A stretch of 49,926 bases of DNA from NCBI GenBank assembly GCA_021794575.1, contig JAJYQO010000068.1:1-49926 (forward strand), in the 5' to 3' direction. The translations under genes and the position numbers were made by a program. The stretch's first letter is position 1. Every line of letters starts with the position of its first letter. The stretch is from Pseudomonadota bacterium (lineage in GTDB: Bacteria; Pseudomonadota; Gammaproteobacteria; Xanthomonadales; Rhodanobacteraceae). This document shows positions 1 through 49,926 of this stretch, piece after piece. Under the pieces are notes generated by a model, which saw only the letters and a program-made list of their open reading frames with translations, did no database searches and was not told the origin of the DNA.

Positions 1-1514
1 CGCGCGAAGTTCTGCCCGCGCCCGCCCGAGCCGCGATAATTGACCTGCAGCACCGCATAGCCGCGATTGGCCAAGAATCCGGCCAGTTGCTCGGCATCAT
101 CGAGATAGGCCCAGCGATCGCGGATACCGATGGGTCCGCCATGAGGCAGCAGCACCAGCGGCAGGTTCTTGTGCGGCACACCCACCGGGAAGCTGATGTA
201 GCCGTCCAGTTCCATCCCCTGGCTGTTCTCGAAACGGAACGGCTCACGCGTGGCCAACTGTCCGGATTTGAGCCAGGGCATCACCTGCATCAGCGGCTGC
301 ACATGCATGGTCTTGCTGTCGAACAGCGCATACTCGCCGGGATCGCTGTTGCTGAAGGCGAACAGCAGGATCGTGTTGCCATGCGTGCTCATGCCGGCGA
401 AGTCGATGAATTTGCCGGGAAAGGCCTGCATCAGCGCCTGGTGGATCTGCGCCCAGCGATCGTTGCTGAGGTAGTCCACCGCCGGTACGCCGCCCTTGAA
501 GGTGGCGGTGTAGGTCACGCCGATCGGCGCGCGCTGATCGCGTGGCCCCCACAGGATGCGGTTGACCGAGCCGTAGGCATTGCCGGCCAACACCTGTTTG
601 TCGCTACCATCGAGCTTGCAGCGGATCAGCTCGTTCGGCCCGCCAGTGGCGCTGTACTGCGCAAACACGCCATGACCGCCCGGCGTAACCCAGAGCGGAT
701 CGAACACTTTTCCGAAAATACCGGCGGGCGCCGGCTTCCAGCCACCGTGGCCGTTCGGCAGATACACCACTTCCTGTAGTTGCTGGTCATGGCCCAGTGC
801 GTAGATCGGCTGGTCGCCGTGCATGAAGAACTGTGCCTGACCATGGCCGATTTCGGCTACCTGCCGGGGATAGCCGCTGATACTGTCGACGTCGTAGAGG
901 ATGGTGCGGTGTGCGCCCTCGTCGCGCGTGCTGACGTTCATCGGGAACGGGTGCAGTTCGATGAACACATGCCCGTTCATCTCCTGCGTCGGTCCGACCA
1001 CGCCGGGCTGGCCGTTGACCATGTCCATCATGTTGAAGGAGGCGCCCGGCGTGCCGCGCGCGGCAATGCTGTAGAGCATGCGCTGCTGCGAACCGTCGGC
1101 ATTCATGGCGATGATGTCGCCGGTGGGCTGCGCCGCGGCCAGCGAACCGGTGACCTTGTTTTCGCTGACCACCAGGCGTTGCGGCCCGACCCAAACTATG
1201 TTTCCCGGCCGGCGCCATGGCGCGAAGTCGAGACGCGCGGTCACTTTCAAGGTGGGCAGGGCGAACACCACCAGCTGGAACCTGGCATTGGTGCCGGCGG
1301 TTTGATTCACCTCGTATGATGCCGCGAGGTATTTGCCGTCCGGCGACATCACGGTGTCGCTCAGGATCGGGAATCGTGCGAAATCCTGCACCGGCAGTGG
1401 CGGCACTGGCGCGGTCGCCGCGTTGCTGCCCGCGTTGTCCGCTGCCTGCGCGGCGACGATGGGAATCAGTGCTGCGAGCGCGATGGCGCACAGCCCCCGG
1501 CGGATCGTCTTCAT
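1..1514 (-). CDS. S9-family (prolyl oligopeptidase-like) secreted peptidase, C-terminal part cut off by window edge
   Basis: The reading frame opens at an ATG (1514-1512) and stays open to base 1, so about 504 residues are visible. The N-terminus is a signal peptide (MKTIRRGLCAIALAALIP, then an Ala-rich cleavage region), which implies export. The middle has the loose repeats of a beta-propeller (for example 'LSDTVMSPDGKYLAASYEV'). The last visible residues read VNYRGSGGRGQNFA, a conserved lead-in to the alpha/beta-hydrolase domain of S9 peptidases. The catalytic Ser-Asp-His triad should lie beyond the window, so activity cannot be judged. The exact subfamily (dipeptidyl aminopeptidase/acylaminoacyl peptidase) is inferred. 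Confidence 0.85.
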   Translation of the reverse strand, partial: MKTIRRGLCAIALAALIPIVAAQAADNAGSNAATAPVPPLPVQDFARFPILSDTVMSPDGKYLAASYEVNQTAGTNARFQLVVFALPTLKVTARLDFAPWRRPGNIVWVGPQRLVVSENKVTGSLAAAQPTGDIIAMNADGSQQRMLYSIAARGTPGASFNMMDMVNGQPGVVGPTQEMNGHVFIELHPFPMNVSTRDEGAHRTILYDVDSISGYPRQVAEIGHGQAQFFMHGDQPIYALGHDQQLQEVVYLPNGHGGWKPAPAGIFGKVFDPLWVTPGGHGVFAQYSATGGPNELIRCKLDGSDKQVLAGNAYGSVNRILWGPRDQRAPIGVTYTATFKGGVPAVDYLSNDRWAQIHQALMQAFPGKFIDFAGMSTHGNTILLFAFSNSDPGEYALFDSKTMHVQPLMQVMPWLKSGQLATREPFRFENSQGMELDGYISFPVGVPHKNLPLVLLPHGGPIGIRDRWAYLDDAEQLAGFLANRGYAVLQVNYRGSGGRGQNFA

Positions 1515-1682
1515 GGCGTTTGTTACTCCGTTGAGCCCATCCGGCCCGGCCGAAAATAGACCATGTGCCGACTGCTTGGTTGATTACGTTTTCGTAAAAT
1601 ACAGGGGCCTGGCGCTGCGCGGGTCCGGACCGGTTCCCGGCCGCCCTGCTAGCCTCCAGAGTTCGTCTTGGAACACGCCCCG

Positions 1683-2894
1683 ATGTCCACAGCAGACCCC
1701 TCCGCGTTGCCGGTGCTGTATCTGAAGCCCGGCGAAGATGCGCGCCTGCGCGCCGGGCACCTGTGGGTGTTCTCCAACGAAGTGGACACCCGGCGCAGCC
1801 CGCTGACGGCGTTCGAACCGGGCGCGCCATGCGTGATCGTGGACGCCGCGGATCGTGCGCTGGGCGTGGGCTATGTCAATCCCGCCTCGCTGATCGCAGC
1901 GCGGCTGGTGGCGCGCGGCACCGCGCATGCGCTCGATCGATCTCTGTTGGTGCACCGGCTCAACGTGGCACTGGCGTTACGCCAACGCCTGTACAGCGAG
2001 CCGTACTACCGGTTGCTGTTCGGCGAAAGCGACGGCGTGCCCGGGCTGACACTGGATCGCTTCGATGACGTGATCGTGGCGCAGGCGACCACGGCCGGCG
2101 TCGAGCGCCTGAAGCCCGAGGTCGAGGCCGCGGTGCGCAAAGTGCTCAAGCCGCGTGCCATGGTCTGGAAAAACGACGCCGGCATCCGGGCGCTGGAAAA
2201 CCTGCCGATGTACGCCGATCTCGCCTTTGGCGAACTGGCCGCGCCGGTTGCGGTGCGCGAGGGCGGATTGCGCTTCGAGCTCGACGTGCTGGGCGGGCAG
2301 AAGACCGGCTGGTTCTATGATCAGCGCGCCAACCGCGATCGTTACGTGCGCCATGTGGGCGGCAGGCGCGTGCTCGATGTGTTCAGTTATCTGGGCGCCT
2401 GGGGTTTGCGCGCGGCGGCGGCGGGCGCGACGGACGTGCTGTGCGTGGATGCCTCGCAGGCGGCGCTGCAGCGCCTGCAGAACGCCGCGCGCGACAATGG
2501 ACTGGAGGCGCGCGTGCGCGTCGCGCAGGGCGACGCCTTCGACATGCTCAAAGCCTTGCGCGCGTCGCGGGAGCATTTCGACGTGGTGGTCGTGGATCCG
2601 CCGGCGTTCGTCAAGCGCAGGAAGGATCTCGCCCAGGGCAGGCTGGCCTACCGCCGCATCAACATGGCGGCCATGCAGTTGCTGGCGCCGGACGGCATCC
2701 TGGTCAGTTGCTCGTGCTCGCACCATCTGCCGCGCAGCGAGCTGCTGGCCGCCATCCAGGCCGGCGCGCGCGAGCTGCAGCGCCAGGTGCAGGTGCTGGA
2801 GGTGCTGCAGCAGGGGCCGGATCACCCCATCCATCCGGCCATTCCCGAGACCGACTACCTCAAGGGCTACCTGTGCCGGGTGCTGCCGGCCTGA
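1683..2894 (+). CDS. rlmI: 23S rRNA (cytosine-C5)-methyltransferase RlmI-like, class I SAM-dependent
   Basis: This encodes a 403-residue protein matching the RlmI/YccW family, which methylates C1962 of 23S rRNA at C5. The N-terminal PUA-like RNA-binding region (LYLKPGEDARLRAGHLWVFS) is followed by the family signature GQKTGWFYDQRANR near residue 205. SAM motif I (VLDVFSYLGAWGL) is near residue 230, motif IV (DPPAFVKRR) near 305, and the catalytic-cysteine motif (SCSCSHHL) near 340. I chose ATG 1683. An in-frame TTG at 1668 would add five residues. The length is usual for the family. It stands alone between the divergent peptidase gene and lgt. Confidence 0.86.
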   Translation: MSTADPSALPVLYLKPGEDARLRAGHLWVFSNEVDTRRSPLTAFEPGAPCVIVDAADRALGVGYVNPASLIAARLVARGTAHALDRSLLVHRLNVALALRQRLYSEPYYRLLFGESDGVPGLTLDRFDDVIVAQATTAGVERLKPEVEAAVRKVLKPRAMVWKNDAGIRALENLPMYADLAFGELAAPVAVREGGLRFELDVLGGQKTGWFYDQRANRDRYVRHVGGRRVLDVFSYLGAWGLRAAAAGATDVLCVDASQAALQRLQNAARDNGLEARVRVAQGDAFDMLKALRASREHFDVVVVDPPAFVKRRKDLAQGRLAYRRINMAAMQLLAPDGILVSCSCSHHLPRSELLAAIQAGARELQRQVQVLEVLQQGPDHPIHPAIPETDYLKGYLCRVLPA

Positions 2895-2986
2895 AAAAGC
2901 CACGACGCCGACGCACGTGCCGCGGCACTTTTATGCGCACTTGCGGTCGGAGCTAGCAACACCCGTCTGCCACGACCCTCCCGCGC

Positions 2987-3976
2987 ATGCATCTGCCCTA
3001 TTTCGACGCCATCGACCCAATTGCCTTCAAGATCGGTCCGGTGCCGGTGCACTGGTATGGCCTGATGTATCTGGGCGGCTTCCTCGCCGGCTGGCTGCTG
3101 GGCGAGCACCGGCGCAAGCAGGGGCGGCTGCCGGTCAGCCGCGACGGCTTCGCGGATCTGGCCTTCTTCGCCATGCTGGGCGTGATTCTGGGCGGGCGCA
3201 TCGGCTACATCCTGTTCTACAACCTGCCGCTGTACATGGCGCACCCGCTGCAGATGTTCGCGCTGTGGGATGGCGGCATGAGCTTCCACGGCGGATTGCT
3301 GGGCGTATTGGCCGGCGGTTTGTACTGGTCGCGCAAGTACCGCGTGCCGTTTTTCGACGCGGTGGATTTCGTGGCGCCGCTGGTGCCGATCGGGCTGGCC
3401 CTTGGCCGCATCGGCAATTTCATCAACGGCGAGCTGTGGGGGCATCTCACCGACAAGCCTTGGGGCGTGATCTTCCCGCGCGCATTGAACGAGGCTTCGC
3501 AGTGCGCGGCGATGTCGCCAGCCGAAATCGCCAAGAACTGGGTCTGCGCGCACTACACCCCGGCGCAGCTGCAGCAGGCGGCGGGTTTTGCCGGGTTCAA
3601 TGACGCGCAGCTGCGCGCGCTGTGGAAGACCGGTGCGCTGAACAGCTTCGCGCGCGAGCCCTCGCAGCTGATGGAGTGCTTTCTCGAGGGCATCGTGCTG
3701 TTCGTCTTCCTGTGGATCTACTCGCGCAAACCGCGCCGGCGCTACGCGGTGTCGGGCTGGTTCGCGCTGTTGTACGGCGTGTTCCGCTTCAGCGTGGAGT
3801 TCGTGCGCGACCCCGACCCGCAATTGGGCTACCTGCTCGGTACCGGCTGGCTGACCATGGGGCAATTGCTGTCGTTGCCGCTGATCGCGGTCGGGCTGTT
3901 CCTGCTGTGGCTGTCGCGCCGGCAGCCCGTGTCGCCGATGCACGAACCGGACGTTGCGGCGGCCGCTGCCGGCTGA
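2987..3976 (+). CDS. lgt: prolipoprotein diacylglyceryl transferase
   Basis: Lgt moves diacylglyceryl from phosphatidylglycerol to the lipobox cysteine of prolipoproteins in the inner membrane, the first step of lipoprotein maturation. The 329-residue product begins with the conserved [10 protein letters not shown] region and carries the family signature [13 protein letters not shown] at residues 141-153. Several hydrophobic segments run along its length. It is longer than the roughly 290 residues of E. coli Lgt. The excess is a polar stretch of about residues 166-225 between conserved membrane segments, and it contains two cysteines (near 172 and 187). The gene lies 27 bases upstream of thyA, an order seen in many proteobacteria. 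Confidence 0.95.
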
Positions 3977-3990
3977 TCGCCGGGTCGCGC

Positions 3991-4004
3991 CATAATCGCC
4001 CGCA
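3991..4004 (+). promoter_or_regulatory. putative -10 element (CATAAT) giving a near-leaderless thyA transcript
   Basis: CATAAT at 3991-3996 is followed by only seven bases before the thyA ATG at 4004. A transcription start at the usual distance would coincide with the start codon, and there is no Shine-Dalgarno-like purine tract before that ATG. I see no good -35 hexamer. Leaderless mRNAs with a -10 box directly upstream of ATG are known in high-GC bacteria including Xanthomonadales. Use here is inferred from spacing alone. Confidence 0.45.
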
Positions 4005-4798
4005 TGCAGACCTACCACGACCTGCTGCGCGCGTTGCTGGAGCGCGGCACCCGCAAGAGCGATCGTACCGGCACCGGCACCCTCAGCCTGTTCGGCTGGC
4101 AGATGCGCTTCGACCTGGCCGCGGGCTTTCCGCTGGTCACCACCAAGCGCGTGCACTGGAAGTCGGTGCTGCACGAGTTGCTGTGGTTCCTGCGCGGCGC
4201 TACCAACATCGCCTACCTCGAACAGCACGGGGTCAGCATCTGGAACGAATGGGCCGACGCCGATGGTGAGCTGGGGCCGGTGTACGGTCGGCAGTGGCGT
4301 GCCTGGGGCTGCGCGGATGGGCGCACTGTGGACCAGATCGCGCAGGTGGTCGAGGACATCCGGCGCAATCCCGATTCGCGGCGGCTGATCGTCAGCGCCT
4401 GGAACGTGGGCGAGCTGCCGCGCATGGCGCTGGCGCCCTGTCACGCGCTGTTCCAGTTCTACGTGGCCGGAGGCCGGCTGTCCTGCCAGTTGTACCAGCG
4501 CTCCGGCGATGCCTTCCTGGGCGTGCCGTTCAACATCGCCAGCTACGCGCTGTTGACGCACATGGTGGCACAGGTGTGCGATCTCGAAGTGGGCGAGTTT
4601 GTGCATACGCTGGGCGATGCGCACTTGTACCTCAATCACCTCGAGCAGGCGCGCGAGCAACTGTCGCGCACGCCGCGCCCGCTGCCGCAACTGCAGCTCA
4701 ATCCGGAGGTGCGCGACCTGTTCGCGTTTACCGCCGCCGACGTGCGCCTCGAAGGCTATGCGCCGCATCCGCCCATCAAGGCGCCCGTGGCGGTATGA
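4004..4798 (+). CDS. thyA: thymidylate synthase
   Basis: ThyA makes dTMP from dUMP with methylene-tetrahydrofolate as one-carbon donor and reductant. The 264-residue length equals that of the E. coli enzyme. The nucleophile lies in [10 protein letters not shown] with the cysteine at residue 146, and the substrate-binding segment [20 protein letters not shown] follows. The N-terminal [12 protein letters not shown] motif is intact. Its stop overlaps the folA start (ATGA), so translation is coupled to the enzyme that regenerates the folate it oxidises. Confidence 0.97.
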
Positions 4799-5292
4799 GC
4801 GCCGCCGCCGGACTCAGCCTGATCGTTGCCTATGATCGCCGCCGCGCTATCGGCCGTGCCGGCGCGCTGCCCTGGCATCTGCCGGACGACCTGAAGCGCT
4901 TCAAGGCGCTGACCCTGGGGCGCCCGGTGCTGATGGGCTACCGCACCGCGCTGTCCATCGGCCGCGCGTTGCCGGGACGCCGCAACCTGGTGCTGAGCCG
5001 CAACCACCGGGCGCCGTTCGCAGGCCAGGAGACCGTGCGCGAATTCGACGCGCTGTGCGCCGCCGAGCCCGACCTGTGTGTGATTGGCGGCAGCGAGGTG
5101 TTCGCGCTGGCGCTGGCGCGCGCGCGCGCACTGCACGTCACCGAGGTCGACACCGAGGTCGACGATGCGGATGCGTTTTTTCCCGCGTTCGATCCCGCGC
5201 AGTGGACCGAGATGGACCGCATCGCCCATGCCGCCGATGCGCGTCACATGTGCGCCTTCAGCTTCGTGGATTACCTGCGCCGCGCGCCGTGA
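4795..5292 (+). CDS. folA: dihydrofolate reductase
   Basis: This 165-residue protein reduces dihydrofolate to tetrahydrofolate with NADPH. Family features are the N-terminal [24 protein letters not shown]-type stretch, with the catalytic acidic residue in the LPDDLKRFK segment, the '[11 protein letters not shown]' cofactor motif, and [12 protein letters not shown] near residue 100. The position after MG is Tyr-Arg-Thr, where MGRKT or MGRRT is usual, a modest deviation. The start ATG overlaps the thyA stop by four bases. The stop overlaps the GTG start of the next gene. The operon therefore joins thymidylate synthesis and folate recycling. Confidence 0.95.
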
Positions 5293-6221
5293 CCGCGGGC
5301 GTGCCGATCGAAGTCGTGGCCGGCGTGCTGCGCGATGCCGGGGGCCGTGTGCTGCTGGCGCAGCGCATGGCGCCGCGCGACTGGGCCGGACGTTGGGAGT
5401 TCCCCGGCGGCAAGTGCGAGTCGGGAGAGGACGCGGACGCGGCGTTGCTGCGTGAGCTGCACGAGGAGCTGGGCATCACGGTGCTGGCAAGCCAGCCGCT
5501 GCTGCGCGTTCCCTGGCGCGAGGTGAGACGTACCATCGTGCTGGATGTGCGTGAAGTGACGCGCTGGCAGGGCGCGCTGACCGCACGCGAAGGTCAGCAC
5601 CTGCGCTGGCAGCCGCCGGCCGAACTGGTGCGTGCGGAGATGCCGCCCGCCGACTGGCCGGCGGTACGCGCCCTGCGTCTGCCGCCATTGCTGCGCATCA
5701 CGCCGCCGCACTTCGGCCGCGCGCAGTTGCCGCAGATGCTGGCCGCGCTCGAGGCCGACGACGCTCTTCTGCGCCTGCGCCTGGCGGATCCCGCGCACGA
5801 ACGCGCACTCGCCGCGGCCTTGATCGAGGCCGCACCGCGCATGCGGCACCGGCTACTGCTGGGCAGCGATGTCGAGGGCGCCCGCGCGCTCGCCTGCGGC
5901 GTGCAACTGCGCGCCGCGCAACTGCGCGGGATCACGACGCGGCCGCTGCCCGAGAATCTGTGGTGCGCCGCGTCCTGCCACGATGCCGCGGATCTGGCGC
6001 GCGCCCGGACACTGGACTGCGATTGCGCGGTGCTCGGTCCAGTACTGCCGACGCCGACGCACGCCGGCGCGCCGGCCCTGGGCTGGCGGCGCTTCGCCCA
6101 GCTCTGTGAGCAGGCCGGCCTGCCGGTGTACGCGCTGGGCGGGGTAGGGCCCGAGGACCGGCACCAGGCACGCGCGGCCGGCGCGCAAGGCACCGCGGGG
6201 ATCAGGGCGTTTTGGGCGTGA
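5289..6221 (+). CDS. Nudix (MutT-type) hydrolase fused to a thiamine-phosphate-synthase-like domain
   Basis: The 310-residue product begins with a MutT-like Nudix domain. The Nudix box reads G-KCESG-E-DADAALL-RELHEELGI near residues 38-61 and matches GX5EX7REUXEEXGU. Residues from about 150 onward resemble ThiE/TenI-type barrels: a run ending in VLGPVLPTPTHAG, then ALGGVGPEDR, then GAQGTAGIRAFW. The same fusion exists in other proteobacterial MutT proteins, which hydrolyse 8-oxo-dGTP to sanitise the nucleotide pool. That role suits its place behind thyA-folA. The start is probably GTG 5289, overlapping the folA stop as GTGA, with GTG 5301 as the alternative. The function of the C-terminal domain is unknown. 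Confidence 0.88.
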   Translation: MTAGVPIEVVAGVLRDAGGRVLLAQRMAPRDWAGRWEFPGGKCESGEDADAALLRELHEELGITVLASQPLLRVPWREVRRTIVLDVREVTRWQGALTAREGQHLRWQPPAELVRAEMPPADWPAVRALRLPPLLRITPPHFGRAQLPQMLAALEADDALLRLRLADPAHERALAAALIEAAPRMRHRLLLGSDVEGARALACGVQLRAAQLRGITTRPLPENLWCAASCHDAADLARARTLDCDCAVLGPVLPTPTHAGAPALGWRRFAQLCEQAGLPVYALGGVGPEDRHQARAAGAQGTAGIRAFWA

Positions 6222-6275
6222 TGCGGGGCGGCCGCGGAGTCTGCCGGTCGGACTCGCCGCGATCGCCGGTACGCA

Positions 6276-7058
6276 TCACTGCGTCCACGCCGAATCGGCG
6301 CCGGCGGTGTGCCATGCGCTTTCGCCCGCACCGACGCCTGCCGGACCGAAATTGCGTTCGCGCAGGTGCGCCGTGCCGTCTGCCCGCACGCGCAGCACGG
6401 TGCTGGCACGAGTTCCGTAGTCCTCGCCGGCGATGAAGACCGGCGCCAGCAGGCGCTCGCGCGCCAGGCCGACGCCGGTATCCGGCAACCGCGCATCCGG
6501 CGGCTGCGCGCGATCGGCCAGCAGCGCCAGCAGCGCGGCGTCGTCTTCGATCTCGCCGGCCGCGGTTACCCGCTCGAACAGCACCAACAGACGGCGCTGT
6601 TTCGGCCACAGCGCACCGGCCGCGCCATTGCTGAGCGTGTGCAGGCCGGACCGCAGGCGCCACGCCCGCAACGGCGTGCTGTCCACGCGCCACACCTCGT
6701 GGCCATCACCGAACAGCACGTGGAAGGGGGCGTAGCCGGCCGCATGGCGGCACGCATGTTCCGCCGCCTGCGCGGCGCTGGCTCCACCCAGCACGAAATC
6801 GCGTACCAGCGTGCCACGCGAGCGCGGCATGCGCGGCGGCGGCCATACGCGGTGGTTGGTCACCAGCGCGAAGCGGCCGTCGCTGCGTGCCGCCAGCCAG
6901 CTGCCGCCGGCTTCGAGATCGCGGCCGCCCAGCACGCGGGGGTCCTCGGGCCAGGGTGCGGCCGACGCACTGGCGCGCGCATGGAACTCGTCGCGATTGC
7001 CGATCAGCAGCAGCGGCACGGCGGGCAGCACATCCAGCGCGAGCAGCGCCAGGCACAT
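6276..7058 (-). CDS. NRDE family protein (TANGO2-like)
   Basis: The 260-residue protein has the family hallmark Asn-Arg-Asp-Glu near residues 21-24 (LLIGNRDEFHARAS), preceded by the near-invariant MCLxLLA start. Further conserved stretches are 'GGRDLEAGGSWLA' and 'FALVTNHR'. The fold belongs to the N-terminal-nucleophile-like group, with Cys2 as the presumed N-terminal residue. Bacterial members have no firmly established activity. Eukaryotic TANGO2 has been linked to membrane and heme/lipid homeostasis. It follows coaE with a gap of only two bases, so it is probably the last gene of the pilB-pilC-pilD-coaE transcription unit. It converges with the Nudix gene across a short GC-rich gap. Confidence 0.88.
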   Translation of the reverse strand: MCLALLALDVLPAVPLLLIGNRDEFHARASASAAPWPEDPRVLGGRDLEAGGSWLAARSDGRFALVTNHRVWPPPRMPRSRGTLVRDFVLGGASAAQAAEHACRHAAGYAPFHVLFGDGHEVWRVDSTPLRAWRLRSGLHTLSNGAAGALWPKQRRLLVLFERVTAAGEIEDDAALLALLADRAQPPDARLPDTGVGLARERLLAPVFIAGEDYGTRASTVLRVRADGTAHLRERNFGPAGVGAGESAWHTAGADSAWTQ

Positions 7059-7060
7059 GC

Positions 7061-7693
7061 TCAGCGTGCGCCGGCCAGCCGCAGATATTGCGCGTGCAGC
7101 GCGGATACACGCGCGCGCAGCGCGTCCAACGGGCCGCTGTTGTCGAGCACGTCGTGGGCCACGGCAATCCGCGCTGCGCGCGCGGCCTGCGCCGCCAGCA
7201 TGGCATCGGCCAATGCCGCGTCGATGTCATCGCGCTGCAGCAGCCGCGCATGCTGCATGGCCTCCGGCACGTCCACCACCAGGATGCGGTCCAGCCAGGC
7301 GTAGGCGGGCCAGGTTTCGCGCAGCAGCGGGATGGCGAGCATGGCGTAGGGCGCGTCGAGCGCGCGCAACTGCTCGGCCAGCAGGATGCGTACGCGCGGG
7401 TGCACGATGGCTTGCAGCGCATGGCGTGCTTCGGTATCGGCAAACACGATATGGCGCAGCGCCGCGCGGTCGAGGCTGCCATCGTCACGCAGCAGGTTGG
7501 CGCCGAAGCGTGCGATGACGGCATGCAGTCCGTCGCTATGCGGCGCCAGTACGGCGCGCGCGGCCTGGTCGGCGTCCAGCACCGGCACGTCAAGCTCGGC
7601 AAACGCCGCGGCAACGGTGCTCTTGCCGCTGGCGATGCCGCCGGTCAGCCCGACGGCGTAAGGGCGTACGGTGCCGGCATCACGCTCAGCCAT
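7061..7693 (-). CDS. coaE: dephospho-CoA kinase
   Basis: CoaE phosphorylates the 3'-hydroxyl of dephospho-CoA, the last step of coenzyme A synthesis. The 210-residue product has the P-loop GLTGGIASGKST near residues 15-26. It also has the family segment 'VLDADQAARAVL', the PLLRET-type lid motif and a 'LVVDVP' strand. Its start overlaps the end of pilD by eight bases. The pilD-coaE pairing is conserved in Xanthomonas and Pseudomonas and reflects operon architecture, not shared function. Confidence 0.96.
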   Translation of the reverse strand: MAERDAGTVRPYAVGLTGGIASGKSTVAAAFAELDVPVLDADQAARAVLAPHSDGLHAVIARFGANLLRDDGSLDRAALRHIVFADTEARHALQAIVHPRVRILLAEQLRALDAPYAMLAIPLLRETWPAYAWLDRILVVDVPEAMQHARLLQRDDIDAALADAMLAAQAARAARIAVAHDVLDNSGPLDALRARVSALHAQYLRLAGAR

Positions 7694-8576
7694 GCATGAA
7701 AAAACCGAGATACCAACGCGTCAGCTCCGGCCCGGCCAGCAGCCAGAGCCAGCCGGCGGTGGCGAGGTAGGGCCCGAACGGAATCGGCACGCTCTGGCTC
7801 TTGCGGCTGAGCGCCAGATACAGCGAGCCGATCACCGCGCCCACGATCGAGGAGATCAGCACGACCGGCAGCAGTGCCCAGGCACCCATCCATGCGCCCA
7901 GCGCGGCCAGCAGCTTGAAATCACCGTAGCCCATGCCTTCCTTGCCGGTCAGCAGTTTGAATGCCCAGTACACGCTCCATAGCGCCAGGTAGCCCAGTGC
8001 CGCGCCCAGGATGGCCTGGGCCGGATCGGCGAACACCGGCAGCAGCGCCAACAGCAGGCCCAGCCACAGCAGGGGCATGGTGAGCTGGTCGGGCAACAGT
8101 TGCACGCGCAGATCGATGCCGCTGGCGGCGATCAGCATCCAGGTGAACAGCAGCGCGGACGCACCTTGCAGCGTCGGACCGAAATGCCAAATGGCGATGG
8201 CGCTGAGAACGCCCGTCAGTAATTCGACCAGCGGGTACTGAATCGAGATCGGCGCCTTGCAGTAACGGCAGCGTCCGCGCAGCAGCAGCCAGGACAGCAG
8301 CGGGATGTTGTCGCGTGCGCCGAGCGGGTGTTTGCAGCGCGGGCAGTGCGAGGGCTCGCGCACGATGCCGGGCGGCGTTGCGGCGGCACCGGCGGTTTCC
8401 GGCGCGACCTCGCCGCGCGCCTCGGCGAGGATCGCCTCGGCCTCGCGCTGCCAGCCGTGCAGCAGACGCGCCGGCAGGCGCAGGATCACCACATTGAGAA
8501 AGCTGCCCACCAGCAGGCCCAGGATGCCGGCGGCCAGCATCCAGTAGGTCAGGGGTAGCGTAGCGGGCCAGTTCAT
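7686..8576 (-). CDS. pilD: type IV prepilin peptidase / N-methyltransferase
   Basis: PilD cleaves the short leader of type IV pilins and type II secretion pseudopilins at the inner membrane and methylates the new N-terminus. The 296-residue product has an N-terminal hydrophobic helix. The four-cysteine zinc motif (CPRC ... CRYC) lies in residues about 77-105. The aspartyl protease pair is an Asp in SGIDLRVQLLPD and the GYGDFK motif, a GxGD-type active site. About eight hydrophobic segments follow. It is downstream of pilC, separated by a hairpin with a short T-run that may reduce its expression. Confidence 0.96.
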   Translation of the reverse strand: MNWPATLPLTYWMLAAGILGLLVGSFLNVVILRLPARLLHGWQREAEAILAEARGEVAPETAGAAATPPGIVREPSHCPRCKHPLGARDNIPLLSWLLLRGRCRYCKAPISIQYPLVELLTGVLSAIAIWHFGPTLQGASALLFTWMLIAASGIDLRVQLLPDQLTMPLLWLGLLLALLPVFADPAQAILGAALGYLALWSVYWAFKLLTGKEGMGYGDFKLLAALGAWMGAWALLPVVLISSIVGAVIGSLYLALSRKSQSVPIPFGPYLATAGWLWLLAGPELTRWYLGFFMHG

Positions 8577-8594
8577 ACGGGGGCTCCAAAAGCG

Positions 8595-8617
8595 CGGGCC
8601 CGCGCGCGGCGGGCCCG
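8595..8617 (-). terminator. GC-rich hairpin with short T-run between pilC and pilD
   Basis: CGGGCCCGC and GCGGGCCCG form a perfect 9-bp stem around a 5-base loop (GCGCG). Read on the minus strand, the stem is followed within four bases by TTTT, so it resembles a weak intrinsic terminator. It sits in the 64-base gap after pilC and before pilD. It could attenuate expression of pilD, coaE and the NRDE gene relative to pilB-pilC. The T-tract is short, so incomplete termination is likelier than a full stop. Confidence 0.45.
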
Positions 8618-8640
8618 GTGGACCTGCGGCGAGGCGAGTG

Positions 8641-9903
8641 TCAGAACGTGCCGGCCAGCTTGAAGATGGGCAGGTACAGGCCGATCACCATACCGCCGAC
8701 CAGGATGCCGATCACCACCATGATCAGCGGTTCCAGCAGCGTGCTCAGCGTGTCCACGGCGTTGTTGACCTCCTCCTCGTAGAATTCGGCGATCTTGAAC
8801 AGCATGGTGTCGAGGGCGCCGGATTCCTCGCCGATGGCGGTCATCTGCACCACCATGTTGGGGAACAGGTCGGTCTGGCGCATGGCCAGTTCCAGCTTGT
8901 GGCCCACCGCGATGTCGTCGCGCATCTTCTTGACCGCGTTGCCGTACACCACGCTGCCGGTGGCGCCGGCCACGGCGTCGAGGGCCTCCACCAGCGGCAC
9001 GCCGGCCTTGAAGGTCACGCCCAGCGTGCGCGCGAAGCGCGCGATGGCCGACTGGCGCAGGATATTGCCGATGATCGGGATCTTCAGCGAGATGCGGTCG
9101 AGGTACTGCGCAAACGCCGGCGAGCGCTTGTAAGACATCACCAGCGCCACCACCGCCGCCACCAGCACCAGCAGAATGAACAGACCGTTGCTGCGCACGA
9201 AGTCGGAGGCGTTGATGATCATCTGCGTGAACGCCGGCATGGCCGCGCCGGCGTCCTTGAACACCTGCGAGAACACCGGCACCACGAAAATCAGCAGCAC
9301 CAGGCTGACGATGACCGCCACTGACAGCACCATGGCCGGATAGAACATGGCCTTCTTGATCTTGGCCTTGATGGCCTCCATGCGTTCCTTGTAGGTGGCC
9401 ACCGTATCCAGCACGGTGTCGAGCACGCCGGCCGACTCGCCGGCCTTGACCAGATTGCGGTACAACTCGTCGAACTGCACCGGATGCCGTGCCAGCGCCT
9501 CGTTGAGCGAGTTGCCGCCTTCGATCGCCGTTTTCACGTCCAGCAGCATGTTCTTCATGCGCACGTTGCGCTGGCCGCCGGCGATGATGTCGAAGGCCTG
9601 CACCATCGGCACGCCGGATTTCATCATCGTGGCGATCTGGCGGCTGAAGATCGAGATGTCGCGCGGCTTGATGGAGCTGCCGGCGGCGCCGAACAGCGGC
9701 TTGGCCTTTTCCTTGACCGCTTGCGGGTTCATGCCCTGGCGGCGCAGCTCGGCCTTGACCAGGCTGGCGTTCTTGGCCTGCATCTCGCCGCGCATCTTCT
9801 GGCCGCGTTTGTCCAGCGCTTCCCAGGCGTAGGTGGTCAGTCGCGAGATTTCGGCGCGCGCGGCACCGAGTTCGGCTTTCTTGACGGTTGCGGCGGTGGC
9901 CAT
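8641..9903 (-). CDS. pilC: type IV pilus inner-membrane platform protein
   Basis: PilC is the polytopic platform protein that couples the PilB and PilT motors to pilin insertion and removal. The 420-residue product contains two T2SSF domains. The first is around FSRQIATMMKSGVPMVQAFD and the second around ARFARTLGVTFKAGVPLVEALD, each followed by hydrophobic segments. The C-terminal ILVGGMVIGLYLPIFKLAGTF ending is typical. The ATG is preceded by a good GAGGGG Shine-Dalgarno sequence that overlaps the end of pilB, and only ten bases separate the two genes. The pilin gene pilA, often next to pilC, is not in this window. Confidence 0.97.
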   Translation of the reverse strand: MATAATVKKAELGAARAEISRLTTYAWEALDKRGQKMRGEMQAKNASLVKAELRRQGMNPQAVKEKAKPLFGAAGSSIKPRDISIFSRQIATMMKSGVPMVQAFDIIAGGQRNVRMKNMLLDVKTAIEGGNSLNEALARHPVQFDELYRNLVKAGESAGVLDTVLDTVATYKERMEAIKAKIKKAMFYPAMVLSVAVIVSLVLLIFVVPVFSQVFKDAGAAMPAFTQMIINASDFVRSNGLFILLVLVAAVVALVMSYKRSPAFAQYLDRISLKIPIIGNILRQSAIARFARTLGVTFKAGVPLVEALDAVAGATGSVVYGNAVKKMRDDIAVGHKLELAMRQTDLFPNMVVQMTAIGEESGALDTMLFKIAEFYEEEVNNAVDTLSTLLEPLIMVVIGILVGGMVIGLYLPIFKLAGTF

Positions 9904-9913
9904 GTTCTACCCC

Positions 9914-11659
<1,746 letters not shown>

Positions 11660-11926
11660 AACAATCCGATCTAACTCCCCGTGGTTGCAGCGAATCTACC
11701 GCAAAACCCGAAGCGCCGGTGCGTTGCCGATCCCTGACTTTTTCCAATATCGCCGCGCAAGCATGATGCGCATCACTATTGGCGCAGACAACATCCGGGC
11801 GCCGCGCGCGATCCGGTGCTCTGCAGACGCCCGGCAAGCCGCCAGCACAGGCCGCGCGAGCATGGCCATCGGCGGGCCAATGCGGGCTTTCGCGTATCAT
11901 CGCCGCGCTTGCACACGGGGACGGCC
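11660..11926. other. divergent intergenic region between pilB and a glycosyltransferase operon
   Basis: This 267-base gap must hold promoters for pilB (leftward) and the glycan genes (rightward). The clearest element is TATCAT at 11895-11900 on the plus strand, in the context gcgTATCATcgccgc, a plausible -10 about 27 bases before the chosen TTG start. A GGGGA tract at 11917-11921 is a good Shine-Dalgarno sequence for that TTG. On the minus strand I see no convincing RpoN (-24/-12) site and only weak -10 candidates. No credible gene lies in the gap. Confidence 0.45.
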
Positions 11927-12775
11927 TTGATCAGCATCATCCTGCCCGCCAAGAACGAAGCCCCGGCACTGGCCGAACTGCTGCCGCGGCTACGCGCCGC
12001 ACAGCCCGCGGCCGAGATCCTGGTCATCGACGACGGCTCCACGGACGGCACCCGTACGCTGTGCGCGCAGCACGGCATCGCCTGCCTCGGCTCGCCCTAC
12101 TCGATGGGCAACGGCGCGGCCATCAAGCGCGGCGCGCGTGCGGCGAAGGGCGACGTGCTGGTGTTCATGGATGGCGACGGTCAACACGATCCGGCCGACA
12201 TCGCGCGCCTGCTGGCCAAATTCGACGAAGGCTACGACATGGTGGTCGGCGCCCGCGCCTGGGCCGGCCAGGCCGGCGTCGGCCGCGGGCTTGCCAACGG
12301 CCTGTACAACCGCATGGCCAGTTGGATGACCGGCCACACCGTGCAGGATCTCACCAGCGGTTTCCGCGCCGTGCGTGCGGAGAAGTTCCGCGAGTTCCTG
12401 CACCTGCTGCCCAATGGGTTTTCCTACCCCACCACCAGCACCATGGCGTTCTTCCGCAGCGCCTATCCGGTGGCCTACGTGCCCATCGAGGTTTCGCGGC
12501 GCATCGGCAAGAGCCACATCAAGCCACTGCGCGACGGCGTGCGCTTTCTGCTGATCATCTTCAAGATCGCCACGCTGTACTCGCCGCTGAAGCTGTTCTT
12601 TCCGGTCAGCGCGCTGTTTTTCGTGCTGGGCCTGATCAACTACCTGCACACCTACATCGATACCGGCCGCCTGACCAACATGAGCACGCTGCTGTGGAGC
12701 GCCGCGGTCATCGTGTTCCTGATCGGGTTGATCTCCGAGCAGATCACCAACCTGACCTACAAGCGGGATGCGTAG
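11927..12775 (+). CDS. family 2 glycosyltransferase, dolichyl-phosphate-mannose-synthase-like, with C-terminal membrane segments
   Basis: The 282-residue product starts with a family 2 fold: (M)ISIILPAKNEAPAL, then the nucleotide-sugar motif VIDDGSTDGT, then FMDGDGQHDPADI, which supplies the metal-binding DGD. Two C-terminal hydrophobic segments (LFFPVSALFFVLGLINYL and LLWSAAVIVFLIGLI) anchor it in the inner membrane. Such enzymes transfer a sugar to polyprenyl phosphate or start or extend lipid-linked glycans. The start is TTG 11927, because the conserved fold begins immediately there and a GGGGA tract precedes it. An upstream in-frame ATG would add an unconserved Arg-rich tail. It opens the glycan operon next to a flippase. 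Confidence 0.87.
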   Translation: MISIILPAKNEAPALAELLPRLRAAQPAAEILVIDDGSTDGTRTLCAQHGIACLGSPYSMGNGAAIKRGARAAKGDVLVFMDGDGQHDPADIARLLAKFDEGYDMVVGARAWAGQAGVGRGLANGLYNRMASWMTGHTVQDLTSGFRAVRAEKFREFLHLLPNGFSYPTTSTMAFFRSAYPVAYVPIEVSRRIGKSHIKPLRDGVRFLLIIFKIATLYSPLKLFFPVSALFFVLGLINYLHTYIDTGRLTNMSTLLWSAAVIVFLIGLISEQITNLTYKRDA

Positions 12776-12899
12776 GACAGCAATCAAGTCGCCGTACCGT
12801 GTCTTTCTCATGTGCTGCCCGACTCAGTGGGCGCCGGGACATGGTGTGTGATGTCTGATGTCTGATTTCTTCTTCAATTCCGCAGAGGCGACGGGCGCC

Positions 12900-12932
12900 T
12901 TGACTACGCTCACAACTCTGGAATACGCGCGA
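12900..12932 (+). promoter_or_regulatory. candidate promoter directly upstream of the flippase gene
   Basis: TTGACT at 12900-12905 is a near-consensus -35 element. Sixteen bases later comes AATACG, a weak -10 with GAATAC as the alternative register, and the ATG follows at 12932. A start about seven bases past the -10 would give an almost leaderless transcript. Just upstream, 12848-12865 holds a short direct repeat (TGATGTC twice) of unknown meaning. The support is motif spacing only. Confidence 0.35.
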
Positions 12933-14395
12933 TGAGCCGCAAGGTCGCCCGCAACGCCTTGTGGAACGTCGGCGGGCAGGTGGTGTCGCTGGGCGTGGGG
13001 TTGGTGGCGCTGCCGATCCTGCTGCACGCGCTGGGCGCTGCGCGATTGGGCGTGTTCACCTTGGCGCTGGGACTGATCGGGTTTTCCGGGCTGTTCGATC
13101 TCGGACTCAGCCGGGCACTCACGCAAACCGTGTCGAGCAGCTTGGGGCAGGGCCGCTCTCGCGGGCAGGTGGCGGCGCTGGTGTGGCGCGTCATCGGTCT
13201 GCTCGCTGCATTCGGCATGCTGTGGCTGGTCGCGCTATGGTGGGCTGCGCCGCTGCTGGTGGACCGTCTGTTTTCGCTCAGCGGCGAGATTGCGCGCGAA
13301 ACCATCTTCGGCCTGCGCGCGCTGGCACTGTCCATTCCGTTCGCGCTGGCCGCCACCGGGGCCATGGGCACGCTGGAAGGCTTGCAGCAATTCCGCCTGC
13401 TCAGCCTGTGGCGCATGCCGATGAGCGTGCTGCAGTTCGGCCTGCCGGTGGTCGTTTCACTGATCCACCCCGACATCGGCTGGGTGATCGCCGCGCTGGC
13501 CGTCACGCGCGTGGTGTGGATGCTGCTGTGGCTCACGCAACTGCACCGCCTGTTGCCGCGCGAGCCGGGCGCAACGTCCAGCCGCGCTGATCTGCGCCAT
13601 GCGTTGCACTTCGGCGGCTGGCTGTCGGTGAGCAACCTGATCGGCCCGCTGATGGTCTATGCCGACCGTTTTTATCTGGCCAGCCTGTTTCCGCCGGCGA
13701 TGGTGGCGTATTACACGGTGCCGTTCGATACCGCGTTTCGGGCCACGTCGCTGCCGCAAACCGCGATGAACGCGCTGTTCCCCGCGCTGGCTGAAAACCA
13801 AGCGCGTTCGGAAGTTTCGACACGGCTTTTGGCGTTGACGCACCGGGCGTTGATTGTTCTCGCTTTGCCTCCCATCGTGTTGACTGCGGTGTTCGCACAT
13901 TCTCTGCTCGCGCATTGGCTTGATACATCATTTGCAGTTTCCGCCACGCCGGTATTGCAACTTTTGATGATCGGCATATTTCTGAACAGTGCCGCTCGCG
14001 TGCCTTTTACCTTGTTGCAGGCACACGGTCGCGCAGACTTGACCGCCAAGTTGCACCTCATCGAGTTGCCGATATTTGCCGCGCTATTGGTTGCCGGCGT
14101 GCATACTTTCGGCATCACCGGCGCGGCATTGGCCTGGACGCTACGTGTGGCGCTGGATACCACCCTGTTGTATTTGGCCGCCTGGATGCTGCATCGCCCG
14201 CAACGCGGGGCGCTGGCTTCAGGCGCAGGCTTGTTGGGCATGGTGACGGCTGCGCTACTGGTGGCGGTTTATGTTTTGTCTGCGGGTGCGCAGTGGGCGT
14301 TCACCGGCGTCATCGTGTTGGTGTGCGCTATTTTTGCCCTGCGCCTGATTCATCGCGGGGGGATGGCACTCGCAAGGCAATCACACCATGAGTGA
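12932..14395 (+). CDS. oligosaccharide flippase / polysaccharide biosynthesis transporter (Wzx-like, MOP superfamily)
   Basis: The 487-residue protein is almost entirely hydrophobic, with about 12-14 predicted membrane segments. The N-terminal pattern (RKVARNALWNVGGQVVSLGVG, then PILLHALGAARLGVF and GLFDLGLSRALTQ) is characteristic of MOP-superfamily flippases. These move undecaprenyl-linked oligosaccharides across the inner membrane. It overlaps the following methyltransferase gene (ATGAGTGA junction). From about 13.8 kb the coding sequence becomes visibly less GC-rich than neighbouring housekeeping genes, as often seen in exchanged surface-glycan genes. The exact substrate cannot be told. 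Confidence 0.88.
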   Translation: MSRKVARNALWNVGGQVVSLGVGLVALPILLHALGAARLGVFTLALGLIGFSGLFDLGLSRALTQTVSSSLGQGRSRGQVAALVWRVIGLLAAFGMLWLVALWWAAPLLVDRLFSLSGEIARETIFGLRALALSIPFALAATGAMGTLEGLQQFRLLSLWRMPMSVLQFGLPVVVSLIHPDIGWVIAALAVTRVVWMLLWLTQLHRLLPREPGATSSRADLRHALHFGGWLSVSNLIGPLMVYADRFYLASLFPPAMVAYYTVPFDTAFRATSLPQTAMNALFPALAENQARSEVSTRLLALTHRALIVLALPPIVLTAVFAHSLLAHWLDTSFAVSATPVLQLLMIGIFLNSAARVPFTLLQAHGRADLTAKLHLIELPIFAALLVAGVHTFGITGAALAWTLRVALDTTLLYLAAWMLHRPQRGALASGAGLLGMVTAALLVAVYVLSAGAQWAFTGVIVLVCAIFALRLIHRGGMALARQSHHE

Positions 14396-15431
14396 AACAC
14401 CGCGCCCATGGCCGCAGGCTGACCTTGAATCCGTGCCGCATTGTCCGGTGTGCGGCAGTGCAGAGCGCGGTTTGCTTTACAGCGGGTTGACCGATCGCGT
14501 GTTTTGCGTAGCCGATGGCGCGTGGGACATGTACCGCTGCGCAGGCTGTTCGTCGGCATGGCTGGACCCAAGGCCCACGCCGGGCAGCGTTGGCCGCGCC
14601 TACGAGACCTACTACACGCATACTGCGGAAGACGATGCCTCGATGTTGCCCAAGAGCGTCGTGGTGCGCCAATTGCACGCCTGGCAGAACGATTACAAGA
14701 ATGCGCGTTACGGGTTGCAACGCAAACCCGCAGGTGTTGGGGGGCGTTGGCTGGTGCGGCTTGCACCCTCGCTGCGTGCAAAGGCTGATGCGCAATGCCG
14801 CCACATGCAGTGTCCCCCGATCGGTGGAGGGCGCTTGCTGGATGTCGGATTTGGCAGTGGCGCATTCCTCAAGGCTGCCGGTGAAATGGGGTGGAATGCG
14901 CATGGCATCGATTTCGACCCTAAGGCTGTCGAGGTGGCCCGTGCCAGAGGCCTGAGTGTGTCCTGTGCTTCGGTCGCTGAACTGGCTGTGCAGGAAAATC
15001 AGTACGACGTCATCACGATCAGCCATGTGATCGAGCATGTACATGAGCCGATAGCTCTGCTGCGGAATTTGTACCATCTACTCAAGCCGGGCGGACTACT
15101 CTGGCTGGATACGCCCAATCTATCCAGCTACGGCGCACGACGATTTGGCTCGGACTGGCGTGGTCTAGAACCTCCGCGCCATCTCGTGCTCTTCACGCCA
15201 CAGTCAATGATTGGTGCGCTAACAACAGTCGGGTTTCAGCAAATCTCGCAGCATTGGCACGGCATGACCTTGTTTTCGATCTACGCCGAAAGCACCGCGA
15301 TCGCGCACGGGAAATGCGCGCAGGATGTGATCGATCAGGTATTGCCCTCACCGGTGGCGGTCATCGACGAATTGCGCGAGATGCTGCAGCCCATGCGGCG
15401 CGAATTTCTCACCCTTTCGGCGCGCAAGTAA
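14388..15431 (+). CDS. class I SAM-dependent methyltransferase with N-terminal zinc-ribbon motif
   Basis: The 347-residue product begins with a CPVCGS ... CAGC four-cysteine motif (about residues 19-48), probably a structural zinc site. The methyltransferase fold has SAM motif I as LLDVGFGSGAFLKAA near residue 148, followed by GIDFDPKAVEVAR and VITISHVIEHVHEP. This architecture is common in O-antigen and capsule clusters, where such enzymes methylate sugars or unusual nucleotide sugars. It overlaps the flippase gene by eight bases, and six bases separate it from the next glycosyltransferase. Base composition is lower in GC than the flanks, suggesting transfer. The acceptor is unknown. Confidence 0.85.
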   Translation: MSETPRPWPQADLESVPHCPVCGSAERGLLYSGLTDRVFCVADGAWDMYRCAGCSSAWLDPRPTPGSVGRAYETYYTHTAEDDASMLPKSVVVRQLHAWQNDYKNARYGLQRKPAGVGGRWLVRLAPSLRAKADAQCRHMQCPPIGGGRLLDVGFGSGAFLKAAGEMGWNAHGIDFDPKAVEVARARGLSVSCASVAELAVQENQYDVITISHVIEHVHEPIALLRNLYHLLKPGGLLWLDTPNLSSYGARRFGSDWRGLEPPRHLVLFTPQSMIGALTTVGFQQISQHWHGMTLFSIYAESTAIAHGKCAQDVIDQVLPSPVAVIDELREMLQPMRREFLTLSARK

Positions 15432-15436
15432 ACGGC

Positions 15437-16372
15437 ATGCAGCCTCCGGTCGGCAGCAGAGTTTTCGCCGTGGTCGTGGCTTATCAGCCCGACACCGGGG
15501 TATTGCGCGCGTTGCTCGATGTACTGTTGGCGCAAACCGATGGCGTGCTCGTGGTGGACAACACGCCAGCGGACGACCGGCGCGTGGAGACACTGTGCGC
15601 CGCATTGCCGCATGACGCGCTGCGCTTGATCCGCCTCGGAGAAAACCTCGGCATCGCCCATGCATTGAACGTGGGCATCGGTGCCGCGCTCACTACAGGC
15701 GCCACCCATGTGTTGCTCAGTGATCAGGACAGCTTGCCCGCGCCGGGCATGGTGGCCGCGTTGCTGGCGGCAATGGACGATCTGCAGCACGCCGGGCAGC
15801 GTGTCGGCGCCGTCGGCCCTACCTATACTGACCGCCACACCGACATCACCTTTCCCTTCCAGACCGAGGTGCAGGGCAAGTTTTTCTACGGCCACCGGCG
15901 ACCCGATGCGACGCATCCCATCATCGAGGCGCTGACGTTGATCACATCCGGCACTCTGATTCCCGCGTCGGTGCTGCGCGAAGTCGGACCCATGCGCGAG
16001 GATTTTTTCATCGACCACGTGGACATCGAATGGAGTCACCGCGCCCGTGCCGCGGGTTTTTCACTGTTCGGCGTGGGCGCGGCGGCGATGTTTCACAGCA
16101 TGGGCGATCACATGCTCCGGTCCTGGCGACTTGGTTGGCGCAACGAAAGCGCCTATAGCCCGGTGCGCGTGTACTACCGCATCCGCAACTTCGTGGCCTT
16201 GTGTCGCATGCCCCGCATTCGCAGGCGCTGGAAGCTGCGCAGCGCTGTCTATTGGGTTTACTTCGTCTACGTCCAAACCGTGTTCGGCCAGCAGCGCCTG
16301 GCGGCCTTGCGCATGGCCGCGCGCGGCCTGCGGGATGGCCTGCGCGGGCGCATGGGGCCGTGGCAGGGGTGA
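15437..16372 (+). CDS. family 2 glycosyltransferase, rhamnosyltransferase-like
   Basis: The 311-residue product opens with VFAVVVAYQPDTGVLRALLD, then LVVDNTPADD, then LGENLGIAHALNVGI, then LLSDQDSLPAPGM. This series is characteristic of the RfbF-type rhamnosyltransferases. The later motif FFIDHVDIEWSHRARAAG supplies the conserved Asp and ED-type residues. I chose ATG 15437, directly before the fold, over an upstream start that would read through the methyltransferase gene. The family makes rhamnose-containing O-antigen. Rhamnose as the donor sugar is inferred from family resemblance only. Confidence 0.87.
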   Translation: MQPPVGSRVFAVVVAYQPDTGVLRALLDVLLAQTDGVLVVDNTPADDRRVETLCAALPHDALRLIRLGENLGIAHALNVGIGAALTTGATHVLLSDQDSLPAPGMVAALLAAMDDLQHAGQRVGAVGPTYTDRHTDITFPFQTEVQGKFFYGHRRPDATHPIIEALTLITSGTLIPASVLREVGPMREDFFIDHVDIEWSHRARAAGFSLFGVGAAAMFHSMGDHMLRSWRLGWRNESAYSPVRVYYRIRNFVALCRMPRIRRRWKLRSAVYWVYFVYVQTVFGQQRLAALRMAARGLRDGLRGRMGPWQG

Positions 16373-16414
16373 GGCCGGTTCGGCCTACAGCAACAACCGC
16401 TGTGGCCGCTCGGC

Positions 16415-16732
16415 CTAGGCCGCCTCGGCGTGAAGTTTGACCCCCAGCGCGCGTGCCACCTTGAGTACGGTCACGAAGCTCGGATTTCCGTCGGCGCTGA
16501 GTGCCCGATACAGACTTTCGCGACTGAGCCCGGCATCCTTGGCGACTTGGGTCATTCCTTTTGCACGCGCGATGTCGCCAAGGGCTCGGGCAATCCCGGC
16601 GGCATCATCAGGCGCCTCGTCCAGCCAGGCATCGAGATAGGCGGCCATTTCTTTGGCGGTGCGAAGTTGTTGCGCAACATCGTAGGGCATGGTTCTGGTT
16701 TTCATGGGCTTCTTCGTTACAGTCTTGGGCAT
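16415..16732 (-). CDS. addiction-module antidote protein (HI1420/HigA-like, HTH)
   Basis: The 105-residue protein matches the 'putative addiction module antidote' family: TMPYDVAQQLRTAKEMAAYL, then ALGDIARAKGMTQVAKDAGL, then SRESLYRALS, then NPSFVTVLKVARALG. The middle is a Cro/C1-type helix-turn-helix, so it probably both neutralises its toxin and represses the operon. The start ATG is preceded by GGAG lying inside the end of the toxin gene, only a few bases away, which is the usual coupled arrangement. The partner toxin gene just upstream is frameshifted, leaving this as an orphan or solitary antitoxin. It converges with the glycosyltransferase gene. Confidence 0.85.
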   Translation of the reverse strand: MPKTVTKKPMKTRTMPYDVAQQLRTAKEMAAYLDAWLDEAPDDAAGIARALGDIARAKGMTQVAKDAGLSRESLYRALSADGNPSFVTVLKVARALGVKLHAEAA

Positions 16733-16738
16733 GAAGTG

Positions 16739-17030
16739 CTACTCCTGAAAATTCCTGGCCAAATCGATCGCCATCTCGATGTCGCTCTGTTGCGTTGACT
16801 TGTCTCCGCCAGCAAGCAATAGCAGGAGTCGGGATCCTCGCTGTGTAGTACACGCGGTATCCAGGCCCAAAGTCGATTTTCAGTTCCGATACGCCGCCTG
16901 TCAGGGCACGATGTTGGCCTGGGTTTCCGTGGATCAAACGGTCCACACGAACCTGGATTCTGGCTCTGCCCGCGCGATCCTTGAGCGCATTGATCCATTC
17001 TCGGTAAGTTTCTGTCTCGTCGACGCGCAC
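16739..17030 (-). pseudogene. RelE/ParE-family (HigB-like) toxin gene, frameshifted
   Basis: From GTG 17030 the frame reads DETETYREWINALKDRAGRA, then HGNPGQHRALTGGVSELKIDFGPGYRVYY, the normal body of a HI1419-type toxin. After the second Tyr (16847-16845) it continues as an unrelated sequence into the antitoxin gene. In another frame the expected C-terminus is present: QRGSRLLLLLAGGDKSTQQS, then DIEMAIDLARNFQE and a TAG at 16741-16739, just before the antitoxin. The break lies in a short AC/CA run (about 16842-16847) and is best explained by loss of two bases. It could be a true inactivating mutation, a slippage-prone site or an assembly error. The start codon is uncertain. Confidence 0.8.
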
Positions 17031-17034
17031 GCGG

Positions 17035-17060
17035 CAAGCGTGGCCCGCAAGCCACGCTTG
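17035..17060. repeat. perfect 10-bp inverted repeat between vapC and the toxin pseudogene
   Basis: CAAGCGTGGC and GCCACGCTTG flank the six bases CCGCAA. The stem lies 25 bases after the vapC stop and just before the frameshifted toxin gene, on the minus strand. It could end vapBC transcription, although no T-run follows, or act as operator DNA for the downstream toxin-antitoxin unit. Confidence 0.5.
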
Positions 17061-17066
17061 TCAAGC

Positions 17067-17080
17067 GGCGTGATCACGCC
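17067..17080. promoter_or_regulatory. 14-bp perfect palindrome, candidate operator
   Basis: GGCGTGATCACGCC is its own reverse complement. It lies five bases from the end of vapC and upstream of the HI1420-type module. Palindromes in such positions are often bound by the antitoxin, but nothing here proves binding. Confidence 0.35.
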
Positions 17081-17084
17081 AGCG

Positions 17085-17522
17085 TCACGCCGCTGCAAGC
17101 CGGGTGAACTGGCTGCGCGGCAGCAGGCGCCTGAAATCGGCATCGAAGCTGACCAGATGTTCTCCTTGATGGATGACGGCAGCCGCCAGCCAGGCATCGG
17201 GCACGTCGTTGGCGCTGAGGGTCTTGTCAGCGCACAGTTTGCGCAGCGCCTGCCATTCCCCGCCCAAGGCGGGCTGCAATACCCCCGGCGCGGCGAGCAG
17301 AGCATCGATGAAGCGCAGGGCATCAAGCATCGGGGTCGGTTGCACGAACACTTTCGAATGCGTCACCAGCCGCAGGAAGCTTGCGATCACCATGGGTTGC
17401 AGCGTCAGCACGACCCCATGCGTGGCGTTGGCGACTGCCCGCTCGAGCCAGGACCGGGCCACGTCGTAATGCGGATGGTCGCTGCGCGAGGCGGCGACCA
17501 GCACGTTGACGTCAGGTGTCAC
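17085..17522 (-). CDS. vapC: PIN-domain ribonuclease toxin, VapC family
   Basis: The 145-residue protein starts with TPDVNVLVAASRSDHPHY, where Asp4 is the first metal-binding acid of the PIN fold. Further acids are in ANDVPDAWLAA and in SFDADFRRL near the C-terminus. The helix that usually carries a conserved Glu reads VIASFLRLVTH here, so one canonical acidic residue is not obvious; relatives of this subgroup often share that pattern. VapC toxins cut specific tRNAs or rRNA. The start is GTG 17522, overlapping the end of the antitoxin gene, which fits a coupled vapB-vapC operon. Confidence 0.87.
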   Translation of the reverse strand: MTPDVNVLVAASRSDHPHYDVARSWLERAVANATHGVVLTLQPMVIASFLRLVTHSKVFVQPTPMLDALRFIDALLAAPGVLQPALGGEWQALRKLCADKTLSANDVPDAWLAAAVIHQGEHLVSFDADFRRLLPRSQFTRLAAA

Positions 17523-17757
17523 GGTCCGCGGCTTCCAGCAGGGCCTTGTTGCTCAGTCCGTCGAGCCCCGGAGTCAACCCGCCTTTGCCGCGATAGACCG
17601 GGATACGGATGGCCTTGGCCTTGGTCGGAGCCCGATCCTCGCGCAAACGCAATTGCAGCCCCTCCTCGATCAAGCGCGTCAGACTGGTGCGCTGCTGCGC
17701 CGCTAGCGTCTTGGCCTGCGTCAGTAGGGCATCTTTCAAATTGAGCGTGGTTTTCAC
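17512..17757 (-). CDS. vapB: VapB-type antitoxin with N-terminal ribbon-helix-helix-like region
   Basis: The 81-residue product begins MKTTLNLKDALLTQAKTLAA, followed by RTSLTRLIEEGLQ, a ribbon-helix-helix pattern seen in antitoxins that bind DNA as dimers. The C-terminal half (IPVYRGKGGLTPGLDGLSN, then KALLEAAD) is the usual toxin-wrapping tail of this family. The start codon is GTG at 17757. Its stop overlaps the vapC start by 11 bases. A perfect palindrome lies 17 bases upstream, consistent with autoregulation. Confidence 0.84.
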   Translation of the reverse strand: MKTTLNLKDALLTQAKTLAAQQRTSLTRLIEEGLQLRLREDRAPTKAKAIRIPVYRGKGGLTPGLDGLSNKALLEAADRDT

Positions 17758-17773
17758 CGGTTTTCCGTATGCG

Positions 17774-17787
17774 TACAGATATCTGTA
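17774..17787. promoter_or_regulatory. putative vapBC operator palindrome overlapping the promoter
   Basis: TACAGATATCTGTA is a perfect 14-bp palindrome, strikingly AT-rich for this genome. On the minus strand a TAAAAT -10-like hexamer directly precedes it, so the transcription start would fall inside the palindrome. The vapB GTG lies 17 bases further on. Antitoxin-toxin complexes normally repress at such sites. The assignment is by position and symmetry. Confidence 0.6.
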
Positions 17788-17879
17788 TTTTATCGGCGGT
17801 GCCGCGCTGTTTCAATAACGACCGGGGCCGAATTCCGTTTGCCGGGTAGTAGGAGATGGGTACGGTGCTGTCCGCAGGC

Positions 17880-18923
17880 TCAGCGAATGTCAGGAGCACC
17901 ATGGCGCAGCAGCATGTCGAGCTTGCGCAGGCGCAGGACGAAGTTGCTGAAGTAGCGACGCGGCATCCGATGCGGCGCCGACTGAACGGCGTGGCGCTGC
18001 GCGCGGAGTTGCTTGCGCCGCGTCCACAAGGCACCCCATACACCCGCGTAAACCTCGCGCCACAGGCGTGCATCACGGCGCAGCAGACTGAGCACGAAGC
18101 CCTCTAGTGTGAGTGCGAGCAAGTGCAGCGGCAGCAGCAGCCAGAGTGCCGCGCCGGGCGTGCAGATGACCATGGCGAAGGTCTTATTGCGCTCGCTGAG
18201 GCGGCGGCGACGGTAAGTGGTGGCCAGTCCGCTTGCGCCGGCGCGGTTGCCGCCGAAGCTGGCGCCCTGGCGATGGCGGTAGCCGCTGGCGGCGGGCACT
18301 TGCACCGGGTAGCCCGCCAATCGCGCGCGGCAGCACAGGTACAGGTCTTCGCCGATGGACTCGAACCACTCGGGGAAACCGCCGAGCTCGTGCCACAGGG
18401 CGCGCGGTATCCACAGGCAGGCGCCGATGACCATGGCCACGTCGCGCCGCTGCGGGTCGGTGCTGGGCACGGGGTTGTAGAACGGGTCGAGCAGGCAGCC
18501 GCGGTCGACCAGCGCGCCGCTTTCCCAGTCGTACTGGGGCAGGGCGAGAATGCCGCGCGGTTGCTGCTGACCGGCTTCCTGCAGCAGTGTGGCGAGCGCA
18601 TCGGGCGCGAGCGCGGCGTCGTTGTTGAGCAGCAGCACGAACTCGCCTTGCGCCTGCGCCACCATGCGGTTGTTGGCGATGCAGAAGCCGACATTGGCGT
18701 CGCTGGCGATGAGCGCGACTTGCGGATAACGCTCGCGCAGCAGTTGCAGCGAGCCATCGGTGGAGGCGTCGTCGTGGACGATGATCTCGGCAGGCGTATC
18801 GACCGTTTGCGCCAGCACCGAATCGATGCAATCGCCAAGCACGTTCGCGCCGTTGTAATTGGCGATGCACACGGAAATGCGCGGCGGCAGGTCAGGGTTC
18901 AAGGCTGGGCCGCGTTGAGCCAT
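17880..18923 (-). CDS. family 2 glycosyltransferase, rhamnosyltransferase/WcaA-like, membrane-anchored
   Basis: The 347-residue product has the family 2 order ISVCIANYNGANVLGDCIDS, then IIVHDDASTDGSLQLLRERY, then DANVGFCIANNRM and LLLNNDAALAPDAL. A later GEDLYLCCRARLAGYPV segment carries the ED motif. A hydrophobic stretch (ALWLLLPLHLLALTLEGFVLSLL) near residue 260 suggests membrane association. Enzymes of this type add sugars to O-antigen or exopolysaccharide. The start overlaps the epimerase gene by 25 bases, so it is the last gene of the minus-strand glycan operon. The donor and acceptor are unknown. Confidence 0.87.
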   Translation of the reverse strand: MAQRGPALNPDLPPRISVCIANYNGANVLGDCIDSVLAQTVDTPAEIIVHDDASTDGSLQLLRERYPQVALIASDANVGFCIANNRMVAQAQGEFVLLLNNDAALAPDALATLLQEAGQQQPRGILALPQYDWESGALVDRGCLLDPFYNPVPSTDPQRRDVAMVIGACLWIPRALWHELGGFPEWFESIGEDLYLCCRARLAGYPVQVPAASGYRHRQGASFGGNRAGASGLATTYRRRRLSERNKTFAMVICTPGAALWLLLPLHLLALTLEGFVLSLLRRDARLWREVYAGVWGALWTRRKQLRAQRHAVQSAPHRMPRRYFSNFVLRLRKLDMLLRHGAPDIR

Positions 18924-19807
18924 CGCCAGGTGTGCCGCAAGCCGGTCTGCAGGCTGGTGCGCGGCGCCCAGCCCAGCGTCTCCCGGATACGTGTGCCATC
19001 GAGCAGTACGCGGCGCAGATCCACCGCGCGCTCCGGGTGCTGCTCGCGCTGCAGGGTGCGCTCGGCCACTTGTTCGATGAGCGCGAGCAACTGCTGGAGG
19101 CTGGTGGCTTGCCCGCTGCAGACATTGAACACGCGCAGACCTTGGGGCGGCGGCCGCTGCAGCACAGCCATGCACGCGGCTATGAAGTCGTCGATGTAGA
19201 GATAGTCGCGCAAGCTTTCGCCATCGCCCCACAGAGTCATAGGCGCATCGCGCAGCAGGCAACCCATGGCGGCCGGAATCACACCGAAGCCGCCGTGCAG
19301 CGTTTGCCCCGGCCCGTATACGTTGGACGGGCGCAGCACCGTGGCGGTGCCGGAATGTTGCTGGCACCAGGCTTCGATGAAATGCTCCGCTGCCGCCTTG
19401 CCCGCGGCGTAGTACGAGCGCGGGTGAGCGGCCAGCGACTCCGCTGCGGGTCGATCCACATCGCCATACAGCGTGCCGCCGGAGGACACGTACAGCAGAT
19501 GGCAATCGGGCCGCGATTGCAGGGTCTGCAACAGCTTGAGCAGGGGAGCGAGGTTGCTGCGCAGCTCCAGCAGCGGGTCGGACGCCGAGCCCGCTGGTGT
19601 GGTGCCGGACGCCAACCACGCCACCGCATCGCAGCCTTGCAGCAGCGTCTGCGCGGCAGTGTCGGCGGTGACGATTGGCACGCCGGGGCCGAAGTCGCCC
19701 TGCCGCTGCTGAACCTGCGCGATCACGCTCACTCCGCCAGCCGCGAGCGCGCGCACCAGATGCTGGCCGATGAATCCTGCCGCACCCACCACGAGCACTT
19801 TGCGCAT
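18899..19807 (-). CDS. NAD-dependent epimerase/dehydratase (extended SDR), sugar-nucleotide modifying
   Basis: The 302-residue protein has the Rossmann motif GAAGFIG at residues 8-14. The SDR serines lie in LLYVSSGGTLYGD and the catalytic YxxxK in YYAAGKAAAEHF. The sugar-nucleotide motifs RPSNVYGPGQ and LRDYLYIDDFI are typical of UDP-glucose-4-epimerase-like and dTDP-sugar enzymes. It probably supplies an altered nucleotide sugar to its neighbouring glycosyltransferases. Its start overlaps the stop of the upstream family 4 glycosyltransferase gene (TGATG junction). The precise substrate cannot be assigned from motifs. Confidence 0.88.
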   Translation of the reverse strand: MRKVLVVGAAGFIGQHLVRALAAGGVSVIAQVQQRQGDFGPGVPIVTADTAAQTLLQGCDAVAWLASGTTPAGSASDPLLELRSNLAPLLKLLQTLQSRPDCHLLYVSSGGTLYGDVDRPAAESLAAHPRSYYAAGKAAAEHFIEAWCQQHSGTATVLRPSNVYGPGQTLHGGFGVIPAAMGCLLRDAPMTLWGDGESLRDYLYIDDFIAACMAVLQRPPPQGLRVFNVCSGQATSLQQLLALIEQVAERTLQREQHPERAVDLRRVLLDGTRIRETLGWAPRTSLQTGLRHTWRWLNAAQP

Positions 19808-20958
19808 CACGTCGATGCCTCCGCGACGAGTTTGCGATACAGCGTGACATAGCGCGTGGCGCAATCGTCCCAGGTGCCGATGCTCGCGCGCACCCAGGCA
19901 CGCGCGGCGGCACCGATGCGTTTGTTCTGGTCGAGGTTTTCCAGCCGTTCGATGCAGGCTTGGAAGGCCGTTGGACTGTCGCACAGCAAGCCGGTGTTCT
20001 CGTGCGAAATCAGATCGGCGTGGGCGGGCAGTTGCGAGGCGATGATGGGCAGCCCGGCGGCCATGGCCTCGAGCATCACCTGCGGGCGGCCTTCGCTGTG
20101 CTGACTCAAGCTGATGAGGCCATGTGCCGTAGGAAACCACTGCTCGCGCAGCACGGCCGGTGCGGCCGGACCGTGGTAACGCACCCACGGCGGCAGCGCG
20201 ATGCGTTCCTGCATGGGACCGAACAGGTGCAGTTCGCGCGGCCGGTCTCTGAACAGGGGCTCTCCCCACGCAAACAGATGGCCGAGCTTGTCGCGCGTCA
20301 GGCGCGACACCACCAGCCAGCGAGGCGGCGTATCGATTTCGGGTCGGCGCTCGATGGCGTACCAGTTGGCGTCGATCCCGAAAGGCACGGGCTGAACCTG
20401 GGCAACATCACCAAACAGTCGGCGCAGCGGAGCTTCCATCCATTCGGCATTCGGACAGATGACAACGGGTCTGCCGCGCATGGCATGACGCAACAGGGCG
20501 GGCATCATCGGCAGCTTCAGCAATTGCATGTCGGTGCCCAGCACGGTGACCAGTACCGGCAGATCGCGCGGCGCGGGCAGCATGGTCTGCAGCCAATTGC
20601 AGTGCAGCAAATCGATTTCGTGCCGGTTTCGGCGATAGCTCCGGCGCAACTGTTGCAACAGGCGCAATGCCAGCCAGCCTCCGCGTACGGTGTTGTTGCG
20701 CAGCGCGTGTGCGATGCCGCCTGCCCGCATCAGTGCGCCTAGCCAGAGCGATTCCTCAGGCGTGGTGGCGTCGGTCACCGCGGCGCTGCGCTCGCCCGGC
20801 GGCGCCCACAAGGACACCCGCAGGTCGTCGCGCCGCGCGAGCGCATCGACCAGATGACGAATGAACAATCCCCGCCAGTCGCCGCGGTTGGCGGGATACG
20901 AGGTGGCGACGAACAGGATCGAAAGCCGTCCGGTCGCATCGCTGGCGTGGTGCGGCAT
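19807..20958 (-). CDS. family 4 glycosyltransferase
   Basis: The 383-residue product has the GT-B layout. An N-terminal ILFVATSYPANRGDWRGLFI region is followed by LHCNWLQTMLPAP. The donor-binding half has WLVVSRLTRDKLGHLF and ends in SLSQHSEGRPQVMLEAMAAG, the conserved E-x7-E region. Such enzymes add a sugar from a nucleotide donor to a growing lipid-linked glycan at the cytoplasmic membrane. I chose ATG 20958, because the longer upstream frame is non-homologous read-through of the preceding gene. Five bases separate it from the GT-C/TPR gene upstream, implying co-transcription. Confidence 0.87.
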   Translation of the reverse strand: MPHHASDATGRLSILFVATSYPANRGDWRGLFIRHLVDALARRDDLRVSLWAPPGERSAAVTDATTPEESLWLGALMRAGGIAHALRNNTVRGGWLALRLLQQLRRSYRRNRHEIDLLHCNWLQTMLPAPRDLPVLVTVLGTDMQLLKLPMMPALLRHAMRGRPVVICPNAEWMEAPLRRLFGDVAQVQPVPFGIDANWYAIERRPEIDTPPRWLVVSRLTRDKLGHLFAWGEPLFRDRPRELHLFGPMQERIALPPWVRYHGPAAPAVLREQWFPTAHGLISLSQHSEGRPQVMLEAMAAGLPIIASQLPAHADLISHENTGLLCDSPTAFQACIERLENLDQNKRIGAAARAWVRASIGTWDDCATRYVTLYRKLVAEAST

Positions 20959-20963
20959 GGGTG

Positions 20964-22898
20964 TCAATTGGCGCACCCCGTCCCGTTTTGCCCCGCTGCC
21001 AGGCAGTTCTCCATCTGATGCACCGTCGTCGGCCCCAGCATCAACCGTTGGTCGGCGCCGATCTTGGCGAACTCGGCGCGGGCCTGCTGCACGTGTCCGG
21101 TGACGGCCAGCAGCCGCACCAGGGTGACGCGGTAGATCGGCTCGCCGGGGTCGATCTCGACCGCGCGCTTGAATAGCGCCAATGCGGCGGGTGTGTCGTG
21201 CAGCACGTTGAGGGTGTAGTCGCCGTAGACCTCGGCGATGCGCGCCGACTGGTGGTGGTGGCCGAGGGCCGCCTTGAAAGCCGCCACCATCTCGTGCTTG
21301 GGCAGTTCGCACAGACCCTGGCGCGCGCAGGTGGTCAGCGCTTGCAATGAACTTTCCTCCTGCACGCCAGGCGTGCGGTCCTTGAGGCGCGCGATCATGC
21401 GGTTCCACCACTCCTGCCTGATGGGCCGATGCAGGCGCGCGTTGAAGAAGATCAGCGCCTGCTCGGGCAGGATGGACGAATCAGGCAGGTTCATCGCGCG
21501 TTCCAGCGGCGGGTAGGCCAGCGGCGTGAACGGCGAATCCGGGTCATATCCCGACAGAATGATGTAGGTGCGGCCCAGTTCGTACTGCGCACGCGGCGAG
21601 TCGGGTGCGCGCAGCGCCAGTTGCTGCGCCAGCCGCAGCGGGCTGCCCCAGGCCCACGCGGTTTGCGCGGTCAGCACCGTCCACCACGCGAACAGCACGC
21701 CCAGCAGTGCGCCGCGTGCCAGCGGCAGCGCCGCGCGCGGCGCCGCCAGCAGCGGCACGATGGCCAGCAGCACGCCGAAGCTGGCGAAATAGTTGCGCTG
21801 CTCGTAGACCAACTCCAGCGGAATCACCGTGCCGGTCATCAGCTGCGCGCCCAGGAACAGCACGATGCCCAGCGCCAGCAGCGGCGCGCGCCGCCGCTGC
21901 CACAGCGCCAGCGCGATCAGCGCGGCGATGCCGACCAGCGCCGCCAGCGTGGTCCACGGCTGCAGCAGTCCGGTCGAGATGTGGATGTCGTCGTGGTAGA
22001 AACTCAGCGCGTGCGGTGTGGGCAGAATGATCCAGCGCAGGTAATCCATGACGATGCGCGCCTCGCTCAGCAGACGCTGGCCGAGGGTGAAATCGCGTGT
22101 GGCCCAGGTCAGTGGATTCATGATGCCGGGCAGCAACCAGCCCAGGCCGATGACGCCGGGCAGCACCAGCTCGATGCCGAATAGGGCGTATACGCGCGTG
22201 TCGCGGCGATGGTCGGGAAAGCTGCGGCCCTTGAACAGCATCCACTCGATCAGCAGCGCGTAGAACGGCGCCATCGCCGCGTCTTCCTTGGCGGTGATGC
22301 CGATGAAGGTCCACAGGCCCAGCCCGATGAACGCGCCCCAGAAACCGCGTCCGTCCTGTTGCATGCGCATGCGTCCGCGTACATAGGCCAGCAGCGCGGC
22401 CAGCACGAACAGGTTGCCCAGCGATTCCATGCGCTGTACCACGTAGACCACCGCGGTGAGGTTGATCGGCAACAGCAGCCAGCCGCCGGCGATGAGCGCG
22501 GCATACCAGCGCTCCGCATCGGCGCCGAGCCCCGGCTTGCCCACGCGCAGCAACCGCCGTGTCAGCAGATACAGCAATAGGCCATTGCCGAGGTGGATCA
22601 GTACATTGGTCAGCTTGAACCAGAACGGATCGGTGCCGGTCAGCAGCCAGTTGGCGGTGAAGGTCAGCGAGGACAGCGGCCGGTGAAACTGGCTGGAGGG
22701 CGAGGACAGCGCCGCGGCGATCAACGTATCGAGATCGACATGCGCGGGCCGCAACGCACCGTTGTCGACGATGTTGGGGTAGTCGTCGAAGGTGTAACCG
22801 CCGTACAGCCCCGACCAGTACACCGCGACCGTCAGCGCCATGAACAGGGGCAGCAGGAAGGGCAGCAGACGCTGGCGCAGGTTCGGGGTGGGGCTCAA
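20964..22898 (-). CDS. GT-C-like polytopic membrane protein with C-terminal TPR region (TMTC/PMT-like), paralogue 2
   Basis: The 644-residue product has about ten hydrophobic segments. The first periplasmic loop carries GGYTFDDYPNIVDN, with an acidic DD pair like that of GT-C glycosyltransferases, followed by FHRPLSSLTFTANW. Later conserved points are VVYVVQRMESLGNLFVLAAL and VYEQRNYFASFGVLLA. From about residue 430 the protein is soluble and TPR-like (AALALFKRAVEIDPGEPIYR). This resembles eukaryotic TMTC O-mannosyltransferases and bacterial TPR proteins of unproven role. The start is TTG 22898 with a strong GAGGAG Shine-Dalgarno sequence six bases upstream. It heads the operon running to 17880. 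Confidence 0.8.
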   Translation of the reverse strand: MSPTPNLRQRLLPFLLPLFMALTVAVYWSGLYGGYTFDDYPNIVDNGALRPAHVDLDTLIAAALSSPSSQFHRPLSSLTFTANWLLTGTDPFWFKLTNVLIHLGNGLLLYLLTRRLLRVGKPGLGADAERWYAALIAGGWLLLPINLTAVVYVVQRMESLGNLFVLAALLAYVRGRMRMQQDGRGFWGAFIGLGLWTFIGITAKEDAAMAPFYALLIEWMLFKGRSFPDHRRDTRVYALFGIELVLPGVIGLGWLLPGIMNPLTWATRDFTLGQRLLSEARIVMDYLRWIILPTPHALSFYHDDIHISTGLLQPWTTLAALVGIAALIALALWQRRRAPLLALGIVLFLGAQLMTGTVIPLELVYEQRNYFASFGVLLAIVPLLAAPRAALPLARGALLGVLFAWWTVLTAQTAWAWGSPLRLAQQLALRAPDSPRAQYELGRTYIILSGYDPDSPFTPLAYPPLERAMNLPDSSILPEQALIFFNARLHRPIRQEWWNRMIARLKDRTPGVQEESSLQALTTCARQGLCELPKHEMVAAFKAALGHHHQSARIAEVYGDYTLNVLHDTPAALALFKRAVEIDPGEPIYRVTLVRLLAVTGHVQQARAEFAKIGADQRLMLGPTTVHQMENCLAAGQNGTGCAN

Positions 22899-23136
22899 GC
22901 GTTTCTCCTCGGCATCAGGCGCTCATGCAGTGGCGCGAGAGTGTCGCACAGGCACCCGCCGCCGCTGCAGTCGCCAGGATCGGTGCGAGCCTGGCGTTGC
23001 CGAATGCATGGTGACGATCGCCCGGCACCGAACCCTCACCCCGATCCCGGCGGGAGGGGGCTTCTAGCTGCTGCACTTCGACGCGAATCAGGAAACCGCT
23101 TCGGCATACGAAGTGCTTGCATGCAGCCGTTTTGAA
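22899..23136. other. intergenic gap with a degenerate dispersed repeat
   Basis: This 238-base gap separates the two paralogous GT-C/TPR genes. The stretch 23034-23062 (CCCTCACCCCGATCCCGGC, then GGGAGGGGGC) resembles the dispersed 'CCCTCACCCC...GGGGAGAGGGG' intergenic repeat common in Xanthomonadales genomes, here shortened and diverged. No reading frame with gene-like features is visible. A promoter for the downstream gene (TTG 22898) must lie here, but I cannot place it. Confidence 0.4.
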
Positions 23137-25257
23137 TCAGGCGGCAGAATGTCCGGTTTTGCAAACCGGTCTGTTGTCTTCCGGACGGCGCGCAGCCTCC
23201 CCTCCGCACGCCGTCCTCGATGGCGAGGATGCGCCCCGAGCGGCGGTCATGCTGGGGGTGGCGGTGCCGTGATCCTTCGCAGCGGCGGCGTTCTGCAGCG
23301 CCGCGCGCAGTTGCGCCAGCGCACGCGGCCAGTAGTCCTGTTCGCGCAGCACCCAGGCATGCACCATGCCCATGCCGAAGCCGGGCGCAGGCGCCAGCGG
23401 CGCGACTTGCCGGTATGAATCGAGCAGCGCCAGCGCCAGGCGCGGATGGCCGGCGCTGCCCAACTCGGCGGCGGCGGCGGCGGCGAAGCCAGGGCGGATG
23501 TCGAAGCCCAGCGCGTAGCTCAGCTCGCCCAGCGCGGCCTGCGCCCGGCCGCGCGCCAGCAGCACGCTGCCGGCCAGATAATGCAGATCCTGCTGGCGGC
23601 CGGCGTTGTTCTTGATGCGCGGGTTGTGCAGGCCCGCGTCCACCAGGCTTTGCAGCAGCGGCAGATCGAATCCGGGACACTGGCCCGAGCGCGCCACGGC
23701 AATGGCGCGCGCGAACCAGCTGGTCAGCAGCGTGCCGGGGTCGCGCATGGTGGCCATGGCGGTGCGCGCGGCCTGTGCGGCGGCCGGTTGCACGCCGCCC
23801 AGTCGGCACTGCACGTTGAGCAGATTGAACGCCAGTTGCACCTGGTCGGGATGTGCGGCCAGCAGGGGCAGCAGACGGCGCTCGGCATCCTGTGGCTGGC
23901 CGTTGGCGGCCTCGAACTGCGCGGCATAGGCCTGTGCGCGCGCCGAATGCGGATTGATCCGGGCCCACAGCATGGCCTGCTGGTCCGCATGTCCCCACAG
24001 CACCGCGCGCTGCAAGGTCAGCAGCGCCAGCAGCAGCGGCAGGCCGATGGTCAGCGTGCCCCTGAAACCGCGCCAGCGACGCAGATCGCTCAGCCACCAC
24101 GCCGGCGGCCAAAACATCGTCATCGCCGGCAAGTAATTGCGGTGCTCGAAGTACAGCTCCAGCGGCACCGTGGTGGACTCCAGCGCCATGCCGGCGAAAT
24201 AGAACAGGATGGCCAGCGCCAGCACCGGATGCGTGCGCCGCCAGCGCCAGCCCAGCGCGATCAGCGCGATGATGCCGAGCAGCGCCGGCAGCGTGTCGGC
24301 CGGATGCCACAGGCTGCGCGAGACCGCGAATGCGTCGTTGAATAAACCGGTCGAAAACGGCCGCGGCAGCCACAGCAGCTTGAGGTAGTCCCACAGCGCG
24401 CGTGGTTCGGTCAGCAGGCGCTGGGGCTCGGTCCAGCGCCGCACCTCGGGATGATGCAGTGTGGCTTGCAGGCCGGCCCACAGCAGATACGCCAGCAGCA
24501 GCAGCGCCGGCAGCGCTGCGAAGATCCACAGCATGACGCGCCAATGTCTGCGGCTGCTGTCGGCCAGCGGCTGGCGCGCGAACACCGTGGCCTCCAGCAC
24601 CAGCGCCAGCAGCGGCAGCAGCGCGCCGTTGGCCTTGGACAGCGTGGCCAGCAGCGTGCATCCGACCAGACCCAGCAGCGCCCAGGCGATACCGCCAGCG
24701 CCGCGGCCGTCCAGCATCAGGCGGCGTCCGCGCGCATAGGCCAGCAGGCCCAGCAGCACGAAGAATGTCGCCAGCATGGCCTCGCGCTGCACCACGTACA
24801 GCGTGGTCGAGACAAACAGCGGATGCAGCATCCACAGCGCCGCACCGAGCACCGCCGCGCGCGCGGCGCGCGTGCCGGTGGGCTCCAGCACGAGACCCAG
24901 TCGCCACAGCAGCGCAGCCAGCAGCGTGCCGTTGGCCAGTTGCAGCACGAGGTTGGTGAACTTGAACGGCCACGGCGGCGCCGGCCAGTTGCGCGCGTCG
25001 ATCAGAAAACTCAACAGCGCGATCGGCCGCCCCGTCGGATCGCCGCCGCCGGCGGTGATGTAGCGCCAGAACACCGCCCAGCTGTGCACCGGACCGAACT
25101 CGCCCAGCTTGGGCAGGGTGCCGAAATCGTCGAACAGGAATGGTCCTTGCAGACCTTGCCAATATGCCCACAGCACCAGCAGCAGCACGGCCAGCAGGCC
25201 CAGCGGCGCCCACCAGCGTTCCGGAATCAGCGGCAGTTCGCGCGGCGGGCTGGACAT
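23137..25257 (-). CDS. GT-C-like polytopic membrane protein with C-terminal TPR region, paralogue 1
   Basis: The roughly 706-residue product shares its plan with the downstream paralogue. A first hydrophobic helix is followed by GPFLFDDFGTLPKLGEFGPV, with the acidic DD pair, then GRPIALLSFLIDARNW, VVQREAMLATFFVLLGLLAY and YFEHRNYLPAMTMFWPPAWW. After about ten membrane segments comes an Ala/Leu-rich repeat region (about residues 430-660) consistent with TPRs. The start is ATG 25257, with GAGGAG six bases upstream; an in-frame ATG nine codons earlier lacks such a site. The last 40 or so residues are low-complexity. The function is unproven; protein O-glycosylation or a role in glycan assembly is possible. 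Confidence 0.78.
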   Translation of the reverse strand: MSSPPRELPLIPERWWAPLGLLAVLLLVLWAYWQGLQGPFLFDDFGTLPKLGEFGPVHSWAVFWRYITAGGGDPTGRPIALLSFLIDARNWPAPPWPFKFTNLVLQLANGTLLAALLWRLGLVLEPTGTRAARAAVLGAALWMLHPLFVSTTLYVVQREAMLATFFVLLGLLAYARGRRLMLDGRGAGGIAWALLGLVGCTLLATLSKANGALLPLLALVLEATVFARQPLADSSRRHWRVMLWIFAALPALLLLAYLLWAGLQATLHHPEVRRWTEPQRLLTEPRALWDYLKLLWLPRPFSTGLFNDAFAVSRSLWHPADTLPALLGIIALIALGWRWRRTHPVLALAILFYFAGMALESTTVPLELYFEHRNYLPAMTMFWPPAWWLSDLRRWRGFRGTLTIGLPLLLALLTLQRAVLWGHADQQAMLWARINPHSARAQAYAAQFEAANGQPQDAERRLLPLLAAHPDQVQLAFNLLNVQCRLGGVQPAAAQAARTAMATMRDPGTLLTSWFARAIAVARSGQCPGFDLPLLQSLVDAGLHNPRIKNNAGRQQDLHYLAGSVLLARGRAQAALGELSYALGFDIRPGFAAAAAAELGSAGHPRLALALLDSYRQVAPLAPAPGFGMGMVHAWVLREQDYWPRALAQLRAALQNAAAAKDHGTATPSMTAARGASSPSRTACGGEAARRPEDNRPVCKTGHSAA

Positions 25258-25554
25258 GCGTGCTCCTCGTGACGGGCGGCGCATGATGGCATGCGTGCGG
25301 ATGTTCCGGCATCGCGATGCTGGCGGCGCACTACGGGGTAAAACCGAAGCTCGATGTCATGTCCGGTGTGCAACCTTTCAATCCGTCATTCCAGTTCACG
25401 CACGAGCATGCAGCGCTGTAATTCCGACCGGCGCGCAGAGCGTCGGGCCGGAAGCCGGGCAGGCCGCACGAGCGCCGCTGGATCCCCGCGTTCGCGGGGA
25501 TGACTCGATGAGCCTGGTCGTTCCGCGTTGACGCAGGCGCCGAGGAATGGCGTG
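25258..25554. other. intergenic region carrying REP-like sequence
   Basis: This nearly 300-base gap between the sufE-type gene and the first GT-C/TPR gene has no convincing gene. From about 25384 (CCGTCATTCCAG) to 25505 it looks like a degenerate bipartite dispersed repeat whose best-preserved half is the hairpin at 25482-25501. The promoter of the GT-C/TPR gene should lie in 25258-25380, but no strong hexamers stand out. Confidence 0.45.
25482..25501. repeat. REP-like perfect inverted repeat
   Basis: ATCCCCGCG and CGCGGGGAT form a perfect 9-bp stem around TT. It is flanked by CTGG on the left and GACTCG on the right. The core 'CCCCGCGTTCGCGGGGATGA' is a very common dispersed extragenic palindrome in proteobacterial genomes. 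It may act as a transcription or mRNA-end element. It has no gene of its own here. Confidence 0.65.
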
Positions 25555-25997
25555 TCAATGCGCTTGCAGCCGCGCCGCGGCAAGTTCGCGGATGCGCGCC
25601 AGCATCGCGGCGAGCCCGTTGGCGCGGGTGGGCGAGAGCGCCTTGGCCAGGCCGATGTCGCGGATGAAGGTCGGCTCGGTATCGAGGATCTCGCGCGCGC
25701 TGCGGCCGGAGTACACGCGCAGCAGCAGTGCGATCAGCCCGGAGACGATGGCCGAATCGCTGATGGCGCGGATTTCGATACGCGCGGCATCGCCCTCGAT
25801 ATGCATCCACACCATCGACTGGCAGCCGTGCACGCGGTATTCCTCGGTTTTCATCGCGTCCGGCAGATCCGGCAGTTTCTTGCCGAGGTCGATCAGGTAC
25901 TGGTAGCGCTCGGACCAGTCGCCGAACAGCGCGAACTCCTCGACGATGGCGCTTGCGGCATCGGCGGCGCCGGCTTCCCGGGTATCGACGCGATCGC

Positions 25998-26001
<4 letters not shown>
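25555..26001 (-). CDS. sufE: SufE-family sulfur acceptor protein
   Basis: The 148-residue protein has the SufE fold pattern [20 protein letters not shown], then [13 protein letters not shown] with the acceptor cysteine at residue 60. It ends with [20 protein letters not shown], the normal family C-terminus. SufE takes persulfide sulfur from the cysteine desulfurase SufS for iron-sulfur cluster assembly. Its ATG overlaps the cysS stop by four bases, so it is translated with cysS. The pairing may reflect a shared link to cysteine. The suf operon is not nearby, so CsdE-like use is the alternative. Confidence 0.88.
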
Positions 26002-27416
<1,415 letters not shown>

Positions 27417-27558
27417 AAAACGTCGCTGTGGTGCGGGTTTTCAGTTTATCAGCCGGCCTGCGCGCGCCGCGGGTTTTTACGCGTGGATTCAGCCGCGACC
27501 TGCTCCAATCCGCGCCATAGAGGCCGCCAAAGCGGCCCTCGCCCCGAACGAGGTTGTC

Positions 27559-28110
27559 ATGCGCAAGTCTGTCCTGCTCCTGGTTTCGATCAGTCTGCTG
27601 CTGGTTGGCCCGTTTTCCGCTGCCGTCCAAGCGCAGGACGGCGGCTATTGGCGCGATGCACCGCCGCCCGAACGCGGCAACGTGCACTACGCCTGGGCCG
27701 ACGTGCTGCGCGTCGATCCCATCTATGCGGTGGTGCAGGATCAGTACCCGCAGCAGCGCTGCTACCAGCAGCAGGTGGTGCAGCAGAGCGGCGGCAGTAC
27801 CGCCGGCACCTTGCTGGGCGCCATCGTCGGCGGCGCCCTCGGCCACCAGGTTGGTCACGGCCGCGGCAACACCGCGGCCACCATTGGCGGTGCGGTGATC
27901 GGCGGCGTGGTGGGTAACAACGCCAGCTCCGGCGAACATGTCGTCGATCAGACCCGCTGCGAGCAAGTCGCCGACCGCACGGTCGAGCACCGCCGCATCG
28001 ATGGCTACAACGTCGAATACCGCTACCACGGCGATGTCTACGTGTCGCGCCTGAATTACGATCCGGGCGACCGTCTGCGCATCCGCATCAGCGTGGCGCC
28101 TGCCGACTGA
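27559..28110 (+). CDS. glycine-zipper 2TM-domain envelope protein (possible lipoprotein-like, secreted)
   Basis: The 183-residue product has a Sec signal peptide (MRKSVLLLVSISLLLVGPFS, then AAVQAQ). A central glycine-zipper pair (GTLLGAIVGGALGHQVGHG and AATIGGAVIGGVVGNNASS) matches the Rick_17kDa/2TM family. After this come CEQVADRTVEHRRIDGYNVEY, then YRYHGDVYVSRLNYDPGDRL, a tail often seen in these outer-membrane-associated proteins. No lipobox cysteine is present after the signal peptide. Its 5' region (27520-27540) forms a GAGGCCGC/GCGGCC(C)TC hairpin, and CGAGG precedes the ATG. The role is unknown; envelope integrity is likely. Confidence 0.85.
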   Translation: MRKSVLLLVSISLLLVGPFSAAVQAQDGGYWRDAPPPERGNVHYAWADVLRVDPIYAVVQDQYPQQRCYQQQVVQQSGGSTAGTLLGAIVGGALGHQVGHGRGNTAATIGGAVIGGVVGNNASSGEHVVDQTRCEQVADRTVEHRRIDGYNVEYRYHGDVYVSRLNYDPGDRLRIRISVAPAD

Positions 28111-28558
28111 GGCACTGTGCGGCATACCTGGAGTGGAGCAGCAGTCCGCGAAGGATGCCTAAGGACGCGAAGATCGCTTGTGGATGCGGGCCCGTGGCGT
28201 TTTGCGTCATTCGCGGACACCGCATTTTGCTTTCCAGGCCGGGTCAAATGTTGTGTGTTGCAGGGCAGCACGCGCTCGTGTCAACATCGCAGCGTCTTTT
28301 GCCAAATCCCGTCCATGGCCTATCAAGTTGCCCAGCCCGATGTCCTGACCAGCGCCCGCATGGCCGCCGGCATGACCTCGCGCGCGCGTCGACCGGAAAG
28401 CACACTCCATCCGGCCGGCTAGCGCATTCGTTTCGCCTTGCGCACGTATTCGAAGCCCGGCCCCGCGCCGGGCTTTTTCGTTCTTCCACGCCTTCCTGCT
28501 TCGGTTCCACGCGTCAGCGCTGCCGAGCCTCGCGCCCACACCCTCACGAGACATCCGC
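28111..28558 (+). other. long leader region upstream of the arg operon
   Basis: This 448-base gap separates the glycine-zipper gene from argF'. Its one strong element is an intrinsic terminator at 28454-28478, about 80 bases before argF'. A short open frame (28315-28422) would encode 35 residues and includes the Arg-rich stretch TSRARRPES (three Arg in four codons), but it has no Shine-Dalgarno site. No tRNA or other known RNA is evident. The operon promoter is not obvious; whether it lies before or after the terminator decides whether the terminator is regulatory. Confidence 0.5.
28454..28478 (+). terminator. strong intrinsic terminator in the arg leader
   Basis: AGCCCGGC (28454-28461) and GCCGGGCT (28467-28474) form a perfect 8-bp stem around CCCGC. 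A run of five T (28474-28478) follows directly and then CGTTCTT. This is the best terminator in the window. It may end upstream transcription from the glycine-zipper gene, or serve as an attenuator for argF' and the downstream arg genes. Confidence 0.8.
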
Positions 28559-29566
28559 ATGAGCCTTCGCCACTTTCTCAGCACCCAGGACTGGAGCCGC
28601 GCCGAACTCGACGCCCTGCTCGAACGGGCGGCTGCGTTCAAGCGCACGCCGCACGGTCGGCAGCTCGCCGGCAAGGCGGTGGCGCTGCTGTTCTTCAACC
28701 CGTCGATGCGCACGCGCACCAGCTTCGAGCTGGGTGCCTTCCAGCTGGGCGGCCACGCCATCGTGCTGGCGCCGGGCAAGGACGCGTGGCCGATCGAGTT
28801 CGAGGTCGGCAGCGTGATGGACGGCGACACCGAGGAGCACATCGCCGAGGTCGCGCGTGTGCTCAGCCGCTACGTCGACCTGATTGCAGTACGCGCGTTT
28901 CCGAAGTTCCAGGATTGGTCGGTGGACCGCGAGGACCGGGTGATCAAGGCCTTCGCCCGTCACGCCACGGTGCCGGTAATCAACATGGAAACGATCACCC
29001 ATCCCTGCCAGGAGCTGGCGCACGCGATGGCCATGCGCGAGCACCTCGGCGAGCTGCGCGGGCGCAAGTACGTGCTGACCTGGACCTACCACCCCAAACC
29101 GCTCAATACCGCGGTGGCCAATTCGGCGCTGCTGATCGCCACCCGCATGGGTATGGACGTGACCCTGCTGTGCCCGACGCCGGAGTACCGGCTGGATCCG
29201 CGCTACATGGATGCGGCGCAGCAGAACGCGCGCGAGAACGGCGGCTCGCTGCGAGTGTCGCACGACCTCGAGTCGGCCTACCGCGGCGCGCACGTGGTCT
29301 ATGCCAAGAGCTGGGGCGCGCTGCCGTACTTCGGCCGCTGGGAGCAGGAAAAGCCCATCCGCGACGCGCACCGGCACTTCATCGTCGACGAGGCGAAAAT
29401 GGCGCTGACCGACCACGGCTTGTTCAGCCACTGCCTGCCGCTGCGGCGCAACGTCAAGGCCACCGACGCGGTGATGGACGCGCCCTACTGCATCGCCATC
29501 GACGAGGCCGAGAACCGCCTGCACGTGCAGAAGGCGGTGATGGCCGCGCTGGTCGGGCAGGGCTGA
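28559..29566 (+). CDS. argF': N-acetylornithine carbamoyltransferase
   Basis: This enzyme carbamoylates N-acetylornithine to N-acetylcitrulline, replacing ordinary ornithine carbamoyltransferase in Xanthomonadales. The 335-residue product matches the characterised Xanthomonas AOTCase along its length as I recall it. The carbamoyl-phosphate motif SMRTRT is at residues 49-54, followed by FELGAFQLGG. The 'GKDAWPIEFE' segment is specific to acetylornithine enzymes, and HCLPLRRNVKATDAV closes the active site. It opens a + strand operon whose later genes supply the acetylated substrate and deacetylate the product. Confidence 0.95.
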   Translation: MSLRHFLSTQDWSRAELDALLERAAAFKRTPHGRQLAGKAVALLFFNPSMRTRTSFELGAFQLGGHAIVLAPGKDAWPIEFEVGSVMDGDTEEHIAEVARVLSRYVDLIAVRAFPKFQDWSVDREDRVIKAFARHATVPVINMETITHPCQELAHAMAMREHLGELRGRKYVLTWTYHPKPLNTAVANSALLIATRMGMDVTLLCPTPEYRLDPRYMDAAQQNARENGGSLRVSHDLESAYRGAHVVYAKSWGALPYFGRWEQEKPIRDAHRHFIVDEAKMALTDHGLFSHCLPLRRNVKATDAVMDAPYCIAIDEAENRLHVQKAVMAALVGQG

Positions 29567-29577
29567 GTCGCGTCGCC

Positions 29578-30192
29578 ATGTTTATGCCCCGGCATTTCCT
29601 CGAGACCCGCGAACACGCCCTGCACAAGCTGATCGATGCGCATCCGTTCGCAACCGTGGTGGCGAGCGGGGAGACGGGCATGGCGGTGAACCATCTGCCG
29701 TTGCTGCGGCAGGGCGGCGCGTTGCGCGGCCACGTCGCCGGCGGCAACGAGCTGGCCGCGCTGGACGGCGCTCCGGTGCTGGCGATCTTCCACGGTCCGC
29801 AGGGCTACGTGAGCCCCAACTGGTATCCGAGCAAGCACGTCACCGGCCACGTGGTGCCCACATGGAACTACGCCGTGGTCCACGTGCACGGCCACCTACG
29901 CGTGGTGCGGGACGCCCGCTGGCTACGCGCGCTGCTGGATACGCTGACCGATCGTTTCGAGGCCTCCGAGCCCAGGCCCTGGAAGGTCGCCGACGCACCG
30001 GCCGATCACGTAGAAAAGCTGCTCGGCGCCATCGCCGGCATCGAGATCGCCATCGCGCGCATCGAGGGCAAGTTCAAGCTCAGCCAGAACCACCCGGCAG
30101 CCAACCGCACCGGCGTGATTGCGGGCCTGCGCCGTCGCGGTGGCGCAGGCGACGGCGAGCTGTCCGATCTCATGCAGGACGTCGCCCCGTGA
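29578..30192 (+). CDS. FMN-binding negative transcriptional regulator family (PaiB-like)
   Basis: The 204-residue protein fits the PaiB family. The start [20 protein letters not shown] is followed by [17 protein letters not shown] and [32 protein letters not shown] stretch and the C-terminal [20 protein letters not shown] complete the flavin-reductase-like split barrel. Bacillus PaiB affects sporulation and protease genes, but most members are uncharacterised. It lies 11 bases after argF' and before argG, an unexpected passenger in an arginine operon. A regulatory or flavin-dependent role there is speculative. ATG 29578 is used; ATG 29584 is possible. Confidence 0.85.
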
Positions 30193-30244
30193 CCCCATCC
30201 CGCCCCTTCATCGACCCATCGCGCTTGCGCAGGAACCATCAGCT

Positions 30245-31441
30245 ATGAGCCAAGACATCGTCCTCGCCTTCTCCGGCGGCCTCGACACCAGCTTCTGCGT
30301 GCCGTATCTGCGCGAGCGTGGCTACGCCGTGCACACCGTGTTCGCTGACACCGGCGGCGTGGATGCCGCGGAGCGCGCCGTCATCGAGGCGCGCGCGGCC
30401 GAACTGGGCGTGGCCAGCCACGTCACCGTCGACGGCGGTCCGGCGATCTGGTCCGGCTTCGTCAAGCCTTTCGTGTGGGCGGGGCAGGGCTATCAGGGTC
30501 AGTACCCGCTGCTGGTATCGGATCGCTACCTGATCGTCGAGGCCGCGCTGCGCCGCGCCGACGAACTCGGCACCCGCGCCATCGCCCACGGCTGCACCGG
30601 CATGGGCAACGACCAGGTGCGCTTCGATCTCGCGGTCAAGGCGCTGGGCGACTACGCGATCGTGGCGCCGATCCGCGAGATTCAGAAGGAGCACACCCAG
30701 ACCCGCGCCTACGAGCAGCAGTATCTGGAGCAGCGCGGCTACGCCGTGCGCGCCAAGCAGAAGAGCTACACCATCAACGAGAACCTGCTGGGCCTGACCA
30801 TGTCGGGCGGCGAGATCGACCGCTGGGAGGCGCCCGGTGAGGGCGCGCGCGGCTGGTGCGCGCCGCGTGCCGAGTGGCCGGTTGCGCCGTTGCGCGCCAC
30901 GCTGCGCTTCGAGCATGGCGAGGCCGTGGCGCTGGATGGCGAGCGCATCCCGGGGCATGTCCTGCTGGCGAAGCTCAACCAGGCGTTCGCGGTCTACGGT
31001 GTCGGCCGCGGCCTGTACACCGGCGACACCACCATCGGCCTCAAGGGCCGGATCATCTTCGAGGCGCCGGGCCTGATCGCGCTGCTCGCCGCGCACCGCG
31101 CGCTGGAGGAGGCGGTGCTGACCAAGTTGCAGAACCGCTTCAAGCCCGAGGTCGCCAGACAGTGGGTCGAGCTGGTCTACGAGGGCTTCTTCCACGATCC
31201 GCTGAAAGCAGATCTCGAAGCGTTCCTGGCCAGCAGTCAGCGCATGGTCAACGGCGAGGTCGTGCTGGAAACCCAGGGCGGCAGCGTGCAGGCGGTGGCG
31301 GTGCGTTCGCCGCACCTCCTCAACGCCAGGGGCGCCACCTATGCGCAGTCCGCCGACTGGGGCGTGGCCGAGGCTGAAGGCTTCATCCGTCTGTACGGCA
31401 TGAGCAGCACGCTGTGGGCGGAAGTCAACCGCAAGGCATGA
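30245..31441 (+). CDS. argG: argininosuccinate synthase
   Basis: ArgG condenses citrulline and aspartate, with ATP, into argininosuccinate. The 398-residue product starts with the ATP-binding motif AFSGGLDTS (residues 8-16). It keeps [16 protein letters not shown] and [19 protein letters not shown] as well as the C-terminal [27 protein letters not shown] about ten bases before the ATG is a fair ribosome site. In this pathway citrulline comes from deacetylation of acetylcitrulline by the argE product encoded two genes on. Confidence 0.97.
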
Positions 31442-31448
31442 CCATGCA

Positions 31449-31889
31449 ATGAGCCAGGCACTGCGCATCAGCACGGAACGGGACGAGTTGGACGTCGACT
31501 TGATCCATGCCTTCCTCTCCGAAACCTACTGGGCACGCGGCATTCCGCGCGCGGTGGTGGAGCGCGCCATGGCCGGCTCGCTGTGCTTCGGAGGCTATCT
31601 CGGCGACCGCCAGGTGGCGTTCGCCCGCGTGATCACCGACGGCGCGACCTTCGGTTATCTGTCCGACGTGTTCGTGCTTCCCGAACACCGCGGCCGCGGC
31701 TATGCCAGAGCGCTGGTTGCGGCGGTGCTCGCGCATCCCGATCTGCAGGGGCTGCGCCGCCTCATGCTGGCCACCCGCGACGCACACGCACTGTACGCGG
31801 GGTTCGGCTTTGCAGCGCCCGCGAAGCCGGAGATGCTGATGGAAAGGCTCGATCCGGACATCTACTCGAGGACTTCGCCCGAATCATGA
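31449..31889 (+). CDS. GNAT-family N-acetyltransferase in the arg operon
   Basis: The 146-residue protein has a single GNAT fold. The acetyl-CoA loop is in LPEHRGRGYARALVAAVL near residue 78, preceded by the strand FGYLSDVFV and followed by LMLATRDAHALYAGFGF. A similar small GNAT lies between argG and argE in Xanthomonas. It is too small and unlike the GNAT half of the argB fusion to be the N-acetylglutamate synthase of this route. Its stop overlaps the argE start (ATGA). The substrate is unknown; acetylation of an amino acid or pathway by-product is a guess. Confidence 0.88.
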   Translation: MSQALRISTERDELDVDLIHAFLSETYWARGIPRAVVERAMAGSLCFGGYLGDRQVAFARVITDGATFGYLSDVFVLPEHRGRGYARALVAAVLAHPDLQGLRRLMLATRDAHALYAGFGFAAPAKPEMLMERLDPDIYSRTSPES

Positions 31890-32989
31890 ATCCGCTGCTT
31901 GCATCCACGCTGGAGCATCTGCGTGCGCTGGTCGCCTTCGACACGCGCAACCCGCCGCGCGCGATCGGCACCGGCGGCATCTTCGACTATCTGCGCGCGC
32001 AGTTGCCCGGGTTCGATCTGACCGTCACCGACTACGGCGCCGGGGCAGTGGCGCTGCACGCCGTGCGCGGCGCGCCGCGGCTGCTGTTCAACGTGCATCT
32101 GGATACCGTGCCCGCCTCGCCGGACTGGAGCGCTGATCCGCTCGCGCTGCGGGTGACGGACGATCGCGCCATCGGCCTCGGCGCTTGCGATATCAAGGGC
32201 GCGGCAGCGGCGCTGCTGGCCGCGGCTGCGCACAGCGACGGCGCCTGCGCCTTTCTGTTCAGCAGCGACGAGGAAGCCAACGACGCGCGCTGCATCGCCG
32301 GGTTCCTCGATTGCGGGCCGCCGGTCTGCGAAGCGGTGATCGTGGCCGAGCCGACGCGCGGCGAGGCGGTGCTGGCGCACCGCGGCATCAGCTCGGTGCT
32401 GCTGCGCTTTGCCGGCCGCGCAGGTCACGCCTCGGGCGCGCAAGGCGCGACCGACAGCGCCCTGCATCAGGCCCTGCGCTGGGGCGCGTCTGCGCTGGAC
32501 TACGTGGAAACGCAGGCGCACCAGCGCTTCGCGGGACTGACCGGGCTGCGCTTCAACATCGGCCGCGTCGACGGCGGCATCAAGGCCAACGTGATCGCGC
32601 CGGCGGCCGAGGTGCGCTTCGGCTTTCGCCCGCTGCCGTCGATGGACACCGATGCGATTCTTGCTGATCTGCGCCGGCTCGCACCGTCAGCGCCCGCACA
32701 GTTCGAGGAAACCTTCCGCGGCCCGCCGCTGCCGGCGGGCGACATCGCCGGTGCCGAAGCGCACCGCCTGGCCGCGCGCGATCTCGCCGACGAACTGGCC
32801 CTGCCGGTCGGCAACGCGGTGGACTTCTGGACCGAGGCCGCGCTGTTCTCGCAGGCGGGCTACACCACTTTCGTGTTCGGCCCCGGCGACATCGCCCAGG
32901 CGCACACCGGCGACGAGTGGGTGGCGCTGGACCAGTTGGCCGCTTATGCCGCGCATGTGCATCGCATCATCGATTCGGGACTCGCCTGA
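31886..32989 (+). CDS. argE: acetylornithine/acetylcitrulline deacetylase (ArgE', M20 family)
   Basis: The 367-residue M20-family metallohydrolase has the first zinc motif in [16 protein letters not shown]. The general base and metal site are in [11 protein letters not shown], and the dimerisation domain is marked by [12 protein letters not shown]. The C-terminal zinc histidine lies in [16 protein letters not shown]. In Xanthomonadales this enzyme prefers N-acetylcitrulline, which fits its place with argF'. Its start overlaps the GNAT stop. Substrate preference cannot be read from the sequence and is inferred from the neighbours. Confidence 0.92.
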
Positions 32990-32990
32990 G

Positions 32991-34307
<1,317 letters not shown>

Positions 34308-34308
34308 G

Positions 34309-34953
34309 ATGAGCGCACGCGCCCACGATCCATGGACCCTCCCGCCCGGGCTGCGGGGCCGCCACGTGCGGCTGGAGCCGCTGACGTTGGCGCATGCGAA
34401 CGGCCTGCGCGAGGCGGTATGCGATGGCGAGCTGTGGCAGCCGTTCTACAGCAGCGTGCCCGCGCCCGAGGCCATGCAGCGCTACCTGGAAACGGCGCTG
34501 GCGCTGCAGGATGCCGGTGCCGCGCTGCCGTTCGTGGTGCGTGACGCGGGTGGTGTCATCGTCGGCAGTACGCGCTATTACGACCTCGCGCGCGCCGTGC
34601 CGCGGCTCAGCATCGGCTACACCTGGTATGCGCAACGGGTGCAGCGCAGCGGCCTCAACAGCGAAGCCAAGCTGCTGCTGCTGGAGTACGCCTTCGAGAC
34701 GCTGGGCTGCATCGCCGTGGAGCTGCGCACCAGCTGGTTCAATCACGCCTCGCGCGCGGCCATCGCGCGGCTGGGCGCCAAGCAGGATGGCGTGCTGCGC
34801 GGCCATATGCGCCACAACGATGGCAGCGTGCGCGATTCGGTGGTGTTCTCGATACTCGACCACGAGTGGCCCGCGGTGCGCAGCAACTTGCGTACGCGGC
34901 TGGCGCAGCACGACGCCACCGTCGCCGCGTCCGCGGGGAGCGGCACGCCATGA
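34309..34953 (+). CDS. GNAT-family acetyltransferase (RimJ/RimL-like)
   Basis: The 214-residue protein fits the RimJ/RimL GNAT subgroup: LRGRHVRLEPLTLAHANGL, then RYYDLARAVPRLSIGYTWY, then LNSEAKLLLLEYAFETLGC, then VELRTSWFNHASRAAIARLG and LRGHMRHNDGSVRDSVVFSI. Such enzymes acetylate protein N-termini or small molecules. It begins one base after argB. Its stop overlaps the ATG of a short frame that mimics the argC N-terminus, the point where the operon appears rearranged. The substrate is unknown. Confidence 0.88.
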   Translation: MSARAHDPWTLPPGLRGRHVRLEPLTLAHANGLREAVCDGELWQPFYSSVPAPEAMQRYLETALALQDAGAALPFVVRDAGGVIVGSTRYYDLARAVPRLSIGYTWYAQRVQRSGLNSEAKLLLLEYAFETLGCIAVELRTSWFNHASRAAIARLGAKQDGVLRGHMRHNDGSVRDSVVFSILDHEWPAVRSNLRTRLAQHDATVAASAGSGTP

Positions 34954-35060
34954 ACGGTCGCGTCCGGCACCGTATCGGCGTCGTCGGCGCGCGCGGGCGA
35001 GCGTCCGTAGCGGGAACAAAGGGCGGGGTGACTTGGCGAGGCCCGGAAGGCCGAGCCTAG
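34950..35060 (+). pseudogene. short frame resembling a truncated duplicate of the argC N-terminus
   Basis: The ATG at 34950 overlaps the GNAT stop (ATGA). The 36 codons read MNGRVRHRIGVVGARGRAS and end at TAG 35058-35060, in the same frame as argC. Real argC begins [19 protein letters not shown]. In both, exactly nine residues precede the nucleotide-binding motif G-[IV]-V-G-A-R-G, and DNA matches are clear (ATGAAC; GGC.TCGTCGG.GC.CGCGGGC). This suggests an old duplication, or a displaced ancestral start, later separated from argC by an element carrying a hairpin. It may be a decayed remnant or a translated leader. It is too short to be an enzyme. Confidence 0.55.
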
Positions 35061-35065
35061 TCACC
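35027..35065 (+). promoter_or_regulatory. long imperfect hairpin upstream of argC
   Basis: GGTGACT-t-GGC-ga-GGCC, loop CGGAA, GGCC-ga-GCC-t-AGTCACC forms a symmetric stem. It has 14 Watson-Crick pairs, one T/T mismatch and a tandem GA/GA mismatch that could form sheared G-A pairs in RNA. No T-run follows, so it is not an intrinsic terminator. The stop codon of the short argC-like frame lies in its 3' arm. The argC ribosome site (GGAGAGGA) begins about ten bases after it. Confidence 0.65.
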
Positions 35066-35093
35066 ACAGTGCCCAGGAGAGGAACCGAATCGC

Positions 35094-36056
35094 ATGAACA
35101 ACAAGCCCATGAAAACCGTCGGCATCGTCGGAGCACGCGGGCACACGGGCGCGGAGCTGATCCGGCTGATCGCCGGCCATCCGCGGCTCGAGCTGGCTTT
35201 CGTATCCTCGCGCGAGCTGGCCGGCCAGCCCGTCGCGGCGCAGATCCCCGCATATCGCGGCGCGCTGCGCTACGAGAATCTCGATCCCGCAGGCGCCGCG
35301 TCGCGCGGCGCCGATGCGGTGGTGCTGGCCTTGCCCAACGGTCATGCCGCCGGCTGGGTGGCGGCATTCGATGCGCAGGCGCCGCTGACCGTGATCGTCG
35401 ACCTGAGCGCCGACTATCGCTTCGACGCGGCCTGGTACTACGGCCTGCCCGAGCTGACCCGGACACGCTACGCCGGCCAGCGCCGCATCAGCAATCCCGG
35501 TTGCTACGCCACTGCGATGCAACTGGCCATCGCGCCGCTGGCGTCCATGCTCGACGGCATGCCGGTGTGCTTCGGCGTGTCGGGCTATTCCGGCGCCGGC
35601 ACCACGCCGTCGGACAAGAACGACCCCGACCAGTTGCGCGACAACCTGATGCCTTACCAGCTCACCGGTCACATGCACGAACGCGAAGCCGGTCATCGAC
35701 TGGAGCGGACGGTGGCGTTTCTGCCGCACGTGGCACCGCATTTCCGCGGGCTCACGCTGACCGCGCATCTGCCGCTCTCGCAGCCGCTGCCCGATGCCGC
35801 GTCACTGGCGCGGCGCTATCGCGACTTCTACGCCGCCGAGCCGCTGGTCAAGGTGCTCGACGCGGCGCCATGGGTCAGCCGCATCGCCGGCCGGCATCAC
35901 GCCGAGATCGGCGGTTTCGCACTGGGCGAGGGCGGTCGTCGCGCGGTGCTGGTGGCCACGCTGGACAACCTGCTCAAGGGCGCGGCCACGCAGGCGCTGC
36001 AGAATCTCAATCGAGCGCTCGGTCTCCCCGAACTGGAGGGCATTCCCCATGACTGA
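35094..36056 (+). CDS. argC: N-acetyl-gamma-glutamyl-phosphate reductase
   Basis: ArgC reduces N-acetylglutamyl phosphate to the semialdehyde with NADPH. The 320-residue product has the Rossmann motif [13 protein letters not shown] near residue 10 and the catalytic Cys137 in [23 protein letters not shown] segment and the C-terminal [16 protein letters not shown] complete the family pattern. GGAGAGGA precedes the ATG at a workable distance. An argC-like start 144 bases upstream in the same frame is interrupted by a stop, so this ATG must be the functional start. Its end overlaps argH by eight bases. Confidence 0.95.
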
Positions 36057-37344
36057 GCCGTTGTGGCAGAAGGACGGCGTGCGCATCGACGCGCGCATCA
36101 TGCAGTTCACCGCCGGCGACGACGTGCTGCTGGACCGCACGTTCTTCCTGCACGACATCGAGGCCAGCAAGGCGCACGTCGAGGCGCTGGCGCGCATTGC
36201 GGTGATCCACGGCGATGAAGCCGCAGCGCTGGCCCGCGAGCTGGACGCGCTGGCGGCCGACTTCCGTTCCGGCGCCTTCGTGCTGGACGATCGTTACGAG
36301 GACGGCCACAGCGCCATCGAGGCGCGCCTGACCGAGCGCCTGGGCGATACCGGCCGCAAGGTGCATACCGGCCGCAGCCGCAACGACCAGATCCTGGTGG
36401 CCACGCGGCTGTGGCTGAAGGAGCGCCTGGCCGAGCTGGTGTGTTATTGCCGCGACGTCGCCGCGACATGTCTGCAGCGCGCCGCGCACGAGGCGCTGCC
36501 CATGCCCGGCTACACGCATCTGCAGCGCGCGGTGGTGTCCTCCACCGCGATGTGGTTCGCCGGCTACGCCGAGGCTTTCATCGACGACGCCGCGCGCGCA
36601 CGCGACACCCTGGCCTGGATCGACGCCAACCCGCTGGGCACGGCCGCCGGCTACGGTGTCAATCTGCCGCTGGACCGCGCGCACACCACGCGCGCGCTCG
36701 GCTTTGCGCGCATGCAGGTCAGCCCGGTCTACGCCCAGCTTTCGCGCGGCAAGTTCGAGCTGGCCGCGCTGGAGGCACTGGGATCCGCGCTGCTGGACCT
36801 GCGCCGTCTGGCCTGGGATCTCAGTCTGTTCACCACCGCCGAGTTCGGCTTCGTCATGCTGCCCGTGGAGTACACCACCGGCAGCTCGATCATGCCCAAC
36901 AAGCGCAACCCGGACGTGATCGAGCTGATGCGCGCGCGCTACGCCAGCGTGGCCGCCGCGCGCACCGAGATCGAACAACTGCTGTCGCTGCCTTCGGGCT
37001 ACCAACGCGATCTGCAGGTCAGCAAGGGCGCGTTGTTCCACGGTTTCGGCCAGGGCCTGCCGGCGCTGGCGCTGCTGCCGGACCTGCTGGCGCGCCTGGA
37101 GTGGAACGGGCCGGCGCTGCGCGCCGCCATCGAGCCGGCCATGTACGCCACCGACGTGGCCCTCGAGCAGGCCGCCGCCGGCGTGCCGTTCCGCGAGGCC
37201 TACCGCAAGGCTGCCGAGGCTGCCGCGCAATCCGGCGCCGGCCGCACGCCCGAAGCCAGCCTGGCCGCGCGCGTGTCGCCCGGCGCCGGCCATGATCTCA
37301 GGCTGGACGAGCTGAAGGCGCGGCTGGCCGCGCTGGACCATTGA
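36049..37344 (+). CDS. argH: argininosuccinate lyase
   Basis: ArgH splits argininosuccinate into arginine and fumarate, the last arginine step. The 431-residue product belongs to the fumarase/aspartase superfamily. HTGRSRNDQ lies near residue 105, the catalytic-region PGYTHLQRA near 150, and the signature [11 protein letters not shown] near 280. Relatively few residues precede the conserved start ([20 protein letters not shown]). It overlaps argC and is followed after eight bases by a cupin gene. Confidence 0.95.
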
Positions 37345-37352
37345 GGACATCC

Positions 37353-37700
37353 ATGGGCACCGTCAGCACCGCCAACACAGCGCATTACACCTGGGGCCAG
37401 CGGTGCGACGGCTGGCACCTCCTGCAGGGCAATGATCTCAGCGTAATCGAGGAGCGCATGCCGCCCGCTACCGCCGAGGTGCGCCACCGCCATGCGCGTT
37501 CGCGCCAGTTCTTCTACGTGCTGGAGGGCGAGGCGCTGCTGGAATTGGACGGTGTGACGCATCGCCTCGGCGCGTGCCAGGGACTGCACGTGCCGCCGGG
37601 CGCGGCGCACCAGATGCGCAATGAATCCGCCGCGGACGTGCGCTTCCTGGTGGTGTCCTCGCCGCAGAGCCACGGCGACCGGGAGACGGTCGATGGCTGA
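37353..37700 (+). CDS. cupin-domain protein in the arg-pro operon
   Basis: The 115-residue protein is a single small cupin. Motif 1 is visible as RHRHARSRQFFYVLEGEALLE, with the metal-binding His-x-His and Glu positions. Motif 2 is GLHVPPGAAHQMRN. It overlaps the proB start by eight bases and follows argH by eight, so it is embedded in the operon. Small cupins bind or isomerise small molecules, and no specific reaction can be assigned. ATG 37353 is preferred to a TTG four codons upstream. Confidence 0.86.
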   Translation: MGTVSTANTAHYTWGQRCDGWHLLQGNDLSVIEERMPPATAEVRHRHARSRQFFYVLEGEALLELDGVTHRLGACQGLHVPPGAAHQMRNESAADVRFLVVSSPQSHGDRETVDG

Positions 37701-38847
37701 GCGCCTGCCCTCCCAGAGCCTGCCGCCCTGGCGGCGCGCCGTGCTCAAGGTGGGCAGCAACCTGCTGGCCGCCGACGGCGGCGGCCTCACACCTCGCTAC
37801 GCACTGGCTCTGAGCGGGCTCATCGCGGGCAGCCACGCGCAGGGGCGCCAGGTGGTGCTGGTGTCCTCCGGTGCGGTAGCGGCGGGCCGCGCCCTGCTGC
37901 GCGAGCGGGCCGGTGACGATCTCGCCGCTCGGCAGGCGCTGGCCGCGCTGGGCCAGGCGCCGATGATCGCGCTGTGGCAGTCGCTCAGCGCGCGGCCGGT
38001 GGCCCAGGTGCTGCTGACCCACGACGACCTGCGTCACCGCCGGCGCTACCTCAACGCCCGCGCCACCCTGCGCGAACTGCTGCAGTTGGACGTGCTGCCG
38101 GTGATCAACGAGAACGACACCGTGGCGGTGGACGAACTCAAGCTCGGCGACAACGACAACCTCGCCGCCATCGTCGCCGCGCTGGTCGATGCCGACCTGC
38201 TGCTGATCGCCTCCGACGTCGATGCGCTGTACAGCGCCGACCCGCGCCGCGACCCCGCGGCGCGGCCGGTGACGCGCGTCGAAACGCTGACCCCCGAGGT
38301 GCTGGCGATGGCCGGCGGCAGCGGCAGCGCGGTCGGCACCGGCGGCATGCGCACCAAGCTGGAAGCAGCTTTCAAGGCCGCGGCGGCGGGCATCCCCACG
38401 GCGCTGTTCAGCGGTCGCGACGAGGCCACCGTGCAGGCCCTGGGCGAGGGGCGGCTGCACGGCACACTGATCCGGGCGCCCGGCAGCCGTATGCAGGCGC
38501 GCAAGGTCTGGCTGCGGCATGCGCCGCCGGCCGGGCGCATCCGGGTGGACGACGGCGCCGCACGCGCGCTGGCGGGTGGGCGCGCCTCGCTGCTGCCGGG
38601 AGGCATCGTCGGCGTCACCGGCGAGTTCCGCCGCGGCGACCTGGTGGACATCGAGGACACCGCGGGGTGCCTGGTGGCACGCGGTCTCAGCCAGTACGGT
38701 TCGGCCGAGGTGATGCGTCTGGCCGGCCGGCACAGCCGGGAGATCGACGCCGTGCTGGGCTACAGCTACGGCGCCGAGGTGGTGCATCGCGATGATCTTG
38801 CGACCCTGGGCGATTCCGTTGCAGCGAAAGAGGCCAAACCCGTATGA
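37693..38847 (+). CDS. proB: glutamate 5-kinase
   Basis: ProB phosphorylates glutamate in the first step of proline synthesis and is normally inhibited by proline. The 384-residue product has an amino-acid kinase domain with [36 protein letters not shown] and [13 protein letters not shown], followed by a PUA domain (about residues 285-370, [11 protein letters not shown]). It overlaps the cupin gene upstream and proA downstream (ATGA). Coupling to arginine genes makes sense because both pathways start from glutamate. Confidence 0.95.
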
Positions 38848-40097
38848 GCGTACTTCGCAGCCTAGCGCTGGCCTGCCGCGATGCCGCTCCGGCAGTTGCC
38901 GCGCTTGATCCCCCCACGCGGCACGCCCTGCTGCTCGACATGGCGGCAGCCGTCGAGGCGCAGGCACCGGCCATCCTCGCGGCCAACGCGCAGGACATGG
39001 CAGCGGCCGCGGCCAAGGACGTGCAGGTGGCCATGCGCGATCGCCTGCGACTGGATGCTCCGCGCATCAGCGCGATCGCGGCCGCAGTGCGCGAGGTGGC
39101 CGATCTGCCCGATCCGGTGGGCCAGGTCACCCGCCGCGAGACGCGCCCCAACGGTCTGGTGGTGGAGCGCGTACGCATCCCCCTGGGCGTGGTGGCGATG
39201 ATCTACGAGGCGCGCCCCAACGTCACCGCCGACGCCGCCGCGCTATGCCTGAAGGCCGGCAACGCGGTGATCCTGCGCGGTGGTTCGGAGGCGCTGCATT
39301 CGAACGCGGCCATTGCCGCTGCGCTGCGCGGCGCGCTGCGCGCGCATGGCTTGCCGGAGGCCGCGCTGACGCTGCTGGAGGACCTGCGCCGCGAGGCCAT
39401 GGTGGAGCTGCTGCAACTCGCCGACATCGTCGATCTGGCCATCCCGCGCGGCGGTGAGGGCCTGATCCGCTTCGTCGCCGAACACGCGCGCGTGCCGGTG
39501 ATCAAGCACTACAAGGGCGTGTGCCATCTGTACGTGGATGCCGGCGCCGACCTCGACAGCGCGTTGGCGCTGCTGATCGACGGCAAGACCTCGCGCCCGG
39601 CGGTGTGCAACGCCATCGAGACCCTGCTGGTGCACGCCGCCATCGCGCCGGCGTTCCTGCCGCGCGCCATTGCCGCGCTGCGTGCACGCGGGGTCGAGGT
39701 GCGCGGCTGCACGCGCACGCGCGGCTACGACGCCGGCGTCAAGCCCGCCGGCGAGGACGACTACGCCGCCGAGTTCCTCGACCTGATCCTGGCCGTGCGC
39801 GTGGTGGACGACCTCGACACCGCGCTGGCGCACATCGCGCGCTACGGCTCCGACCACACCGAGGTGATCGCCACGCGCGACGAGGGTGCCGCCGCGCGCT
39901 TCGTCGCCGGCACGCGCAGCGCCGCGGTGATGGTCAACGCCTCCTCGCGTTTCAACGACGGCGGCGAGCTGGGCCTGGGCGCGGAGATCGGCGTCTCCAC
40001 CACGCGCCTGCATGCCTATGGCCCGATGGGCGCCGAGGCGCTGACCATCGAGCGCTTCGTGGTGCGTGGCAACGGCCAGACGCGATATCCGGTGTGA
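38844..40097 (+). CDS. proA: glutamate-5-semialdehyde dehydrogenase (gamma-glutamyl phosphate reductase)
   Basis: ProA reduces gamma-glutamyl phosphate to the semialdehyde, which cyclises toward proline. The 417-residue product matches the aldehyde dehydrogenase superfamily. [20 protein letters not shown], then [13 protein letters not shown] are visible, with the catalytic Cys255 in [12 protein letters not shown]. The ending [20 protein letters not shown] followed by [12 protein letters not shown] is normal. It is the last gene of the operon and ends six bases before the convergent thrC stop, with no room for a separate terminator. Confidence 0.96.
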
Positions 40098-40103
40098 CGC
40101 GCC

Positions 40104-41408
40104 TCAGCACGACGGGTCGGCCAGCAGCAGCGCGCGCAGGGCGGCATCGTCGGCGGTGAGCGGCAGGCTGTGGCTGGGCCGTGCCAGCCATCGCGCCAAC
40201 GCCTCCGGTACCGCGACGGCATGGCCGAAGACCGGCTCGACCACTTCGGCAAACTTGGCGGGGTGCGCGGTGGCGACAACGGCGTAGTCGCCGCGCTCGT
40301 CCTGTGCGCGCAGACGTTCGAGCACGTGCAGCGCCGTGGCGGTGTGCGGGCAGGGCTCGATGCCGTGGTGCGCGGCGGCGGCGTGCAGGGTGGCGACGAT
40401 GGCGTCGTCGTCGACAGTGAACGCGGACAAATCCGCGCGCAGCGCGGCATCGTTGGAATAGAGCGCGCGCAGGCGCTCGAAATTGCTCGGTGCGCCCACG
40501 TCCATGGCGTTGGCCAGGGTGCGCCGGCCGGGCCACGTGGCATAGGGTTCGCCGGCGAAATAGCGCGGCAGCGTATCGTTGGCGTTGCAGGCCAGCACGA
40601 TGCGAGCGATGGGCAGGCCCATGCGGCGCGCGATCACCGCCGCCAGCGCGTTGCCCAGGTTGCCGGTGGGCACGACGAAGGACAACGCGCGGCCGGTGCC
40701 GCGCCAATGCGTCAGCGCGGCCCAGGCGTAGTAGCCGGCCTGCGGCAGCAGGCGGCCCAGGCTGATGCTGTTGGCCGAACCGAGGGCCACGCGCGTGCGC
40801 AGTTCTGCATCGCCCAGCGCGGCTTTGACCATGCGCTGGCAGTCGTCGAAGGTGCCGTCCACGCGGTACGCCTGCACGTTGCCGTCGAAGGCGCCCAGTT
40901 GCCGCGCCTGGCGCGGCGCCACACCTTCCTGCGGGTACAGGATCAGCACGCGGAAACCGGCGCGGCGGTGGAAAGCCGCGGCCACCGCGCCCCCGGTATC
41001 GCCGGAGGTGGCGACCAGAATCGTCCGCAACGGGTCATCCGGCATGCGCAGCCGTGCCAACGCCGCGGCGAGAAAACGTGCGCCGATATCCTTGAACGCG
41101 GCGCTGGGGCCGTGGAACAGTTCCAGCACGTGGTCGCCGGCGCCGCGCAGTGCGTGCAGCGGTATCGACTGGGCGAAAGCCTCGTCGCACAGCATGGACA
41201 ATCCGGATTCGAGCGCACTGCCGGCGAAATAGGGCGCCAGCAGGCGCGCGCCGACTTGCGCCGGCGTATGCGCTCCCGCGAACGCATCGGGTTCCAGGAC
41301 CGGGATGTGCTCGGCTAGGTACAACCCGCCATCCGGCGCCAGGCCCGCCTGCAGCACCTGGACGAGATCCGCAGTGGGCGCCGCGTCGCGCGTGCTCAGG
41401 AACCGCAT
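40104..41408 (-). CDS. thrC: threonine synthase
   Basis: ThrC converts O-phosphohomoserine to threonine with pyridoxal phosphate. The 434-residue product is of the longer class: LSTRDAAP at the start, the PLP lysine 106 in HGPSAAFKDIGARF, then ATSGDTGGAVAAAF and FVVPTGNLGNALAA. GGAGG eight bases before ATG 41408 is an excellent ribosome site placed inside the end of thrB, so the genes overlap by 13 bases. It is the last gene of thrABC and converges with proA. Confidence 0.96.
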   Translation of the reverse strand: MRFLSTRDAAPTADLVQVLQAGLAPDGGLYLAEHIPVLEPDAFAGAHTPAQVGARLLAPYFAGSALESGLSMLCDEAFAQSIPLHALRGAGDHVLELFHGPSAAFKDIGARFLAAALARLRMPDDPLRTILVATSGDTGGAVAAAFHRRAGFRVLILYPQEGVAPRQARQLGAFDGNVQAYRVDGTFDDCQRMVKAALGDAELRTRVALGSANSISLGRLLPQAGYYAWAALTHWRGTGRALSFVVPTGNLGNALAAVIARRMGLPIARIVLACNANDTLPRYFAGEPYATWPGRRTLANAMDVGAPSNFERLRALYSNDAALRADLSAFTVDDDAIVATLHAAAAHHGIEPCPHTATALHVLERLRAQDERGDYAVVATAHPAKFAEVVEPVFGHAVAVPEALARWLARPSHSLPLTADDAALRALLLADPSC

Positions 41409-42343
41409 TCGACCACCTCCGCTGCCGGGCCCTCGACCGGCGCCACCCAGCCTTCGCTGTCCAGGCCTTCGGCGCGGAACGCCGCGCGCATGGCTTCGTG
41501 CGCGCGCTGTGCGCTGCCGACATCCCGACACCACGCGAACACACTGGGACCGGCGCCGGAGAGGCTGCCGCCCAGCGCACCGGCATCCAGCAGCGCCTGC
41601 TTGACACGCGCGAAGCCAGGCACCAGCGGCGCACGGCGCGGCTCGACCAGCACGTCGTGCAGGCCCTCGCGCAGCAGTTCGAGATCGCCGCGGTAACAGC
41701 CGGCCAGCAATTGCGCCAGGTGCGCATTCTGCCGCACCACATCGTGCAGCGCGTAGGGCGCGGTCAGCACCGCGCGCGCGCGGCGTGTTTCTAGCACGTA
41801 GTGCGGATGTACCACGGCACAGTGCAAGTCGGGGGGCACCGGGACGCGCAGCACGCGCTCGGCCGTGGTCAGTGTGAGGCCGCCCAGCAGCATCGGCCCG
41901 ACGTTGTCGCCGTGGCGCGCACCGCTGGAGGCCGCCTCGCCGCTGATGGCGTGCGGATAAAGCGCCTCGCGGCTCAGAGGCTCGGGCAGCAACGCATTGG
42001 CGGCCACCAGCGCGGCTACGCTGGAGGCTGCCGAGCCGCCCAGTCCGGCACCGAAGGCGATGCCCTTGCGGATTTCGATTTCAATGCCGAAACCGGGCCG
42101 TAATGCATCGAGCAGCGCCAGCAGCGCGACACCGGCGGTGTTGCGCGTGGCCTCGCGTGGCAGCGCGACGGCGCTGCCGGTGATGGCGGCGATGCGCACA
42201 CCGGGCCGCGTGCTGCGTCGCGCCAGCACTTCGTCGCAAGGGCCGGTGAAAGTGTGGCCCAGCAGATCGAAGCCGGCAGCGACATTGCCGACGCTGGCCG
42301 GTGCGCGCGCCAGCACCCATTCGGGTTGCATGCGGACATTCAT
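41396..42343 (-). CDS. thrB: homoserine kinase
   Basis: ThrB phosphorylates homoserine using ATP. The 315-residue GHMP kinase has the N-terminal ARAPASVGNVAAGFDLLGH and the phosphate loop GLGGSAASSVAALVAAN near residue 95. The C-terminal motif LSGAGPSVFAWC (here GGSLSGAGPSVFAWCRD) is intact. The ATG overlaps the thrA stop (ATGA), so translation is coupled, and thrB in turn overlaps thrC. Confidence 0.96.
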   Translation of the reverse strand: MNVRMQPEWVLARAPASVGNVAAGFDLLGHTFTGPCDEVLARRSTRPGVRIAAITGSAVALPREATRNTAGVALLALLDALRPGFGIEIEIRKGIAFGAGLGGSAASSVAALVAANALLPEPLSREALYPHAISGEAASSGARHGDNVGPMLLGGLTLTTAERVLRVPVPPDLHCAVVHPHYVLETRRARAVLTAPYALHDVVRQNAHLAQLLAGCYRGDLELLREGLHDVLVEPRRAPLVPGFARVKQALLDAGALGGSLSGAGPSVFAWCRDVGSAQRAHEAMRAAFRAEGLDSEGWVAPVEGPAAEVVECGS

Positions 42344-44811
42344 GGGGCTCTCCGTAGCTGGCCGGCCAGACGCAGGATGTCGGCGAACACGCCGGCGGCG
42401 GTCACCTCGGGACCGGCGCCTGGCCCCTGCACCACCAGCGGATTGTCGCAGTAGCGGCGGGTGCGGAACTGCACCAGATTGTCGGTGCCGTGCAGATGCG
42501 CGGCGGCATGTGTGGGCTCGACCTCGACCAGACCGACGCGCGCCGCGCCCTGCGCATCCAGGCGGGCCATCAGGCGCAGCACCCTGGCGCGTTCGCGCGC
42601 CTGCCCGAGGCGCGCGGCCAGTGCCGCATCCAGTTCGTGCGCGCGCGCCATGAACACCGCGCGCGGCAGTGCCGCGAGTTCCGCGGGCACCAGGCTTTCC
42701 ACTTGCACCTGCGCCAAATCCAGCGGAAGACCAGCCTCGCGCGCCAGGATCACCAGCTTGCGCGCCACATCCAGGCCGCCGAGGTCGTCGCGCGGATCGG
42801 GTTCGGTATAGCCCTGCGCGTGCGCATGGTGCAGCAGTTCCGAGAACGGCGTGCTGCCGTCGTAGTGGTTGAACAGCCAGGACAGCGTGCCGGACAGCAC
42901 GCCCTCGATGGAAACCAGATCGTCGCCGGTATCGATCAGCTCGCGCAGGGTCTGGATCACCGGCAGACCGGCGCCGACGCTAGCCTCGTAGCGCAGCTGC
43001 GCGGCGCCCTGCGCCGCGGCTTCGCGGATGGTCCGCCAGCGTGCGAGATCGCCGCCCAGCGCGCGCTTGCTGGGCGTGATCACGTGCAGCCCGGCGCGCA
43101 GCCAGTCGGCGTAGGCATCGGCCGTCGCCTCGCTGGCGGTGCAATCGATGATGACAGCGTGCGGCAGATGACCAGGCTGCACGTGCGCGACCAGCGCAGC
43201 GGCATCAAGCGCCGCGCCCTGCGTCAACCGTGCGCGCCAGTCCGCGGGCAGCGTGCCGTCGCCGTCCAGCCACATGCGCCGGCTGTCGGCGATGGCGCGG
43301 ATGCGCAGGTCCAGCCCATGTCGCTCGCGCAGTCGCGGTTGCGCCGCGCGCAACTGTTCGAGCAGGGCGCGGCCCACCTGGCCGCAGCCGATCACGCCGA
43401 TGGCCAAGGTCTGGTCGGACAGCAGAAACGCCGCGTGCGCCGCACGCAGGGCGCGCGTGGCGTCGTCCGCGCCGACCGCCAGCGAAATGCTGCGCTCGCT
43501 GGCGCCCTGGGCAATGGCGCGCACGTTGACGTGGGCACGGGCGATGCCGGCCAGCAGCCGCGCCGCCACGCCGGGATGGCCGGCCATGCCTTCGCCCACC
43601 GCGCTGAGGATGGCGCTGCGCGCGCGCAGGCCGATGCCCTGAATGCTGCCGGCGGCGATTTCGCCGGCGAAAGCACCGAGCAGCGCGTCCTGCGCGCGCA
43701 CGGCATCCGCCGCGCGAACCGCGCAGCAGATCGAGTGTTCGGAAGAACCCTGCGAGATCATGCTCACCGAGATGCCGGCCGCGTGCAGCGCGCCGAAGAC
43801 CCGCTCGGCGGTGCCCGGTACGCCGAGCATGCCGGTGCCTTCCACGTCCAGCAGCGTGATGCCGGCGAGCAGGCTGAGGCCTTTCACCGGCAGCGTACAG
43901 TCGACCTTCGCGTCGATGCGCGTCCCTGCATCCTGCGCGGCGAAACTGCTGCGCACACGGATCGGCAGCCCGCGCTGCATGGCCGGCGCCATGGTTTGCG
44001 GATGGATGACGCGCGCGCCGAAGTAGGCCAGTTCGCAGGCTTCGCTGTAGCTGAGCTGCCGCAGCGGGCGCGCTTCCTCGACCAGGCGCGGATCGGCGCT
44101 GAGCACGCCGGGCGTGTCGCCCCACAAGGTCAGTTCGCGCGCGCCGGCCAGCGCGGCGAAGATCGCCGCGGAATAGTCGCTGCCGTTGCGGCCGAGCGTG
44201 GTCGGCGTGCCATCGGCCAGTCGCGCGATGAAGCCGGTGACGACTACGCGCGATGCGGTTTCCACGCGGCGCCAGGCATCCCAGTCGGCCTGGCTGCGCG
44301 ACCAGTCCACCACGGCGCCCGGTTCGTCCCAGCGCACGGTCAGCACGCGGCGCGCATCCAGCAGCGCGCAGGGCATGCCGTCCTGGCGCAGCAGCGCGGC
44401 CAGACACAGCGCGCTCCACCATTCGCCGCGACCGTGTACGTGCGCGCGCGCGGCGTCGGTCCAGCCAGTGGTCCGCGCCTGCGCGATCCGTGTGGCGATC
44501 TCTGCGACGTCGGCCTCGAGCGTCGCCAGGACCGGTTCGATGCCGAGCTGCCGTGCCAGCGACCGCTGCCGCTCGCGCAGACGCGTCAGCGTCGCGTCCG
44601 GGTCGTCGTTCGATGCAGTCAGCGCCACCAGTGCGTCGGTGACACCCTGCATGGCCGAGACGACGATGACCTGCATCGGCTCACGTTGTGCGCACAGGAT
44701 GGCTGCCACGCGGCGGAAGCACTCGGCATCGGCCAGGCTGGAGCCGCCGAACTTGTGCACGCACGGGCGCGCGTCGGAAGGGTCGTGATCAGGGTCTTCG
44801 ACAGCAGACAT
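42340..44811 (-). CDS. thrA: bifunctional aspartokinase / homoserine dehydrogenase I
   Basis: The 823-residue fusion catalyses the first and third steps from aspartate to homoserine. The kinase domain begins CVHKFGGSSLADAECF near residue 17 and includes LGRNGSDYSAAIFAALAGA. Two ACT domains follow (GTGMLGVPGTAERVF and GMAGHPGVAARLLAGIARA), the usual threonine-binding regulatory part. The dehydrogenase domain starts with the Rossmann motif GVIGCGQVGRALLEQL near residue 468 and contains ITPSKRALGGD and EGVLSGTLSWLFNHY. ATG 44811 has CGGAGAA about eight bases upstream. The longer upstream frame is the threonine-codon leader read out of register, so it is not coding here. Confidence 0.95.
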   Translation of the reverse strand: MSAVEDPDHDPSDARPCVHKFGGSSLADAECFRRVAAILCAQREPMQVIVVSAMQGVTDALVALTASNDDPDATLTRLRERQRSLARQLGIEPVLATLEADVAEIATRIAQARTTGWTDAARAHVHGRGEWWSALCLAALLRQDGMPCALLDARRVLTVRWDEPGAVVDWSRSQADWDAWRRVETASRVVVTGFIARLADGTPTTLGRNGSDYSAAIFAALAGARELTLWGDTPGVLSADPRLVEEARPLRQLSYSEACELAYFGARVIHPQTMAPAMQRGLPIRVRSSFAAQDAGTRIDAKVDCTLPVKGLSLLAGITLLDVEGTGMLGVPGTAERVFGALHAAGISVSMISQGSSEHSICCAVRAADAVRAQDALLGAFAGEIAAGSIQGIGLRARSAILSAVGEGMAGHPGVAARLLAGIARAHVNVRAIAQGASERSISLAVGADDATRALRAAHAAFLLSDQTLAIGVIGCGQVGRALLEQLRAAQPRLRERHGLDLRIRAIADSRRMWLDGDGTLPADWRARLTQGAALDAAALVAHVQPGHLPHAVIIDCTASEATADAYADWLRAGLHVITPSKRALGGDLARWRTIREAAAQGAAQLRYEASVGAGLPVIQTLRELIDTGDDLVSIEGVLSGTLSWLFNHYDGSTPFSELLHHAHAQGYTEPDPRDDLGGLDVARKLVILAREAGLPLDLAQVQVESLVPAELAALPRAVFMARAHELDAALAARLGQARERARVLRLMARLDAQGAARVGLVEVEPTHAAAHLHGTDNLVQFRTRRYCDNPLVVQGPGAGPEVTAAGVFADILRLAGQLRRAP

Positions 44812-44854
44812 CGCGGTTCTCCGGGAGGACCGCCGGCCTGCGCTGCGTGTGCTA

Positions 44855-44880
44855 ACCCGCCGCGCCTGCCGGCGGCGGGT
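44855..44880 (-). terminator. attenuator hairpin between thr leader peptide and thrA
   Basis: On the minus strand ACCCGCCGC (44880-44872) pairs with GCGGCGGGT (44863-44855) around an 8-base loop. It lies 14 bases after the leader-peptide stop and about 45 before thrA. The leader's CGGCGGCGG, just after the threonine codons, is complementary to CCGCCGCCG in the terminator's 5' arm, giving the alternative antiterminator expected for attenuation. Only TTA follows the stem, so the T-tract is poor. Termination might need Rho or NusA help. Confidence 0.6.
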
Positions 44881-44894
44881 GACGAGTGGGTGAA

Positions 44895-45041
44895 TCAGTC
44901 CACGCGCCGACCGCCGCCGAGTGCGGTGGTCGTGGTAGTCGTGGTGGCAGTGCGGACATGGGCCGCATGCCTGCGTCCCGCGGCGGCACGCGCGGGCATG
45001 GCGCGATGCGGAAATGCGACGGGGCGGGCGGGGCAGACCAT
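44895..45041 (-). CDS. thrL: thr operon leader peptide with seven consecutive threonine codons
   Basis: A short frame ends HVRTATTTTTTTALGGGRRVD. The codons 44945-44925 read ACC ACG ACT ACC ACG ACC ACC, with one more Thr two codons earlier. It ends at TGA 44897-44895, 83 bases before thrA. E. coli ThrL is likewise threonine-rich, though mixed with isoleucine. Ribosome stalling at these codons when charged tRNA-Thr is scarce would favour the antiterminator. The start is uncertain. ATG 45041 fits a near-leaderless transcript from the candidate promoter. ATG 44999 would give 34 residues. Neither has a clear Shine-Dalgarno site. Confidence 0.75.
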   Translation of the reverse strand: MVCPARPVAFPHRAMPARAAAGRRHAAHVRTATTTTTTTALGGGRRVD

Positions 45042-45048
45042 GCCCGGA

Positions 45049-45077
45049 GTGAATCCCGCGCCGCATGCTTTTGTCAA
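45049..45077 (-). promoter_or_regulatory. candidate thr operon promoter
   Basis: TTGACA at 45077-45072 (minus strand) is a perfect -35 hexamer. Spacings of 16 or 17 bases lead to GATTCA or ATTCAC, weak -10 candidates. A start near 45043 would begin almost at the leader ATG 45041. The region is shared with the divergent glycosyltransferase gene, whose strand carries GATAAT at 45104-45109. Confidence 0.4.
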
Positions 45078-45212
45078 GCGGCCTGCGTCGGACGCGCTTC
45101 AACGATAATGTGCCGGCCGCACCTGCTGGATTTGTCCGCGACCCGTAAGGCGCCGGCAAAGTCGCCATCGCATTATCGCGGTCGAATCGTCCGAACTCCC
45201 GGGATTGTCTGC

Positions 45213-46937
45213 ATGACCCAGCGCAGCCTGCGCCGCCGCGCACAGACCGTTTATGCCGTGCTCGGCGTGCTGGCTCTGCTGGGCCTGCGTCTGGCTTCGG
45301 CCTGGTCGTTGCGCGTGGACTCGGACGAGCCGCAGCACCTGCATGTCGTGTGGGCATGGACGCAAGGCCTGCTGCCCTACGTCGATCTATTCGACAACCA
45401 CACGCCGCTGTTCCAGTTGCTGATGTCGCCGCTGCTGGCGCTGCTGGGCGCACGCGCCGACATCGTGCCGTGCATGCGCACCGCCACGATTCCGGTCTGG
45501 ACGCTGGGCCTGGCGCTGACCTGGTGGCTGGGACGGCGTCTGTGGGATGCCCGCGTGGGTTGGGTGGCGGCGACACTGACGGCGCTGTTTCCGCTGACCT
45601 ATCTGTCCAGTGTGCAGTTCCGCACCGACGACCTGTGGTGGGTGCTGTGGGTGGCGGGCGTCGCGGTCGCGGCGCTGGGCGCGCCGGACCGCCGTCGGCT
45701 GGCCGCGGCCGGGCTGCTGATAGGGCTGAGCTTCGCGGTGTCGATGAAGACCACGCCGCTGCTCATCACCCAATTGCTGGCGTTGGGTCTGCTGGGCGTG
45801 CTCTGGCATTGGCAAGGACGCGCGATCGTCTGGCGTACCTGGCTGGGTGCGCTGCCCGGCGCGCTGTTGGGACTGCTGCTGCCACTGGCCGCGTTTGCGG
45901 TTTTTTTCGCGGCGCACGGTGCGCTTGGTCGTGCCTGGTATTTCTGGATCGGCTACAACATCGTGCCGGGCATGGGCCCATGGACCGGCAGCCGCCTGCA
46001 ATATCTGTTGTTTCCGACGGTGTCCGTGCTGGTGGCGCTGGTGTCCTGGCGGCGCTTGCGCGTCAGCACCGATGCGGTGTTGACGCTACGCCGGCTGGCG
46101 ATGTTCGATGGCGCGGCGTTGTACCTCGCGGCGCTGCTCAGTTATTGGCCGCTACTGACCCTGCAGGACCTGTTGCCGGTGGTGCCGCTGCTGATGCTGG
46201 GAGCGAGCGGCACACGGCTTGCCCACACGCGGCGTATCGGCTGGGGCTTCCGGCTGGCGCTGGCGTTGGAGTTGCTGACGATCCTGGCGGTGCGCCCGCC
46301 ATGGCGCGACCGGCTGCTGCAGCGGCAGGAGCGTGAGCTGGCACTGGTGCTGCGACTGACGCATCCGGATGATTTCGTGATGGACGCCAAGGGCGAGGCC
46401 ATCTTCCGCCGGCGTCCGGTGTTCTGGGTATTCGAGGACATCGCCGAGTACCGCATCGCGCATGGGTTGCTGCACCCGCAGGTGCGAGTCCATCTCGAGC
46501 GCACCGGCACGCCCGTGGTGATCGACCATCGCATGCCGGACAGCGCCGAACCGTTCATCGCGCGCAACTATCTGCCGCTGCAGGGCAACGTACGCGTGCT
46601 GGGCCAACGCTTCACAGTGGCGCAGGCGCGACGGCCGGTGCTGCTGCCGATCGCGATCCCGCAGCGTTACGTGCTGCTGGATGCGCAGGGTCGCAGCGCC
46701 GCCGCGCGCATCGATGGGCGCGCCGTCACCGGCGCGGTGGCCTTGACGCGGGGTTGCCACACGCTGGAAGTGCCAGCCGCCGGCCCCTATCTGCTGCTGT
46801 GGGCGCCGGCGATTCGGCGCGGGCTGGATGCGGCGGCGCTGCTGGCGCTGCCGGCGCAGCGGCAGGCGGCGCCGGCGGCAACCACCGAGGCGGCACTGCA
46901 GTGCCGCCAGTTGGGTGCCACCGGGGTGCTCGACTAG
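45213..46937 (+). CDS. family 39 (ArnT/PMT-like) membrane glycosyltransferase
   Basis: The 574-residue protein has an N-terminal membrane helix, then a periplasmic loop with WSLRVDSDEPQHLHVVWAW; the acidic residues at 36-39 are in the position used by GT-C enzymes. It has about ten membrane segments up to residue 370 and a soluble C-terminal domain of roughly 200 residues (from HPDDFVMDAKGEAIFRRRPV). Such enzymes move a sugar from a polyprenyl-phosphate donor to a lipid or protein in the periplasm. I chose ATG 45213; an in-frame ATG at 45108 would add a non-hydrophobic Arg-rich tail. Its stop shares CTAG with the convergent gene. The acceptor is unknown. Confidence 0.83.
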   Translation: MTQRSLRRRAQTVYAVLGVLALLGLRLASAWSLRVDSDEPQHLHVVWAWTQGLLPYVDLFDNHTPLFQLLMSPLLALLGARADIVPCMRTATIPVWTLGLALTWWLGRRLWDARVGWVAATLTALFPLTYLSSVQFRTDDLWWVLWVAGVAVAALGAPDRRRLAAAGLLIGLSFAVSMKTTPLLITQLLALGLLGVLWHWQGRAIVWRTWLGALPGALLGLLLPLAAFAVFFAAHGALGRAWYFWIGYNIVPGMGPWTGSRLQYLLFPTVSVLVALVSWRRLRVSTDAVLTLRRLAMFDGAALYLAALLSYWPLLTLQDLLPVVPLLMLGASGTRLAHTRRIGWGFRLALALELLTILAVRPPWRDRLLQRQERELALVLRLTHPDDFVMDAKGEAIFRRRPVFWVFEDIAEYRIAHGLLHPQVRVHLERTGTPVVIDHRMPDSAEPFIARNYLPLQGNVRVLGQRFTVAQARRPVLLPIAIPQRYVLLDAQGRSAAARIDGRAVTGAVALTRGCHTLEVPAAGPYLLLWAPAIRRGLDAAALLALPAQRQAAPAATTEAALQCRQLGATGVLD

Positions 46938-48295
46938 CGCGTCAGCCAGCCCTGCGCGCGCGCGGTCAGCAGCGCGTAGGGGAAGATCCAGAACAGCGCG
47001 AACGCCGAAAAATACGAATAGCCGATGCCATAGACGAAATCCCAGGAGCGCTCGCCGCGCAGGTAGTACAGCATGTTCAGTCCGGAGACCAGCAGCAGCG
47101 CGCCGCAGAAGCGCAGCAGCAGATCCGGATGCGCGGGCAACAGGAACAGGAACAGCGCCATCACCGCCCAGCCCACCGGGTAGCGCAGATTGGTGATCAG
47201 CACGTCCAGCAGCGCGATCGCGCGCGCGCGCGGCGGGCGCTTCCACACGATGTGCCGCGCGAAGCGCAGTTCCTCGCGCACATAGCTGCGATCCCAGCGC
47301 AGAAACATCTTGCACATCTGCCGGTAGCGGGTGGGCACCAGCGTGTGCACGATCGCCGCGCGCTGGTACACGCAGTCGTAACCCTGCTCGAGGATGGCGT
47401 TGGTCATCGCGCGATCCTCGCCGTAGGTGCAGGCGCGGCCCAGGAAGCGCTGGTTCATCCACGCGCCAAGCACGCGCTGGACCACCGTGGCGCGGTAGGC
47501 CGCCAGCGCGCCGGGGCAGCAGTAGACGGTGCCGTATGTGCTTTGCACCGCGCGCAGGAAATCGAAGGACAGCGCGTAGCGCACCTTCAGCATGCGCGGG
47601 ATCAGGCCCGCCGCGCGGTTGTACACGCTGACCTTGCCGGCGACGGCGCCCACGCGCGCATCGCGGAACGGTCCGGCCATGGCCAGCAGCGTGCCGGGCT
47701 CGATGACGCTGTCCGAGTCGATGGTCACCAGCACCTCGCCGCGCGCGCGCGCGAACCCGGCTTCGAGCGCGGCGCGCTTGCCGCGATTGCGTTCGAAGCG
47801 CAGCGTGGTCACCAGGCCCGGATGGCGCCGCGCGGCTTCCTCGATGTGCGTCCAGGTATCGTCGCGGCTGCCGTCGTCGATCACGATGATTTCCAGACGC
47901 CCGTGCGGGTAGCGCGCTTGCGCCACGGAGTCGATCGAGCGCGCCACCATGGCGCCCTCGTTATAGGCCGGGATCACCACGGTCAGCGCGGGGGCGTTGC
48001 TGAAATCGGCCGGCGCGGGCGTGCGGTAGCGGAACCACAGCAGCGTGCGGAACAGCAGCATCAGCATGCCCATCGCGGCCCAGATCATGGCCGGATGAAC
48101 CACGAACGACGCCCAGGCATGCTGGCGCGCGAGATCGACGACGCCGTGGAAGACTCGCAATTGCCAGCTGGCCATCAACAGCAGCGTCAGGCCCAGCAGG
48201 ATCAGCAGCCGGTAGGCACGGTCCCCCGGCATGGCGTGATATTCGTACAGTCCGTGCGGGGCCGGCGGGTCGATCGCCATGGCTTCGGTTTGCAT
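46934..48295 (-). CDS. processive family 2 glycosyltransferase (hyaluronan-synthase/NodC/PgaC-like)
   Basis: The roughly 453-residue protein has two N-terminal membrane segments, then a cytoplasmic family 2 domain: LTVVIPAYNEGAMV, IIVIDDGSRDDT and VTIDSDSVIEPGTL, followed by TYGEDRAMTNAIL and the processive-type motif MFLRWDRSYVRE (a Q/RxxRW variant). Three or four C-terminal membrane segments follow. This is the plan of enzymes that make and export polymers such as poly-N-acetylglucosamine, chitin oligomers or hyaluronan. The start is probably ATG 48295. GTG 48325 is possible, but a TATAAG hexamer at 48333-48328 makes it unlikely. The polymer is unknown, and no pgaB- or pgaA-like partner is in view. 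Confidence 0.85.
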   Translation of the reverse strand: MQTEAMAIDPPAPHGLYEYHAMPGDRAYRLLILLGLTLLLMASWQLRVFHGVVDLARQHAWASFVVHPAMIWAAMGMLMLLFRTLLWFRYRTPAPADFSNAPALTVVIPAYNEGAMVARSIDSVAQARYPHGRLEIIVIDDGSRDDTWTHIEEAARRHPGLVTTLRFERNRGKRAALEAGFARARGEVLVTIDSDSVIEPGTLLAMAGPFRDARVGAVAGKVSVYNRAAGLIPRMLKVRYALSFDFLRAVQSTYGTVYCCPGALAAYRATVVQRVLGAWMNQRFLGRACTYGEDRAMTNAILEQGYDCVYQRAAIVHTLVPTRYRQMCKMFLRWDRSYVREELRFARHIVWKRPPRARAIALLDVLITNLRYPVGWAVMALFLFLLPAHPDLLLRFCGALLLVSGLNMLYYLRGERSWDFVYGIGYSYFSAFALFWIFPYALLTARAQGWLTR

Positions 48296-48388
48296 CGATG
48301 GGCGCTGCCGTATGAGGAGCCGCACTTATACGCAGCGGAATCCGTCGAAGCGTGAACGTGACACAAATGTAATGTTGGAACGACCCTT

Positions 48389-48415
48389 CCGGGGCAGCGC
48401 CGCGCGGCTGCCCGG
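48389..48415 (-). terminator. hairpin downstream of phbB
   Basis: On the minus strand CCGGGCAGC pairs with GCTGCCCCGG with one bulged base, starting three bases after the phbB stop. Only AAGGGTCGTT follows, so it lacks a proper T-run. It may terminate phbB weakly or protect the 3' end. The rest of the gap to the glycosyltransferase gene carries a TATAAG -10-like hexamer at 48333-48328. Confidence 0.4.
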
Positions 48416-48417
48416 CT

Positions 48418-49164
48418 TCAGAAGCTCATGAAATAACCGCCGTTGACCGGCAGGTTGGCTCCGGTGATGTAGCCGCTGTGCTCGCCGGCCAGAAACGCCA
48501 CGGCGCGGCCGATGTCCTCGGGCGAGCCCAGCCGCCCCACCGGGATCTGCGCGACGATCTTGGCGCGGATTGCCTCGGGCACGGCCATCACCATCTCGGT
48601 CTGGCAGTAGCCCGGCGAAACGGTGTTGACGGTGATGCCCTTGGCCGCGACCTCGCGCGCCAGGGCCATGGTGAAGCCATGCACGCCGGCCTTGGCGGCG
48701 GAGTAGTTGGTCTGCCCGAACTGGCCGGTCTGGCCGTTCACCGAGCTGATATTGACGATGCGCCCGTATCCGCGCGCCAGCATGCCCTCGATCACCGCGC
48801 GGCTCATGTGGAAGATGCCGTCGAGGTTGACCGCCATCAACTGGTCCCACTGCGCTTTTTCCATCTTGCGCAGGCTGGCGTCGCGGGTGATGCCGGCCAC
48901 GTTGGCCAGGATGTCGATACGGCCATGACGCTGCTCGGCTTCGGCCACCACGCGCTTGCAGGCTTCGAAATCGGTCACGTCGAGCGCGACGAACGCGACG
49001 CGCTCGCCGAATTCGGCCATTTCGCTGCGGAATCCCGCCAGGCGCTCGCCACGGTTGGGCAGATCGGCGGCGATGACGCGCATGCCGGTGCCGGCGAGCT
49101 GGCGGCAGATGGCGCTGCCGAGGCCACCGATACCGCCGGTGACCAGTGCAATACGTTCGCTCAT
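48418..49164 (-). CDS. phbB: acetoacetyl-CoA reductase (SDR family)
   Basis: This 248-residue short-chain dehydrogenase reduces acetoacetyl-CoA to 3-hydroxybutyryl-CoA with NADPH for polyhydroxybutyrate. The cofactor motif is TGGIGGLGSA near residue 9. The catalytic residues lie in NISSVNG (Ser140/141), Tyr154 and Lys158 (NYSAAKAGVHGF). The segments GRIVNISSVNGQTGQFGQTN and VNTVSPGYCQTEMVMAVP are those of PhbB rather than FabG. GGAG precedes ATG 49164; a TTG six codons upstream is less likely. phaA and phaC are not in the window, but phaR lies next to it. Confidence 0.9.
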   Translation of the reverse strand: MSERIALVTGGIGGLGSAICRQLAGTGMRVIAADLPNRGERLAGFRSEMAEFGERVAFVALDVTDFEACKRVVAEAEQRHGRIDILANVAGITRDASLRKMEKAQWDQLMAVNLDGIFHMSRAVIEGMLARGYGRIVNISSVNGQTGQFGQTNYSAAKAGVHGFTMALAREVAAKGITVNTVSPGYCQTEMVMAVPEAIRAKIVAQIPVGRLGSPEDIGRAVAFLAGEHSGYITGANLPVNGGYFMSF

Positions 49165-49234
49165 GTGTGGACTCCGGGACAAAAGGGCACTGCGCGGCGC
49201 CGCTGGCGCTGCGTGCGGGAAACGGGACGGAGGT

Positions 49235-49816
49235 TCAGCGCGTGGACTTGTGGCCGGGGCGCATGCTGGCCGCCGGCGGAGCGCCGCCGCGTGCGGCGTG
49301 CTCGGCTCCTGGATGACTGGCGTTGGGCTTGCCGGCTGCAGGCTTGGCCGAAGCCGCGGCCGCGGTGTGCGCGCCGGCGCTTTCGGCCAGACTGCGCTGC
49401 AGGTTCTGCCAGAGTTCCATGTTGCGCGAGGTCAGCTCGTTGAACATGGCCCAGGGCGTCTGCCCGACCATGCTGGTGAGCTGCTTGCGGAATTGCTGTT
49501 GCTGCTCGAGGAACACCTGCATGCTGCGCTCGAGGTAGGGGCCCATCAGGCCCTGCAGGGCATCACCGTAGAAGCGGATGATCTGCGTCAGCAACGGCAC
49601 CGAGAACATCGGTGCGCCCTGCTGTTCGTGCTCGGCGATGATCTGCAGCAGCACGCTGCGGGTCAGATCCTCGTTGGTCTTGGCGTCGCGCACCTCGAAG
49701 ATCTCGCCGTCCAGCACCAGCTGGCTGACTTCCTCCAGCGTGATGTAGCTGGAAATCTCGGTGTCGTACAGGCGCCGGTTGGGGTACTTCTTGATGACGC
49801 GCGTTGTTTGTGCCAT
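49235..49816 (-). CDS. phaR: polyhydroxyalkanoate synthesis repressor
   Basis: The 193-residue protein begins with the DNA/PHB-binding domain TRVIKKYPNRRLYDTEISSY followed by ITLEEVSQLVLDGE. The PHB accumulation regulatory domain (LLTQIIRFYGDALQGLMGPY) comes next, and then an Ala-rich low-complexity tail. PhaR represses phasin and its own gene when little polymer is present and leaves DNA to bind PHB granules. The neighbouring acetoacetyl-CoA reductase supports a working PHB pathway. Two TGC-rich palindromes lie 45-100 bases upstream of its ATG. Confidence 0.94.
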   Translation of the reverse strand: MAQTTRVIKKYPNRRLYDTEISSYITLEEVSQLVLDGEIFEVRDAKTNEDLTRSVLLQIIAEHEQQGAPMFSVPLLTQIIRFYGDALQGLMGPYLERSMQVFLEQQQQFRKQLTSMVGQTPWAMFNELTSRNMELWQNLQRSLAESAGAHTAAAASAKPAAGKPNASHPGAEHAARGGAPPAASMRPGHKSTR

Positions 49817-49858
49817 GCGGCAAAACTAGCAGAGTTTTTTGCGCCGCACCACTTACGA

Positions 49859-49914
49859 TGCTGCGCAGCAATCTGCCTCGCCTGGTAATGCGCAATGAGG
49901 CTGCCACTGGCAGC
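49859..49914. promoter_or_regulatory. two TGC-rich palindromes upstream of phaR, candidate autoregulatory operators
   Basis: TGCTGCGCAGCA (49859-49870) is a perfect 12-bp palindrome. GCTGCCA-c-TGGCAGC (49900-49914) is a perfect 15-base one. Both contain CTGC/GCAG half-sites like those described for Paracoccus PhaR (CTGC-N3/4-GCAG), though the spacings here are 0 and 5. A further AT-rich dyad (AAAACT/AGTTTT) lies at 49821-49837. Binding is inferred from resemblance and position. Confidence 0.4.
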
Positions 49915-49926
49915 TTCAGGGCATGC

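Follow-up and report, generated by a model that had tools for sequence, protein, structure and literature searches.

A predicted threonine attenuator upstream of thrABC in the Xanthomonadales, probably with an output other than classical intrinsic termination

The closest described counterpart of the leader reported here is thrL of E. coli (RF00506), which it resembles in its position, in its Thr-rich leader peptide and in a stop codon about 85-90 nt before thrA. Unlike E. coli thrL, the leaders of the clade studied here lack a U-tract, hold the SD of thrA in a hairpin and apparently encode a peptide without an upstream untranslated stretch. In mycobacteria, leaderless poly-cysteine short ORFs attenuate cysteine operons (Canestrari et al. 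2020, as cited in PMC9031893 and PMC13236596), and cysteine genes are described as translation-attenuated in PMC13236596. The mycobacterial frames share with our leader a short ORF, which is probably leaderless here too, a run of one codon and a biosynthetic operon downstream. They differ in that our leader concerns threonine, belongs to another phylum and keeps an E. coli-type core of competing helices (2:3 and 3:4), and in that folding predicts no consistent SD release on stalling. In Sinorhizobium meliloti, the attenuator RNA of trpL, upstream of trpE(G), begins with the leader peptide ATG (PMC7298713). Our locus probably shares this leaderless start, whereas trpL concerns tryptophan and is described as acting by transcription attenuation, which yields a terminated leader RNA. 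A comparative study of attenuators in proteobacteria, dated 2004, is cited in PMC1262725, and the thr leader of the order may have been predicted earlier.

The window, that is, the whole stretch of 49,926 nt that was analysed, carries thrABC on its minus strand, downstream of the leader as the initial annotation had stated. The products of thrA, thrB and thrC all exceeded the NCBIfam cut-offs, and the start codon of thrA was ATG 44811 (-). The seven consecutive Thr codons were found at exactly the coordinates first given for them, with an extra Thr codon, ACT, upstream of the run at 44951-44949 (-). The short frame did end just ahead of a 9-bp hairpin (44880-44855), the arms of which, ACCCGCCGC (44880-44872) and GCGGCGGGT (44863-44855), enclose a loop of 8 nt. 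ATG 45041 was the likeliest start of the leader ORF, ATG 44999 being an alternative. A divergent 574-aa frame at 45213-46937 (+), adjoining the thr promoter, had no NCBIfam match.

Table 1. Elements of the thr leader and operon in the window
Feature	Coordinates	Strand	Details
-35 box TTGACA	45072..45077	-	TTGAC in 64/64 leaders, TTGACA in 62/64
-10-like hexamer TTCACT, weak relative to TATAAT	45048..45053	-	18 nt past the -35 box
Leader peptide ORF MVCPARPVAFPHRAMPARAAAGRRHAAHVRTATTTTTTTALGGGRRVD	44895..45041	-	48 codons + TGA; ATG 45041 is 6 nt past the -10 hexamer
Control codons, seven consecutive Thr	44925..44945	-	ACC ACG ACT ACC ACG ACC ACC
Leader stop TGA	44897-44895	-	In frame
Region 2 CGGCGGCGG	44911..44919	-	Antiterminator-like helix with region 3; shuffles and covariation in relatives
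Region 3 ACCCGCCGCCGGC	44868..44880	-	Pairs with regions 2, 4 and 5
Region 4 GCGGCGGGT	44855..44863	-	3' arm of the 3:4 hairpin; tail TAGCACACGC without U-tract
Region 4'	44840..44850	-	Predicted fold: partner of 44865-44855 if region 3 is occupied by 2 or 5
Region 5 GCCGGCGG	44830..44837	-	Complements region 3; overlaps the 5' arm of the SD hairpin
SD hairpin GCGGTCCTCCCGGAGAACCGC	44813..44833	-	SD GGAG at 44822-44819
thrA, bifunctional aspartate kinase / homoserine dehydrogenase I	42340..44811	-	NF006959, 904 bits (cut-off 726)
thrB, homoserine kinase	41396..42343	-	NF002288, 334 bits; TIGR00191, 176 bits
thrC, threonine synthase	40104..41414	-	Start approximate; TIGR00260, 232 bits (cut-off 167)

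The density of Thr codons exceeded what shuffled DNA produced. Any ten consecutive codons held at most 8 Thr codons in the real sequence; when the upstream region was shuffled 20,000 times under a first-order Markov model, not even 7 were reached. The DNA upstream of thrA was read in genomes of the family (197) and the order (160), as well as in named records. A Thr-rich frame preceded thrA in 79 distinct loci, belonging to families f1, f2 and part of f4 and including Lysobacter ruishenii, L. daejeonensis and Silanimonas lenta; leaving out near-identical loci gave the set of 64 leaders used throughout. The frame started roughly 115-185 nt, and stopped 75-113 nt, upstream of thrA. The alignment of relatives proposed at the outset as a check thus found the Thr run kept at a near-fixed distance from thrA, and the paired arms kept with compensatory changes. 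In the thrA upstream regions of families f3, f5, f10 and f12, no Thr-rich leader frame was seen. Since 79 relatives from three families have the arrangement of the window ahead of thrA, the sequence data lend good support to a threonine-sensing, ribosome-mediated attenuator ahead of thrABC, and threonine sensing through ribosome stalling is, in our estimation, very probable. Two genomes encode an additional full-length protein resembling ThrA (G050:C1:5863404-5865785 and G091:C1:501054-503426), with 44% identity to the ThrA of the window. In Lysobacter ruishenii, a TPP riboswitch (RF00059, 58.3 bits; L003:989-1095, minus strand) lies upstream of the thr leader and opposite to it.

The run itself varied in composition. 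Ile codons occurred within it in 39/64 leaders and Met codons in 15/64, so that the Thr-only run of the window is one end of a range; the statement that the leader has Thr but no Ile codons holds for the species of the window and fails for the clade. Met codons stood beside Ile and Thr codons upstream of thrA in L101, L111, L114, L116 and others (for example TIIMTTTMTT and TMMMTTTMTT). The presence of Met codons in the run suggests that such leaders may sense methionine as well. Vitreschak and colleagues reportedly described, in 2004, regulation of thrA by Thr, Ile and Met in Pasteurellales.

The promoter showed the same regularity. Most relatives had a -35/-10 spacing of 17-18 nt and a -10 hexamer similar to that of the window (TCCACT, TTCACT, TCAACT). 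The first ATG lay 35-38 nt from the start of the TTGACA box in 61/64 leaders, with a mode of 36, i.e., 6 nt past the -10 hexamer; two leaders had it at 29 and 32 nt, and in one the start was apparently GTG. In 63/64 leaders, the first ATG behind the promoter was in frame with the Thr run and open through it. The SD motifs GGAG, GAGG and AGGA were found ahead of the leader ATG in 0/62 leaders; they preceded the thrA start in 64/64, SD motifs having also guided the choice of thrA starts. Because of the promoter spacing, the -10 box being a weak match, and the missing SD, transcription should start at or beside the leader start codon, and the leader peptide would be leaderless.

Downstream of the run, we found two mutually exclusive helices, 2:3 and 3:4, with one strand in common. 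Within region 3, the sub-segment 44878-44870 (CCGCCGCCG) pairs with region 2, 44880-44872 with region 4 and 44875-44868 with region 5. That a leader segment (44919-44911) can pair with the 5' arm of the hairpin had been proposed initially, and this pairing beat 100/100 dinucleotide shuffles of segment 2, even though the whole 75-nt fold gave a z-score of -1.3 only in this GC-rich DNA. In relatives, the 2:3 helix showed compensatory changes at three pairs and a covariation score of 0.143 vs 0.058 when shuffled; 0/500 shuffles scored as high, and sliding the partner abolished the score. The 3:4 helix was mostly invariant, with 89.5% of cells paired, and its closing pair was A-T in the window and T-A in the congener L087. 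We also compared native partners with partners taken from leaders less than 75% alike, a swap test in which shared ancestry is uncorrected. With this limit, the test favoured 2:3 (p 1e-3 and 1e-2) and the pairing between the middle region and region 3 (p 1e-4 and 2e-2). A surprise was that it also favoured 3:5 (p 2e-4 and 6e-6), region 5 being located just upstream of the thrA SD. For the window alone, the 3:5 pairing gave p 0.07. Swap tests detected no covariation for the middle region-5, 2-5, 3-SD and 2-SD pairings.

In sequence, the core common to E. coli thrL and most relatives of the window reads GGTGCGG / CCGCACC / (A/G)TGCGGG. The E. coli core is GGTGCGGGC / GCCCGCACC / AGTGCGGGC; most relatives combine GGTGCGG in region 2 with CCCCGCACC in region 3 and GGATGCGGG in region 4, and the window has GGCGGCGG / CCGCCGCC / GCGGCGGG instead. 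In the MAFFT alignment, the genus of the window was out of register in region 2 and registers were mixed near the SD; therefore, the pair counts lean on genera other than that of the window. A covariance model built without this genus, for which RNAalifold picked the 2:3 helix alone, recovered untrained Lysobacter leaders (E 4e-8 and 3e-7) and, weakly, congeners of the window; a search with it did not find the window leader.

The 3:4 hairpin lacks the tail of an intrinsic terminator. The absence of a real U-tract, pointed out for the window in the initial annotation, extended to the whole clade: the 8 nt after the hairpin contained 1.2 U on average, and at least five U in 0/64 leaders, with two or three U kept past the stem in the genus of the window. 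In E. coli, L256 and L258, the thr leader contains a run of six to nine U. We counted U-tailed hairpins in 200 kb of two genomes of the order and found 19 and 18, vs 4.0 and 7.7 expected from shuffles. Moreover, branched-chain leader peptides (..LLVLVLIT.. and ..VLVLVLIT..) were observed in two genomes of the order (L236 and L238), roughly 170-280 nt upstream of an ilvC match. These ilvC leaders have the same, apparently leaderless TTGACA-to-ATG layout, with a core of GGTGCGGG / CCCGCACC / GGTGCGGG in L236, and differ from the thr leaders in their branched-chain codons and canonical TTTTTT tail. Since these bacteria do have U-tailed terminators and a U-tailed ilvC attenuator, the absence of the U-tract at thr is no general habit of theirs. 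The regions upstream of hisG had been tried as a control for the U-tract, contained no convincing His leader, and were replaced by ilvC. The early suspicion that termination might differ is strengthened by these data as far as the clade-wide absence of U-tracts goes and remains a suspicion as regards the output step.

A second feature set these leaders apart: a local hairpin encloses the thrA SD. The median unpaired probability of the thrA SD was 0.20 vs 0.42-0.43 for 64 SD-led genes of two genomes (p 1e-9), and vs 0.42 in 21 leader-free thrA genes, some start codons of which are uncertain (p 4e-7). The pair beside the nearly invariant GAG of the hairpin was C-G in 35 leaders, U-A in 9 and G-C in 5, and the native arm fitted better than swapped arms (p 1.3e-4 in a test anchored on the SD and uncorrected for shared ancestry). 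Visual inspection revealed no SD hairpin in the thr leader of E. coli, L256 or L258. The U-tract may have been lost and the SD hairpin gained in one and the same event. The interval between regions 4 and 5 was rich in C (0.49) and poor in G (0.16), C exceeding G in 49/49 leaders of sufficient length; in the window itself it is mildly C-rich. A TAGAAT motif (CCGGTAGAATGC) resembling a -10 box is conserved in this interval, immediately ahead of region 5, in L119, L121, L123 and L115.

On balance, we consider it probable that the locus is a threonine attenuator with an output other than classical intrinsic termination. A ribosome would initiate at the leaderless AUG of the leader ORF. When Thr-tRNA is scarce, it would stall within the Thr run, leaving region 2 free, and 2:3 would form; when threonine is plentiful, it would reach the stop codon and 3:4 would form. 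Because the clade has no U-tract and the thrA SD is located in a conserved hairpin, the 3:4 state is most likely no intrinsic terminator, and we regard it as quite likely that the output, taken by itself, is not classical intrinsic termination. Among the other outputs, Rho/polarity and direct translational control appear about equally probable. Our preferred guess is that the closed SD would cause poor translation of thrA, and that C-rich single strands beside 3:4 would then allow Rho-dependent termination, whereas 2:3 together with 4:4' would hide the C-rich segments from Rho. Judged by base composition, the C-rich interval and the poorly accessible SD would fit Rho-dependent termination, and the sign would be right; local hairpins resembling 4:4' appeared in the folds of many relatives.

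In folding models with the footprint of a stalled ribosome masked, 2:3 formed in 42/64 leaders; with the ribosome masked at the stop codon, 27/64 leaders formed 3:5, which would free the SD. In the window, the at-stop state favoured the 3:5 fold over the 3:4 fold by 4.1 kcal/mol (-38.9 vs -34.8). In the growing transcript, though, 3:4 would be the earlier of the two to fold because it is local. Points against the preferred model are that 3:5 is hard to fit into it, that the interval is no more than mildly C-rich in the window, and that the covariance model made without the genus of the window missed the window leader.

A possibility was that region 3, by its choice of partner (2, 4 or 5), directly sets the SD hairpin of thrA open or closed, in a translational attenuation like that of erm or the mycobacterial poly-cysteine frames. 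The conserved, covarying SD hairpin is confined to leader-bearing thrA genes, 3:5 covaries and would open that hairpin, and the leader ORF appears to be leaderless, as in the mycobacterial cases described in PMC9031893. Yet the models revealed no consistent switch in SD accessibility between the stalled, at-stop and naked states. Moreover, 3:5, where formed, comes with the ribosome at the stop codon, so that plain SD release would turn thrA on under plentiful threonine, which is the wrong sign. For these reasons, simple SD release was dropped as the best explanation, and we hold translational attenuation of this kind to be somewhat doubtful.

Classical transcription attenuation is, to us, less plausible still. 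According to this explanation, 3:4 terminates without a U-tract, thanks to a very stable stem or to help from NusA/NusG; independently of this, the SD hairpin slows translation at all times. The 2:3/3:4 competition is indeed the same as in E. coli, the window has a strong 3:4 stem (-19.4 kcal/mol) and its genus keeps two or three U after the stem. However, the near absence of U from the tails of bacteria that keep U-tracts at the ilvC attenuator and other terminators argues against it, and it leaves both the SD hairpin and the covariation of 3:5 unexplained. Finally, a chance Thr-rich frame next to GC-rich hairpins, with no regulatory function, would account for the weak local-fold z-score of the window and the missing Rfam Thr_leader match, but the run, frame, spacing, promoter and pairings are conserved across three families, and we consider this highly improbable.

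The window leader would work in the manner of the E. coli thr leader and probably shares its ancestry, even though it lacks two features by which the E. coli-type family is defined, the U-tract and the RF00506 match. RF00506 gave no match at E up to 5 in the window or in 12 further leader loci, and none at E up to 2 in 4 loci (3 of them additional); E. coli scored 122.1 bits, L258 46.5 and L256 39.9. The thr leader of L258 (1340-1460), a control from outside the order, has Thr, Ile and Met codons (TTIIMMTITM) and a canonical U-tract and falls below the Thr_leader gathering score of 55. Whether the sensor was kept E. coli-like and the output exchanged, with a folded thrA ribosome-binding site acting directly or via Rho, a leaderless peptide and a region 3 with three partners (2, 4 and 5), seems to us evenly balanced. 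If true, the sensing half of a textbook attenuator would have been kept and its output half exchanged in a large group of bacteria, Lysobacter and Silanimonas among them. For annotation, the order offers a rule for finding leaders: TTGACA, 17-18 nt, a -10 box, an in-frame ATG and a codon run. The output step is the interesting part of this threonine-linked leader, as it raises the question of how ribosome stalling would control an operon whose leader hairpin lacks a U-tract.
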